From Treponema sp. (GTDB lineage: Bacteria > Spirochaetota > Spirochaetia > Treponematales > Breznakiellaceae): 47,721 bases of DNA. Of this stretch, positions 1-47,721 are shown in pieces. The notes under the pieces were generated by a model. It worked only from the letters and a program-made list of their open reading frames with translations. It was not told the origin of the DNA and did not search any database. Both the position numbers and the translations under genes were made by a program. Numbering within the stretch: position 1 is the stretch's first letter; every line of letters begins with the position of its first letter. The stretch lies in NCBI GenBank assembly GCA_009781475.1, contig WQYB01000014.1, positions 1 to 47,721 of the forward strand. Reading direction: 5' to 3'.

Positions 1-37
1 CTACAATGGTGACTGACACCATATCAGGAGGAATAAA

Positions 38-880
38 ATGAGTTTTCCAAGAACAACAGTAGCGGGAGTTTCGCTGCCCAGAATGTTAATCGGAACCAAT
101 TGGATTTTTGGCTGGAGCCATACAGGAAATGCTGCGGATAAATATATCAAGGAAAAACATTCCTGTGTAGATGCGACAGCGCGTATTTTTGACGCGTTTT
201 TAAGTTACGGAGTTGACGCTGTTATGGGTCCGTTTTCTTCCCATCCTGAATGTAATGACAAAATAAAACAGGTTGAGGATAAAATCGGAAAAAAAATCAT
301 TCGTATTGATACACCGCATATTAATGTTGACGATAACGAAGCCGCTCGCAAAGACGCTAACGCAATTTTAAAAACCAGCGGTGATATAGGCTGCGCGTTT
401 TGCCTTATTCATCACGCTTGCTGCGAACAATTGGTTAATAAAAATAAACAAACTATAGAACGTATCAGTGATTATACTGATATGATCCGCCAAGCAGGAG
501 TAATCCCGGGGCTTTCCGCTCACATGCCGGAAATTATTCAATATTCCGATAAAAATAATTACGATGTTGAAACATACATTCAAATTTTTAACTGCATGGG
601 TTTTTTAATGCAGGTTGAAGTAGAACCGATTATAAAAATTATTCATGAAGCAAAAAAACCTGTTATGACAATTAAACCTATGGCAGCAGGACGAGTTACT
701 CCTTATGTCGGACTTACATTTAACTGGAGTGTACTAAGACCGCAGGATATGGTAACTGTCGGTTGTATAAGCGAACATGAAGTTCACGAAGATGTCGAGA
801 TTTCTCTTGCTGCGTTTGAAAGAAGACTTCCAAAACTAGAAGGAAGAAGCAGCCCGATTAAAACAAGCATCATTAAGTAA
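38..880 (+). CDS. TIM-barrel protein resembling aldo/keto reductases, function unknown
   Basis: A 280-residue soluble protein with no signal peptide. The start is well supported by an AGGAGG ribosome site 7 nt before the ATG. The N-terminal segment (LIGTNWIFGW) and the C-terminal run KPVMTIKPMAAGR followed by VTVGCISEHEVHEDVEIS look like the late strands of an aldo/keto reductase-type TIM barrel, where a conserved lysine-proline strand is followed by a valine-glycine strand. The classical catalytic Asp-Tyr-Lys-His set is not evident to me, so oxidoreductase activity is unproven. A cysteine/histidine cluster (LIHHACCEQ, about residues 126-134) could bind metal. The U32 peptidase gene follows 11 nt downstream on the same strand, probably in one operon. 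Family assignment is by eye only. Confidence 0.7.
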   Translation: MSFPRTTVAGVSLPRMLIGTNWIFGWSHTGNAADKYIKEKHSCVDATARIFDAFLSYGVDAVMGPFSSHPECNDKIKQVEDKIGKKIIRIDTPHINVDDNEAARKDANAILKTSGDIGCAFCLIHHACCEQLVNKNKQTIERISDYTDMIRQAGVIPGLSAHMPEIIQYSDKNNYDVETYIQIFNCMGFLMQVEVEPIIKIIHEAKKPVMTIKPMAAGRVTPYVGLTFNWSVLRPQDMVTVGCISEHEVHEDVEISLAAFERRLPKLEGRSSPIKTSIIK

Positions 881-891
881 ACGGCCATTTT

Positions 892-3099
892 GTGTCAGAA
901 ATTTCACGTAACATCGAAGTACTAGCTCCGGCGGGCTCGCCCGAAGCGCTTGATGCGGCAATCGGCGAAGGCGCTGATGCTGTATACCTTGGCTTAAAAG
1001 ATTTTAACGCGCGTCTTAGAAGCGCAAACTTTACATACGCTCAATTTGAAAGTGCGCTGCGAACACTACGGCGTATGGGTAAAAAAGTTTATGTTACAGT
1101 GAACACTGTTTTTGAACAACGTGAAGCCAGCCGTATATATCAATTTTTAAAATATCTTGCTGATTTAAATCCTGACGCGTTAATCGTACAAGACTTTGGC
1201 GTAATAGCGATGTGCAGATCGGAGTTTCCTTCGTTGCGTTTGCACGCTTCTACACAAATGAATATCGCATCAGCCCGCGGAGCAAATGCACTTTCGCGTC
1301 ACGGTGTTTCTCGTGTTGTCCTTTCGCGGGAACTTTCTTTAGAAGAACTTCGTTGTATTAAAATAGAAACAAATCTTGAACTGGAAGTTTTTGTACACGG
1401 AGCATTGTGTATCAGTGTTTCGGGTATTTGTCTTTTTTCAAGTTATCTGGGTGGAAGATCAGCTAACAGGGGAATGTGTACCCAAGCGTGCAGAAGATTG
1501 TATCATAAAAACGACAGCACTGAGTCGGGATATTACTTTAGCCCGAACGATTTACAGCTTTTGGAACGCGTACCTGATTTGGCGGCAGCCGGGATTAAAG
1601 CTATAAAGATCGAAGGACGTATGAAAAGTGCGTCCTATGTTGGCGCTGTAGTTTCGGCTTACCGCCTCGTCGCAGACGCTGTCGCAAGCGGAGATGAAGA
1701 TGAGATACGACAAAGTATCGAACAAGGAAAAGAGATTTTGCGTAATGACTTTGCACGCCCGAAAACGCAGTATCTTTTCAATAGGGTTCACACGGAGGCA
1801 CTAAGGCACGGAGGACACGGAGATTATAAAAAAGTAAAAGAAGAGGTATCTAATAGTATCGATTGGTTGAATCCTGATCAGGACGGCGGCACGGGTATTA
1901 GTCTTGGAACAATCTTAAAAATAAAAAGTTCAGGTGACGAAAAATGTGCCCTTGTTACTCCGCCGTATGGTATTATTCCTTCTGTTAGGGATTCTATTCG
2001 TATTCACCGCAGTGATGATTCAGGCCGATTTACAAATAGACTTACTTTTGCCAAAGCCGAAGGAAAAAATTACTGGATTTCTGTTACCGACGCTAAAGTT
2101 GGCGATCATGTCTATTTGGTGCAAACAAAAGAAATGCGAAAACGTTATGCGCCAATTATCACACAGGCTTCAAGCAAAAAAACTCCGGGAAGGGATAAAG
2201 CTCCAATTGCTTCAATAAAAATAAACAAACAGGAAACTTTCCCTGAAGGATTATATATAACAGTATCACGCCCGGAAGATTTTTTTATTTTGCAATCATC
2301 ACGCCCTACCCGTGTAATTCTTCCGCTGACAGGAAAAAACTCAAGGCATCTGTTAGCTGATAACAAACCACTGCCTTTTAAGGCATCAGAAATAATTTTA
2401 TCGCTGGATCCGTTTTTTCCGCAAGACATTGCAGAATACGAAAATGAAGTAATGGCAGAAGAAGTAAAAAAATTGATCGAAAAAGGTTATTTACAATATA
2501 TGGTAAATAATCCTGGGCATTTTTCAATGTTCAGGGATTTAAAAAATGTAAAATTAATTGCAGGACCCTGGCTTTATACGTATAATTCATGGTCGCTGTC
2601 TTTTATTTCTTCTTATAATGTTGACGGATTTGTTTCTCCTTTGGAAAACAACAGACAAAATCTGGAACGTACCTGCAATGAAGTTTCAGGAACAGCGGGA
2701 ACTCAAAAAAACTTACGAAAAAAGTTTTTTATAACTGTTTTTTCGTGGCCGCCGTTATTTAATATCAGGAAAGACCTTAGTAATATTCTGGATTTAAAAT
2801 TATTTTCAGATAATATGAACGAAACTTTTAAACTAACATCAAGCGACGAAGGCTGTTTAAAGGGATCAAGCTGCCGCGTCTATCCAAATAAATATTTTTC
2901 CATTATCGATAAAATTCCTTTTTTAAAAGAGGCAGGGTTCGGACGTTTCATAATCGATTTAACAGGCAACACATTAAAGAAAACTGATTATAAAGATTTA
3001 ATGCGTACGTTAAACGAAAACGAACGTATAATCCGACCCCTGCCCAATTCCAGCCGTTTTAACTGGAAAGACGGTTTTTATAATTTGTCTGCCAAATAA
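892..3099 (+). CDS. U32 family peptidase-like RNA hydroxylation protein (RlhA/YdcP type)
   Basis: A 735-residue protein starting at GTG. The opening IEVLAPAGSPEALDAAI is the canonical N-terminus of the U32 family, which supports this start although no Shine-Dalgarno is visible. The family signature follows around residues 164-205: EVFVHGALCISVSG, then a GMCTQACRR cysteine cluster. Known members (RlhA/YdcP, TrhP/YegQ) act in prephenate-dependent hydroxylation of 23S rRNA or tRNA, probably with an Fe-S cluster on the conserved cysteines; the long form with the extra C-terminal region resembles RlhA more than TrhP. The DWLNPDQDGGTGI motif, normally close behind the N-terminal barrel, is displaced by an in-frame repeat insertion (residues about 298-312, VHTEALRHGGHGD). 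It probably forms an operon with the upstream TIM-barrel gene. Confidence 0.87.
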   Translation: MSEISRNIEVLAPAGSPEALDAAIGEGADAVYLGLKDFNARLRSANFTYAQFESALRTLRRMGKKVYVTVNTVFEQREASRIYQFLKYLADLNPDALIVQDFGVIAMCRSEFPSLRLHASTQMNIASARGANALSRHGVSRVVLSRELSLEELRCIKIETNLELEVFVHGALCISVSGICLFSSYLGGRSANRGMCTQACRRLYHKNDSTESGYYFSPNDLQLLERVPDLAAAGIKAIKIEGRMKSASYVGAVVSAYRLVADAVASGDEDEIRQSIEQGKEILRNDFARPKTQYLFNRVHTEALRHGGHGDYKKVKEEVSNSIDWLNPDQDGGTGISLGTILKIKSSGDEKCALVTPPYGIIPSVRDSIRIHRSDDSGRFTNRLTFAKAEGKNYWISVTDAKVGDHVYLVQTKEMRKRYAPIITQASSKKTPGRDKAPIASIKINKQETFPEGLYITVSRPEDFFILQSSRPTRVILPLTGKNSRHLLADNKPLPFKASEIILSLDPFFPQDIAEYENEVMAEEVKKLIEKGYLQYMVNNPGHFSMFRDLKNVKLIAGPWLYTYNSWSLSFISSYNVDGFVSPLENNRQNLERTCNEVSGTAGTQKNLRKKFFITVFSWPPLFNIRKDLSNILDLKLFSDNMNETFKLTSSDEGCLKGSSCRVYPNKYFSIIDKIPFLKEAGFGRFIIDLTGNTLKKTDYKDLMRTLNENERIIRPLPNSSRFNWKDGFYNLSAK
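1786..1823 (+). repeat. CACGGAG-type palindromic repeat, copy A, inside the U32 gene
   Basis: The segment beginning GTTCACACGGAGGCAC and continuing with GGCACGGAGGACACGGAG is nearly identical to copy B in dus (18227-18257) and matches the arms of copy C in polA (36912-37015). It is read in frame as VHTEALRHGGHGD without disturbing the flanking U32 family motifs. Confidence 0.8.
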
Positions 3100-3119
3100 T
3101 TTATTCGACAAGCATATTA

Positions 3120-3563
3120 TCAAAACGCAACCGCTGCAAGTTCCTTGCCTGCCATCGCCATTGCATGTTCGTCATGACTTACATTGGTATAATCGTCATC
3201 GCCGTTAATACCTGTTGCCGATTTCGTATCCTTTTTAAATTCGGGACGGAACTCTACATGCTCTGCTACAATAGTGACTCTTGAACGCAGCTTACCTTCC
3301 GGATCATTCCAGCGGTCTTGTTTCAGGCGGCCTACTACGCGGACTCCCCGTCCTTTTTTCCCTTTCGCATAACAAGCTTCTGCAAGTTTTGCCCATGTTT
3401 CCACATCGAAAAAGGAAACTTCTTTTTCGAAACCGGAATCCTGCTTGTAAAAGCGATTCGACGCAAGACACATTGAGCAAATCTGCGTCCCTTTGTTGGT
3501 GGATCGAAGCAGAGGGTCTCTCACCAGATTACCTTCGATCAAAATAGAATTGAGGTTGTTCAT
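3120..3563 (-). CDS. ssb: Single-stranded DNA-binding protein
   Basis: An OB-fold SSB of 147 residues that coats single-stranded DNA in replication, repair and recombination. Family hallmarks are NSILIEGNLVRDP at the N-terminus, the FFDVETWAKLAE strand and GVRVVGRLKQDRW. Two ATGs lie 6 nt apart. The second (3563) is chosen because the GAGGAGG ribosome site sits 6 nt before it, whereas it directly abuts the first (3569). The C-terminus is odd: instead of an acidic tip ending in DDDIPF-like residues, which recruits partner proteins in most bacteria, it ends GKELAAVAF. An acidic patch (NGDDDYTN) lies about 30 residues earlier. The gene is divergent from the SNF2 helicase, and its leader contains two inverted repeats. 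Confidence 0.95.
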   Translation of the reverse strand: MNNLNSILIEGNLVRDPLLRSTNKGTQICSMCLASNRFYKQDSGFEKEVSFFDVETWAKLAEACYAKGKKGRGVRVVGRLKQDRWNDPEGKLRSRVTIVAEHVEFRPEFKKDTKSATGINGDDDYTNVSHDEHAMAMAGKELAAVAF

Positions 3564-3584
3564 ATACATCCTCCTCTGTAAGAT

Positions 3585-3638
3585 CCGGCAGCAGTCTACC
3601 GCCGGCTAAGTTTTTTATTTAACAAAGAAAAAACTTAG
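3585..3638 (-). promoter_or_regulatory. Inverted repeats in the ssb leader / ssb-helicase intergenic region
   Basis: Read toward ssb, an 11-bp perfect inverted repeat (arms 3606-3616 and 3628-3638, CTAAGTTTTTT type) is followed by a GC-rich hairpin (3585-3605, CCGGC arms with further pairing inside). The second ends about 15 nt before the ribosome site. They could be leader hairpins or an operator; I recognise no known regulator box. Confidence 0.45.
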
Positions 3639-3787
3639 ATACCCTATATGGGTTCGAACTACCCGTTTTGCATGACCGAGAATGAAAAAAAATGAAAAAT
3701 TTTTGAAACTTTTTTAACGCAAGGGCTACTTGTGTGTATAGTGGAAAACCCATTGATTTGGCGGTTATTGAGATGTATAATTTCCCC

Positions 3788-6700
3788 ATGAAAAACTTGT
3801 ACGGCGTTACTCCCTGGGGTCGCTGGTTTATTGATGTATTGGACAGCTACAGGATGGGAGAGCGCCTTGAGCGAGGCAGACGTTATGCGAACGCAGGGAA
3901 AGTGCTTTCTCTGGATATTAACGGCGGGCGGGTAATTGCAAAAGTAGAAGGAAATTACAAACCATTTTATAAAGTAATAATAAATTTTTCGCCGCTTGAA
4001 GTTGAAGAAACAGAAAAAGTTTACAAGTTAATAGAAAAAGACAGCGTTCTTATGGCGCATATTGCCGCTGGTGAGTTGCCGGAAACTTTTTTACAAAAAT
4101 TAAAAAAAGAAGGAATCAATTTGATTCCGCGGCGTTGGCGTGAAATGAAAAGAGCATGTACATGTCCTGATAACGGTGACCCTTGCAAACATATGGCGGC
4201 ACTTTATTACATAATCGCAAGAGAAATTGATTCCAATCCGCAGCTTTTATTTCGTCTTAGAGGTATGGATCTTGTAAGTCGCTTTGGAAAAGCTGTTGTT
4301 CATAAAATTATACCCCCATTTACAATAACATACGCAAAAAATGAAAACACTAATAAATCCGATTTACAAATTTCTGGCGATGCTTTAACACCAATTGAAC
4401 TTGAAAGCATACCCTACTGCGGACAACTTATCACTTCGCTTTTACCGCATGATCCTCCGTTTTGTTATAAAGATTTCGCCGGAGTTATGGCGGAATTTTA
4501 TCATTATTGCGCTCAATACAGTTTTGAAAATGAACATGAATGGGAGTCAGCACAGGATGATAGCGATGAAAAAATGGAACAAACTGAACATGATTTTTCA
4601 CGTTCTAATTGGAAAGTACAATGTCCTGTACTTATGCCAGGTATAGAACCAGTATTGCAATCGGAGGATATTAACGGGATCAAAAAACGTTTTTCGTTGC
4701 ACGAAGCATTTGATTTTTTTGTGTTGTTTTCGTCTGATGACGGTACTGCATCATACAAATTTCTTTTTTATCTGTTCAAGTTTTTAAATCTTGTTTGTTC
4801 AAGCGCAGCATTTATTCCTTATGTGATGCAGGAGTATCAAGTAGATTTAAATGAGTCGTTTGATGAAGAAACAATAAAAATAATATGGCAGCCTTATGAA
4901 AATTTATCGATTGTTTCCAAAATGATTGAACAAATCGTTTCACTTGAATGCGGCATTCTTACAACAACTGAAACATTTAAAATAAATTTATCAAAAAAAC
5001 AGACAAAGGCTAGCGGAAAACAAATTGTAAGCGCCCGAAGTGTTGTAGATATTTTATCATCTGCTTTTTTAAATGAATATGTAAAACGAAAATATATGAT
5101 TTTTAAAGAAAACTTTATAAAAGATAACTTTTCCAGACAGGGAAACAATGAATATAAGCAGCTTTTAAATATGTTTTTTATGGGGATGTTTATCGATGTT
5201 TCTTCTCCTGCTAAACGCTCTTTGCCAATCGCCATTGACCGCTGGCTTTCTGTTTTACATATTAATTTTTCCGCTTACCGTTACGCTATAACAATAAAAG
5301 ACCTTTCAAAACGCGGCGATGATTCAACTGATGTAATAAATTTTGCAATTTCTATGGATGTAATTACCGAAGAAGACACAGTTACAAAAAAAACACCGCT
5401 TCATAAATGCACCGATATAGAAATACTTAAAGCGCCGGTTGCTCTTTCTAATTATCTTCCGGAAATTAAAGACCTTTTTACTAATCAAAAAATCGCCCTT
5501 AGCGAAACACGATTAATATCGTTTTTGGATTCTGCATCCACAATTTTAAACCGGCTTGGATTAACAGTTAATCTTCCCAAAGCTCTTGCAAGAGAATTAA
5601 AACCGCGTCTTGTTATAAAAGGAAAAACAGGCGATTCTGACGGCTCCGGTTCATCACTTGTAAAATATCTTGATTTAAACGCATTGCAAGAATTTGAATG
5701 GCAGGTTGCAATCGGCGACGAAATAATGACATTAAAAGAATTTGAAAAACTAGTTCGATTAAAAAAAGCGATGGTTCGTTTCAGAGACGGCTTTGTAAAA
5801 ATGCAGGCTCAGGAATTTATGAGTCTATTAAAAAAAGCCAAAAGCGCCGAACCCGATGTAAATGATTTTTTAAAAGCTCATTTTTCAGGTGATTCAGTCC
5901 TTGCATTTGATGAACGTAAAACAATCGATAAAATATTTTGCGAACGGGATTTTACTATACCTGCAACATTGGAAGCAAATTTAAGACCTTATCAGGTTCG
6001 CGGATATAACTGGGTGTGTTCATTATTACTTTCCGGTTTTGGCTGCATTTTAGCAGACGATATGGGACTTGGAAAAACAGTTCAATCAATTGCAACAATA
6101 TTACGGTTAAAAGAAGAAAGTTTATTAAATAATAGCTGTCTTGTTGTAGCTCCCGCAGCGCTTATAAACAATTGGGAAAAAGAATTAAACCGCTTTTCGC
6201 CTTCGTTAAAAGTATCACGATACCACGGAAGCGGACGCCATTTTGATAAAAAGAGTGATGTTTTTTTAACAACGTATCAAACAGCGGTACGTGATGCAGA
6301 AAAATTAAAGAAAAAAACTTTTTCATTACTTTTGGTTGACGAAGCTCATTTAATGAAAAACTCTCAAACGCGGGTTTCCAGAATTGTAAAAAGCATTAAC
6401 AGTCAATACCGTCTTGCGCTTTCAGGAACCCCTGTAGAAAATCGTCTGGAAGACCTTCGCTCGCTTTTTGATTTTATTTTACCTGGTTATCTGGGCGATG
6501 TTAAAACCTTTAAAGAACAGTACCGTATCCCAATCGAAGTTATGCGAAACCAGGAAAAAGCGCAGGTTTTACAGAAAATCACATCTCCTTTTTTACTGCG
6601 GCGGCTTAAAACCGATAAAAAAATTATCAAAGACCTGCCTGACAAGATCGTTACAAATGAATATGCCGTTTTAGAAAAAGGTCAGGCTGCGTTATACGAA

Positions 6701-7366
6701 ACTGTTGTATCCGAATCTATTAAAAAATCTAACGAAATAGAATCAAAAGAACGCTCGTCTCTTATTTTTTATCTGCTTACTTCTCTTAAACAAATTTGCA
6801 ATCATCCCCGTGTTTATGACAAAGAAAGCCCGGCAATCGCTTCTCTTTCCGGTAAAGCGCAGCTTCTTGTTACTTTATTACAGGATATATTAATCAATAA
6901 AGAAAAAACTCTTGTGTTCAGTCAATACGTAGAAACCCTTGAATGTCTAAATATCATTATAAAAAAAGAACTTGGAGAAGCTCCGCTTTTATACCACGGC
7001 GGACTTAGCCAAAATGTACGAACTGATGTAATAAACAAATTTCAAAACGATCCATTAGCGAGAATAATGCTTATCAGTTTAAAAGCTGGCGGGCTTGGTT
7101 TAAATTTAACTGCCGCGAGCCGTGTAATTCATTATGACCTTTGGTACAACCCCGCCGTAGAAAATCAAGCAACAGACCGCGCATTCCGCATCGGGCAAAA
7201 ACGCACAGTTTTTGTGCACAGGTTTATTACAAAAAACAGCTTCGAAGAAAAAATTGACGCCATGATTTCCAGCAAACAGGAACTTGCAGACATGACAGTT
7301 AAATCAGGCGAATCGTGGCTTGCAAGAATGAGCCACGAAGAATTAAAAAAGTTGTTTGAACGGTAA
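3788..7366 (+). CDS. SNF2-family DEAH/DEAD helicase with N-terminal SWIM zinc finger
   Basis: A roughly 1,190-residue SWI2/SNF2 ATPase. Members of this family translocate on double-stranded DNA and remodel protein-DNA complexes. A SWIM zinc finger (CTCPDNGDPCKH) sits about 125 residues in. Helicase motif I is DDMGLGKT (codons near 6056-6080), motif II is DEAH (near 6337-6348), and the C-terminal motifs include LISLKAGGLGLNLT and QATDRAFRIGQ. The reading frame is open from a GTG at 3734, with further starts at 3773 and 3788. I prefer 3788 because YGVTPWGRWF usually begins these proteins and because a TATAGT -10-like hexamer (3738-3743) would place transcription after the GTG. None of the starts has a clear Shine-Dalgarno. 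It converges with the membrane-protein gene that ends at 7371. Confidence 0.93.
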   Translation: MKNLYGVTPWGRWFIDVLDSYRMGERLERGRRYANAGKVLSLDINGGRVIAKVEGNYKPFYKVIINFSPLEVEETEKVYKLIEKDSVLMAHIAAGELPETFLQKLKKEGINLIPRRWREMKRACTCPDNGDPCKHMAALYYIIAREIDSNPQLLFRLRGMDLVSRFGKAVVHKIIPPFTITYAKNENTNKSDLQISGDALTPIELESIPYCGQLITSLLPHDPPFCYKDFAGVMAEFYHYCAQYSFENEHEWESAQDDSDEKMEQTEHDFSRSNWKVQCPVLMPGIEPVLQSEDINGIKKRFSLHEAFDFFVLFSSDDGTASYKFLFYLFKFLNLVCSSAAFIPYVMQEYQVDLNESFDEETIKIIWQPYENLSIVSKMIEQIVSLECGILTTTETFKINLSKKQTKASGKQIVSARSVVDILSSAFLNEYVKRKYMIFKENFIKDNFSRQGNNEYKQLLNMFFMGMFIDVSSPAKRSLPIAIDRWLSVLHINFSAYRYAITIKDLSKRGDDSTDVINFAISMDVITEEDTVTKKTPLHKCTDIEILKAPVALSNYLPEIKDLFTNQKIALSETRLISFLDSASTILNRLGLTVNLPKALARELKPRLVIKGKTGDSDGSGSSLVKYLDLNALQEFEWQVAIGDEIMTLKEFEKLVRLKKAMVRFRDGFVKMQAQEFMSLLKKAKSAEPDVNDFLKAHFSGDSVLAFDERKTIDKIFCERDFTIPATLEANLRPYQVRGYNWVCSLLLSGFGCILADDMGLGKTVQSIATILRLKEESLLNNSCLVVAPAALINNWEKELNRFSPSLKVSRYHGSGRHFDKKSDVFLTTYQTAVRDAEKLKKKTFSLLLVDEAHLMKNSQTRVSRIVKSINSQYRLALSGTPVENRLEDLRSLFDFILPGYLGDVKTFKEQYRIPIEVMRNQEKAQVLQKITSPFLLRRLKTDKKIIKDLPDKIVTNEYAVLEKGQAALYETVVSESIKKSNEIESKERSSLIFYLLTSLKQICNHPRVYDKESPAIASLSGKAQLLVTLLQDILINKEKTLVFSQYVETLECLNIIIKKELGEAPLLYHGGLSQNVRTDVINKFQNDPLARIMLISLKAGGLGLNLTAASRVIHYDLWYNPAVENQATDRAFRIGQKRTVFVHRFITKNSFEEKIDAMISSKQELADMTVKSGESWLARMSHEELKKLFER

Positions 7367-7370
7367 CATT

Positions 7371-8030
7371 TTAATTTTCTGCAACTTCTTCTTTTTTTTC
7401 AACTGGTTTACTTAATTTTTGCGAAACATAATTTACCAGCTTGCCAAATCCATAAGAAATAAAATATCCGCCGAAAATTACTATAAACCTGTCAATAAGA
7501 TTTACAGGAATTCTAGAAATAATATTCATTGGCAGTGAATGAATATTGCTTCGTGCAAGCCCAATTTTGAAAAAGTCTTCTGCGCTGAAGTTTTCTTTTG
7601 TATTTGGTAATACTGTAAACCAAATATAAGCTATTAAAGCGCCAAGTATACTTACTGCGAAACAGGCGACTATGTACAATAACATAAGCCTTGAGAAAAT
7701 ATTTATACATGTTGCTACAGTTGCCGCATCATTAACCTGTTTATCAAAGGCGGCTTTCGGTTTTAACAGGTATACAATAAATACTTCGGTAATAGCACAA
7801 AGTCCAAATGGGGTAAAAGCTCCATCAATATACACACCAATAGATGCTGTTAGAATAGCAGTAATCAGACCGGGAATTAAACCGGCATAAAAAGTGACAG
7901 CGGCAGTAAAAACTGTATCCAGAAAAACCGGAAGTTTTAAAACGTTTAATGAAAAAACGCTCAAGCAAGGATTAAGAGCTGCTGCTACTAAACACAGAGC
8001 CGATAAAAATATAAATCTTTTAATTGTCAT
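7371..8030 (-). CDS. Integral membrane protein resembling ECF-transporter S components
   Basis: A 219-residue protein with about five hydrophobic segments (residues near 5-22, 37-60, 68-92, 114-138 and 180-197) and a charged C-terminal tail (KPVEKKEEVAEN). The packing of short helices with GLIPGLITAILTASIGVYIDG in the middle resembles the S components of ECF vitamin transporters and the related membrane regions of some signalling proteins. No substrate can be read from it, and no ECF ATPase or T subunit lies nearby. It is divergent from the histidine kinase across 45 bp, which makes a link to that sensor possible but unproven. No clear Shine-Dalgarno precedes the ATG. Confidence 0.7.
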   Translation of the reverse strand: MTIKRFIFLSALCLVAAALNPCLSVFSLNVLKLPVFLDTVFTAAVTFYAGLIPGLITAILTASIGVYIDGAFTPFGLCAITEVFIVYLLKPKAAFDKQVNDAATVATCINIFSRLMLLYIVACFAVSILGALIAYIWFTVLPNTKENFSAEDFFKIGLARSNIHSLPMNIISRIPVNLIDRFIVIFGGYFISYGFGKLVNYVSQKLSKPVEKKEEVAEN

Positions 8031-8063
8031 TTTATTAGTCTATCAAATTCTTTTTATTTTGTC

Positions 8064-8069
8064 TATAAT
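8064..8069 (+). promoter_or_regulatory. Consensus -10 (TATAAT) 6 nt before the kinase GTG
   Basis: A perfect TATAAT ends 6 nt before the GTG at 8076. Transcription would be expected to begin at or next to the start codon, and no Shine-Dalgarno is present, so a leaderless mRNA is likely. No convincing -35 hexamer is seen. Confidence 0.5.
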
Positions 8070-8075
8070 TAATTT

Positions 8076-9350
8076 GTGAAACAGAAATTTCCGATTGAAA
8101 ATTATCGTAAAAGTTACCGATGGAAGTCCATTGTTTTTTCGCTTTTTTTCTTTTTTGTTGCAGCTTCACCGTTTTGCACAGCACAAGAAACTCAAAATAT
8201 AATTCATTTTCAGGATATATATATTCAATGGATTGAAATGGAACATCAGCTTAATATAGAAAATATCGAAACTTTATATAATTCGATACAATTATATCTT
8301 GATTCTGATTCATACCGAATATATAGATTTATGCCTTTTTTAACTGACTTCGGCTTTGGTCATACAGATCCCAATGAAATATATGAAATAACAGCAGTAA
8401 TCGGGCTTTTACCGCTTCTTCTCAGCGCTGTTATAGAAGATGATCAAGAAAAAATTAAATATATATCAAATAACATATCAAGCAATCTTGTTAAAGCTCT
8501 TATTTGGGATTCACGCGCAGAACAGCTTACAACAGGCGCATATATCCGTCTGTTTTTAGTATTAATTTTTATAATCATGCTTGCGGCATTTATTATTATT
8601 TTTTTAAACAAAGAACTAAACCGTTCGCTTCGCCGTGAGGAAGAAGGTTCTGTTTATTCACGGGCAGTCTTGATTGCTCAGGAAGAAGAAAGGTCGCGTT
8701 TAAGCAGAGAATTGCACGATACAATTGCACAGGATTTGCGTTATCTGTCATTAGAAGTTAATAAAATCGGCAAAATAAAAGAACATACGGAACGGGAAAA
8801 ACTTTGCGAAGATACAGCGTCGCTTCAATCAGATTTAATCCGTAAAGTTCGGGATATTTGCAATTATCTTGTACCGCCTGATTTTCGTTTTCAGGGATTG
8901 CCTAATGCGCTTCAAAGTTTTTGTCTTGACTTTAGTAAACGCACCCGAATAAACTGCCGTATTGACATAACAGGAGAAATTGATCAAGGTTTTTTAAATG
9001 AAGAAAAACAGCTTCAGATTTTTCGTATAGTACAGGAAGCTCTTACAAATGTAGAAAAACACGCACAGGCTGCAGAAGCAATTGTAATGCTGCGATGCGA
9101 TGAAAACAAAACGTTATCTGTTGGAATATCTGATGATGGCAGGGGTTTTAATATGCCTGATAAAAAAAGTACTTCGCACAAAAGTGCGTCGCACAAAAAT
9201 GCTTCGCATTTAGGGATCCGCGGAATGAATGAAAGAGCTGCTCTTCTTGGAGGCAATTTAGAAATAAAAAGTGAAATCGGCGAAGGAACATTGGTTAAAC
9301 TTCAAATACCGCATCCCCCTCAGAATAAAAAATCCGGAGGATCACAATGA
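8076..9350 (+). CDS. NarL/DegS-type sensor histidine kinase
   Basis: A 424-residue membrane sensor kinase. Residues 17-36 look like a signal anchor and 157-177 like a second membrane span, leaving a roughly 120-residue extracytoplasmic sensor region with no recognised fold. The HisKA_3 dimerisation motif is RELHDTIAQDL, with the phosphoacceptor His at about 214. The HATPase_c domain follows, with an N box (VQEALTNVEKHA), G1 box (DDGRGF) and G2 region (GIRGMNERAALLGG). Between the G boxes, in the ATP lid, are three tandem five-residue units of the K-S/N-x-S-H type. It overlaps the response regulator by 4 nt, so the two are translationally coupled. The GTG start has no Shine-Dalgarno but a TATAAT 6 nt upstream. 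Confidence 0.92.
   Translation: MKQKFPIENYRKSYRWKSIVFSLFFFFVAASPFCTAQETQNIIHFQDIYIQWIEMEHQLNIENIETLYNSIQLYLDSDSYRIYRFMPFLTDFGFGHTDPNEIYEITAVIGLLPLLLSAVIEDDQEKIKYISNNISSNLVKALIWDSRAEQLTTGAYIRLFLVLIFIIMLAAFIIIFLNKELNRSLRREEEGSVYSRAVLIAQEEERSRLSRELHDTIAQDLRYLSLEVNKIGKIKEHTEREKLCEDTASLQSDLIRKVRDICNYLVPPDFRFQGLPNALQSFCLDFSKRTRINCRIDITGEIDQGFLNEEKQLQIFRIVQEALTNVEKHAQAAEAIVMLRCDENKTLSVGISDDGRGFNMPDKKSTSHKSASHKNASHLGIRGMNERAALLGGNLEIKSEIGEGTLVKLQIPHPPQNKKSGGSQ
9165..9209 (+). repeat. Three 15-bp tandem units inside the kinase gene
   Basis: Units at 9165-9179, 9180-9194 and 9195-9209 follow AAAAGTrCkTCGCAC with few changes and encode (K-S/N-x-S-H)x3. The 15-bp length keeps the frame, so unit number could vary without breaking the gene. 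Confidence 0.75.
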
Positions 9351-9970
9351 AAGTATTATTAATTGACGATCATCAAATGGTAAACTCAGGGCTAGCTTCC
9401 ATCCTTGAAGAAACAGGAAACTTTAATATTACAGGACAGATAAACTCTCTTACACAGGCAAAAGATTTTTTGGAAACGGCAGTTTCATCAAAAAAAGAAC
9501 AATTTCCTTCGCTCATAATTCTGGATATATTGTTAGGTGACGAAAACGGACTGGATTTTCTTCCTTTTCTGGAAACTTTCTGCAAAAAAAATAAAATCCA
9601 AAGACCTCCTGTTCTAGTTTGCTCGATATTAGAAGAAACTTTTCGCATACAATCCGCTTTAAAAATGGGTGCATCAGGATATATCTGCAAAACCGGAAGT
9701 AATAACGAATTATTAAATGCAATAAAAAAAATATTAAACGGAGAAACATACATACCAAATGAATATTCAACCAAAGTATTAAGTTCATTGGGGCTCTACG
9801 AAAAATTCACCAAACGGGAACTGGAAATTTTTGAAATGATAAAGAAAAATAAAACCAACAAGCAAATTTCACAGGAACTTGGCATAAATATCCGCACAGT
9901 AGAAAACCATATAAGCAATCTTTATTTTAAAACAGGTGCTTCTAACAGAATAGAATTGTTAAAGCTGTAA
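9347..9970 (+). CDS. NarL/FixJ-family response regulator
   Basis: A 207-residue two-domain regulator. The receiver domain carries the acidic pair D7-D8 and the likely phosphoacceptor D60 in LIILDILLGDENG, with the conserved Lys later in GYICKTG. The C-terminal LuxR-type helix-turn-helix runs from FTKRELEIFEMI through NKQISQELGINIRTVENHISNLYFKTGASNR, which is typical for DNA-binding NarL proteins. Its start overlaps the kinase stop (ATGA), making it the obvious partner. Target genes cannot be told from the window. An inverted repeat downstream (10007-10040) may end the transcript. Confidence 0.94.
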   Translation: MKVLLIDDHQMVNSGLASILEETGNFNITGQINSLTQAKDFLETAVSSKKEQFPSLIILDILLGDENGLDFLPFLETFCKKNKIQRPPVLVCSILEETFRIQSALKMGASGYICKTGSNNELLNAIKKILNGETYIPNEYSTKVLSSLGLYEKFTKRELEIFEMIKKNKTNKQISQELGINIRTVENHISNLYFKTGASNRIELLKL

Positions 9971-10006
9971 TTTAGGATACGTAACCAGTTTCTTTTATAA
10001 ACCAAC

Positions 10007-10040
10007 CACAACACCCTTACCGATTGGCTCGGGTGCTGTG
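10007..10040. terminator. Inverted repeat between convergent genes, possible terminator
   Basis: Arms CACAACACCC (10007-10016) and GGGTGCTGTG (10031-10040) pair over 10 positions with one mismatch. There is no strong T tract on either side (weak TTGGTTTAT on the minus strand), so intrinsic termination is uncertain. Confidence 0.45.
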
Positions 10041-10046
10041 ATTATG

Positions 10047-12041
10047 TTAAAACTGGATTCTATTATCTGTAAGCCAATGTGGAATATCCCTTAAGTTCAT
10101 ATCATTAAAACCAAGTTGACCGCTATTATTATATCCCCAAACATATAATCTACGATTGCGATCAATTGCCAAATTATGAGCAGATGCACTGATATAATAT
10201 AAAAACAAATCATCTCTGGCAGTTTTTCTAGGACTTAACGAATCTGTAGTATTCCCAGTTCCAAGTTGCCTATAATTACTATTACGACCCCAAACCCATA
10301 AATTATTATCAGTATCTATAGCTGTACCATGAAAAAGTCCTGCGCTTATTACTTTAAATTCAATTCCTGTCATTATTTGCACAGGACTATTTTGTTGGCT
10401 TCTATTTCCATTACCAATTTGTCCAAATGAATTATTACCCCATGCCCATAGATTACCATCTTCATCAATAGCCAGACTAAAACATTGCATGATAATAGTA
10501 GATGTTAAACCACCAGTAGTCCCATTATCATAACCACCCGCACTTATTGATTTAAACTTTGTATCGGGTTTTATTACAACAGGAATTAATCGATTTGTTG
10601 TTGTTCCATCACCGAGTTGACCATTATTATTTCTTCCCCAAACCAATAAATTTCCATCTGAATCTATCGCTAAACTGTGACCTGGACCTGCGCTAATTTC
10701 TTTAAATGTTGTACCAGGTCTTATTTGTACCGGGCTGTTTCGCTGTATTGTTGTACCATCACCTAATTGACCAAAATCATTTTGCCCCCATGCCCATAGA
10801 TTTCCTAATTCATCTATCGCTAGACAATGAGACGACCAAACATTTCCTGCTGCATAACCTGCTTTAGGTGTTGATGATGATGCACTTATAGCAATAAATT
10901 TTGTTTCCGGTCTGATTAACACAGGAGAAAGTTTATTAGATGTTGAACCATCACCGAGCTGCCCGGCATTATTTCTTCCCCATGCCCACAAATTACCATT
11001 TGTATCTATCGCATAACTTGAATGATACCCCGCTTCAACAAATTTAAATGTTTTATCTGTTAATACATGTATGGGTGTTATTCGCGGATGGTTAGTATTT
11101 CCAATACCCGTTTGACCTTGAGTGTTATGTCCCCATGCCCATAATTGACCATCTTTGTCTATTACTAAACTATAGTCATCTCCTGCGCTAATTCTATTAA
11201 TAAAATACTTGCTAAAATCAGCTTTCGGAGAAGCCAGTTTAGTCCAGAAATCACTTGGTAATGATAGTTTATATTCCGGAGTATTATCAAAATTAAAGAT
11301 TGGCGAATATTCAAAATACGGAAAATGAGAATTATTACGTACACCGATTATAGATTCCAATTCTAATAATTCTTTATTATTAATACATGTTTTTATATAA
11401 AAAACTAAATCAGCTGTAGCGTATAATGAATAACGATACCAGCCGGCAGGCTCTCCATTATTACCAACTGTAAAAGATACAGACCTGGATTCAGCAACCG
11501 ACAAAGCTCTTTCAGTAGAAGTTGTTGTTGATACTGCGTAATATGTTTTTTCGATCCATTCTCCTTCCCATTTTGCTTCAGCTTTTGCTTTAAACTTACC
11601 TAAACCAGCCGAAGCGCTTGTGCTTACGCTTGCTTTTTGAATATTTGTAGATTCAAAACTATTCATTGCTGTCTCTGTTATTAAGTCAGTTATGGTATTT
11701 GTAGTTGTTGTCGTGGCTGAAGAACTCATGGGTGTTATACCGTTATAATGAACCTCCTGCATTACTGCAATCAAAATATTATCAATAATTCCACCATGAA
11801 TCAAATAATAATTATAATCACCATCCGTATAACTGTCCAATTCTATAATCTTTTCAGGATCAGATATATCAGGTGCAATTGTTATCGCTCGTAAAGGCAC
11901 ACTGGAATTGTTTTGATTTGTACCGGGTCTCCAGGCAGTTAAATCGCCGTAAGAAGGCTCCGAACATCCTGTAAAAACCAATATCAAAATAATATAAAAA
12001 ATAATATAAAGTGATATTATTCCAATAATTTTCTTTTTCAT
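10047..12041 (-). CDS. Lipoprotein with seven RCC1-like beta-propeller repeats
   Basis: A 664-residue protein with a hydrophobic leader ending in the lipobox VFTGC (Cys at about 26), so it should be a lipid-anchored envelope protein. Residues about 60-270 form a Ser/Thr-rich region of unknown fold. From about residue 280 to the end there are seven RCC1/ATS1 repeats, recognisable by LWAWG.N..GQLG.G and SPV.I, which normally build a seven-bladed propeller used for protein binding. Start support is AAAGGAG 8 nt upstream of the ATG. A 61-residue reading frame lies 15 nt upstream on the same strand. Bacterial RCC1 proteins are often accessory surface proteins; the partner here is unknown. Confidence 0.88.
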   Translation of the reverse strand: MKKKIIGIISLYIIFYIILILVFTGCSEPSYGDLTAWRPGTNQNNSSVPLRAITIAPDISDPEKIIELDSYTDGDYNYYLIHGGIIDNILIAVMQEVHYNGITPMSSSATTTTTNTITDLITETAMNSFESTNIQKASVSTSASAGLGKFKAKAEAKWEGEWIEKTYYAVSTTTSTERALSVAESRSVSFTVGNNGEPAGWYRYSLYATADLVFYIKTCINNKELLELESIIGVRNNSHFPYFEYSPIFNFDNTPEYKLSLPSDFWTKLASPKADFSKYFINRISAGDDYSLVIDKDGQLWAWGHNTQGQTGIGNTNHPRITPIHVLTDKTFKFVEAGYHSSYAIDTNGNLWAWGRNNAGQLGDGSTSNKLSPVLIRPETKFIAISASSSTPKAGYAAGNVWSSHCLAIDELGNLWAWGQNDFGQLGDGTTIQRNSPVQIRPGTTFKEISAGPGHSLAIDSDGNLLVWGRNNNGQLGDGTTTNRLIPVVIKPDTKFKSISAGGYDNGTTGGLTSTIIMQCFSLAIDEDGNLWAWGNNSFGQIGNGNRSQQNSPVQIMTGIEFKVISAGLFHGTAIDTDNNLWVWGRNSNYRQLGTGNTTDSLSPRKTARDDLFLYYISASAHNLAIDRNRRLYVWGYNNSGQLGFNDMNLRDIPHWLTDNRIQF

Positions 12042-12056
12042 TTAGTGCTCCTTTAA

Positions 12057-12242
12057 TTAACATTTATGAATAACTGATATATAACCTTTGTTATTATCAG
12101 GCGTTTTTTGTACTTGTTTTTCCCTGTTGGTAACTTGCGAATGTTTTAACCCTTCAACCAGTCCCAATACATAGTGCTGGTTAGTCTCTGTAAGTTTTGG
12201 GAATGAACATTGTAAATGAGCGAGTTTAAATTGTTCAATCAT
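12057..12242 (-). CDS. Small protein (61 residues) resembling the tail of XRE regulators
   Basis: The frame is open from 12263, but I place the start at the ATG at 12242, which has GGAG about 6 nt upstream. The centre, FPKLTETNQHYVLGLVEGLKHSQ, resembles the helical tail that follows the DNA-binding domain in many XRE-family regulators (Asn-Gln, then hydrophobic residues, then Gln), but no helix-turn-helix is present. It is divergent from a gene encoding a complete XRE regulator and lies 15 nt upstream of the RCC1 lipoprotein gene. It could be a regulator fragment or a small partner protein. Confidence 0.55.
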   Translation of the reverse strand: MIEQFKLAHLQCSFPKLTETNQHYVLGLVEGLKHSQVTNREKQVQKTPDNNKGYISVIHKC

Positions 12243-12278
12243 AAAATGCTCCAATACGACCATATATTATCATATATA

Positions 12279-12357
12279 CGAGCATTAGTCAATAAAAATT
12301 TAAAAATTACTCATAAAATAACATTTTTTGCTTGATAGGCGAGCAAACTAGTAATAA
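12279..12357. promoter_or_regulatory. Direct repeat between divergent XRE gene and small gene
   Basis: CGAGCATTAGTCAATAA (from 12279) and CGAGCAAACTAGTAATAA (from 12340) are partial direct repeats in the divergent intergenic region. They are candidate operator half-sites for the adjacent XRE regulator, by position only. Confidence 0.3.
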
Positions 12358-12379
12358 TATGGTAGTTAATTGGTTAAAA

Positions 12380-12718
12380 ATGACAATAAACGAAAGAATT
12401 AGAGAAGTTAGATGTACATTAAAGTTATCTCAACGGGCTTTTGCCAAGGCAGTATATGTATCCAATGGCTATTTAGCAGATATTGAACTGGGTCACAACG
12501 AAGTAAAAGACCGCCTTGTCCACCTTATTTCCAGCGCTTTTTCTGTCAATAAACACTGGCTGCTTACAGGCGAAGGGCAGATGTTTAACAGCACCCCCGA
12601 AGAAAAACTGGAGCGGGTAACTGCTTCTTTTAACGAACTGTACCCCCAGTTCCAGGACTTTGTCCTGCGCCAAATAGACGAGCTTATCGAACTGCAGAAT
12701 GTGAAAAGGGAGAAGTAG
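12380..12718 (+). CDS. XRE-family helix-turn-helix regulator
   Basis: A 112-residue protein from the preferred start. MTINERIREVRCTLKLSQRAFA is the usual beginning of this family, with a helix-turn-helix LSQRAFAKAVYVSNGYLADIE and the phage-repressor-like stretch HWLLTGEGQMF. The tail ends in FNELYPQFQDFVLRQIDELIELQ, the helix seen in many small treponemal XRE proteins. The same frame is open from a TTG at 12332 and an ATG at 12359, but neither has a Shine-Dalgarno. It is transcribed divergently from the 61-residue gene. The 23-bp repeat array begins 9 nt after its stop. It probably regulates itself or its neighbours. Confidence 0.85.
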   Translation: MTINERIREVRCTLKLSQRAFAKAVYVSNGYLADIELGHNEVKDRLVHLISSAFSVNKHWLLTGEGQMFNSTPEEKLERVTASFNELYPQFQDFVLRQIDELIELQNVKREK

Positions 12719-12727
12719 GCACTTTTC

Positions 12728-12842
12728 TATTATACTTTTCGCGCAGTTCCTATTATACTTTTCGCAGATATTTAACTTTACATTTCGCTGGATTTCTATT
12801 ATACTTTTCGCAGGGGTTGTATTATACTTTTCGCAGAACTGA
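12728..12842 (+). repeat. Five phased 23-bp tandem repeats upstream of the DUF4143 ATPase gene
   Basis: TATTATACTTTTCGC occurs exactly at 12728, 12751, 12797 and 12820. A degenerate copy (11 of 15 matches) sits at 12774, so the array is five units with a strict 23-bp period. Each unit is 15 conserved bases plus 8 variable bases. It ends 13 nt before the ATPase ATG. Each unit contains a TATACT -10-like hexamer. Confidence 0.85.
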
Positions 12843-12855
12843 AAAAGGGGGGTTT

Positions 12856-14091
12856 ATGTCAAATGAATATAAACGCTGGCAGACAGAGAGCGTAAAAGAA
12901 GCATTAAAATTACGCCGTGTTGTGGTTTTATCCGGCGCAAGGCAAACAGGCAAAACTACTCTTTCGCACCAAGTAATAGCCGGAGCAGGAGATTATCGTT
13001 CACTAGATGATACAGATATGCTGGATTATGCTCTTTTCGATCCAAAAGGGTTTATAATGCATAAATCCGGCACAATGGTTATTGATGAAATACAAAAAGC
13101 GGCAAAACTAATACCTGAAATTAAACTGGCTGTTGATAAGAACAACCGCCCCGGGCAATATTTACTAACGGGTTCAGTTAATATTCTTACATTACCAGCC
13201 ATTGGTGACAGCCTTGCCGGGCGTGTAAAATACAAACGTCTGCGGCCGCTGACTGTAGGCGAAATACTGGGGAAAAAACCCGTGTTTTTAGATAAAGCTT
13301 TTAACAGAGATTTTCCAAATAAAATCAGCGGATACAATAAAGAGCATATTATCGATCTGGCTTTTCGCGGCGGTTATCCGGAAGCTGTTGCAAATAAAAA
13401 CTATCAACATAGAAAAGACTGGCATATTGATTATTTTAACACTATTCTTTTACGTGATTTAAAAAATATTGCCAACATTCGAAGACAAGACGATTTGCAA
13501 AGTTTGATGGGTATTCTTGCATCATGGTCTGCAAAGTTTATGGAAATATCTCAAATAGCAGCTGCATTATCATTAAATAAATTAACTTTGAACAGCTATA
13601 TTAATACACTGGTTTCTATGTTTATGTATGAAAAAGTGTCTCCATGGTTAAAAACAGATTATGAGCGGATTGGCAAAAGGCATAAATTTTATGCAACAGA
13701 TACAGGAATAATGACATCCATCCTTGGCTGGAACCCAAACGAAGTAATAATGAATAATGATCGCAGCGGAAAGCTGATAGAAACATTTGTTTTCCAGGAA
13801 TTAATAGCTCATATCGATATGGACAATAAATATAAACTCTTTCAATACCGCGACAGACAAAACAGAGAAATTGATTTTCTTGTAGAACGCGATGACGGCG
13901 CACTGCTCGGTATAGAAGTAAAAGCAGGTCACAATGTTTCTAAAGATGACTTAAAAGCGCAAAAATGGTTTGAAGAAAACATATTAAAAAATAAACAAAA
14001 ATACACAGGTATTATTTTATATTCAGGTGATAGAACTATTCAATTTGAAGAAAACAAACTGGCTGTTCCGACTGCAGCTTTGTGGTTATAA
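12856..14091 (+). CDS. AAA-type ATPase of the DUF4143 family with C-terminal nuclease-like domain
   Basis: A 411-residue protein. The Walker A motif is GARQTGKT (residues 27-34), followed by the Walker B motif TMVIDEIQK (73-81) and a sensor-like YLLTGS. The C-terminal DUF4143 region ends with EIDFLVERDDG and GIEVKAG (D about 339, E about 353, K about 355), a PD-(D/E)xK-like pattern. The frame is open from a TTG at 12817, but that lies inside the last repeat unit; the ATG at 12856 has a strong G-rich ribosome site (AAAGGGGGG) just upstream. The family is widespread and often multicopy, with poorly known function. The gene sits in an accessory block directly behind the 23-bp repeat array, which probably controls it. 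Confidence 0.9.
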   Translation: MSNEYKRWQTESVKEALKLRRVVVLSGARQTGKTTLSHQVIAGAGDYRSLDDTDMLDYALFDPKGFIMHKSGTMVIDEIQKAAKLIPEIKLAVDKNNRPGQYLLTGSVNILTLPAIGDSLAGRVKYKRLRPLTVGEILGKKPVFLDKAFNRDFPNKISGYNKEHIIDLAFRGGYPEAVANKNYQHRKDWHIDYFNTILLRDLKNIANIRRQDDLQSLMGILASWSAKFMEISQIAAALSLNKLTLNSYINTLVSMFMYEKVSPWLKTDYERIGKRHKFYATDTGIMTSILGWNPNEVIMNNDRSGKLIETFVFQELIAHIDMDNKYKLFQYRDRQNREIDFLVERDDGALLGIEVKAGHNVSKDDLKAQKWFEENILKNKQKYTGIILYSGDRTIQFEENKLAVPTAALWL

Positions 14092-14175
14092 AACAACTAA
14101 AATCTTGTAATAGTAAAACGATTCCAAGTGATTGATAATTCTTCCTTAATAAGTAAAATGAATTAAGAGGTAAAA

Positions 14176-15621
14176 ATGCCGGTAAAATTTAGAAGCGGGG
14201 AAAATATTCCCCTTGAAATGCACAAAGCCCGTATGGTTCAAAGATTGAACCTTCTGCCTGTCGAAGAAAGATTAAAGGCTTCGCAGGAAGCGGGAAACAA
14301 TACATTCCTGTTAAAAAATAGCGATGTTTTTCTTGATATGCTGACAGATAGCGGCGTAAATGCCATGAGTCAGGCGCAGTATGCGGCAATGATGAATGCA
14401 GACGACTCTTACGCAGGCTCCGAAACTTTTTACAGGCTTGAAGAAGCGCTAAAAGAAGTTTTTGGTACAAAGTACTTTCTTCCATGCCATCAGGGACGTG
14501 CCTGTGAAAATATTATCTGCCAGACTTTTATTAAACCCGGGCAAACGGCAATAATGAATTATCACTTTACCACAACCAAAGCGCACATTATGCGAAACGG
14601 CGGTACTGTTGTAGAAATAATTAAAAAAGAAGGGTTGGAAGTAAAAAGCGAATTGCCTTTTAAAGGTGATTTGGATATAGAACGATTAAAAAATGAAATT
14701 AAAACAATCGGAGCGGAAAAAATCGCGTTTATTAGGGTTGAAGCCGGAACAAATCTTGTAGGCGGACAGCCTGTCTCCATGGCAAACATGCGGGAAGTTG
14801 CTAAAATTGCAAAAGATGCGGGAATACTTTCAATTTATGACGCTTCACTGTTAGCTGACAATTTATACTTTATAAAAACAAGAGACAAAGATTTCGCAAA
14901 TACATCATTAAACCAAATTACTTTGGAATTGGGCAGCTTGTTTGACATGGCATATTTTTCAGCGCGCAAACTGGGTTGCGTTCGCGGCGGCGGAATCATC
15001 ACAAACCGCGAAGATTTATACAATGCAATGATCAGTCTAGTGCCGCTTTACGAAGGGTTTTTAACTTACGGCGGAATGTCCGTGCGGGAAATGGAAGCTC
15101 TAGCTGTAGGTTTGCGCGAAACTCTTGATTTTCATGTTATCGAACAAACACCGATATTTGTCGAAGCGCTTGCCAAAGAATTACTGGCATCCGGTATTTC
15201 CGTTGTAACTCCGCCTGGCGGTTTGGGCTGCCATGTAAATGCCATGTCGTTTTGCGATCATATTCCGCAAAGTGAATACCGCGCGGGTGCTTTGGCAATT
15301 GCCGCGTATATAGCCGGAGGTTTTCGCGGAATGGAACGCGGCACTATAAGCGAAGTGCGTAACGCTGACGGAAGCGAGCATTTTGCGGAAATGGAACTTT
15401 TGCGCCTTGCACTTCCAAAACGTGTTTTTACATTGTCTCAAATTAAATATGTTGCAGACAGGCTTACATGGCTGTATGAAAACAGGCATTTAATCGGTGG
15501 TTTGCGATTTACATTTGAACCTGAAGTCTTGCGCTTTTTCTTCGGCAGGTTAGAACCTGTATCCGACTGGCCTCAAAAACTGGCGAAAAAATTCAGAGAA
15601 GACTTCGGCGATAGTTTATAG
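14176..15621 (+). CDS. Tyrosine phenol-lyase/tryptophanase-family PLP enzyme with altered active site
   Basis: A 481-residue fold-type I PLP enzyme of the beta-eliminating lyase family, about the family length. Alignment by eye to tyrosine phenol-lyase is good throughout: TDSGVNAMS, SYAGSETFY (Y79), HQGRACEN (R108), F131, GTNLVGGQPVSMANM (N193), PLP-binding D222 and K265, GMERGTIS (R388) and R410. Differences fall at catalytic sites: the residue matching Arg217 of phenol-lyase is Leu225 (DASLLADN) and the residue before the PLP lysine is Arg, not Lys. It may therefore cleave another amino acid, releasing ammonia and pyruvate. Start support: AAGAGG before the ATG. Its stop directly abuts the stop of ddl on the other strand. 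Confidence 0.85.
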   Translation: MPVKFRSGENIPLEMHKARMVQRLNLLPVEERLKASQEAGNNTFLLKNSDVFLDMLTDSGVNAMSQAQYAAMMNADDSYAGSETFYRLEEALKEVFGTKYFLPCHQGRACENIICQTFIKPGQTAIMNYHFTTTKAHIMRNGGTVVEIIKKEGLEVKSELPFKGDLDIERLKNEIKTIGAEKIAFIRVEAGTNLVGGQPVSMANMREVAKIAKDAGILSIYDASLLADNLYFIKTRDKDFANTSLNQITLELGSLFDMAYFSARKLGCVRGGGIITNREDLYNAMISLVPLYEGFLTYGGMSVREMEALAVGLRETLDFHVIEQTPIFVEALAKELLASGISVVTPPGGLGCHVNAMSFCDHIPQSEYRAGALAIAAYIAGGFRGMERGTISEVRNADGSEHFAEMELLRLALPKRVFTLSQIKYVADRLTWLYENRHLIGGLRFTFEPEVLRFFFGRLEPVSDWPQKLAKKFREDFGDSL

Positions 15622-16599
15622 TTACACAACGGTAGTTTTAAGTTTTTGATCTCTTTCAAAGCGACTAATCGCAAGTTCGATTAACCGTGTGATTAAATCC
15701 GTGTAACTTATACCGCTTTTTTCCCACATTTTCGGATACATGCTTATTTTTGTAAAACCCGGCATAGTGTTTATTTCGTTAACGATTAATTCGCCGTTAG
15801 GTTTTAAAAATAAATCCACACGGGAAAGTCCTTCGCAGTTAAGTGTTTTAAAAACTTTTATAGCAAGCTCTTGTATACGCTTTATTGTATCGTTATCGAG
15901 CTTGGCTGGTATTTCCAAAGCCGCGCCGTTATCATCGATATATTTGGCATCGTAGGAATAAAAATCATGCGAAGGAATTATTTCGCCGGGTATAGAAGCT
16001 GCAGGTTCTTCGTTTCCAAGTACTGCGCACTCAATTTCTCTGCCGGGGATAAACTCTTCTATTATAACTTTTGTGTCATATTGGAATGCGTCTTTTAATG
16101 CTGCCGACAATTCATCCTGGTTTTTAACTTTATTGATTCCTACCGAAGAACCCATGTTTGCAGGTTTTATAAAAAATATATTTTTATTTTCACCAGAGCC
16201 AATCGCCGATTGAACTTCTGCAAAACTTGGCATTGTTTCGTAACTTTTTATTGTTAAAAACTTTCCAATAGGGATGCCCGCATCACGCAAAAGGCGTTTC
16301 ATTACATCCTTATCCATGCCTACAGCAGAACCTAATACATCGGGACCTACAAATGGAATATCAGCTAACTTTAATAAACCCTGTATAGTACCGTCTTCGC
16401 CGAAAGGTCCGTGTAAAATAGGAAAAATAACATCAAAATTAAATATTTCATTCATCTGCCATTTACCGGATTTTTCTATTTTTATAAGAGTGGGATTAAA
16501 TTTTTCTTTGTCTATTGCATCATATACATTTTTTGCAGATAACAAAGAAATTTCATGCTCTGCGGATTTACCGCCGAAAATTATACCTACTTTTTTCAT
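15622..16599 (-). CDS. ddl: D-alanine--D-alanine ligase
   Basis: A 325-residue ATP-grasp enzyme that joins two D-alanines for peptidoglycan precursors in the cytoplasm. It shows VGIIFGGKSAEHEISLLSA at the N-terminus, LHGPFGEDGTIQGLL, the ATP-grasp loop NMGSSVGI, FYSYDAKY (the omega-loop Tyr typical of D-Ala-D-Ala rather than D-lactate ligases), and the metal-binding end VNEINTMPGF. Length is slightly short but within the family. AAAGGA lies about 10 nt before the ATG. The rhomboid gene lies 27 bp upstream on the same strand and is probably co-transcribed. Confidence 0.95.
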   Translation of the reverse strand: MKKVGIIFGGKSAEHEISLLSAKNVYDAIDKEKFNPTLIKIEKSGKWQMNEIFNFDVIFPILHGPFGEDGTIQGLLKLADIPFVGPDVLGSAVGMDKDVMKRLLRDAGIPIGKFLTIKSYETMPSFAEVQSAIGSGENKNIFFIKPANMGSSVGINKVKNQDELSAALKDAFQYDTKVIIEEFIPGREIECAVLGNEEPAASIPGEIIPSHDFYSYDAKYIDDNGAALEIPAKLDNDTIKRIQELAIKVFKTLNCEGLSRVDLFLKPNGELIVNEINTMPGFTKISMYPKMWEKSGISYTDLITRLIELAISRFERDQKLKTTVV

Positions 16600-16626
16600 T
16601 TATATATAATCCTTTTATTTTTAGAT

Positions 16627-17364
16627 TTATCTTCCATACCGCCCTGTAAGACGATGCCATGGATTTATGCCGTAACGTAACATAAAATAAAGCCAGGCAA
16701 AAGCAAAACCGGCAAGATGGGTAGCATGAGCAACATTTCCCCCTCTGCCTGTAACAATAAAAAACAGCGATAAAACAGTAAAAGCAAGAACCATTACAGG
16801 AGCACGCAGGGGAAGAATACCCCAAATATAAATAATTGAAGTTGGAAAAAATACGGCATAAGCCAGCTGAACTGCAAAAACCGCTCCCGAAGCGCCGACA
16901 AGCGCTGCTAAAGGATTACCGCTAAAATAGTACATTCCAAATGAAAATATTCCCGACAAAATTCCTGTAACCAGATAAAACAGTAAAAACTCATTGCTGC
17001 CCATTTGTCTTTCTACATGAGAACCAAAAATAAAAAGACCTAACATATTAAAAAGGATATGCGTAAAACTACCATGCATAAACATATATGTAACAAATGT
17101 CCAAACCGCTCCGTTTTTTATAACTGCCTGCGGCATCATCGCGAGGGAACGTTCTAATGTTAAAGTCCATTTTGTATCCTCAGGTACAACAACTCGCCGT
17201 CCGAAAATATTTACAATTTCTAAACCGGAAACATCTAAACTGCCAACTTCCTTTTCGCCAATAAAATACATTGCAGCAAACATAAGTATATTTATTCCAA
17301 TAAGCCAGAATACAGCATTGTAATTAGTATATCTTAATGGACGTCTTATTATGTTCAAAGTCAT
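16627..17364 (-). CDS. Rhomboid-family intramembrane serine protease
   Basis: A 245-residue polytopic membrane protein. The catalytic serine is S159 in GASGAVFA and the histidine is H216 in HATHLAGFAF; the oxyanion-hole residues H102 and N106 lie in HGSFTHILFNMLGLF. Rhomboids cleave substrates within the membrane; the substrate here is unknown. The ATG has no Shine-Dalgarno. A complete promoter (TTGACC, 17 bp, TATTCT) ends 6 nt before it, so the message is probably leaderless. It is followed by ddl after 27 bp. Confidence 0.92.
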   Translation of the reverse strand: MTLNIIRRPLRYTNYNAVFWLIGINILMFAAMYFIGEKEVGSLDVSGLEIVNIFGRRVVVPEDTKWTLTLERSLAMMPQAVIKNGAVWTFVTYMFMHGSFTHILFNMLGLFIFGSHVERQMGSNEFLLFYLVTGILSGIFSFGMYYFSGNPLAALVGASGAVFAVQLAYAVFFPTSIIYIWGILPLRAPVMVLAFTVLSLFFIVTGRGGNVAHATHLAGFAFAWLYFMLRYGINPWHRLTGRYGR

Positions 17365-17370
17365 ATATTA

Positions 17371-17399
17371 AGAATAAAGATTGAACGAAGGTTGGTCAA
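17371..17399 (-). promoter_or_regulatory. Promoter of the rhomboid gene, leaderless spacing
   Basis: On the minus strand, TTGACC (17399-17394), a 17-bp spacer and TATTCT (17376-17371) are followed by 6 nt and the ATG. This matches a sigma-70 promoter with a start point at the initiation codon. Confidence 0.6.
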
Positions 17400-17401
17400 C
17401 C

Positions 17402-18466
17402 TCATATTATTATCTGTTTTTCATAATCTTTGATAATTTGTCTGTATTGTTCGATTGTTTCGGCGTGTACCGCTTTGTCCCGCAAAGCTGCTCCGCCTGT
17501 TATTCCTTTTGTGTAAGCGCAGAATTGCTTTCGTATTTCAAGACAAGCCAAACGTTCGCCTATATCCGCGCTTAACATTTCCAGATGAGACATCGCAGCG
17601 GCTATCCGCACAGAAAACGGCACTGGCTGCCACGAACCTGTTTCCAGAAAAGATCTCGCCGTGGAAAAAATAAAAGGGTTTCCCATCGAACCTCTTGCAA
17701 ACATTACCGCAGCGCATCCTGTTTCACCTAACATTTTTTTTGCATCTTCGGGTGTGTAAAGATCGCCGGAGCCCGTAACAGGAACTGCCAATCGCGCGGT
17801 TAAATCGCCGATGTGCGACCAGTCACTTAAACCGCTGTAACCCTGTGCCCGCGTTCTTGCATGCAGTGTAACCATCGCCGCACCCGCTTCGACTGCGATT
17901 CTCGCGCATTCAAAATAATTTATAGAAGAGCTGTCCCAGCCCGAGCGGATTTTAATTGTCACAGGGATACCGCCTAAACTTTCGCGCGAAGCACGCACGG
18001 CGGCTTCTACAATTCTGCCCAGGTTTGCGGGATTTTTCATAAGCGCAGAACCCGCTCCGTTTTTTACAACTTTAGGAACAGGGCAGCCGCTGTTTATATC
18101 CAGCGCATCGGGTTTAAGCGGCGCTAGTAGCGAAGCTGCTTTGTAAATTGAATCGGCTTCACCGCCGAAAAGTTGTATTGCGTAGAGTTTTTCGTTTTCA
18201 CCGCGTTTAATAAGATTTACAGAAGAGTTCACACAGAGGCACGGAGGCACGGAGGTTGAAGAAAGGTTAAGATGATCCAATCCATATCTTCCGTAGTTGC
18301 GACAAATAGCCTCTGCCGAGGCAAGTTCTGTAAACGAAAAACATGCGCCGTCTTCGGCACAGATCGAACGAAACGCTCTGTCGGTGTAACCGGCGACAGG
18401 AGCTAAAAAGAGATTACCGGGTATTTCAAGAGAACCAATCTTAACAGAACGGAATAAATTTTCCAG
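17402..18466 (-). CDS. dus: tRNA-dihydrouridine synthase, probable CTG start
   Basis: An FMN enzyme of the Dus family that reduces uridines in tRNA D loops. The catalytic Cys is in INSGCPVPKVVKNGAGSALM, followed by KIRSGWD, TLHARTRAQGYSG and GSGDLYTPEDA. The first conventional in-frame start (TTG, 18280) would remove the essential flavin-binding N-terminus. In-frame upstream sequence encodes SVKIGSLEIPGNLFLAPVAG and GYTDRAFRSICAEDG, clearly Dus. The frame is open back to a stop at about 18491 with no ATG, GTG or TTG; a CTG at 18466 lies 7 nt after AAGGA and gives an N-terminus of family length (354 residues). A repeat insertion adds roughly 20 residues (STSVPPCLCVNSS) before the YAIQLFGG motif. 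TatD is upstream on the same strand. Confidence 0.85.
   Translation of the reverse strand: MENLFRSVKIGSLEIPGNLFLAPVAGYTDRAFRSICAEDGACFSFTELASAEAICRNYGRYGLDHLNLSSTSVPPCLCVNSSVNLIKRGENEKLYAIQLFGGEADSIYKAASLLAPLKPDALDINSGCPVPKVVKNGAGSALMKNPANLGRIVEAAVRASRESLGGIPVTIKIRSGWDSSSINYFECARIAVEAGAAMVTLHARTRAQGYSGLSDWSHIGDLTARLAVPVTGSGDLYTPEDAKKMLGETGCAAVMFARGSMGNPFIFSTARSFLETGSWQPVPFSVRIAAAMSHLEMLSADIGERLACLEIRKQFCAYTKGITGGAALRDKAVHAETIEQYRQIIKDYEKQIII
18227..18257 (-). repeat. CACGGAG-type palindromic repeat, copy B, inside dus
   Basis: The plus strand reads GTTCACACAGAGGCAC then GGAGGCACGGAGG, matching copy A (1786-1823) at 15 of the first 16 bases. In dus it is read in frame as TSVPPCLCVN, between the N-terminal barrel and the IQLFGG strand, where relatives are shorter. 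Confidence 0.8.
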
Positions 18467-18486
18467 AAAGGATTCCTTTTTATTTA

Positions 18487-18581
18487 ACCACTAACCACAC
18501 GAAAACGTACCTACGGTACGAACACGAACCTGTGCTGCGATATCGAAGTACAAGTTCGTGATGGTTTGTGTGGTTCGTGGT
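18487..18581. repeat. 95-bp inverted-repeat element between tatD and dus
   Basis: The outer arms ACCACTAACCACACGAA (18487-18503) and TTTGTGTGGTTCGTGGT (18565-18581) are inverted at 15 of 17 positions. Inner parts carry further ACGAAC/GTTCGTG matches. It resembles a small non-autonomous palindromic element and lies immediately upstream of the dus start. No other copy is seen in the window. Confidence 0.75.
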
Positions 18582-18593
18582 AAAAAATTCTTT

Positions 18594-19370
18594 TTAATCT
18601 TTTGGCAGCCCGAAGAATTTACAGGAGTTTTCCCAAAGCTGCGATGCCAGGGCTTCTTCATCCATATCAAGCATTTCCGCCATGTAACGTGCTGTTAAAG
18701 GCAGATACTTGGGCATATTTCTTTTGCCCCGGAAATCTGCAGGAACCATAAAAGGGCTTTCTGATTCAATCAATAAACGATCAACTGGCAGTATTGAAAT
18801 TGCTTCATGCAGATTTTTTGCGTTTTTGTAAGTAAGGTTGCCGGCAAAAGAAAAATATACATTTAAATCAAGCGCTTTTTCGGCATAAGCGGCATCTTCG
18901 GAATAACAATGAAATACCCCGCCGCGCGGAGGCAGGCGGTCGCGTAAAATATCCAATACATCGTGCCCTGCATCACGGTTGTGAATAATAACAGGCAGAT
19001 TGAGTTTTGCCGCCATATCAAGCTGGGTAATAAAAAGTTCGATTTGGGATTTTTTATCACCGAACTTGCGGTAGTAATCGAGACCTATTTCACCTATGGC
19101 TACTACCCTTGGGTATTGAACACTCTGTTCTATATGTGTCATCCAGTCCTTGCCGGGATTTTGTACTTCAGAAGGGCTCACTCCAACAGCGTGGTAAACA
19201 TTCGTTGCCGACTTCAGGTTTTCATATACCTGACCGAAATCGTGAAGACTGTTGCAAATTGAGACAATACGAGCTACAGAAGCCTGACGGGCTTCCTGTA
19301 TGACAATGAGCTGCTCAATTGGGTCTTCAACAATAAGCCCCAAATGGGCGTGAGTATCAAAATACTGCAT
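18594..19370 (-). CDS. tatD: TatD-family metal-dependent hydrolase (DNase)
   Basis: A 258-residue TIM-barrel hydrolase of the TatD family, which has metal-dependent exonuclease activity in characterised members. Metal ligands appear as H7 and H9 (DTHAHL), E94 (GEIGLDYY), H130 (VIIHNRDA) and H154 (VFHCYSE). The last ligand, Asp in the family motif E-T-D-[AS]-P, is replaced by Glu204 (ESESPFMVP). GGAAA precedes the ATG. Dus lies downstream, separated by a 95-bp inverted-repeat element. Confidence 0.93.
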   Translation of the reverse strand: MQYFDTHAHLGLIVEDPIEQLIVIQEARQASVARIVSICNSLHDFGQVYENLKSATNVYHAVGVSPSEVQNPGKDWMTHIEQSVQYPRVVAIGEIGLDYYRKFGDKKSQIELFITQLDMAAKLNLPVIIHNRDAGHDVLDILRDRLPPRGGVFHCYSEDAAYAEKALDLNVYFSFAGNLTYKNAKNLHEAISILPVDRLLIESESPFMVPADFRGKRNMPKYLPLTARYMAEMLDMDEEALASQLWENSCKFFGLPKD

Positions 19371-19453
19371 AAATTTTCCAAAAGAAATGATTTAGATGTT
19401 TACCAAACTGGTATGTCCTATTCTACCATAAGTTTGTAAAATAAGCAACATTT

Positions 19454-22400
19454 TTATTGAGTTAATTCTTCCCATCTTGAAGGCTCAAGGACATCCCTGT
19501 CGATTCTGATAAAAATCTGAGGATCAAAGAAATTATTGGGGCGCAGCGCATTATTGGCGTTTAAATAGCCTAAATTGATGCCGGGAGCGCCGGGGCTGTC
19601 GGCAAGACGAGACCGAGTCATTGTAGTCGGATTACGGGAAATAGAATCCCATGCGCTGGATGAATAAATATACATAGTCATAGCCCTGTTGCGGTATTCG
19701 CGGTTCCCTGACTGATCGGCTAAATATTCATAAACAACACCCAAATTATTTCTAGCCATCATTAATCGTTCTCCGGTATCGATATATTGAGGATTATCAT
19801 TTGGCAGCAATACAGTCAGCCTTACTCTATGACCTTCTAAAACATCCAAAAGGCGGTTGTAATAACCCTGAGCTGCAAAATAATCACCGCGCTGATACGT
19901 TACATTGCCAAGCGCATATAAAAGCCGTCTATTTAATGGAAGCTCTGCGGAGGCTTTAAAAAGATATTCAAGTGAATCTGCCCATCTTTCAAGCTGATAA
20001 TAAGCTGCTCCCATGCGATATTGTACTTCCGGCGGCGAATATCCAAAGTTTTCAGCGTCATGATAATTTGTTAAAGCCGCTTCCATGTCGCCGGATTTAA
20101 CAAAATATTCAAGGTCGCCTCTTAGAGAGTACAATTGACCTAATTGCGGTGAAGCCGGTATTAAATTTCTGTCATAAAAATCCCTGAATAACTCGATGCC
20201 TCTTACAACTTCCTGCTCGGCAGGGAAGAATTCTCTTGCGTTAATTAAAAGATCAGCGTAACGGTAATGTGCATCAACACGGTAAAAACGGCGGCGTACA
20301 GAATCCTGTCTGGCTAAATCAAACGCTCTTATGGCATTTTCCAGTGTCAGACGTTCTTCGTAAGTATTTCCAAGATCCTTGTGATAACGTGCAAGATGAT
20401 AATGCGGCTCAGGTAAAGTAGGCTCTTCCTTAACCGCCTGTAAAAGCATGTCTCTGACGCTTGCTATACTGCTAATGTATGGATTAGGTACTCCTGCCGG
20501 CGTTTCAAGCTGTTTATCCAAAAGATAACCGCCAAGTTCAGCAAGAGAAGCTGCAGACAGCCGGCGCTTGTCGTGGCTTTCAAACCATATTCTAAGTTCT
20601 ATTACCCGCCTTAAATCATCAACACGGATAAAATATTTCATCATTCTTTCTACAACAGGAGCTTGCCATCCGTATAATTCTAAATGTCTTGCATAGCAAA
20701 AACGGGCTTCTTCGTATTTGTCAAAATGCCTTTCCGGATTGGAATCTGCCCAGGCAATATAGTTATCCCCTGCGGCTAATAAACCTTCCTTATCGTTAGG
20801 TGCATAATCTAAAAGTTCTCTTTGTAATAACCTGTTTGCCTTTTCGTAATTCATCAGGTAATTTGTATTTAAAGAAGCGTAATCCAATACACCTTTTTTA
20901 TCACGCGGATAATTTTTTAAAAGCTCTTCATATTTTGCTTCCGCAAGAGTAAAACGCCTTTGGTCAACAAACGCTTCAGCATAGGAGTAAAACCACTTTT
21001 TCTTTTTATGCAATGTAAACGCCTGATTAAAAAGCTCATTTGCGCGCTGGTACTCTCCTTCGGGGATACGTTCGTAACCTCGTTTATAAATGGATTCGGC
21101 TCTAAGCGGTATGTAAATAAATGTATAACTTAAATACAAAACTGAAGCTAACAAGGCGGCAATAACGGCAAACAATTTTAATACGGGAAGAAAATTATGT
21201 ACAAATATATAGGCAAAACTTGACTGTTCGGCTTCAAACATTGCCCCTGTCATCTTTTCAAAACTCTTTGGTATGATTACAGGTTTGCCGGTTATTTCTT
21301 CTACAAGCACCGCTGTTTCTTTAACATGCGCTCCGTTTACAAGAAAACGGATTAATCTTGATAATTGCTGCGGAAGAATAACCTGCTCTGCAATTAATTC
21401 CTGGCAGATAATTCTTAAATTAAGCGGATAAAAAGAAAGGGTTTTTAATAAACTGTCAACTTCATCCTGGGATAAAGAAATTTCTTCTACACTGTCTTCG
21501 GGTTCAGGCAGATCCTGCTCTTTAATTTTTTTTCTGCCGAATAATCCTTTTTTCTTTGCAGGAGCAGGTATAGACAGGGAAGGAACTTTGGATTTATTTA
21601 ATATATCATCAATACCGGAAAGAGAAAAATCATCGTCTCCGAATGTTTCGCTTGAAAAACTTGAATCACTGTAATCGTCATCTTCCGGTGATGACGATGA
21701 TTCAAACGTGTTATCTAAATCAATCGATGATGATTCAAAATCAGAACCAAAATCACTTAAATCAAGAGGAGAACCGCTGCTTTCAAAATCTGACTGAGGT
21801 TCAAAAGACGAAGTATCACCTTCAGATGAATCCGGCGTAAAATCCATGCTGCTATCTGTTCCGAAATCGGAGCCAAACATGGAATCATCAAGAACTCCGT
21901 CGGAAGGAAAACCGCTGTCTGTTTCTTCAGTTTGCGGCAGTTCAAAATCAGCGGATTCACCGCCCATGTCGATAGAAGCGGAACTATCTGTTCCAAAATC
22001 AGAAAAATCACTTACTGTACTATCGCTTGCCGGAAAATCATCGTTTGCGGTAAAATCATCGCTTTCTGCCTGTTCGCCGAAAGACATATTTTCAAGGCTT
22101 TCACCGCCCATGTCAATTGAAGCATCATTATCACTGTCATCATCAAAACCGGAAGCAGCTCCGCCAAAATCTGATTCAAGACTTTCGCCGCCCATATCAA
22201 TACCTTCATCGATATCTTCTTCCTTCTGCTGCGGCTGCGGTTCTTGTATACCGCTGTCAAAAGTATCTAAATTAAAATCCGATGATGCAGAATCCGAAGC
22301 AGAATCAGAAAAAGAGCTGTCGTCAGAAACTCCAAAGTCATCTTGGCTGTCAAAAGAGGGGCTGTCATCGGTGGAGCCAAAGTCCGATTGAGCGTCAAAT

Positions 22401-22792
22401 TGATCATCAGATTGTGCATCAAATCCGTCATCCGCAGGTGAACTTAAATTATTTAAAAAATCATCAAGAGCTGATTCTGCACTTTCAGAATCAGAAGGAG
22501 TATCTGTATACGGCAGGTTATCGTCCGGTAAATCATTAATAAATGTGCTAAAATCAAAACTATCAACATCAGCTCCGGTTTCGCCTGAACTATCAATATC
22601 ATTTGAAATATTGGGTAAATTACCCGGAATACTGGAGACAAGGTCTTCTCTGGAAAAATTAAAAGGGGGAGCTTCTGTAGCAGGCAGGGGTAAATCGTCA
22701 AAGGGCAGTTTAAGGGACTCTATATTTTCCCTTTCATTTGCTATATTTTCAAAAGAGGACTTAAAATGACCCAACTCAATTAATGAAGGCAT
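19454..22792 (-). CDS. Membrane-anchored TPR protein with long acidic cytoplasmic region
   Basis: An 1,112-residue protein in three parts. Residues 1-400 are low-complexity Asp/Ser-rich, with the motif IDMGGES at 198-204, 226-232 and 274-280. Residues about 430-510 form a helical domain, and 537-562 a single membrane span. From about 565 to 1060, TPR-type helical repeats follow (for example AEAKYEELLKNYPRDKKG), expected in the periplasm. There is no signal peptide, so the N-terminus should be cytoplasmic. This architecture recalls spirochaetal TPR proteins of the periplasmic flagellar collar (FlcA-type in Borrelia), but that link is inference from layout only. GGAG lies 4 nt before the ATG, with TATAAT further upstream (near 22806-22811). 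Confidence 0.82.
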   Translation of the reverse strand: MPSLIELGHFKSSFENIANERENIESLKLPFDDLPLPATEAPPFNFSREDLVSSIPGNLPNISNDIDSSGETGADVDSFDFSTFINDLPDDNLPYTDTPSDSESAESALDDFLNNLSSPADDGFDAQSDDQFDAQSDFGSTDDSPSFDSQDDFGVSDDSSFSDSASDSASSDFNLDTFDSGIQEPQPQQKEEDIDEGIDMGGESLESDFGGAASGFDDDSDNDASIDMGGESLENMSFGEQAESDDFTANDDFPASDSTVSDFSDFGTDSSASIDMGGESADFELPQTEETDSGFPSDGVLDDSMFGSDFGTDSSMDFTPDSSEGDTSSFEPQSDFESSGSPLDLSDFGSDFESSSIDLDNTFESSSSPEDDDYSDSSFSSETFGDDDFSLSGIDDILNKSKVPSLSIPAPAKKKGLFGRKKIKEQDLPEPEDSVEEISLSQDEVDSLLKTLSFYPLNLRIICQELIAEQVILPQQLSRLIRFLVNGAHVKETAVLVEEITGKPVIIPKSFEKMTGAMFEAEQSSFAYIFVHNFLPVLKLFAVIAALLASVLYLSYTFIYIPLRAESIYKRGYERIPEGEYQRANELFNQAFTLHKKKKWFYSYAEAFVDQRRFTLAEAKYEELLKNYPRDKKGVLDYASLNTNYLMNYEKANRLLQRELLDYAPNDKEGLLAAGDNYIAWADSNPERHFDKYEEARFCYARHLELYGWQAPVVERMMKYFIRVDDLRRVIELRIWFESHDKRRLSAASLAELGGYLLDKQLETPAGVPNPYISSIASVRDMLLQAVKEEPTLPEPHYHLARYHKDLGNTYEERLTLENAIRAFDLARQDSVRRRFYRVDAHYRYADLLINAREFFPAEQEVVRGIELFRDFYDRNLIPASPQLGQLYSLRGDLEYFVKSGDMEAALTNYHDAENFGYSPPEVQYRMGAAYYQLERWADSLEYLFKASAELPLNRRLLYALGNVTYQRGDYFAAQGYYNRLLDVLEGHRVRLTVLLPNDNPQYIDTGERLMMARNNLGVVYEYLADQSGNREYRNRAMTMYIYSSSAWDSISRNPTTMTRSRLADSPGAPGINLGYLNANNALRPNNFFDPQIFIRIDRDVLEPSRWEELTQ

Positions 22793-22865
22793 ATAACTCC
22801 ATTATATATTATACCAGTTATTATATTAAGATAATTATATATCGACCGATAATTGTAAAGAATGT

Positions 22866-23624
22866 ATGAAAACGATATATATCTTTGTAATTTTGCTATT
22901 ATTAGCCTCATTTCCGGCTGAAACAGCATCAGCTTCCGAATGGGAAACCTACGATGTAGTAAATCGCTTATTATCTATTCAAGCACCTAGTGCGCCTGTG
23001 ATTCAGGATAACTGGGCTATTTTTACTGCTGATTCTAGCATTAGAAGGGTTGGAATAGCTTTTGCGCATGAAGATTTCGCCACTGTATACTGGTTTAGGC
23101 AATTACAAATACCAAATAACCGCATAAACCCGGTAATTCTGCCAGGAGAAAAATTTCCTAGCTCTCATATGGATTCGGGCATCAAATTTCATGTGCAAAA
23201 AATCCCGGATCATGCTAGAGAACTGGAATACAGGCTTGTAATAGACGGTTTATGGACTGTAGACCCGTATAATGACTTAGTACGCAGAGACCCTGTTTCC
23301 GGATTAACATTATCGGTTTTAAGGCTGCCGCAAAGACAAGTTAGACCTAATCCTCTGGATGGTCTTCCTGCCGGTTTAAATTTTACTTATATTGCGCCTC
23401 CCGGCGAATCTGTATATGTTGCAGGAACTTTTAACAGTTGGGACCCATTCATGTATGAGTTAAGAGAAGGACCTGCCGGTGTTTACAGCCTAGTTCTTCC
23501 GCTGCCGCCGGGTACATATCATTATGTGTTTTTCCATCGCGGTCAGCGTCATGCTGATCCGTATAATCCGCGCAGAGTTTACGCAAGAGACGGCAGCGCC
23601 GCAAGTGAAATAGTAGTACCTTAA
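22866..23624 (+). CDS. Secreted protein with CBM48-like (glycogen-binding) domain
   Basis: A 252-residue protein with a signal peptide (about residues 1-24, cleavage near TASAS). The C-terminal 80 residues form an E-set/CBM48 domain: SVYVAGTFNSWDPFMYEL, VYSLVLPLPPGTYHYVFF and ADPYNPR. The preceding region contains LEYRLVIDGLWTVDPYND, so there may be two tandem modules of the same fold. CBM48 domains bind alpha-glucans in isoamylase-type enzymes and AMPK, but no catalytic domain is present, so binding or scaffolding in the periplasm is more likely. It is divergent from the TPR membrane protein. The ATG lacks a good Shine-Dalgarno (GTAAAG only). Confidence 0.83.
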   Translation: MKTIYIFVILLLLASFPAETASASEWETYDVVNRLLSIQAPSAPVIQDNWAIFTADSSIRRVGIAFAHEDFATVYWFRQLQIPNNRINPVILPGEKFPSSHMDSGIKFHVQKIPDHARELEYRLVIDGLWTVDPYNDLVRRDPVSGLTLSVLRLPQRQVRPNPLDGLPAGLNFTYIAPPGESVYVAGTFNSWDPFMYELREGPAGVYSLVLPLPPGTYHYVFFHRGQRHADPYNPRRVYARDGSAASEIVVP

Positions 23625-23625
23625 A

Positions 23626-24426
23626 TTATGTCCAAAGCTGCAGTTCTGCTCTAAATGCTGCCTGTCCGTTTTCCAACTTGCGTCCTTCAAAAGCAAATGT
23701 ATGTGATACATCGTCTTTATCAAAAGGTAATGAAGCGGAATATATATCTATTACTTCACCTTCCAATATTTCATTTAAATAATTAATATCCAGTCGTATT
23801 TTTTTTGTTTTAAATAAAAGCTGCGGATCGAGTGAATCTTCTATCCATTGGATATAACGGACATTATTAACATGACCATAATAATCAAGGTCTGTGTAAA
23901 GAGCTTTACGTTCGGCAGTTTTTTCTAAATTATTTCTTTGTTCAAGACCTTCGGCGCTTCGATCATCGCAGGATAATGCATGCAATCCTTCGTTTACAGG
24001 CAGAGTTTCTACGACAGACTGCGGTCTTAAAGGACGGCGTTTATCCATGTCTACAATCAGCCATGCGCTGCGAGCGGAAACAACCGGTGCATCATTTTTA
24101 TCATTGATTTGATAATCACGGATGGCAAAAAGTTTTTGGCATCCGCACGGCCAGCTTTTAACAGTAATAGATTCACAATAACTAGGACGTCTGTCTGCAA
24201 TTACAGTCATCCGTGAAAGAATCCACGCCTGAGCCGTCCTTGCCATTTCTTGCCGTCCTACTCCCAGGTTTTCAGCGTGGCTTATAGCAGCTTCCTGAAA
24301 AATTTGGAAAATGGCGTCTAATGTAAGTTTGTCTGATTTATCAATCGCGCCGAAGCGCACCGGAAAAGTTTCCTGCCATATAGGTACTATTCCTTCACCT
24401 TTTGGATTAGCTGCATCACAATTCAT
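23626..24426 (-). CDS. Acyl-ACP thioesterase (FatA/FatB-like double hot-dog)
   Basis: A 266-residue protein of the acyl-ACP thioesterase family, releasing fatty acids from acyl carrier protein in the cytoplasm. The N-terminal hot-dog begins ETFPVRFGAIDKSDKLTLDAI; the second contains TDLDYYGHVNNVRYIQWIEDS. Compared by eye with plant enzymes (DLDVNQHVNN...WILES), the catalytic Asp (D181) and His (H185) are kept, but the Asn position is Tyr183 and the later Glu position is Asp197. The start overlaps the stop of the upstream lipoprotein gene by 4 nt (ATGA), so the two are coupled. It converges with the CBM48 gene, with one base between them. Confidence 0.88.
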   Translation of the reverse strand: MNCDAANPKGEGIVPIWQETFPVRFGAIDKSDKLTLDAIFQIFQEAAISHAENLGVGRQEMARTAQAWILSRMTVIADRRPSYCESITVKSWPCGCQKLFAIRDYQINDKNDAPVVSARSAWLIVDMDKRRPLRPQSVVETLPVNEGLHALSCDDRSAEGLEQRNNLEKTAERKALYTDLDYYGHVNNVRYIQWIEDSLDPQLLFKTKKIRLDINYLNEILEGEVIDIYSASLPFDKDDVSHTFAFEGRKLENGQAAFRAELQLWT

Positions 24427-25007
24427 TTTTTTACCTGGTTATTTTTTCTTGAAAAAACAATATTTTCTACAGTTCCCCATACTGTATTTATTTCTGCATT
24501 TAAATTGCCGCTTTTAATTGAAAAATCTACATCGTACCAATATTCACATTTAAAGCTGCCGGAATTAACACCAAAAGATAATTTTCCGAAAGTTGCATCG
24601 CCGTCATCGTCAATAACATAAACATAATCACCTGCAAAAGCAAAAACCCAGCCGTCATCTGCATACCACAAACCTCTTATCGAAACAGGGGATGAATCTG
24701 CAATAAAATCCTTCGTAAAGCTGTATGATTCTAAATCATTGGTTACTGTCATATTATTGCCGGAAACAGAAAAATCAATATTATTATTCAGAATAATAAT
24801 ACTGCCGGCTCCGTCATAATAGGTATATTTACCGGATAATATCTCAAAATCATCTTTTAGGAAACAAATATCATCAATAAAAATTAAATTAGCTGTTTCG
24901 CCGTCAATATCACCCGTCCAAATGCCATTTAACGGATATTTTTCTGCGCATCCTGTAAAAATCGGAGAAAGGGCTGCGCATATAATAACCAATATAATTT
25001 TGTGCAT
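24423..25007 (-). CDS. Putative lipoprotein, function unknown
   Basis: A 194-residue protein with a short leader and lipobox IFTGC (Cys about 20 from the preferred ATG at 25007). The frame is open to a TTG at 25031, but starting at 25007 gives a normal lipoprotein signal and a TATAAAAT box lies just upstream. The mature part is a beta-rich pattern of short strands (NGIWTGDIDGETANLIF, SIRGLWYADDGWVF), like small lipocalin-type or DUF lipoproteins that start with a G-x-W motif; the exact family is not recognised. It overlaps the thioesterase gene by 4 nt. Confidence 0.72.
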   Translation of the reverse strand: MHKIILVIICAALSPIFTGCAEKYPLNGIWTGDIDGETANLIFIDDICFLKDDFEILSGKYTYYDGAGSIIILNNNIDFSVSGNNMTVTNDLESYSFTKDFIADSSPVSIRGLWYADDGWVFAFAGDYVYVIDDDGDATFGKLSFGVNSGSFKCEYWYDVDFSIKSGNLNAEINTVWGTVENIVFSRKNNQVKK

Positions 25008-25086
25008 GAATAACCAGTATTTTATAGACAAAAACGCAATATTTCAATAGTTATTAACTCTGTTTAAAATCTGTATAAACATCAAT

Positions 25087-25115
25087 TTGTATGGAACCAT
25101 ATTGTAAAATATGAT
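25087..25115 (+). promoter_or_regulatory. Promoter upstream of the DUF2804 gene
   Basis: TTGTAT (25087-25092), a 17-bp spacer and TATGAT (25110-25115) end 11 nt before the GTG start. Any leader would be only a few bases, and no Shine-Dalgarno is seen. Confidence 0.5.
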
Positions 25116-25126
25116 AGTATTCAATA

Positions 25127-26188
25127 GTGTACACAAGAGAAATATTACCTCCAATTTCATCACCTATCGAGGATGGAAACCCTGTAATGGGGACATGGAA
25201 TAAGGCTTTTGATAAAGTTGATTTACTGGAAATAAAAAAGCCGTTTCGCTATCCCTTTCCACGCTGGGTTAGAAATTTCCGCATAAAAGAATGGCAGTCC
25301 TTCAATGTAAATAATGAATCTTATACACTTGATGCCATTTTCTGCAATGTAAAATTATTCCGTATGGCTCAGGTTATACTCTACGATAAAAAAAATAATC
25401 AAAGATTTTTCTTTAGAAAAATAAAACCGGGAACAGGCTGGCAGCTTCCTTTAAGTCTTGCCAATTCATCAATAGACAGCCATTCGCCGGATTTTTACTT
25501 TCGTATACATAATTGGCTGGATGCTGATACCGTAAAATTGGATATTAATATTGAAGCAAAGAGAAAACAGCCATCCCTGACAGTTCATTTAGCTTTTAAT
25601 ATTAACCGCGCAAAAGATGATCCAATGGCAGTTTCACTGGGTTTTTCAAAAAGACGTATAATGTACGCATATAAGGCTTTTGCTCCGGTTCAGGGTGATA
25701 TTGTATACGCAGGAAAACATATAAGTATAAATCAGGATACAAGTTTCGGGTTTTTCTGCGATTTTAAGGGATTTTTCCCATACAGAATGCGCTCAACTTT
25801 TTGCAGCGCCGCAGGTTATATTGAAGAAAATTCCGTAAAAGAACGACGGTTTGGCTTCCATATTGCCGAAAATCAAACAAGTGAAAAAAATAAAAATAAC
25901 GAGAATGCATTATGGATAGACGGAAAGCTGACGCCTCTTCCGCCTGTATTGATTACAATGCCGAATGGAACCGATGATACATGGGTTATACAGGATGTTG
26001 AAGGAATGATTGATTTAACATTTACTCAAAAAGATTATAATAAAAACGGTATAAAATTATTTATAACAAGAGCGGATTACAATATTGTATTTGGATATTA
26101 CAACGGAATGCTTGTTAATTCGGACGGAGAAAAAATTCAGATTAAAAACCTGTTTGGTATGGGTAAAAAACTTTATTTACGGGTGTGA
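25127..26188 (+). CDS. DUF2804 family protein
   Basis: A 353-residue soluble protein with the spacing of the DUF2804 family: REILPP near the start, GTWNKAFDKVDLLEI, RIKEWQSFNV, then SLGFSKRRIMYAYKAFAPVQG and a C-terminal VFGYYNGMLVNSDGEKI. The family is believed to be beta-rich and has no established biochemical role. Start is a GTG close behind a promoter, without a Shine-Dalgarno. The next gene begins within 3 nt of its stop, so the two form an operon. Confidence 0.8.
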   Translation: MYTREILPPISSPIEDGNPVMGTWNKAFDKVDLLEIKKPFRYPFPRWVRNFRIKEWQSFNVNNESYTLDAIFCNVKLFRMAQVILYDKKNNQRFFFRKIKPGTGWQLPLSLANSSIDSHSPDFYFRIHNWLDADTVKLDINIEAKRKQPSLTVHLAFNINRAKDDPMAVSLGFSKRRIMYAYKAFAPVQGDIVYAGKHISINQDTSFGFFCDFKGFFPYRMRSTFCSAAGYIEENSVKERRFGFHIAENQTSEKNKNNENALWIDGKLTPLPPVLITMPNGTDDTWVIQDVEGMIDLTFTQKDYNKNGIKLFITRADYNIVFGYYNGMLVNSDGEKIQIKNLFGMGKKLYLRV

Positions 26189-26190
26189 TT

Positions 26191-28287
26191 ATGGCAAAAA
26201 AAAATAACGCTCATTCAAATAATGCAATTTACGCACCGGGAGAACTTGACCGTGTACGCGGTAAATTAGGCGTAACAGATGCTAACGAAGCAAAACGGAT
26301 GATGGCGGTTTTAGGCGGAGAAGTAGGCACTGAACGGGCTGCAGAAGATACAACGGCAAAAAATAAAAAAGGCGGCTCATCAGCCGGTGAAAAGCCAAAC
26401 AAACGAATCCGTAGAGTAGATGTTTCTATGGATGATGATGAAGGAAACAGGTCAAAATTTAAAAAATCAGGACCGTATCCTGGGGATGATCCTTCCGTAC
26501 CGGCAAGATTAAGTTATTCAGAAAGGGTAAAAATCGATCAGTACGCAGGACAGGCTGTATTTGAAATAAAAAACTCCATGCAGATTTTAACTTCAATTTT
26601 TTCTTTTTTTAAGGAACCTGTCGATTATGTAAATCCGCGCTTTGTAACGGTGCGTTTAAATGAATACTTTAACAAGGTCGAAAGGCTTGTAAATTCGGCA
26701 AGAAGTCTTTTTCCAAAAAATAACAATAAGCGAAACAACCAGTTAAAAAGAGCTTCTATCTTTGTTTTTAAAATACTGGATACAATCCGCAGCTGGGATA
26801 TTGAAACACTTTCAAAAAATATCGCCGATTTACAAGCTCACCCCCGTACTGTAAAAGTAACTGATTTTTCTGAAGTTTTAAGAGCCATTTACAAACCTAT
26901 ATTTATACTCGAGGAACTTAGCGTCGAAAATTTTAAATCCGCTTTTAAACTTGTATATAAAGTTTTATACATAGAAAGCCCGATGGACGCAAAAGAAAAG
27001 TACCAGGATGTTATCCGCAACATTATAGCTTCGGTAGTTGACATAAGGCGTAATGTTCATTTTGGTCTTTATCCGCTTTTAATGAAATTAATTTCTGATC
27101 GCTATATTGTATACGAGCGGTTTTTTATCGAAAGACGAAGAAGATATATGGCTTTCCTTAACATAAAAGAATCTGAACAATTTAACGCTTCTGATTTAAG
27201 TCCCCAGCAGATAGAAAGTATGGATATAGAATCATTGCAAAAGAATTTAAGCGAAGTTGACGAAAACGCAGAAGATACAGAAGACGGAGAAACTAAGGAA
27301 ACAGAAATTAAAGAAGATCCCAATGATCCGAAAGTAATCGAACGTAAAGCAAAAGAAGATGCAGAAAGAGCGCAGCAAAAAACTTTGGAACAAAGCAGGG
27401 CAGCTCTTAGCGTTCTCTTTCCAAAAGCAGGCTGGGATAAACTTGAAGAATATCCCGATCTTTATCCGTATTTTACGGGAATATACAGCATGAGACACGG
27501 TTATGAATTAATCGCTCCTACGGACCCTGTTCAGCAGGTTTCTGTTTTAATGCATATACTGGACGATCTTTTTATCGGATTGCGTTACGTGAACTTCAGT
27601 ACTATTATAGGACCTGACGGCAATCCAATAAAATTATATGACGAACTGGGTTCGATTTTAAACAATTGGAGAGGTTTTATAGAAGACAGTTTTTCAAGAG
27701 ATTACCTTCCGCGTTTAAATGAATATTGCCGTATATTGGAAAATTCCAAAGATTCAAGATCAACTTATGCCAAGAAAAATTTAAACGAACTGCATTGGAT
27801 TAAACGGTTATATTTCCTGCCGTACTACAGATTTGAATCAATGGGACCTCCGCCGTTTCCCAAAAAAGATATTGTAGCAATTTATGCCGAAACAAGAAAA
27901 CTTAGAAAGTTTCTTACAGCTATCGCAAAAGGCATTGAACACGGCATGCGAGCCGGCGGAGCTTCTGCAAAAGCTCCATGTAACGGAATAAATAATCCCT
28001 GGGAAACTTTTAATTTCCAGGTTCCAAATCCAATTTCAAAAAGACTGGATTTAATGCTTCCTCCTGAACGCAAGATGAATGCTACACTGGTTTTCTTTTC
28101 ATTGTCTGCAGTTACATTACTCGATCATCTTATTAATAATGAAAACAGCTGGGCATACGCAAGCCGCCCCGGTCCGCTTTTCAGGAGCGTTAATAACGAA
28201 GGAATATTTCCATTATTCGGCGTTGATGAAAAAATTGATGCAGATAGAATTTTTAAAGAGTCTTTGAAAAAACCGTCTAACGCTTAA
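26191..28287 (+). CDS. Conserved-looking helical protein, function unknown
   Basis: A 698-residue protein (ATG at 26191; a GTG at 26185 overlapping the previous stop is the alternative). It has no signal peptide or membrane span. Residues 1-100 are charged and low in complexity (many Lys, Asp, Gly), followed by a long mostly helical region (YSERVKIDQYAGQAVFEIK, FKSAFKLVYKVLYIESPMDAK) and an acidic stretch near 350-385 (EDTEDGETKETEIKEDPNDP). I do not recognise a family. Its tight linkage to the DUF2804 gene suggests a shared role. It converges with the M16 peptidase gene and the two overlap by 4 nt at their ends. Confidence 0.8.
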   Translation: MAKKNNAHSNNAIYAPGELDRVRGKLGVTDANEAKRMMAVLGGEVGTERAAEDTTAKNKKGGSSAGEKPNKRIRRVDVSMDDDEGNRSKFKKSGPYPGDDPSVPARLSYSERVKIDQYAGQAVFEIKNSMQILTSIFSFFKEPVDYVNPRFVTVRLNEYFNKVERLVNSARSLFPKNNNKRNNQLKRASIFVFKILDTIRSWDIETLSKNIADLQAHPRTVKVTDFSEVLRAIYKPIFILEELSVENFKSAFKLVYKVLYIESPMDAKEKYQDVIRNIIASVVDIRRNVHFGLYPLLMKLISDRYIVYERFFIERRRRYMAFLNIKESEQFNASDLSPQQIESMDIESLQKNLSEVDENAEDTEDGETKETEIKEDPNDPKVIERKAKEDAERAQQKTLEQSRAALSVLFPKAGWDKLEEYPDLYPYFTGIYSMRHGYELIAPTDPVQQVSVLMHILDDLFIGLRYVNFSTIIGPDGNPIKLYDELGSILNNWRGFIEDSFSRDYLPRLNEYCRILENSKDSRSTYAKKNLNELHWIKRLYFLPYYRFESMGPPPFPKKDIVAIYAETRKLRKFLTAIAKGIEHGMRAGGASAKAPCNGINNPWETFNFQVPNPISKRLDLMLPPERKMNATLVFFSLSAVTLLDHLINNENSWAYASRPGPLFRSVNNEGIFPLFGVDEKIDADRIFKESLKKPSNA

Positions 28288-31200
28288 ATCTTTAAATATT
28301 GTACTTCTACTTTGAATTTTTTTGCCGCTTCATGTGCCATTTTTTCGCCTGCGATAATTACAGGTGCAGATTTTTGCTTTGAAGCAAATGTTTCAAAAGC
28401 AGACGCGATATCCTCTGTTGTTACAGAAACAAGTCTTTCCAATTTTCTTTTTCGGTAACTGTCTTCGATGCCGTAAAGAAATCTGTAAAAGTCGACAAGA
28501 CCGTCTTCCGCTGCAGTTCTTGGACGTGTTTCTTTCGAATAACATCCAATGATTGATTTTTCCAAATGATCCTGCGTAGATTTACAATAAAGACTGTTAT
28601 TGAATACCGAAGAAATTACATCAAGGGAGCGCAGCGGATTTGGATCGCGGTATGTTGCAAAAGATACGCAGCTTTCAAGACCGTCACTGTTTATAAAAGC
28701 ACCGTATGCGCCGCCTTTCATTCTTATATCTTCCCACAAGATTCCGGTGCTTAATTGATGAGTTAAAACACTTTCTGCTACTTGTCCAATCGTATCAAAA
28801 GGAGCTGCATTAAAAGACTGTGCTGCAAAACCTACCTGTAATGACCTGGAAGCGAAAACTTCAGCGCGCTGTGATGGGTAGTCTGTCTCCATTATATCTT
28901 TACTTTGAAGCCTTGGCACTGGAGCTCCGAATTTGCTAAACCTTTGAGCAACTTGTTTGCAAACAGAATTTGAATCTGCAGTATCTAAAGAATCACCTGT
29001 AATATTTACAATAAGCCCGCTATTTATAATTTTTTCCTGTATTTGTTTTAACTTTTTTACAATTTCTCCAATGTCTAATTTGGCAAGATAATGCACAAAT
29101 TCAATCTGAGAAATACCTCCCCATTTTTCTTCTACTCTTTTTGAATGTGATCTAAAACGCCCTGCTCTTCCTGATGCGTAAATATGCCCCATAGGAGCCA
29201 GAGATGAATTAATTTCATTTTTCATTTCCAGTACAAGATCGTTTATACGCCTGCGATCCGATAAATCCGCTTCTGTTATTAAACGTAAAACCAATTCCAA
29301 AGACGGCGCTATTTTTTCATCAAGACATTTTAACCTGAAAAGCAGCCAGTCTCTGCCTGACAGATCAAAACTTCCTGATGCTGTTTGTAAATATGACGGA
29401 GTGCCTTTTACGGCAGAACCGGAATGTAAAAGAGCGATAAAACCGCCGACAGTGCGGGCAAGTAAACTTGACACTTCGCCGTAATCCATTCCGGGAAGCC
29501 CCACAGAAACAACAGATCTTGAAAAAAATAAAAGCCATGGATAATCTTCCATGGAAAATACATCGACAGGAAATGACAGATCGAAATAAGTTATTCCATT
29601 TGTATATAATTCATGACAGAAAGCCGGCACTCCGTTTAAATCAACTTCACGCCTGTGTATACAATCATATTGAGTAGAAAGATCACTTCGGGAAAGATGC
29701 GGTATGGAAGAAAGCGCCTGCGGGCTGTCAGGTTCACTTTGAATTTTTTCAAGCATTTTGGATTTTTCCATAATTTTTTGCTTTTCATTTTCACCTAACT
29801 TTTTTTCCATTTCCAAAAGCGTTTTTAAATGTTGTTTTTCCTGTTTCGGTAAAAAATCTTTTTTTGGTTCAAGAATTACTAAAGCCCTGTGCTGGTTATC
29901 CAAAAAATATTTTTGAATTAATGATTCAAAAAACCTGCTGTCATTTGCCAGATTTTCTTTTAATTTTGCAATAGAAGGCTGAATTAACAGGCTTTCCCAG
30001 GGTTTACTTCCGTGCATCCATGTCCTTAAAGAACGGCGCATCCAGACAAGAGAAAATGGTCCTCCTGATCTGCGTATTTCCTTTTGAGAAAACTCCAATG
30101 TTAAAAGTGCAGCTTCTATTTCCTGCTCAGGAATTCCTTCTTTGACTAACCTTTGCAGTTCTCCCATTATTAATTTATCTACAGCTTTACCCATTTTTTC
30201 CGGTTTTCCAGAAACACTTTTTAATCCTGCAACAAATAAAACTTCCCTTATTTCACCTTCTAACCCTGAAACAGGAGTTATATCCTCACCCAATCCTGAT
30301 TCAACTAAAACTCTAGTTAAAGGAGAGCCGTCATGCCCTAAAAGAATTTCTGTAAGAGCGGCTAACGCTATATTTTCGTTTGTATCTGTTACATCAGAAC
30401 AAAGCCATGAAATAAATATAGTAGATTTACATTCATTACCGGCAGGACACGGTATAAGGAATTTTCTCGGTTCGTTCCAGCGCTGTGTTTTTATAATGGG
30501 CGAACCTTTTTTTCCGTCTTGAATTTCTGAAAAAAATTCCTTATCCAGAAAGAAAAGCTGTTTTTCTGTAGGAATATTTCCGGCTAAAAAAATGCGGCAA
30601 TTTGCGGGTGAATACTTTTCTTTATGAAATTCTTTAAAATTTTCCCATGTTAACTTAGGAATAAACTGCGGATCTCCGCCTGATTCAAAAGCATACGGAG
30701 TGCCCGGCATAATCGCTTTTATCGACCAAAGCCCTGCATAAGTATCAAGTGATGAATACGCTCCTTTCATTTCGTTATAAACAACGCCTGTTATTGAAAG
30801 TTTATTTTCATTGAGTTCCAGCCTGTGCCCTTCCTGCATAAATGTCCACTCAGGAATTAAAGGACGGAAAACAGCATCTCCGTATACGGACATCAAATTA
30901 AAATAATCATGTTCGTTAGTTGAACTTGCAGGGTAAACAGTCTTGTCAGGGAATGTAAGGGCGTTTAAAAATGTTTGAAGGCTTCCCTGCGCAAGAACAA
31001 TAAAAGCATCTTTTAGCGGATAACGCTTTGAACCGCAAAGAACAGCGTGTTCAAGTATATGAGCTACCCCTGTACTGTCGTAAGAAAAAGTAGAAAAAGC
31101 AAACGAAAAAAGATTTTCACTGTCGCCGTTTAATACATGGAAAACTTCAACGCCGCTTTTTTCATGTTTTGCCCAAATACCCTGAGCATTAAGTTCATCT

Positions 31201-31298
31201 AAATCCACTACATCAAGAATATTAAAACCGCTTTCCAGCCTATCGCCTTTTTTTAATGCAGTTTTAACTGCGGTTTTTATATTCATTTTATTATTCAT
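28284..31298 (-). CDS. M16C-family zinc metallopeptidase (PreP-like)
   Basis: A 1,004-residue inverted-zincin peptidase. The HxxEH motif is HILEH (H80, E83, H84) and the third zinc ligand is E176 in NEMKGAYSS. The full-length four-domain layout, with C-terminal YGAFINSDGLESCVSFATYRD-type sequence, matches presequence-protease/M16C members that degrade peptides in an enclosed chamber. No signal peptide is seen, so it should be cytoplasmic. The ATG overlaps the stop of the FliG-like gene by 4 nt, so translation is coupled. Confidence 0.93.
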   Translation of the reverse strand: MNNKMNIKTAVKTALKKGDRLESGFNILDVVDLDELNAQGIWAKHEKSGVEVFHVLNGDSENLFSFAFSTFSYDSTGVAHILEHAVLCGSKRYPLKDAFIVLAQGSLQTFLNALTFPDKTVYPASSTNEHDYFNLMSVYGDAVFRPLIPEWTFMQEGHRLELNENKLSITGVVYNEMKGAYSSLDTYAGLWSIKAIMPGTPYAFESGGDPQFIPKLTWENFKEFHKEKYSPANCRIFLAGNIPTEKQLFFLDKEFFSEIQDGKKGSPIIKTQRWNEPRKFLIPCPAGNECKSTIFISWLCSDVTDTNENIALAALTEILLGHDGSPLTRVLVESGLGEDITPVSGLEGEIREVLFVAGLKSVSGKPEKMGKAVDKLIMGELQRLVKEGIPEQEIEAALLTLEFSQKEIRRSGGPFSLVWMRRSLRTWMHGSKPWESLLIQPSIAKLKENLANDSRFFESLIQKYFLDNQHRALVILEPKKDFLPKQEKQHLKTLLEMEKKLGENEKQKIMEKSKMLEKIQSEPDSPQALSSIPHLSRSDLSTQYDCIHRREVDLNGVPAFCHELYTNGITYFDLSFPVDVFSMEDYPWLLFFSRSVVSVGLPGMDYGEVSSLLARTVGGFIALLHSGSAVKGTPSYLQTASGSFDLSGRDWLLFRLKCLDEKIAPSLELVLRLITEADLSDRRRINDLVLEMKNEINSSLAPMGHIYASGRAGRFRSHSKRVEEKWGGISQIEFVHYLAKLDIGEIVKKLKQIQEKIINSGLIVNITGDSLDTADSNSVCKQVAQRFSKFGAPVPRLQSKDIMETDYPSQRAEVFASRSLQVGFAAQSFNAAPFDTIGQVAESVLTHQLSTGILWEDIRMKGGAYGAFINSDGLESCVSFATYRDPNPLRSLDVISSVFNNSLYCKSTQDHLEKSIIGCYSKETRPRTAAEDGLVDFYRFLYGIEDSYRKRKLERLVSVTTEDIASAFETFASKQKSAPVIIAGEKMAHEAAKKFKVEVQYLKI

Positions 31299-32488
31299 AA
31301 AAATACATCCTCGTCACTGCTAAGTATAATATCTCCGTTTTCACGGGCATTCCTGAACCACGAAAGAAAGTCTTTTGCAATTGCCTCACAATCACGTTTC
31401 GGCACTGCTCCGAGTATTTCAAATTCTTCACGGATTATTTTTCTTCTGCCTGCCGAAACGCATGAAAGAATTTTTTCTGTAAATTCTTTTTCTCTGCCTT
31501 TTAATAAAATCGCTATATCACGCTCTTGCATTGTTTTTAATTTATCCTGAATGGATCTGTCGTCGGCTTCAATAACATCATCGAGTGTATACAATTGTTC
31601 CTTTAAATTAAGTCCAATCTGCGGATCTTCATTTTCAATTTCATTTATAAGCCTGTCACCGAAGGAATAATCACTTTGTTTTAATATTGCAGCTAACGTC
31701 TGCATTCCGTCAATTTTAATATCTTTAGCATTGCCGGAAATATGCCTGGCTTTTTCTTTTATTCCTGCACTGACATGTTCAAGCACTTCAGGAGAAATTT
31801 CTTTTTGATACGCGATACGTTTTAAAATTTCAGGCTTTTGACTGTGCGGAAGTTTGCTTAAAACACCGGCGGAAAGTTTAGACGGAATCCTGGAAAGTAT
31901 TAAAGCCGATGTCTGAGCGCTTTCTTCTTTTAAAAGCATGATAATCTGTTCCGACGAAAACTCTTCCAGAAAACCAAACAGATTTTCCTTAGACTGCGGT
32001 ACTGCCTTATTTAAAAGTTCTTCGCCTTTATCAGGTCCCTTTGCCGTATAAAGAATGGAACGTGCTGTTTCAATGCCGCCTCGTGAAAAACCTGTAAAAC
32101 TGTAAGGCTGAAAATTTCTATTTGCAAATAATGTTTGAAATTCCGCTAAAATTTCATCTCTTTCATCAGGTTTTATAACCTTGGTTAAAGCTATTTCTTT
32201 TGATATCTCACTTACCTGCTGCGGATCAAGCTCTGCGAGTATACCGGCTGCCTGTTCGCTTCCAATTAGTATTAAAAACTTTGCAACTCTTGTGTATTTT
32301 GAATCTTTGGAAATATTTTCTTTTTTATTATTGCTTTTATCAGCTTTTTTCTGAGGTTCTGTATATACAGGTTTTTTATTTTCATGCGGAATTGACGGTT
32401 TTAAAGGTTTTGTTTCTTTATAAAAAGCAGGCTGCTGGTTCATTGTTTTTTTATACATATCCGAACCGTGTTTATATATATTCCCCAT
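31295..32488 (-). CDS. FliG-family flagellar motor switch paralogue with N-terminal extension
   Basis: A 397-residue protein. Residues 1-65 are a charged, Lys/Pro-rich extension, then FliG N-domain sequence (KFLILIGSEQAAGILAELDPQQVSEISKEIA), the middle domain, and a C-terminal domain with ADDRSIQDKL and the ILLKGREKEFTEKILSCVS helix, matching the torque-generating end of FliG. Spirochaetes commonly carry two FliGs; the extension and divergent middle suggest the accessory FliG1 type rather than the main rotor protein, but this is inference. No flagellar operon surrounds it. A TACAAT hexamer ends 8 nt before the ATG and no Shine-Dalgarno is visible. It is coupled to the M16C gene. Confidence 0.82.
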   Translation of the reverse strand: MGNIYKHGSDMYKKTMNQQPAFYKETKPLKPSIPHENKKPVYTEPQKKADKSNNKKENISKDSKYTRVAKFLILIGSEQAAGILAELDPQQVSEISKEIALTKVIKPDERDEILAEFQTLFANRNFQPYSFTGFSRGGIETARSILYTAKGPDKGEELLNKAVPQSKENLFGFLEEFSSEQIIMLLKEESAQTSALILSRIPSKLSAGVLSKLPHSQKPEILKRIAYQKEISPEVLEHVSAGIKEKARHISGNAKDIKIDGMQTLAAILKQSDYSFGDRLINEIENEDPQIGLNLKEQLYTLDDVIEADDRSIQDKLKTMQERDIAILLKGREKEFTEKILSCVSAGRRKIIREEFEILGAVPKRDCEAIAKDFLSWFRNARENGDIILSSDEDVFL

Positions 32489-32539
32489 ATACCGATATTG
32501 TAATATAATAAGTAAGTAAATAATAGATATCAGGAAAAA

Positions 32540-33466
32540 ATGAATAAAATATTTTATGCACTTTTTATAGCAATAATCGCATTTCTTTTTTCTTGCGGCA
32601 GCAAACAGCCTGTATCTATCTCAAATTCAGATAATTACCGCGATATTGAAGAAAGAATAGAACCTACAAGAGCCGAACAGGTAATGAAATCTTTGCATAA
32701 AGCATATCCCGATCATATTGAAGCAGTAGAATTCCGTAACGATGACTGGGCAGTTTTACTGCGCGGAAAGTGGTACTATTTTGCGGGGGGAAGACTCCTG
32801 CCTGAAGACAAACTTGAAAATACAGACATTTACAGACCCATTCAATTTTATCATTATCCGGCGCAGCTTCCGCCCTGGACTGCAAGAACCCCTGAAGAAA
32901 CAGAACGCTTCAGAAACATGACTGCTAACAGAAGACAAAACACATTAAAGCGCTCATCTTATTTTACAGAAGATCTATGGCAGGCTTCTACCAGAATAGA
33001 AACAGAAAGAAGACTTGTAAGAATTACTTTTTTCGGCAGACGAATAAGGGTTCATCAGGGGATTCAGGAAAAACTGGAACAGGTAGAAACACGAATCCTT
33101 GCAATCGCCAGAATGGAAAGTGAAGTTCAAGCATGGGTAGACGGCATCGGAACTGTGGAAGCCTGGCACTGGCGCAATGTTGCAGATATAGAAGCCAGGT
33201 CTTATCATTCTTACGGATTAGCTGTCGATCTTTTACCCCGCTCCCTGCGCGGAAGACAAACTTACTGGCTTTGGACTTCACGGTACAGAGAAGACTGGTG
33301 GAATGTTTCGTATAACGACAGATACCATCCGCCGCAGGCTGTTATAAACGCTTTTGAAACCTATGGTTTTATTTGGGGCGGAAAATGGCTGTTATTCGAT
33401 ACAATGCATTTTGAATACCGCCCGGAAATACTGGCATTCAACGGCTTATTAAAAACTGAAAACTAA
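32540..33466 (+). CDS. M15-family peptidase lipoprotein (VanY/M15C-like)
   Basis: A 308-residue lipoprotein with lipobox LFSC (Cys19). The C-terminal third is an M15 zinc carboxypeptidase-like domain: SYHSYGLAVDL supplies H223 and D230, and FDTMHFEYRP supplies H290 and probably the catalytic acidic residue. This family trims peptidoglycan peptides, so the protein probably acts on the wall from the periplasmic face of a membrane. The N-terminal 150 residues have no recognised domain. CAGGA precedes the ATG. It is divergent from the FliG-like gene. Confidence 0.87.
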   Translation: MNKIFYALFIAIIAFLFSCGSKQPVSISNSDNYRDIEERIEPTRAEQVMKSLHKAYPDHIEAVEFRNDDWAVLLRGKWYYFAGGRLLPEDKLENTDIYRPIQFYHYPAQLPPWTARTPEETERFRNMTANRRQNTLKRSSYFTEDLWQASTRIETERRLVRITFFGRRIRVHQGIQEKLEQVETRILAIARMESEVQAWVDGIGTVEAWHWRNVADIEARSYHSYGLAVDLLPRSLRGRQTYWLWTSRYREDWWNVSYNDRYHPPQAVINAFETYGFIWGGKWLLFDTMHFEYRPEILAFNGLLKTEN

Positions 33467-33508
33467 AAATAAAGCTCAGATAAAGTTTTCATAATATAAT
33501 ACCCTCAA

Positions 33509-33553
33509 TTTTAATAATAACTAACAGCGGTAAATATCCAGCCGTAAGTTATT
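33509..33553. repeat. Imperfect inverted repeat after the M15 gene
   Basis: AATAACTAACAGCGG and CCGTAAGTTATT pair imperfectly across about 18 nt in the gap between the M15 gene and the XRE gene. There is no T tract, so this is a structure of unknown use. Confidence 0.35.
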
Positions 33554-33587
33554 TGCTATTATACGATATAAAAATGAAAATGTAATA

Positions 33588-33929
33588 ATGGCAGAGAAAA
33601 TTAAAATAGATGAAGACTATATCAAGAAATTGATTAGCAATAATATAAAACGCCTGCGGACTATACAAAATGTATCCCAGTTAAATCTTGCGGTAAGTAC
33701 AGGTCTTACACATAACTTTATAAACGATATAGAAAACTGCAAAAAAGGTGTTTCTGCCAAAACGCTTGCAAAAATATCAATTGCGCTTAATGCAGAACCA
33801 TATCAGTTTTTTCTGCCTGAAAGCTCTTCCAACGATGAAGTAACGAGTTACGTGAATGATTTTAATGATTCACTTCAGAAAGTCGTAAAAGAATTAACGC
33901 AGCAATACATTACAGCGCCTAAAAAGTAA
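33588..33929 (+). CDS. XRE-family helix-turn-helix regulator
   Basis: A 113-residue protein with a Cro/C1-type helix-turn-helix in residues 15-70: IKRLRTIQNVSQLNLAVSTG then LTHNFINDIENCKKGVSAKTLAKISIALN. The tail is short, acidic and Ser-rich. There is no strong Shine-Dalgarno; a three-codon frame (ATG AAA ATG TAA) at 33574-33585 ends just before the ATG. It converges with ftsH, 5 nt away. The target is unknown. Confidence 0.86.
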   Translation: MAEKIKIDEDYIKKLISNNIKRLRTIQNVSQLNLAVSTGLTHNFINDIENCKKGVSAKTLAKISIALNAEPYQFFLPESSSNDEVTSYVNDFNDSLQKVVKELTQQYITAPKK

Positions 33930-33934
33930 AAGGC

Positions 33935-35875
33935 TTAAACTTCAATAAAAATACCGTCACCTAATAAAGCCTTAAACTCTTTTTCATCAAGGGTTTCTTT
34001 TTCCAATAAAGCCAGCGCAACATTGTCCAGTATATCGCGGCGATCTTCTAGCATTTTTTTTGCTTTGGCATATTCGGTTTCAATTATACGTGCGACTTCT
34101 TCATCAATATATTGCTGGGTACTTTCTGCATATTCGCGCTGGAAAGAAGGTTCGCGCTGCTCCTGCCCTGTCATGCTCATTCCGCGTGTTGTTAATGCGA
34201 CATTTTTAAATCTATCGCTCATACCGTAATCTGTTATCATCTTGCGTGCAATATCTGTCGCTCTTGTAATATCGTTTGATGCTCCTGTGGAATATTCGCC
34301 GCTAACCATTTCTTCGGCAATACGCCCTCCCAAAAGAATATCTATTTGCCCCAAAAGATCGGATTTTCTTACCTTATAGCGATCTTCTACCGGAAGCTGC
34401 AGCATATAACCCAAAGCAAGACCGCGCGGAATAATCGAAATTTTTTGAACAGGATCTGCGTTAGGTGTAAAAGCTGCAACTATGGCGTGCCCTGCTTCAT
34501 GGTAGGCTGTGCATTTTCTGTCTTCCGGTTTTTGAACACGGGTTTTTTTCTGCAATCCCGCAATAATTTTTTCAATCGCTTCGTCAAAATCAGTTTGCAT
34601 TACAATTTTTCTTCCTGCTCTGACCGCTAAAAGAGCTGCTTCGTTTACAACATTGGCAAGGTCTGCGCCGGAAAAACCGGATGTAACACGAGCGACAATT
34701 TCAAGATCTACGCTAGGATCTAAACGCACAGGTTTTGAATGAATGTTTAGAATTGCTTCTCTTCCTTTTAAATCGGGTCTGTCAACAAGAACTTGTCTGT
34801 CAAATCTGCCGGGACGAAGAAGCGCGGGGTCTAAAACATCGGGGCGGTTTGTCGCTGCTAAAATAATAAGACCGCTTGTTCCGTCGAATCCGTCCATTTC
34901 TACAAGAAGCTGATTTAATGTCTGCTCACGTTCATCATTGCCGCCGCCTATATTATTAATTCTGCTTTTGCCGATGGCGTCTAACTCATCAATAAAAATA
35001 ATACAGGGTGCTTTACCTCTTGCCTGTTTAAATAAATCTCTTACTCTTGCAGCTCCTACACCGACAAACATTTCTACAAAGTCTGCTCCGCTCATACGGA
35101 AAAAAGCGACTCCCGCCTCTCCTGCTACCGCTCTTGCAAGAAGTGTTTTTCCAGTACCCGGAGGTCCGACCAAAAGCACACCCTTTGGAATCTTACCGCC
35201 TATTTCTTTATATTTTTCAGGACTTTTTAGAAAGTCAACAACTTCAACAAGTTCTTCTTTTGCTTCATCAACACCTGCAACATCGTTAAAACGTGTAGTA
35301 ATATCACCTTCTGCGACAATAACGGCGCGGTTTTGCCCGACAGAAAGCACATTACTGCCGAAATTTCCAAAACGTTTAATTATAAACCGCCAAATCAGAA
35401 TAAAAAAAGCAAGCGGTAATATCCAGCTTAAAATAAAATTTAATACAGCGCTTCCTTCACGGGAAATTGCTGTATATGCGACATTATTTTCATCCAGAAA
35501 CTTTAAAAAATCTTCGGTTACTATAGAAACTGTGCGGTATACTTTATCCTGCTGAACTCCATCATAAGAACGAATAATCGAACTTCTTGAAGAATCTCTT
35601 TTATTAGGATTGGAATAACCTGTAAGATAAGTGTCGGTTAATTCAACCCGTTTTATTTCTCCGGTAGAAATAAGTGCTTTAAATTCTGAAAAATCTATTG
35701 GTGAATTTAATTTGCTGAGAAATACATAATTAAAAAGGCTGATTCCTACAAACAGGATTAAAAGATAAATAAGAAGATATTTCCAGTTACCAAATCCTTT
35801 AAAATCCGGCATTTTACCGCCAAAAGGAAACATAGGACCGCCGCTGTCTTTTTTGTCGCCGCTGTTTTCGCTCAT
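33935..35875 (-). CDS. ftsH: ATP-dependent zinc metalloprotease FtsH
   Basis: A 646-residue membrane AAA protease that degrades damaged or regulatory membrane and cytosolic proteins. Membrane spans lie at about 33-52 and 146-166, with the small periplasmic domain between. Walker A is GPPGTGKT (237-244), Walker [10 protein letters not shown] (292-300), the SRH is [20 protein letters not shown], and the zinc site is HEAGH (459-463). Length is normal. No Shine-Dalgarno precedes the ATG; TATACT ends exactly 6 nt upstream, suggesting a leaderless message. It is divergent from polA. Confidence 0.97.
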
Positions 35876-35881
35876 CGAGCA

Positions 35882-35887
35882 AGTATA
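35882..35887 (-). promoter_or_regulatory. -10-like TATACT, 6 nt before the ftsH ATG
   Basis: On the minus strand TATACT (35887-35882) is followed by TGCTCG and the ATG. The spacing suggests a transcript starting at the initiation codon. No clear -35 hexamer is found at the expected distance. Confidence 0.4.
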
Positions 35888-35921
35888 TCATACTTAAGTA
35901 TTTTTATGCTACTATGCTGGT

Positions 35922-38879
35922 ATGGAAAATACTGATTATAAAGCTCCCCTTTATTTAATTGACGCTTACGGTCTTATATACCGTTCGTATTTTGCATTTT
36001 TAAATCATCCTCTGCGCAACAGTTCGGGAAAAAATATTTCTGCATTATTCGGATTTGCCCGCACAATTGTAACGCTTGTTAACGACGGCGCTCCTGCGGC
36101 AGACAGCGAAGGAAAACTTTTGGAAAAACCGGAAAAACCATTACGCCTTGCCGCCATTTTTGATTCTAAAACTCCGACATTCAGGCATAAAATGTACAGC
36201 GAATATAAGGCAAACAGGCAGAAAACACCGGAAGACTTACACGAACAAGTTCCGTTAGTTGAAGAATTTTTACAAACGCTTGGTATTCCGTGTCTTAAAG
36301 CTGATGGCTTTGAAGCGGATGATATAATAGCTACACTTGCGCAAAAATGCAAAAGCGAAGGCAGGCAATGTTACATACTTTCGTCGGATAAAGATTTACT
36401 TCAATTGGCAGGCGATGGAATATTTGAATTGCGTCCTGCAAAAATAAATAAAAGTGAAACTAATATAACAAGTTCAGGTCCCGCATGGGATTTAGTCGGA
36501 GCGGATGAAGTTAAATCCGAATGGGGTGTAGAACCTTCAAAAATACTCGATCTTCTTTCTTTGACAGGAGATGCATCTGATAATATTCCAGGAGTAAAAG
36601 GAATAGGAGAAAAAACTGCAGTAAAACTGATTACGCGCTACGGTTCACTGGATGAAATCTATAATAATATCGCCGCTATTGAAGGATCTGCCGGCAAAAA
36701 AATATCGGAAGGAAAAGACAGCGCTTATTTTTCCAAATCACTCATTCGTCTGCGTGAAGATGTTGAATTACAGATAACAAGTATAGACGAACTTTCAATA
36801 GAAGAATTAAACCGAAGCGAAGGTGCAGCTGTACTCATGCGCGAGGGTGTACGTCAAAGCGCAAAGTTACTTGATCAAAATGCAAAATCTTCGCTTCAAA
36901 CTAAGAAATTAACCACGGAGTACTATTGTCCTACAGACAACTTGGAGTTTCACGGAGAAAATAATAATAACGAATCAAACCCTCCGTGTTCCTCCGTGTC
37001 CTCTGTGGTTTCTTATTCTTCTTTGGTAAACCAAGAAACAGACGAATCTTTAATTGGTGAGGGGGTTTATAAGACAGTCCTTGATATAGAAGAATTAAAA
37101 ACCATTTTGGAACAGGCAAAAAAACAAAAACTTTTAGCGCTGGATTTTGAAACAGATTCACTAGATGCCTGGAATACACGCCCTATCGGTATTTCATTGG
37201 CATTAAAACCAAAAGAAGCCTTTTATATTCCGCTTGCTCCCCATGATGTAAATAACGAAGCCGGCTGCTGTGTATTTATTGAGCCGCAAAAAGTATATGA
37301 GCTTCTTTACCCCATTTTTTCCGACAGTGAAATGACAATCGCCGCGCATAATGCTAAATTTGATTACAAGGTAAGCCGCGGTCTTGGCGCACAGCGCTGG
37401 AAATGCAAAATTTGGGATACAATGATAGCTTCGTGGCTTTCCGATCCTGAACGCAACAACTATTCTTTGGATTCGCTTGCATCATATACTTTTGACTGCA
37501 CACCAATAAAATATAATGATATTGTCGCAAAAGGCGCTGCCTTTGATACTGTTTCATTGGAAACAGCAACACAATATTCATGCGAAGATGCTGATTACTG
37601 CATCAGATTAAAACATTATCTTGAACCAATTTTAAATAAAACAGAATCCGTTAATCTGTTTGAAAATTTGGAAATGCCTCTTTTACCTATCCTTGCCGAA
37701 ATGGAAGGTGAAGGAATAAAAATTGAACCAAAAGCTCTTATCGAATACGGTAAAGAACTTGCTGCAGAACTTGATAGAATCCAATCTGAAACATGGAAAA
37801 TAGTCGGACATGAATTTAATTTATCTTCGACAAAACAGCTTCAGGAAGTACTTTTTACAGAAAGAAAATTAACACCGGGGAAAAAAACAAAAACAGGTTT
37901 TTCAACAGACGCTGCTGCACTGGAAGAGCTTGCCCGTGAAGATCCTGTCCCAGCTTTAATCCTGCGGCATCGGACGCTGGCAAAATTAAAATCAACCTAT
38001 GTAGATACTTTGGCGGACATGGCAGACAGCCAAAGCAGGCTTCATACAAATTTCGTGCAGACAGGAACCGCTACAGGCCGTCTTTCCAGCCGTGAACCCA
38101 ACTTGCAGAACATTCCCATCCGGGCAGAAGAAGGACGGAGAATCCGTGAAGCCTTTGTCGCAAAACCGGGATACTTTTTAATTTCTGCCGATTACAGCCA
38201 AATTGAACTTGTTATACTTGCTCATCTTTCGCAGGATAAAAATCTGATTTCTGCTTTTACAGGAAACACCAAAACAGGATTTCAGGATGTACACACACGC
38301 ACAGCGTCATTGATTTTTGGCATTGATGAAAGCGAAGTAAAAAGCGAACAAAGGCGCATGGCAAAAACAATAAATTTCGGAGTAATTTACGGCATGAGCG
38401 CGTTTCGTCTTGCCAATGAATTAAACATCAGCAGAACTGAAGCGCAGAATTTTATCAGCGCCTATTTTAAAACATATTCGGGTGTTCAGAAATTTATAGA
38501 AAACCTTATAACCAAAACCGAACAAACCGGTTTCGTGACTACAATTTCAGGACGCCGCCGTTATATCCCGCTTATAAATTCCCGCAACAAAACAGAGAAA
38601 TCGGCAGCTGAAAGAATTACAGTAAACACGCCGATTCAAGGGTCGGCTGCGGATATTGTAAAAACTGCCATGATCAATCTTGATAAAAGACTTATAAAAG
38701 AAAACTCAAATGCACGTCTTTTATTACAGGTTCATGACGAACTGATTTTAGAATGTCCAAAAGATAAATGCGATGAAACAATAACTCTTGTAAAAGATGA
38801 AATGGAAAAAGCAGCTGTTTTAAGCATTCCATTGCGCGTAACTGTTGAAACAGGTGATACATGGGGACGTTTTCATTAA
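35922..38879 (+). CDS. polA: DNA polymerase I with repeat-encoded linker
   Basis: A 985-residue polymerase used in repair and Okazaki-fragment processing. The 5'-3' exonuclease domain covers about residues 8-310 (YLIDAYGLIYRSYFA, DGFEADDIIATLA). The 3'-5' proofreading domain begins LLALDFETDSLDAWN (about 405-418) with its Asp and Glu present. The polymerase has motif A DYSQIELVILAHLSQD, motif B RRMAKTINFGVIYG and motif C VHDELILE. Residues about 329-366 between the two exonuclease domains come from a CACGGAG palindromic repeat and are Ser/Asn-rich, which explains the extra length. The start has no Shine-Dalgarno (TATGCTGGT before ATG). It is divergent from ftsH and convergent with recR. Confidence 0.97.
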   Translation: MENTDYKAPLYLIDAYGLIYRSYFAFLNHPLRNSSGKNISALFGFARTIVTLVNDGAPAADSEGKLLEKPEKPLRLAAIFDSKTPTFRHKMYSEYKANRQKTPEDLHEQVPLVEEFLQTLGIPCLKADGFEADDIIATLAQKCKSEGRQCYILSSDKDLLQLAGDGIFELRPAKINKSETNITSSGPAWDLVGADEVKSEWGVEPSKILDLLSLTGDASDNIPGVKGIGEKTAVKLITRYGSLDEIYNNIAAIEGSAGKKISEGKDSAYFSKSLIRLREDVELQITSIDELSIEELNRSEGAAVLMREGVRQSAKLLDQNAKSSLQTKKLTTEYYCPTDNLEFHGENNNNESNPPCSSVSSVVSYSSLVNQETDESLIGEGVYKTVLDIEELKTILEQAKKQKLLALDFETDSLDAWNTRPIGISLALKPKEAFYIPLAPHDVNNEAGCCVFIEPQKVYELLYPIFSDSEMTIAAHNAKFDYKVSRGLGAQRWKCKIWDTMIASWLSDPERNNYSLDSLASYTFDCTPIKYNDIVAKGAAFDTVSLETATQYSCEDADYCIRLKHYLEPILNKTESVNLFENLEMPLLPILAEMEGEGIKIEPKALIEYGKELAAELDRIQSETWKIVGHEFNLSSTKQLQEVLFTERKLTPGKKTKTGFSTDAAALEELAREDPVPALILRHRTLAKLKSTYVDTLADMADSQSRLHTNFVQTGTATGRLSSREPNLQNIPIRAEEGRRIREAFVAKPGYFLISADYSQIELVILAHLSQDKNLISAFTGNTKTGFQDVHTRTASLIFGIDESEVKSEQRRMAKTINFGVIYGMSAFRLANELNISRTEAQNFISAYFKTYSGVQKFIENLITKTEQTGFVTTISGRRRYIPLINSRNKTEKSAAERITVNTPIQGSAADIVKTAMINLDKRLIKENSNARLLLQVHDELILECPKDKCDETITLVKDEMEKAAVLSIPLRVTVETGDTWGRFH
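36912..37015 (+). repeat. CACGGAG-type palindromic repeat, copy C, inside polA
   Basis: The left arm AACCACGGAG with TTTCACGGAG further in, and the right arm CCTCCGTGTTCCTCCGTG ending CTCTGTGGTTTC, are inverted relative to each other. The right arm is close to copy B as read in dus. Translated, it gives TTEYYC at the left and NPPCSSVSSVVS at the right, in frame with polA. Confidence 0.8.
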
Positions 38880-38888
38880 TACCTTTTA

Positions 38889-39491
38889 TTAAATTCTTAT
38901 TCTGCCGCGGAAACTTCGCGAAAGGGTAAGTTTATCGATATACTCGATATTTCCGCCGACAGGCATTCCCGAAGCAAGGCGTGAAATAATTACAGAATAT
39001 TCTTTTAAAGTTTTTTGAAGATACAACGCTGTTGTATCACCTTCGACTGTAGGATTTAATGCAAGGATTAATTCTTTTACCTGTTTATTTTTTGTATCGC
39101 TTAAACGATTTATAAGTTTATCGATTGAAAGGTTTGCAGGACTAACCCCGTCTAATGGAGCGATTAATCCGCCAAGCACATGATAAACGCCTGAAAATTC
39201 TTTTCCGTCTTCTATTATACGAATATCTTGTGCGCTTTCTACAACACATATAATTGAAGAATCGCGTTTTGGATCGCAGCAGACAAAACACGGGTCGGCT
39301 TCAGTAAAACCGCCGCAAATGCTGCACTTTCTTATCGCCTTGTGCAAACCTGAAAGTTCATTTGCTAAAGTAACGGCAAAGGAAGGATTACTGTCTAAAA
39401 TATGATACGCGATTCGCCCTGCGCTTTTTTTTCCGATACCAGGCAGCTTTGAAAATAAAACAACAAGCCTGTCTAAAGCATTACCGTTCAT
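38889..39491 (-). CDS. recR: Recombination protein RecR
   Basis: A 200-residue protein of the RecFOR pathway. It shows the helix-hairpin-helix LVVLFSKLPGIGKKSAGRIA, a four-Cys zinc finger (CSICGGFTEADPCFVC) and a Toprim domain with VVESAQDIRIIEDG, normal for the family. Its start overlaps the ybaB stop by 4 nt, so it is coupled in the dnaX-ybaB-recR operon found across many bacteria. It converges with polA, 9 nt away. Confidence 0.97.
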   Translation of the reverse strand: MNGNALDRLVVLFSKLPGIGKKSAGRIAYHILDSNPSFAVTLANELSGLHKAIRKCSICGGFTEADPCFVCCDPKRDSSIICVVESAQDIRIIEDGKEFSGVYHVLGGLIAPLDGVSPANLSIDKLINRLSDTKNKQVKELILALNPTVEGDTTALYLQKTLKEYSVIISRLASGMPVGGNIEYIDKLTLSRSFRGRIRI

Positions 39492-39811
39492 TGAAAACCC
39501 GGAAAACCTGCCATGTTCATGCCGCCCGTCATAGCGCCAACTTCAGAGCTGATTGCGTCTTTTACTTTTGCCATGCCGTCTGTAAAAGCTGCCATTATTA
39601 AATCCTGCAGCATTTCAACATCACCGCCGTCTATTGTCTGCGGCATTATGCGAACAGCTAAAACTTCGAGTTTTCCGTTAACATCGATTTCTACCATGCC
39701 GGCTCCTGCAGAACCTGTCGCTGTAATGACAGCAAGTTTTTCCTGAAAGCCGCTCATTTGCTCCTGTATTTTCTGCGCGTTTTTTAATAAATCAAACGGA
39801 TTAATATTCAT
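39488..39811 (-). CDS. YbaB/EbfC nucleoid-associated protein
   Basis: A 107-residue member of the YbaB/EbfC family, small DNA-binding dimers associated with the nucleoid (EbfC in Borrelia). It opens NPFDLLKNAQKIQEQM and contains the glycine-rich VEIDVNGKLEVLAVRIMP core; the end is Met/Gly-rich. GAGG lies about 9 nt before the ATG. It sits between dnaX and recR, the conserved position. Confidence 0.95.
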   Translation of the reverse strand: MNINPFDLLKNAQKIQEQMSGFQEKLAVITATGSAGAGMVEIDVNGKLEVLAVRIMPQTIDGGDVEMLQDLIMAAFTDGMAKVKDAISSEVGAMTGGMNMAGFPGFQ

Positions 39812-39843
39812 ATAATTTTACCTCATGTTTTATTAAATAAGAT

Positions 39844-41274
<1,431 letters not shown>

Positions 41275-41328
41275 GATGGTAGTTTATCATTTTATTACTA
41301 TATATAAAAGCCGTGACAAACCATCGCT

Positions 41329-41352
41329 AAAAAAAAGTGTCCTGCGTCAGGA
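41329..41352 (-). terminator. Terminator of the 4.5S RNA gene
   Basis: On the minus strand, TCCTG-ACG-CAGGA followed by CAC and eight Ts (41336-41329) forms an intrinsic terminator overlapping the RNA 3' end. Confidence 0.65.
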
Positions 41353-41443
41353 GTGCCGCGGCGCAGCGGACTTCCGCTTACCGTTGCTTCCTTCCGGACC
41401 TGGCGGGGTTAGGCGGCGTCTGCTCGCACGGTTCCTGACACAG
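41337..41443 (-). ncRNA. ffs: Signal recognition particle 4.5S RNA
   Basis: The minus strand contains CAGGTCCGGAAGGAAGCAAC, the hallmark apical loop of bacterial SRP RNA that binds Ffh. The ends pair over 10 bp (TGTGTCAGGA with TCCTGACGCA, 41442-41433 and 41352-41343), giving the roughly 100-nt small form. It lies upstream of dnaX, a common arrangement. Confidence 0.93.
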
Positions 41444-41451
41444 AACAATTA

Positions 41452-41480
41452 ATGTTATTACGCAGAGAATAAGTGGTCAA
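41452..41480 (-). promoter_or_regulatory. Promoter of the 4.5S RNA gene
   Basis: TTGACC (41480-41475), a 17-bp spacer and TAACAT (41457-41452) lie about 9 nt before the expected 5' end of the RNA. Confidence 0.6.
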
Positions 41481-41512
41481 GACGGTAAACTTACAAAACA
41501 GTTTTTTTGTTA

Positions 41513-41578
41513 GACAATTTATTGTCAGGTATCGGTTAATTCAGTTAAAAATCAATTCAATAAAATTAGAAATCAATT
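41513..41578. promoter_or_regulatory. Operator-like repeats upstream of the porin-like gene
   Basis: GACAAT-TT-ATTGTC (41513-41526) is an inverted repeat, and AAATCAATT occurs at 41549 and again 21 bp later at 41570. The remaining bases to 41640 are AT-rich with no further feature seen. Confidence 0.3.
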
Positions 41579-41654
41579 AACGTACTTTTCATTCATAAAA
41601 AAACTCTGATACTGAAAATTAATCTTTATAAAAAAGAAAAATTGGAGGACAATT

Positions 41655-42815
41655 ATGAAAAAGATTTTATTTACAGTGTTAATAACAACTTTATTAACGG
41701 CAGCAGCATTTGCGCAAAACCTTACCTTTGGCGGTTATTTTAACAGCGGTTTAGGATTAATAACCCAGGGTGATAATGACGCGGAAATAAAAGCATTTGG
41801 CGTTGATTCAGAAAGTAATGGTTACAGATTCAGGTTAAATGCAAATTACCAGAATAACGACAGAACTTCCGGTTTTAGATTAAGGCTGCAATCACAGCGA
41901 ACATTGGCAGATACCGGCGGATATTTATCAATTCCTTTCGCTTACGGATGGATGAATTTCTTTGATAATATGATTAGCGTTTCCGGCGGCATTGTTGACG
42001 ACAGCGCATGGCAAACAGCCGATTGGTGGATTAACGATGATGTTGGTGAAGGTCTTGGATTACTTCTTAAAATAGCGCCAATTGAAGGACTTAACCTGGG
42101 AGCAGGCGCTTATGTAAACAGTCAAAGGGGCGGAGGCAATAACAATGTTCTTGCACTCCCAGTCGGAAGCAATGGAATTAAACTTGGTGAAGTAAAATAT
42201 GTCATAAGCGGTTCATATCTGATGAAAGATGTATTTTATATCGGAGCTTCGGCTAGAACAGAAAACAGAACAGGAAATCAGCAATCCGGTGCAATTATCG
42301 GAGATCTGCGTCTTTTAATGATAAAAGATTTAACTGCGGTTTTCGCATTTCAATTGGATAATCTTCAGGATTTTGATAATACCGGTACTATGACTTTTTC
42401 GGAAACATTCGCATTCAAATTAACTGATGATATAAACGTAGGGTTGAACGCTGCGCAATTCTTTTTCAATGTTGATAATAGAGATCCCGCATTTCTTTTC
42501 AATTTATGGGGTTCATATACAATGGGTAGTTTAGTGCCAAGAATTGATTTGGTTTACTTTATTAATGGTGAAAGCAATGGAGCAAATTCAGCCAATTCCA
42601 GCACACAATTCCATCGCAAAGGTTATGCCGCTCGTCAAGATCGTTCAGTATTCAGCGTTAGACCTTCATTAAGATTCAACCTTGACAGTAGAACACATAT
42701 CGAAATTGGCGATGTATTATATCTTGATTCCGCAAAAAATGAAGTTACTAACTGGGGTAATGAAAAATCCCTTTTTACCAATGTATTTTACATTGATGTA
42801 AGATGGAGTTTCTAA
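41655..42815 (+). CDS. Outer-membrane beta-barrel (porin-like) protein
   Basis: A 386-residue protein with a classical signal peptide (cleavage after AAAFA, Gln next). The mature part alternates short amphipathic strands with Gly/Asn turns and ends in IDVRWSF; the C-terminal Phe is the usual outer-membrane barrel signal. Segments such as GGYFNSGLGLITQG and FRLNANYQNNDRTSGFRLRL are typical of treponemal porin-like proteins. The precise family and cargo are not recognised. GGAGG lies about 7 nt before the ATG, and a strong terminator follows, so it is probably an abundant single-gene transcript. Confidence 0.82.
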   Translation: MKKILFTVLITTLLTAAAFAQNLTFGGYFNSGLGLITQGDNDAEIKAFGVDSESNGYRFRLNANYQNNDRTSGFRLRLQSQRTLADTGGYLSIPFAYGWMNFFDNMISVSGGIVDDSAWQTADWWINDDVGEGLGLLLKIAPIEGLNLGAGAYVNSQRGGGNNNVLALPVGSNGIKLGEVKYVISGSYLMKDVFYIGASARTENRTGNQQSGAIIGDLRLLMIKDLTAVFAFQLDNLQDFDNTGTMTFSETFAFKLTDDINVGLNAAQFFFNVDNRDPAFLFNLWGSYTMGSLVPRIDLVYFINGESNGANSANSSTQFHRKGYAARQDRSVFSVRPSLRFNLDSRTHIEIGDVLYLDSAKNEVTNWGNEKSLFTNVFYIDVRWSF

Positions 42816-42843
42816 GAAGATAATACGAATAATCTGTTATTTA

Positions 42844-42877
42844 AACCAGCAGCCAAGCCCAGCTGCTGGTTTTTTTT
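42844..42877 (+). terminator. Strong intrinsic terminator after the porin-like gene
   Basis: A 10-bp perfect stem (AACCAGCAGC / GCTGCTGGTT) with an 8-nt loop is followed by a run of eight Ts. Confidence 0.9.
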
Positions 42878-42955
42878 AATTAATTTGCCTGACATTTCCA
42901 AATTTTTGTTGTATAATAATATGTATAATACGCTCATTCTGTCAGGAGGAAAATA

Positions 42956-43966
42956 ATGAAAACTGGAAAAAAAATATGTTTATTGGCTGTAGTATTGATT
43001 TTAATTTCGGCTCCGGTATTTTCACAATCCAATCCTATTGAAGATGTGCAAAAAGCGGTAAATTCTTTCTCAGCAGGAATGGCACAGGCAATGCCTTTTA
43101 ACTCAACAATCGGATTAAACTGGTCTGATCCTTATATCGGGCAGCTTTTAAGCGTACCTCCCAGTTTTGGCATAGGTGTTTCTGCGGGAGTAACATTTGT
43201 AAACCTTGATATAATAAATGGAATGATGGGAGAATTCGGCGATGCAGCGTCGATTGATATACCAATAGGTTTACCAATCCCGGGTTATACAATAGAAGGC
43301 AGAATAGGAGGATTTATCCTTCCTTTTGATATTGGTATTAAATTAGGCGTTCTGGATACTTCTAAAATGGGTATATTCGCTTCTCTTCCCGCAAATATAG
43401 ATTATTTACTTTTTGGTTTTGATGTCCGGTACTCGCTTTTGGACAGCAAAGTATTTCCAATTAAAGTATCTGTAGGAGCAGGTTTTAACCATTTAAGAGG
43501 CGGCATAAATACAACAATTGAAGGTGTTGCACAGCCAATTTCATTTGGATCAGGTTATACTCTTGATTTTACTGACCCAAATTTAGGACTTATTTGGCAA
43601 ACCAATGTATTGGAATTAAAAGCGCAGGTTTCATTTCCTGTTTTTATAATAACCCCGTATTTGGGAGCCGGTGTAAGTTATGCATGGTCAAAAGCAGGTT
43701 ACCAGGTAAAATCTGATATAACGTTTACACATCCCGGTGGTGCTACCGGTCTTAATAATGAAATTAAAAATTTATTAATGGGATTCGGCGTAACTAATGT
43801 TACAGATAAAGGCTTTGAATCGATTGTTAATGTATCGGACTGGAACATGAGATTTTACGGAGGTCTTTCCTTTAATTTATTTGTTATAAAAATTGACCTC
43901 ACCGGCATGTATAACGTAAGGGATTCAGGTTTCGGCGCTACAGTAGGACTTAGGTTCCAGCTATAA
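42956..43966 (+). CDS. Predicted outer-membrane beta-barrel protein
   Basis: A 336-residue protein with a signal peptide (cleavage near VFSQ). The body alternates Gly-rich amphipathic strands (FGIGVSAGVTFVNLDII, PIKVSVGAGFNHLRGG, PYLGAGVSYAWSKAGY) and ends GLRFQL, a barrel-like C-terminus. No function can be named; similar proteins are common in treponemes. CAGGAGG lies about 6 nt before the ATG. It is separated from the previous porin-like gene by a strong terminator. Confidence 0.75.
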   Translation: MKTGKKICLLAVVLILISAPVFSQSNPIEDVQKAVNSFSAGMAQAMPFNSTIGLNWSDPYIGQLLSVPPSFGIGVSAGVTFVNLDIINGMMGEFGDAASIDIPIGLPIPGYTIEGRIGGFILPFDIGIKLGVLDTSKMGIFASLPANIDYLLFGFDVRYSLLDSKVFPIKVSVGAGFNHLRGGINTTIEGVAQPISFGSGYTLDFTDPNLGLIWQTNVLELKAQVSFPVFIITPYLGAGVSYAWSKAGYQVKSDITFTHPGGATGLNNEIKNLLMGFGVTNVTDKGFESIVNVSDWNMRFYGGLSFNLFVIKIDLTGMYNVRDSGFGATVGLRFQL

Positions 43967-43991
43967 CACACAAACAGCGCTTCAGATATAT

Positions 43992-44106
43992 AATAAAAAC
44001 CCCCCAGGAAAAGGAGGTGAGGAAACCTGGGGAGTTGCTGTGGTACGAAGCCGCAAACTAAAGCATCCGCTGCATGGATAATAAAATCCATACCGTATCA
44101 TCAGTT
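43992..44106 (-). ncRNA. Candidate small RNA with anti-Shine-Dalgarno loop
   Basis: On the minus strand a promoter-like pair (TTGACC at 44141-44136, 17 bp, TATGTT at 44118-44113) is followed about 110 nt later by a terminator-like hairpin: stem CCCCAGG (44032-44026) / CCTGGGG (44008-44002), then GGTTTTTATT. The 17-nt loop holds TCACCTCCTTT, identical to the 3' tail of 16S rRNA. A second hairpin, ATGGAT/ATCCAT, lies near 44090-44073. No convincing protein is encoded. The alternative is a plus-strand 3'UTR hairpin with three AGGA motifs that could bind CsrA. Confidence 0.4.
44002..44032 (-). terminator. Terminator-like hairpin with C-rich loop
   Basis: A 7-bp GC-rich perfect stem (44002-44008 and 44026-44032) is followed on the minus strand by a T-rich run; there is no such run on the plus strand, so minus-strand termination is favoured. 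Confidence 0.6.
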
Positions 44107-44112
44107 AATACT

Positions 44113-44141
44113 AACATAGTAATTTTTGGATCACCGGTCAA
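44113..44141 (-). promoter_or_regulatory. Promoter-like sequence for the candidate small RNA
   Basis: TTGACC (44141-44136), exactly 17 bp, TATGTT (44118-44113). The -35 matches the TTGACC seen at the 4.5S RNA and rhomboid promoters. Confidence 0.45.
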
Positions 44142-44175
44142 GGACTTTCTTGACCTATCAAGCACTTTCTTGCCC
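44138..44175. promoter_or_regulatory. Two tandem palindromic sites between divergent promoters
   Basis: TCAAGGACTTTCTTGACC (44138-44155) and TCAAGCACTTTCTTGCCC (44158-44175) match at 16 of 18 positions, 20 bp apart. Each is also an inverted repeat of the form CAAG-N6-CTTG. They overlap the -35 regions of the candidate small RNA and of the transporter gene. Confidence 0.55.
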
Positions 44176-44198
44176 AATGCAAACTTTTATGCCATAAT
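44170..44198 (+). promoter_or_regulatory. Promoter of the transporter gene, leaderless spacing
   Basis: TTGCCC (44170-44175), 17 bp and CATAAT (44193-44198) end exactly 6 nt before the ATG at 44205. No Shine-Dalgarno is present. Confidence 0.5.
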
Positions 44199-44204
44199 AA
44201 AAAA

Positions 44205-45308
44205 ATGAATAAAGTATTTAAAACATTTCATTCCGGCCGTGGTGTTTTTTTCATGATGATCTTTGTTTGCGTAATATTCGCCATAACGGTATTAAAACTT
44301 GCCTCATCTGTAATCCTTCCATTTATAATCGCGGCATTTTTGGCGTTTGTAATGTTTCCGTTAATAAAATTGCTTGATAAACTCCGTATCCGCCGTACAA
44401 TATCAATAATTCTTGTAGTTATTATAATAGCCACCGGTATGTACGCCTTTGGGATGGTTCTCTTTACATCCGGCAGAATGATTATTGCTCAAATACCAAA
44501 CTATGAATATCGCTTTAATGAAATCTACAATTGGGTAGCAATGATGTTCGATCTTCCAAAAGATGAAAACTTAACTATATGGCAGAATCTTTGGGGGCAG
44601 GAAGGAATCCGCACATGGGTGCGTAATTTGACAATCTCTTCGTCTAACACATTTTTTAAATTTCTTTCCAGCGCAGTACTTGTAGTTTTATTTATGATAT
44701 TTATTCTTTTTGAAGCGGGCTTTTTTAAAGATAAATTGATAGCCGCATTCGAAAACCGCACAAGCCGTATTCACAGAATGGGAAATGAAATAATATCCCA
44801 GGTAACAAAATATTTGGCGGCAAAGTTTTTTATATCACTTGCCAACGGTATAATTTTCGCAGTTGCATTTCACATTGTCGGGCTTGAGTTCGCTATTGTC
44901 TGGGGAGTACTTCAGTTTTTATTAAATTTTATTCCAACTTTGGGAAGTATTGCAGCAGGGGCAGGCATATCATTATTTGCACTGCTTCAATTCTGGCCCG
45001 AACCCGCTCCTATCATCATTGTAATTATTATAATTTTGGTTGTTAACGTTGTATTATGCAACATTTTTGATCCAAAAATAATCGGCGACCATGTCGGAAT
45101 TTCTCCTTTGATAATACTTGTTTCTCTTTCTATCTGGGGATTTATTTGGGGATTTGCCGGAATGGTTTTAGCTGTTCCTATGACAGTTATTATTAAAATT
45201 GTATGTGAAAATATTCCAATACTGGAACCTGTATCAATACTATTGGGTTCACGTAAATCCATTCTGGCAAGAAAAGCGGAAAGTGAGAAAAACGAAACGT
45301 CATCATGA
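44205..45308 (+). CDS. AI-2E/PerM-family membrane transporter
   Basis: A 367-residue polytopic protein of the AI-2E transporter (PerM/TqsA) family. Paired N-terminal helices (VFFMMIFVCVIFAITVLKLA, VILPFIIAAFLAFVMFPLI) are followed by a soluble-looking central segment and a C-terminal set of helices with the family sequence FIPTLGSIAAGAG and ILVVNVVLCNIFDPKIIGDHVGISPL. Members export small molecules or act as antiporters; the substrate here is unknown. The start lacks a Shine-Dalgarno and lies 6 nt after a -10. It overlaps the DUF2156 gene by 4 nt. Confidence 0.9.
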   Translation: MNKVFKTFHSGRGVFFMMIFVCVIFAITVLKLASSVILPFIIAAFLAFVMFPLIKLLDKLRIRRTISIILVVIIIATGMYAFGMVLFTSGRMIIAQIPNYEYRFNEIYNWVAMMFDLPKDENLTIWQNLWGQEGIRTWVRNLTISSSNTFFKFLSSAVLVVLFMIFILFEAGFFKDKLIAAFENRTSRIHRMGNEIISQVTKYLAAKFFISLANGIIFAVAFHIVGLEFAIVWGVLQFLLNFIPTLGSIAAGAGISLFALLQFWPEPAPIIIVIIIILVVNVVLCNIFDPKIIGDHVGISPLIILVSLSIWGFIWGFAGMVLAVPMTVIIKIVCENIPILEPVSILLGSRKSILARKAESEKNETSS

Positions 45309-46234
45309 ACCTGACAGTTCCCTGTTACCCGGATTTTATCCCTCTGGATATACAGTTAAAAGATTTTTTACATCCGCGCCTTTCTTTAACCTTTGACGGC
45401 GTTTCTGAATTTACATTTGCAGGATTATATCTTTTCCGAAACAGATATAACTACCGCATTTGCCGCGATGTATCAAATAATGAAGACGACGGCGGTTTTA
45501 TTATTAGCGGGCAGCAGCCGTCAAAAGACGAAGTAAAAAAAACTTTTTTTATGACTCCCTGTACCGCGCCGAATCAGCAAACGCTTGAATCTCTTTTTAC
45601 AACTCACGATTACTGGAAAAATATTTCGCAGTCTGTTTTATCTCCTGTAAAAGACGATCTTGAAAAATACGGCTTAACCATATCAGAAGACAGGGATAAT
45701 TTTGATTATTTGTACAACCGCAGTGATTTGGCAGAATTACAGGGGAAAAAATACCATAAAAAGAAAAACCATGTTAATAATTTTTTAAACGCATACCCTG
45801 ATCACGAACAGCGTACAATGACTGCCGCTTTAGTTCCTGCTGCTTTTGAAATTCTGGATCGGTGGAAATCCGATTCACTTCGAAGAAACGGAAACGAAGG
45901 TGATTATAAAGCGGCAAAAGAAGCTCTTGATTTATATGATTTATTCGCATTAAAAGGTTCTGTTTTTTTTATATCAGGAAAACCTGCTGCTTACTGCCTT
46001 GGAGAAAGTATCGCAAGGGGAAAAATGTTTGTGGTTCATTTTGAAAAAGCGCTTGAGGAATACAGAGGCATTTATCAATTTATAAATCAGGCATTTGCAG
46101 CATCTTTACCGCGGTTTTTTACATTGATTAACCGTGAACAGGATTTGGGAAACGAAGGATTAAGACAGGCAAAAATGACTTACCGCCCCTGCGACTTTGT
46201 AAAAAAATATACAGCGCGAAAAAATATTCAATAA
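45305..46234 (+). CDS. DUF2156 (phosphatidylglycerol lysyltransferase C-terminal-like) protein
   Basis: A 309-residue soluble protein with the GNAT-like fold of the DUF2156 family. The diagnostic segment is DLAELQGKKYHKKKNHVNNF (about 136-155), followed by ALKGSVFFISGKPAAYCLGE and FVVHFEKALEEYRGIYQFINQAFA. Relatives with an added membrane domain aminoacylate lipids; this stand-alone form lacks it, so the acceptor may be something else. ATGA overlap with the transporter and close linkage to rlmB suggest one operon. Confidence 0.87.
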   Translation: MNLTVPCYPDFIPLDIQLKDFLHPRLSLTFDGVSEFTFAGLYLFRNRYNYRICRDVSNNEDDGGFIISGQQPSKDEVKKTFFMTPCTAPNQQTLESLFTTHDYWKNISQSVLSPVKDDLEKYGLTISEDRDNFDYLYNRSDLAELQGKKYHKKKNHVNNFLNAYPDHEQRTMTAALVPAAFEILDRWKSDSLRRNGNEGDYKAAKEALDLYDLFALKGSVFFISGKPAAYCLGESIARGKMFVVHFEKALEEYRGIYQFINQAFAASLPRFFTLINREQDLGNEGLRQAKMTYRPCDFVKKYTARKNIQ

Positions 46235-46245
46235 GGATGTTTAAA

Positions 46246-46974
46246 GTGACATATTTAACAGGCTTTCATGCCATCGAAGAAAGAATTAAATCAGGGCGTT
46301 TGTGCGGTCCTTTGCTTGTTGCAAAAGCAGGTCCTCGCGCAAAAGAAATTGTCACGTTAGCTGTAAATAACAAGATACGGCTGGAAAGAACAGGCACGTT
46401 CGATCTTGACGGTCTAGCTCCTGATAACCGCGGCATTGCTCTTCAAATTGAAGACGATGGAAGCCATACAGAAATTAGTCTTGAAAGTTTTATTACCAAT
46501 ATGGAAAACAGCCAGCAGCAAAATGCCCTTGTTTTAATTCTTGACGAAATAACCGACCCTCATAATTACGGAGCAATACTTCGCTGCTGCGATCAGTTCG
46601 GCGTTGATCTTGTTGTAAGCCGCAACCGGCGAAACGCAAAACACGCTTCTGTAATTTCCAGTACATCTGCAGGCGCTGTATCGTGGGTAACACAAGCGGA
46701 AACTCCCAATTTAGTCCGCGCTATAGAAGATTTAAAAGAATGCGGCTTTTGGATTTACGGAGCCGACATGGATGGAGAGGCTGCCTATAAAATGGATTTA
46801 AAAGGCAAAATAGGACTTGTACTTGGAAGTGAAGGAAGCGGCATATCGCGTCTTTTATTGGAAAAATGCGATGGTCTTATAGGAATACCCTCTTGCGGAA
46901 AAATCGATTCTTTAAATGTATCGGTAGCAGCAGGAGTATTATTGTATGAAATACAACGCCAGAGGATCGGGTAA
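46246..46974 (+). CDS. rlmB: 23S rRNA (guanosine-2'-O-)-methyltransferase RlmB
   Basis: A 242-residue SPOUT (TrmH-family) methyltransferase. The N-terminal substrate-binding part begins with YLTGFHAIEERI. The knot carries motif 1 DEITDPHNYGAILRC, motif 2 LVLGSEGSGIS and motif 3 IPSCGKIDSLNVSVAAGVLLYE. I place the start at the GTG at 46246, because AAGGA lies 8 nt upstream and the family starts just before Y-x-G-x-H; an in-frame ATG at 46237 overlaps that ribosome site. It is the last gene of the transporter-DUF2156 operon. RlmB type is preferred over tRNA TrmH on the N-domain. Confidence 0.9.
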   Translation: MTYLTGFHAIEERIKSGRLCGPLLVAKAGPRAKEIVTLAVNNKIRLERTGTFDLDGLAPDNRGIALQIEDDGSHTEISLESFITNMENSQQQNALVLILDEITDPHNYGAILRCCDQFGVDLVVSRNRRNAKHASVISSTSAGAVSWVTQAETPNLVRAIEDLKECGFWIYGADMDGEAAYKMDLKGKIGLVLGSEGSGISRLLLEKCDGLIGIPSCGKIDSLNVSVAAGVLLYEIQRQRIG

Positions 46975-47001
46975 AATTAACTGTTAACGAAAATCTTTAA
47001 A

Positions 47002-47355
47002 TTAATAACTGTAATAAGTAACAGCCCTGCCAAAAACACTGCGTCCTACACCGATTACTTCTATCTTATCATCTAAAAGTAAATTTTTATTTAACTTACA
47101 GCGGTATCTTTTTTGGAAACCAAAATTATCAGTAAAAATATTATATGATGAACTATTAATACGATAGGTATGATTGGTGTCATTTACGACTATTCTTACA
47201 TCATGAACATGATCAAATTCTTGTATATTGCCGGTAAAATAAATATAAATTGTAGTTGAATCATGTACTATTACATCTTCAATATATCCAAAATCAAATA
47301 ATTCACACGAAGTGAATAAAAGCACTATAAATAAAAACAGACACCATTTCTTCAT
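47002..47355 (-). CDS. Small putative lipoprotein, function unknown
   Basis: A 117-residue protein from the ATG at 47355, which has AAGGAG about 6 nt upstream; the frame is open to 47445 but the upstream part lacks features. The leader ends in the lipobox LLFTSC (Cys17). The mature part is beta-rich (TTIYIYFTGNIQEF, DVRIVVNDTNHTYRI), with no family recognised. It converges with rlmB. Confidence 0.75.
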   Translation of the reverse strand: MKKWCLFLFIVLLFTSCELFDFGYIEDVIVHDSTTIYIYFTGNIQEFDHVHDVRIVVNDTNHTYRINSSSYNIFTDNFGFQKRYRCKLNKNLLLDDKIEVIGVGRSVFGRAVTYYSY

Positions 47356-47438
47356 AAATGTCTCCTTAATTATATATATAACAGCATAATTATAGAAAAA
47401 CAAGGTTTTATTGATAAATAATGCTTTATCCTGTGATA

Positions 47439-47467
47439 TTGACAAAAAACCGACAGTTTTGTAATGT
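47439..47467 (+). promoter_or_regulatory. Promoter of tRNA-Ala
   Basis: A consensus TTGACA (47439-47444), a 17-bp spacer and a weak TAATGT (47462-47467) end 12 nt before the tRNA. Confidence 0.55.
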
Positions 47468-47479
47468 AAAGAAACTTAT

Positions 47480-47553
<74 letters not shown>

Positions 47554-47559
47554 TCACTT

Positions 47560-47582
47560 AAATCCTTACGTAGTAAGGATTT
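47560..47582 (+). terminator. Palindromic hairpin after tRNA-Ala
   Basis: AAATCCTTAC-GTA-GTAAGGATTT is a 10-bp perfect stem with a 3-nt loop, 7 nt after the tRNA. The T run is only three bases; it may end the tRNA transcript or belong to an attachment site. Confidence 0.5.
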
Positions 47583-47681
47583 GCCTACCCGACAACGGAT
47601 GGCGTAACACACTGTTGCCTCAAAGTCGCACTCAAAGTGGTACTTTTTGGCAAGACATCTATAAGATGTCAGGAGTACGTT

Positions 47682-47721
47682 ATGCGTTGTCCATTCTCTC
47701 TTTACAAAAAACAAACAGGAA
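47682..47721 (+). CDS. Start of a gene cut off by the window edge, possibly an integrase
   Basis: An ATG with AGGAG about 6 nt upstream opens MRCPFSLYKKQTG and runs off the window. The ribosome site sits in a nested hairpin (GACATC-TATAA-GATGTC). Its position directly behind a tRNA gene suggests a site-specific integrase, but too little is visible to prove it. Confidence 0.4.
   Translation, partial: MRCPFSLYKKQTG

Follow-up and report, generated by a model that had tools for sequence, protein, structure and literature searches.

A predicted small RNA gene of termite-gut spirochetes whose terminator loop matches the anti-Shine-Dalgarno tail of 16S rRNA

The locus and its homologues

The window, by which we mean the whole 47,721-nucleotide stretch of Treponema DNA analysed, carries on its minus strand (44141-43992) a promoter, a predicted transcript of about 114 nt and a terminator hairpin (Table 1). 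The original prediction of a TTGACC-17 bp-TATGTT promoter, followed by about 110 nt with no convincing gene and a GC-rich hairpin with a T-rich tail, was confirmed for each of these elements, and relatives share the promoter layout. With its 11-bp GC-rich stem followed by a U tract, the hairpin has the form of an intrinsic (Rho-independent) terminator. Its loop had been said to contain 11 bases of the 3' end of 16S rRNA. A 16S gene was looked for in the window's own assembly and none was found; the 16S genes of Breznakiella homolactica, a species whose genus NCBI places in Breznakiellaceae, Treponematales, end in GGATCACCTCCTTTCAC in both copies found, and the 11-base identity with the loop is therefore established for a relative. 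Within the window TCACCTCCTTT occurs once, at 44020-44010 on the minus strand, where shuffled sequence would give 0.02 occurrences; this, together with its conservation at homologous loci, rules out a chance match to the 16S tail.

Table 1. Positions of the RNA gene, its parts and the flanking genes in the window
Feature	Position	Strand	Basis or remark
-35 box TTGACC	44136..44141	-	sequence
-10 box TATGTT, 17-bp spacer	44113..44118	-	sequence; relatives with the same layout
Predicted small RNA, ~114 nt	43993..44106	-	limits placed by means of the -10 box and the U tract
5' domain closing stem, 5' arm CUGAUGAUACG	44094..44104	-	48-locus helix analysis
Closing stem, 3' arm CGUACCACAG	44038..44047	-	folding and 48-locus helix analysis
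Terminator hairpin, 11 bp, GC-rich	43998..44036	-	terminator scan and 48-locus alignment
17-nt loop UUUCCUCACCUCCUUUU	44009..44025	-	same sequence in 39/48 loci
TCACCTCCTTT, the 16S rRNA 3' end (anti-Shine-Dalgarno)	44010..44020	-	16S end from Breznakiella homolactica
U tract TTTTTATT	43992..43999	-	sequence
AI-2E family transporter (PF01594), upstream divergent neighbour, outside the RNA gene	44205..45308	+	Pfam
Exported protein resembling DUF6588 (below Pfam cut-off), downstream convergent neighbour	42956..43966	+	strong SD, possible target

The 150-nt RNA folds at -44.1 kcal/mol, compared with a shuffle mean of -33.4 (z -2.9). A coding gene is ruled out by the short closed open reading frames (ORFs), the longest of which has a median of 8 aa among 48 homologous transcripts and reaches 20 aa in 5 of the 48. 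No known RNA family fits: the covariance models of Rfam 15 reached gathering score in the window only for tRNA and SRP, gave only sub-threshold U4atac and GNAS-AS1_3 matches on 43850-44300 at E values up to 5, and found one SRP RNA and nothing else on 16 further loci. The window also holds a small bacterial SRP RNA gene (RF00169) at 41342-41440 (minus) and a tRNA gene at 47480-47553 (plus).

Homologues were sought by a DNA search of 98 genomes, including the window's own, with 43900-44250 as query; the matches cover chiefly the hairpin part and come from the same genus and family. We inspected 50 loci, 30 from the similarity search (the window's own among them) and 20 fetched by place. The hairpin is present in 48 and not present in two weak matches (L049, L050). 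The loops were placed by means of CACCTCCTTTTCC, the loci themselves having been picked by whole-region similarity, and the loop core ACCTCCTTTT is found in all 48; the full loop reads TTTCCTCACCTCCTTTT in 39, TTTCTTCACC... in four and TTTTCTCACC... in two, with three singletons. As a check, we inspected 20 lower-scoring covariance matches from the family. The core recurs in 19, one of which (L326) is a second, different locus in its genome; the single exception, L321, reads ACCACCTTTT.

RNAalifold predicted the terminator helix alone, with 7 of 10 pairs changed on both sides, and in the 48-locus alignment 99.0% of the cells of this helix are paired. The closing stem of the 5' domain has 89.8% of cells paired and both-side changes at 8 of 10 pairs. 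When the terminator, closing and inner helices are taken together, pairing is possible in 92.7% of cells, and both-side changes are seen at 20 of the 27 pairs; these amount to 69 cells, and none of 500 shuffles was equally high. Sliding the partners lowered pairing to 39-53%, a control that is biased in favour of the closing and inner helices because these were drawn by hand from the alignment. In all 48 predicted transcripts (80-201 nt, median 141.5) the loop core is predicted to be unpaired, with a mean probability of 0.996 and a minimum of 0.859. We conclude that the near-invariant loop on a compensating stem is a real feature and not chance.

The terminator helix contains 51 G.U cells, each of which would become an A.C mismatch if the plus strand were the transcript, and a single A.C cell; the closing helix has 47 against 14 and the inner helix 11 against 8. 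The promoter pattern TTGA[CT].-N16-18-TANNNT lies within 240 nt upstream of the loop at 40 of the 48 loci, and was not found in that interval at L003, L024, L038, L039, L040, L041, L043 and L047. The U tract is on the same strand as the promoter, 3' of the hairpin. Judged by its G.U pairs, promoter and U tract, the RNA gene is encoded on the minus strand.

The flanking genes vary among genomes, which rules out a UTR or attenuator of a single neighbour: a divergent AI-2E transporter family lies upstream at 22 of the 48 loci and a convergent exported protein of the family seen in the window lies downstream at 15, the remainder being diverse on both sides. Own promoter and terminator, lack of a long ORF and a position independent of neighbours are the marks of a trans-encoded small RNA gene, the promoter pattern being absent at 8 of the 48 loci.

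The AI-2E transporter gene of the window has no Shine-Dalgarno (SD) sequence. A box like TATGNCATANT stands a few bases before its ATG (44188-44198), and [AG]TGNCATANT is found in the upstream region of this gene in 20 of 22 relatives; the position of the box suggests that the transporter mRNA may be leaderless.

Distribution in Breznakiellaceae and the wider phylum

A covariance model of the hairpin, applied at E<=1e-5, matched 135 of the 195 genomes of the family, with 48 of 56 genera represented, and some genomes carry two copies of the RNA locus. The original prediction had proposed a covariance search across treponemes and had staked itself on related genomes keeping the hairpin loop and the promoter. 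Compensatory stem changes are present at the 48 loci, and both loop and promoter are conserved across the family, an outcome in favour of the prediction. At the same threshold no match was obtained in 60 of the 195 genomes, some of them >90% complete, and we count this against the mechanism proposed below.

A simple pattern, GGNTTYNTCACCTCCTTTTCC, occurs in at least 119 stretches of genome contigs, 115 of which pair at seven or more of eight stem positions. One of the stretches that pass this filter (L142, Chitinispirillaceae) is a chance match without a U tract; L097, L099 and L166 are likewise chance matches to the pattern, and L150 is a genuine hairpin in a shifted register. Genuine hairpins number 115 of the at least 119 stretches. 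Among the matches listed, their titles are Treponema, Spirochaetaceae, Spirochaetia and Spirochaetes, and they include Breznakiella homolactica and a Gracilinema caldarium MAG. TTGAC.-N16-18-TANNNT is found upstream of 100 of the 115 stem-filtered stretches (chance match L142 included) from the at least 119 listed.

At the looser threshold of E<=0.1, the model matched 178 of 392 phylum genomes and a control model with a reversed loop matched 187; this tally alone is therefore no evidence. The reversed loop retains CCTCC and pyrimidines, and it matches many of the same hairpins, with far worse scores in family genomes (8.6e-9 versus 1.1e-15 for the true model at the window's own locus). Our claim for other families is accordingly based on loops inspected singly, namely 78 of the 80 matches listed at E<1e-4, with family loci L173-L182 excluded. 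Among these listed matches, CCTCC or CTCCTT lies in the hairpin in 75 of 78, which is not an unbiased rate because the selecting model itself holds the anti-SD. In a comparison set of 80, made up of the 78 matches and two plain terminators of the window's own genome, a further upstream CCTCCTT occurs in 32, and GTAACY occurs within 170 nt upstream in 33, 26 of these at -66 to -89, against 4 of 180 background windows. A stronger argument than the 75 of 78 is that the same two-part layout recurs on different stems in four families (f3, f13, f20 and f6). Similar anti-SD hairpins occur in other Spirochaetota families, and may share common descent with the RNA of the window.

Several of these loci represent what seems to be a second kind of anti-SD RNA, with GTAACY about 73-83 nt before the model match, CCTCCTT in a linker and CCTCC in the terminator loop (L185, L187, L188, L193, L200, L209, L223, L227, L228, L229, L239, L241, L242, L246, L247, L252 and L256). 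It is found in other Spirochaetota families and in one basal member of the window's family, and had no match in the window's genome at E<=0.1. GTAACY is possibly an ECF-type or other alternative-sigma -35 box. Elsewhere, L189, L195, L196 and L197 show two successive hairpins with an anti-SD loop on each, the layout nearest to that of the alpha-r14 RNAs discussed below. At L214, L226 and L237 (families f43 and f25) an anti-SD hairpin lies directly 3' of paired tRNA-Lys and tRNA-Glu genes, a placement that would suit the terminator of a tRNA operon.

Candidate targets and proposed action

In relatives, GGAGG is found at 9.1% of 640 ORF starts, compared with 2.7% of internal controls, and a loop duplex of -10 kcal/mol or stronger is predicted at 16.4% of starts and 8.8% of controls; the first ATG was taken as the start, and SD use is thereby understated. 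Because strong SDs are scarce, the loop would select a strong-SD minority, and the general sponge or repressor envisaged originally is not borne out by these frequencies.

The strongest predicted partner of the loop is rpsU, which encodes ribosomal protein bS21 and whose status as a target is a prediction. In the window's own genome AAAGGAGGTGA occurs three times: in the small RNA, in the rpsU leader and at a site antisense to a 370-codon open frame. The leader (L051, C12:48092-48309, minus) belongs to a 67-aa bS21 (PF01165) with a TTG start, and its AAAGGAGGUGAG pairs at 12 of 12 positions with CUCACCUCCUUU of the loop. The bS21 protein is present in 161 of 195 family genomes. We inspected 50 rpsU leaders (L327-L376), the 30 best-scoring and 20 chosen from more distant members. 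An extended SD, either GGAGGTGA or GGGGGTGA and mostly GGAAAGGAGGTGA, is present in every one of the 50. The start codon is often TTG; the assigned start codon or frame is wrong in L363, L364 and L376, with the SD unaffected. The predicted duplexes of all 50 leaders with the loop range from -17.7 to -22.4 kcal/mol, while the best of 518 other ATG starts reaches -16.5 and the best other AGGAGGT start of the window's own genome -16.8 kcal/mol.

The rpsU SD shows no weakening in the 9 of 30 genomes in which no hairpin was found, these being incomplete genomes (mean -19.3 in both groups), and the 16S tail pairs better than the loop with 44 of the 50 leaders; 16S alone therefore explains the rpsU SD. 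No co-variation of loop variants with rpsU was seen, and the genome of L321 (G533) retains GGAGGTGA. In the window's own genome the loop fits the rpsU SD slightly better than the 16S tail does. The extended SD, by analogy with SD-poor Bacteroidota, suggests that bS21 may be autoregulated in Breznakiellaceae, and an RNA showing the same anti-SD as 16S should compete for this site.

Weaker candidates were also found. AGGAGGT-N3-10-ATG has 42 matches in the window's own genome compared with 27 for the reversed pattern, a result that we count against the mechanism proposed below. The genes concerned have predicted loop duplexes of -11.4 to -16.8. Pfam identifies one of them as a response regulator, and the names FliL and ClpA for fragments of such genes were dropped for want of a Pfam match. 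Among the 38 ORFs of the window, some of them spurious, 29 are weaker than -7 with the loop, the gene at 42956 ranks third (-10.3 kcal/mol) and the gene at 41655 fifth (-9.3). The convergent neighbour reaches -10 or stronger at 8 of 15 loci, which are related and not independent; its start is apparently misplaced in L007, L015 and L025. Signal-peptide-like ORFs show no clear excess of loop affinity (518 ORFs, p = 0.075), and AGGAG occurs in 24.8% of them and in 12.5% of others. Exported-protein genes may be weaker targets, and the idea of outer-membrane targets stays a lead.

The analysis shows the anatomy of the gene, its strand, structure and conservation, a loop that is accessible in prediction and an rpsU leader with an extended SD. 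We believe, with a probability of roughly 60%, that the RNA is a stand-alone, trans-acting anti-SD mimic that caps a few strong SDs and represses the mRNAs that carry them. It would be made from its own sigma70-type promoter, with a fast-varying 5' domain forming a closed multi-stem cap, and the 3' terminator hairpin would expose a 17-nt single-stranded loop copying the 16S anti-SD tail. The loop would pair with the few strong SDs of these SD-poor genomes and exclude the ribosome, so repressing translation, with rpsU the strongest predicted target and exported-protein genes perhaps weaker ones. Expression of the RNA, its pairing with mRNAs, their repression and the role of rpsU as a real target are what we infer here, and a precedent exists in NfeR1, a known anti-SD-loop RNA that silences mRNAs at the ribosome-binding site (PMC10746234).

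More tentatively, the RNA might be a free anti-SD decoy that sets the level of bS21: rpsU has the one extended SD in these SD-poor spirochetes, and loop and 16S tail would compete for it, so tuning ribosome composition. In this reading the wider phylum uses terminator loops of a similar anti-SD kind, in many cases joined by another anti-SD and by a GTAACY element resembling an alternative-sigma -35 box. We find it improbable that the loop mimics the 16S 3' end so as to titrate a protein that binds that tail. Such a decoy would leave much the same conservation as mRNA pairing. In its favour, the loop agrees with the 16S tail in both strand and sequence and has U-rich flanks that are likewise conserved; however, the bases 5' of ACCTCC vary (CTC, TTC, ATC, AAC, CCC or CTT before ACC), so that the GGAU part of the tail is uncopied and the SD-pairing part is kept. 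An abundant mimic that lowers all SD-dependent initiation is somewhat more improbable still: the 11-base anti-SD copy, the accessible loop and the consensus-like promoter would suit it, but strong-SD starts are so scarce that there is little to compete for beyond rpsU and a minority of genes, and one chromosomal gene would need to rival mRNA numbers.

We give similarly little credence to the hairpin being simply the intrinsic terminator of an untranslated transcript, with a pyrimidine-rich loop of no regulatory role. The hairpin is a good terminator, yet a passive loop should drift, and this one is near-invariant while its stem changes. Moreover, other terminators of the family lack such a loop: a terminator scan of 796 kb of family loci returned 120 copies of the hairpin and 201 other matches. 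CCTCC lies in the loop of only two of these others, of which L077 is the same RNA misregistered, leaving one. The plus-strand mRNA tail acting as a CsrA decoy, which the original prediction based on three AGGA motifs in one loop (two do lie within the plus-strand loop, and the third spans the border of stem and loop), is very unlikely, since 51 of 52 informative terminator-helix cells fit minus-strand pairing only, the plus strand has no U tract, the promoter is on the minus strand and the plus-strand neighbour varies among genomes.

Little is known of post-transcriptional control in spirochetes. The available text of open-licence papers on Treponema and spirochete small RNAs (including PMC7160235) yielded no earlier description of this RNA, and the terms 'Shine-Dalgarno' and 'anti-SD' are absent from the main text of the Borrelia RNA-end paper. 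The locus is a small RNA gene, present in termite-gut spirochetes and not catalogued before, that copies the tail with which the ribosome grips mRNA, and it would make a new Rfam family. Its product is probably able to mask the start signals of certain genes, above all one for a ribosomal protein. If the loop works as we propose, the mRNA-binding tail of the ribosome has a near-exact mimic in one short RNA. Such an RNA would put to the test the idea that SD strength is enough for target choice by a bare anti-SD lacking a gene-specific seed, and the bS21-rpsU circuit that governs SD use in SD-poor bacteria would gain a small RNA.

Relation to known anti-SD systems

Helicobacter RepG and actinobacterial 6C RNA pair through a C/U-rich loop that belongs to a terminator or to a GC hairpin; RepG targets a G-repeat and 6C has C-runs. 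To our knowledge, neither exactly copies the 16S tail.

Streptococcal csRNAs are short intergenic small RNAs that carry an anti-SD and a terminator and are thought to act on translation starts (PMC3091779), comC being reported as a target (PMC4507080). They differ from the RNA described here in their CiaR-controlled promoter and in the setting of their anti-SD, which occupies unpaired stretches separating the stem-loops and is accompanied in 53 of 61 by a CAU that faces the start codon (PMC3091779). The window's RNA has its anti-SD in the loop of the terminator. CAU is absent from the commonest loops (TTTCCTC..., TTTCTTC..., TTTTCTC...), and CAT precedes CACC in 1 of 48.

The rpsU leaders of Breznakiellaceae resemble the extended-SD leaders of Bacteroidota, where bS21 is autoregulated via an extended rpsU SD and where, in Flavobacterium, ribosomes lacking bS21, with their anti-SD freed, favour rpsU (PMC9976891). 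The available text of PMC9976891 mentions no small RNA in that circuit, whereas Breznakiellaceae have a second, free copy of the anti-SD.

In the alpha-r14 RNAs CCUCCUCCC is present in every one of three hairpins. One of these RNAs, NfeR1 of Sinorhizobium meliloti, caps the translation start of ntrB and ABC-transporter mRNAs (PMC10746234, PMC3927594). These 'cuckoo' RNAs (NfeR1, 123 nt) are like the window's RNA in size and in having a sigma70 promoter (PMC10746234), and both systems set an ultraconserved anti-SD loop on variable stems (PMC3927594, PMC10746234). They differ in that alpha-r14 RNAs have three or four hairpins with CCUCCUCCC, whereas the window's RNA has a single anti-SD loop, which lies in its terminator and shares ACCUCCUUUU with the 16S tail; UUUCCUCACCUCCUUUU is found in 39 of 48 loci and CCUCCUCCC in none. 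Some other Spirochaetota loci carry two anti-SD loops. The alpha-r14 hosts are Alphaproteobacteria, a different phylum from that of the window. The RNA of the window is not a member of the alphaproteobacterial alpha-r14 group, though that group is its nearest analogue, nearer than the Gram-positive small RNAs with C-rich loops to which it had at first been likened.
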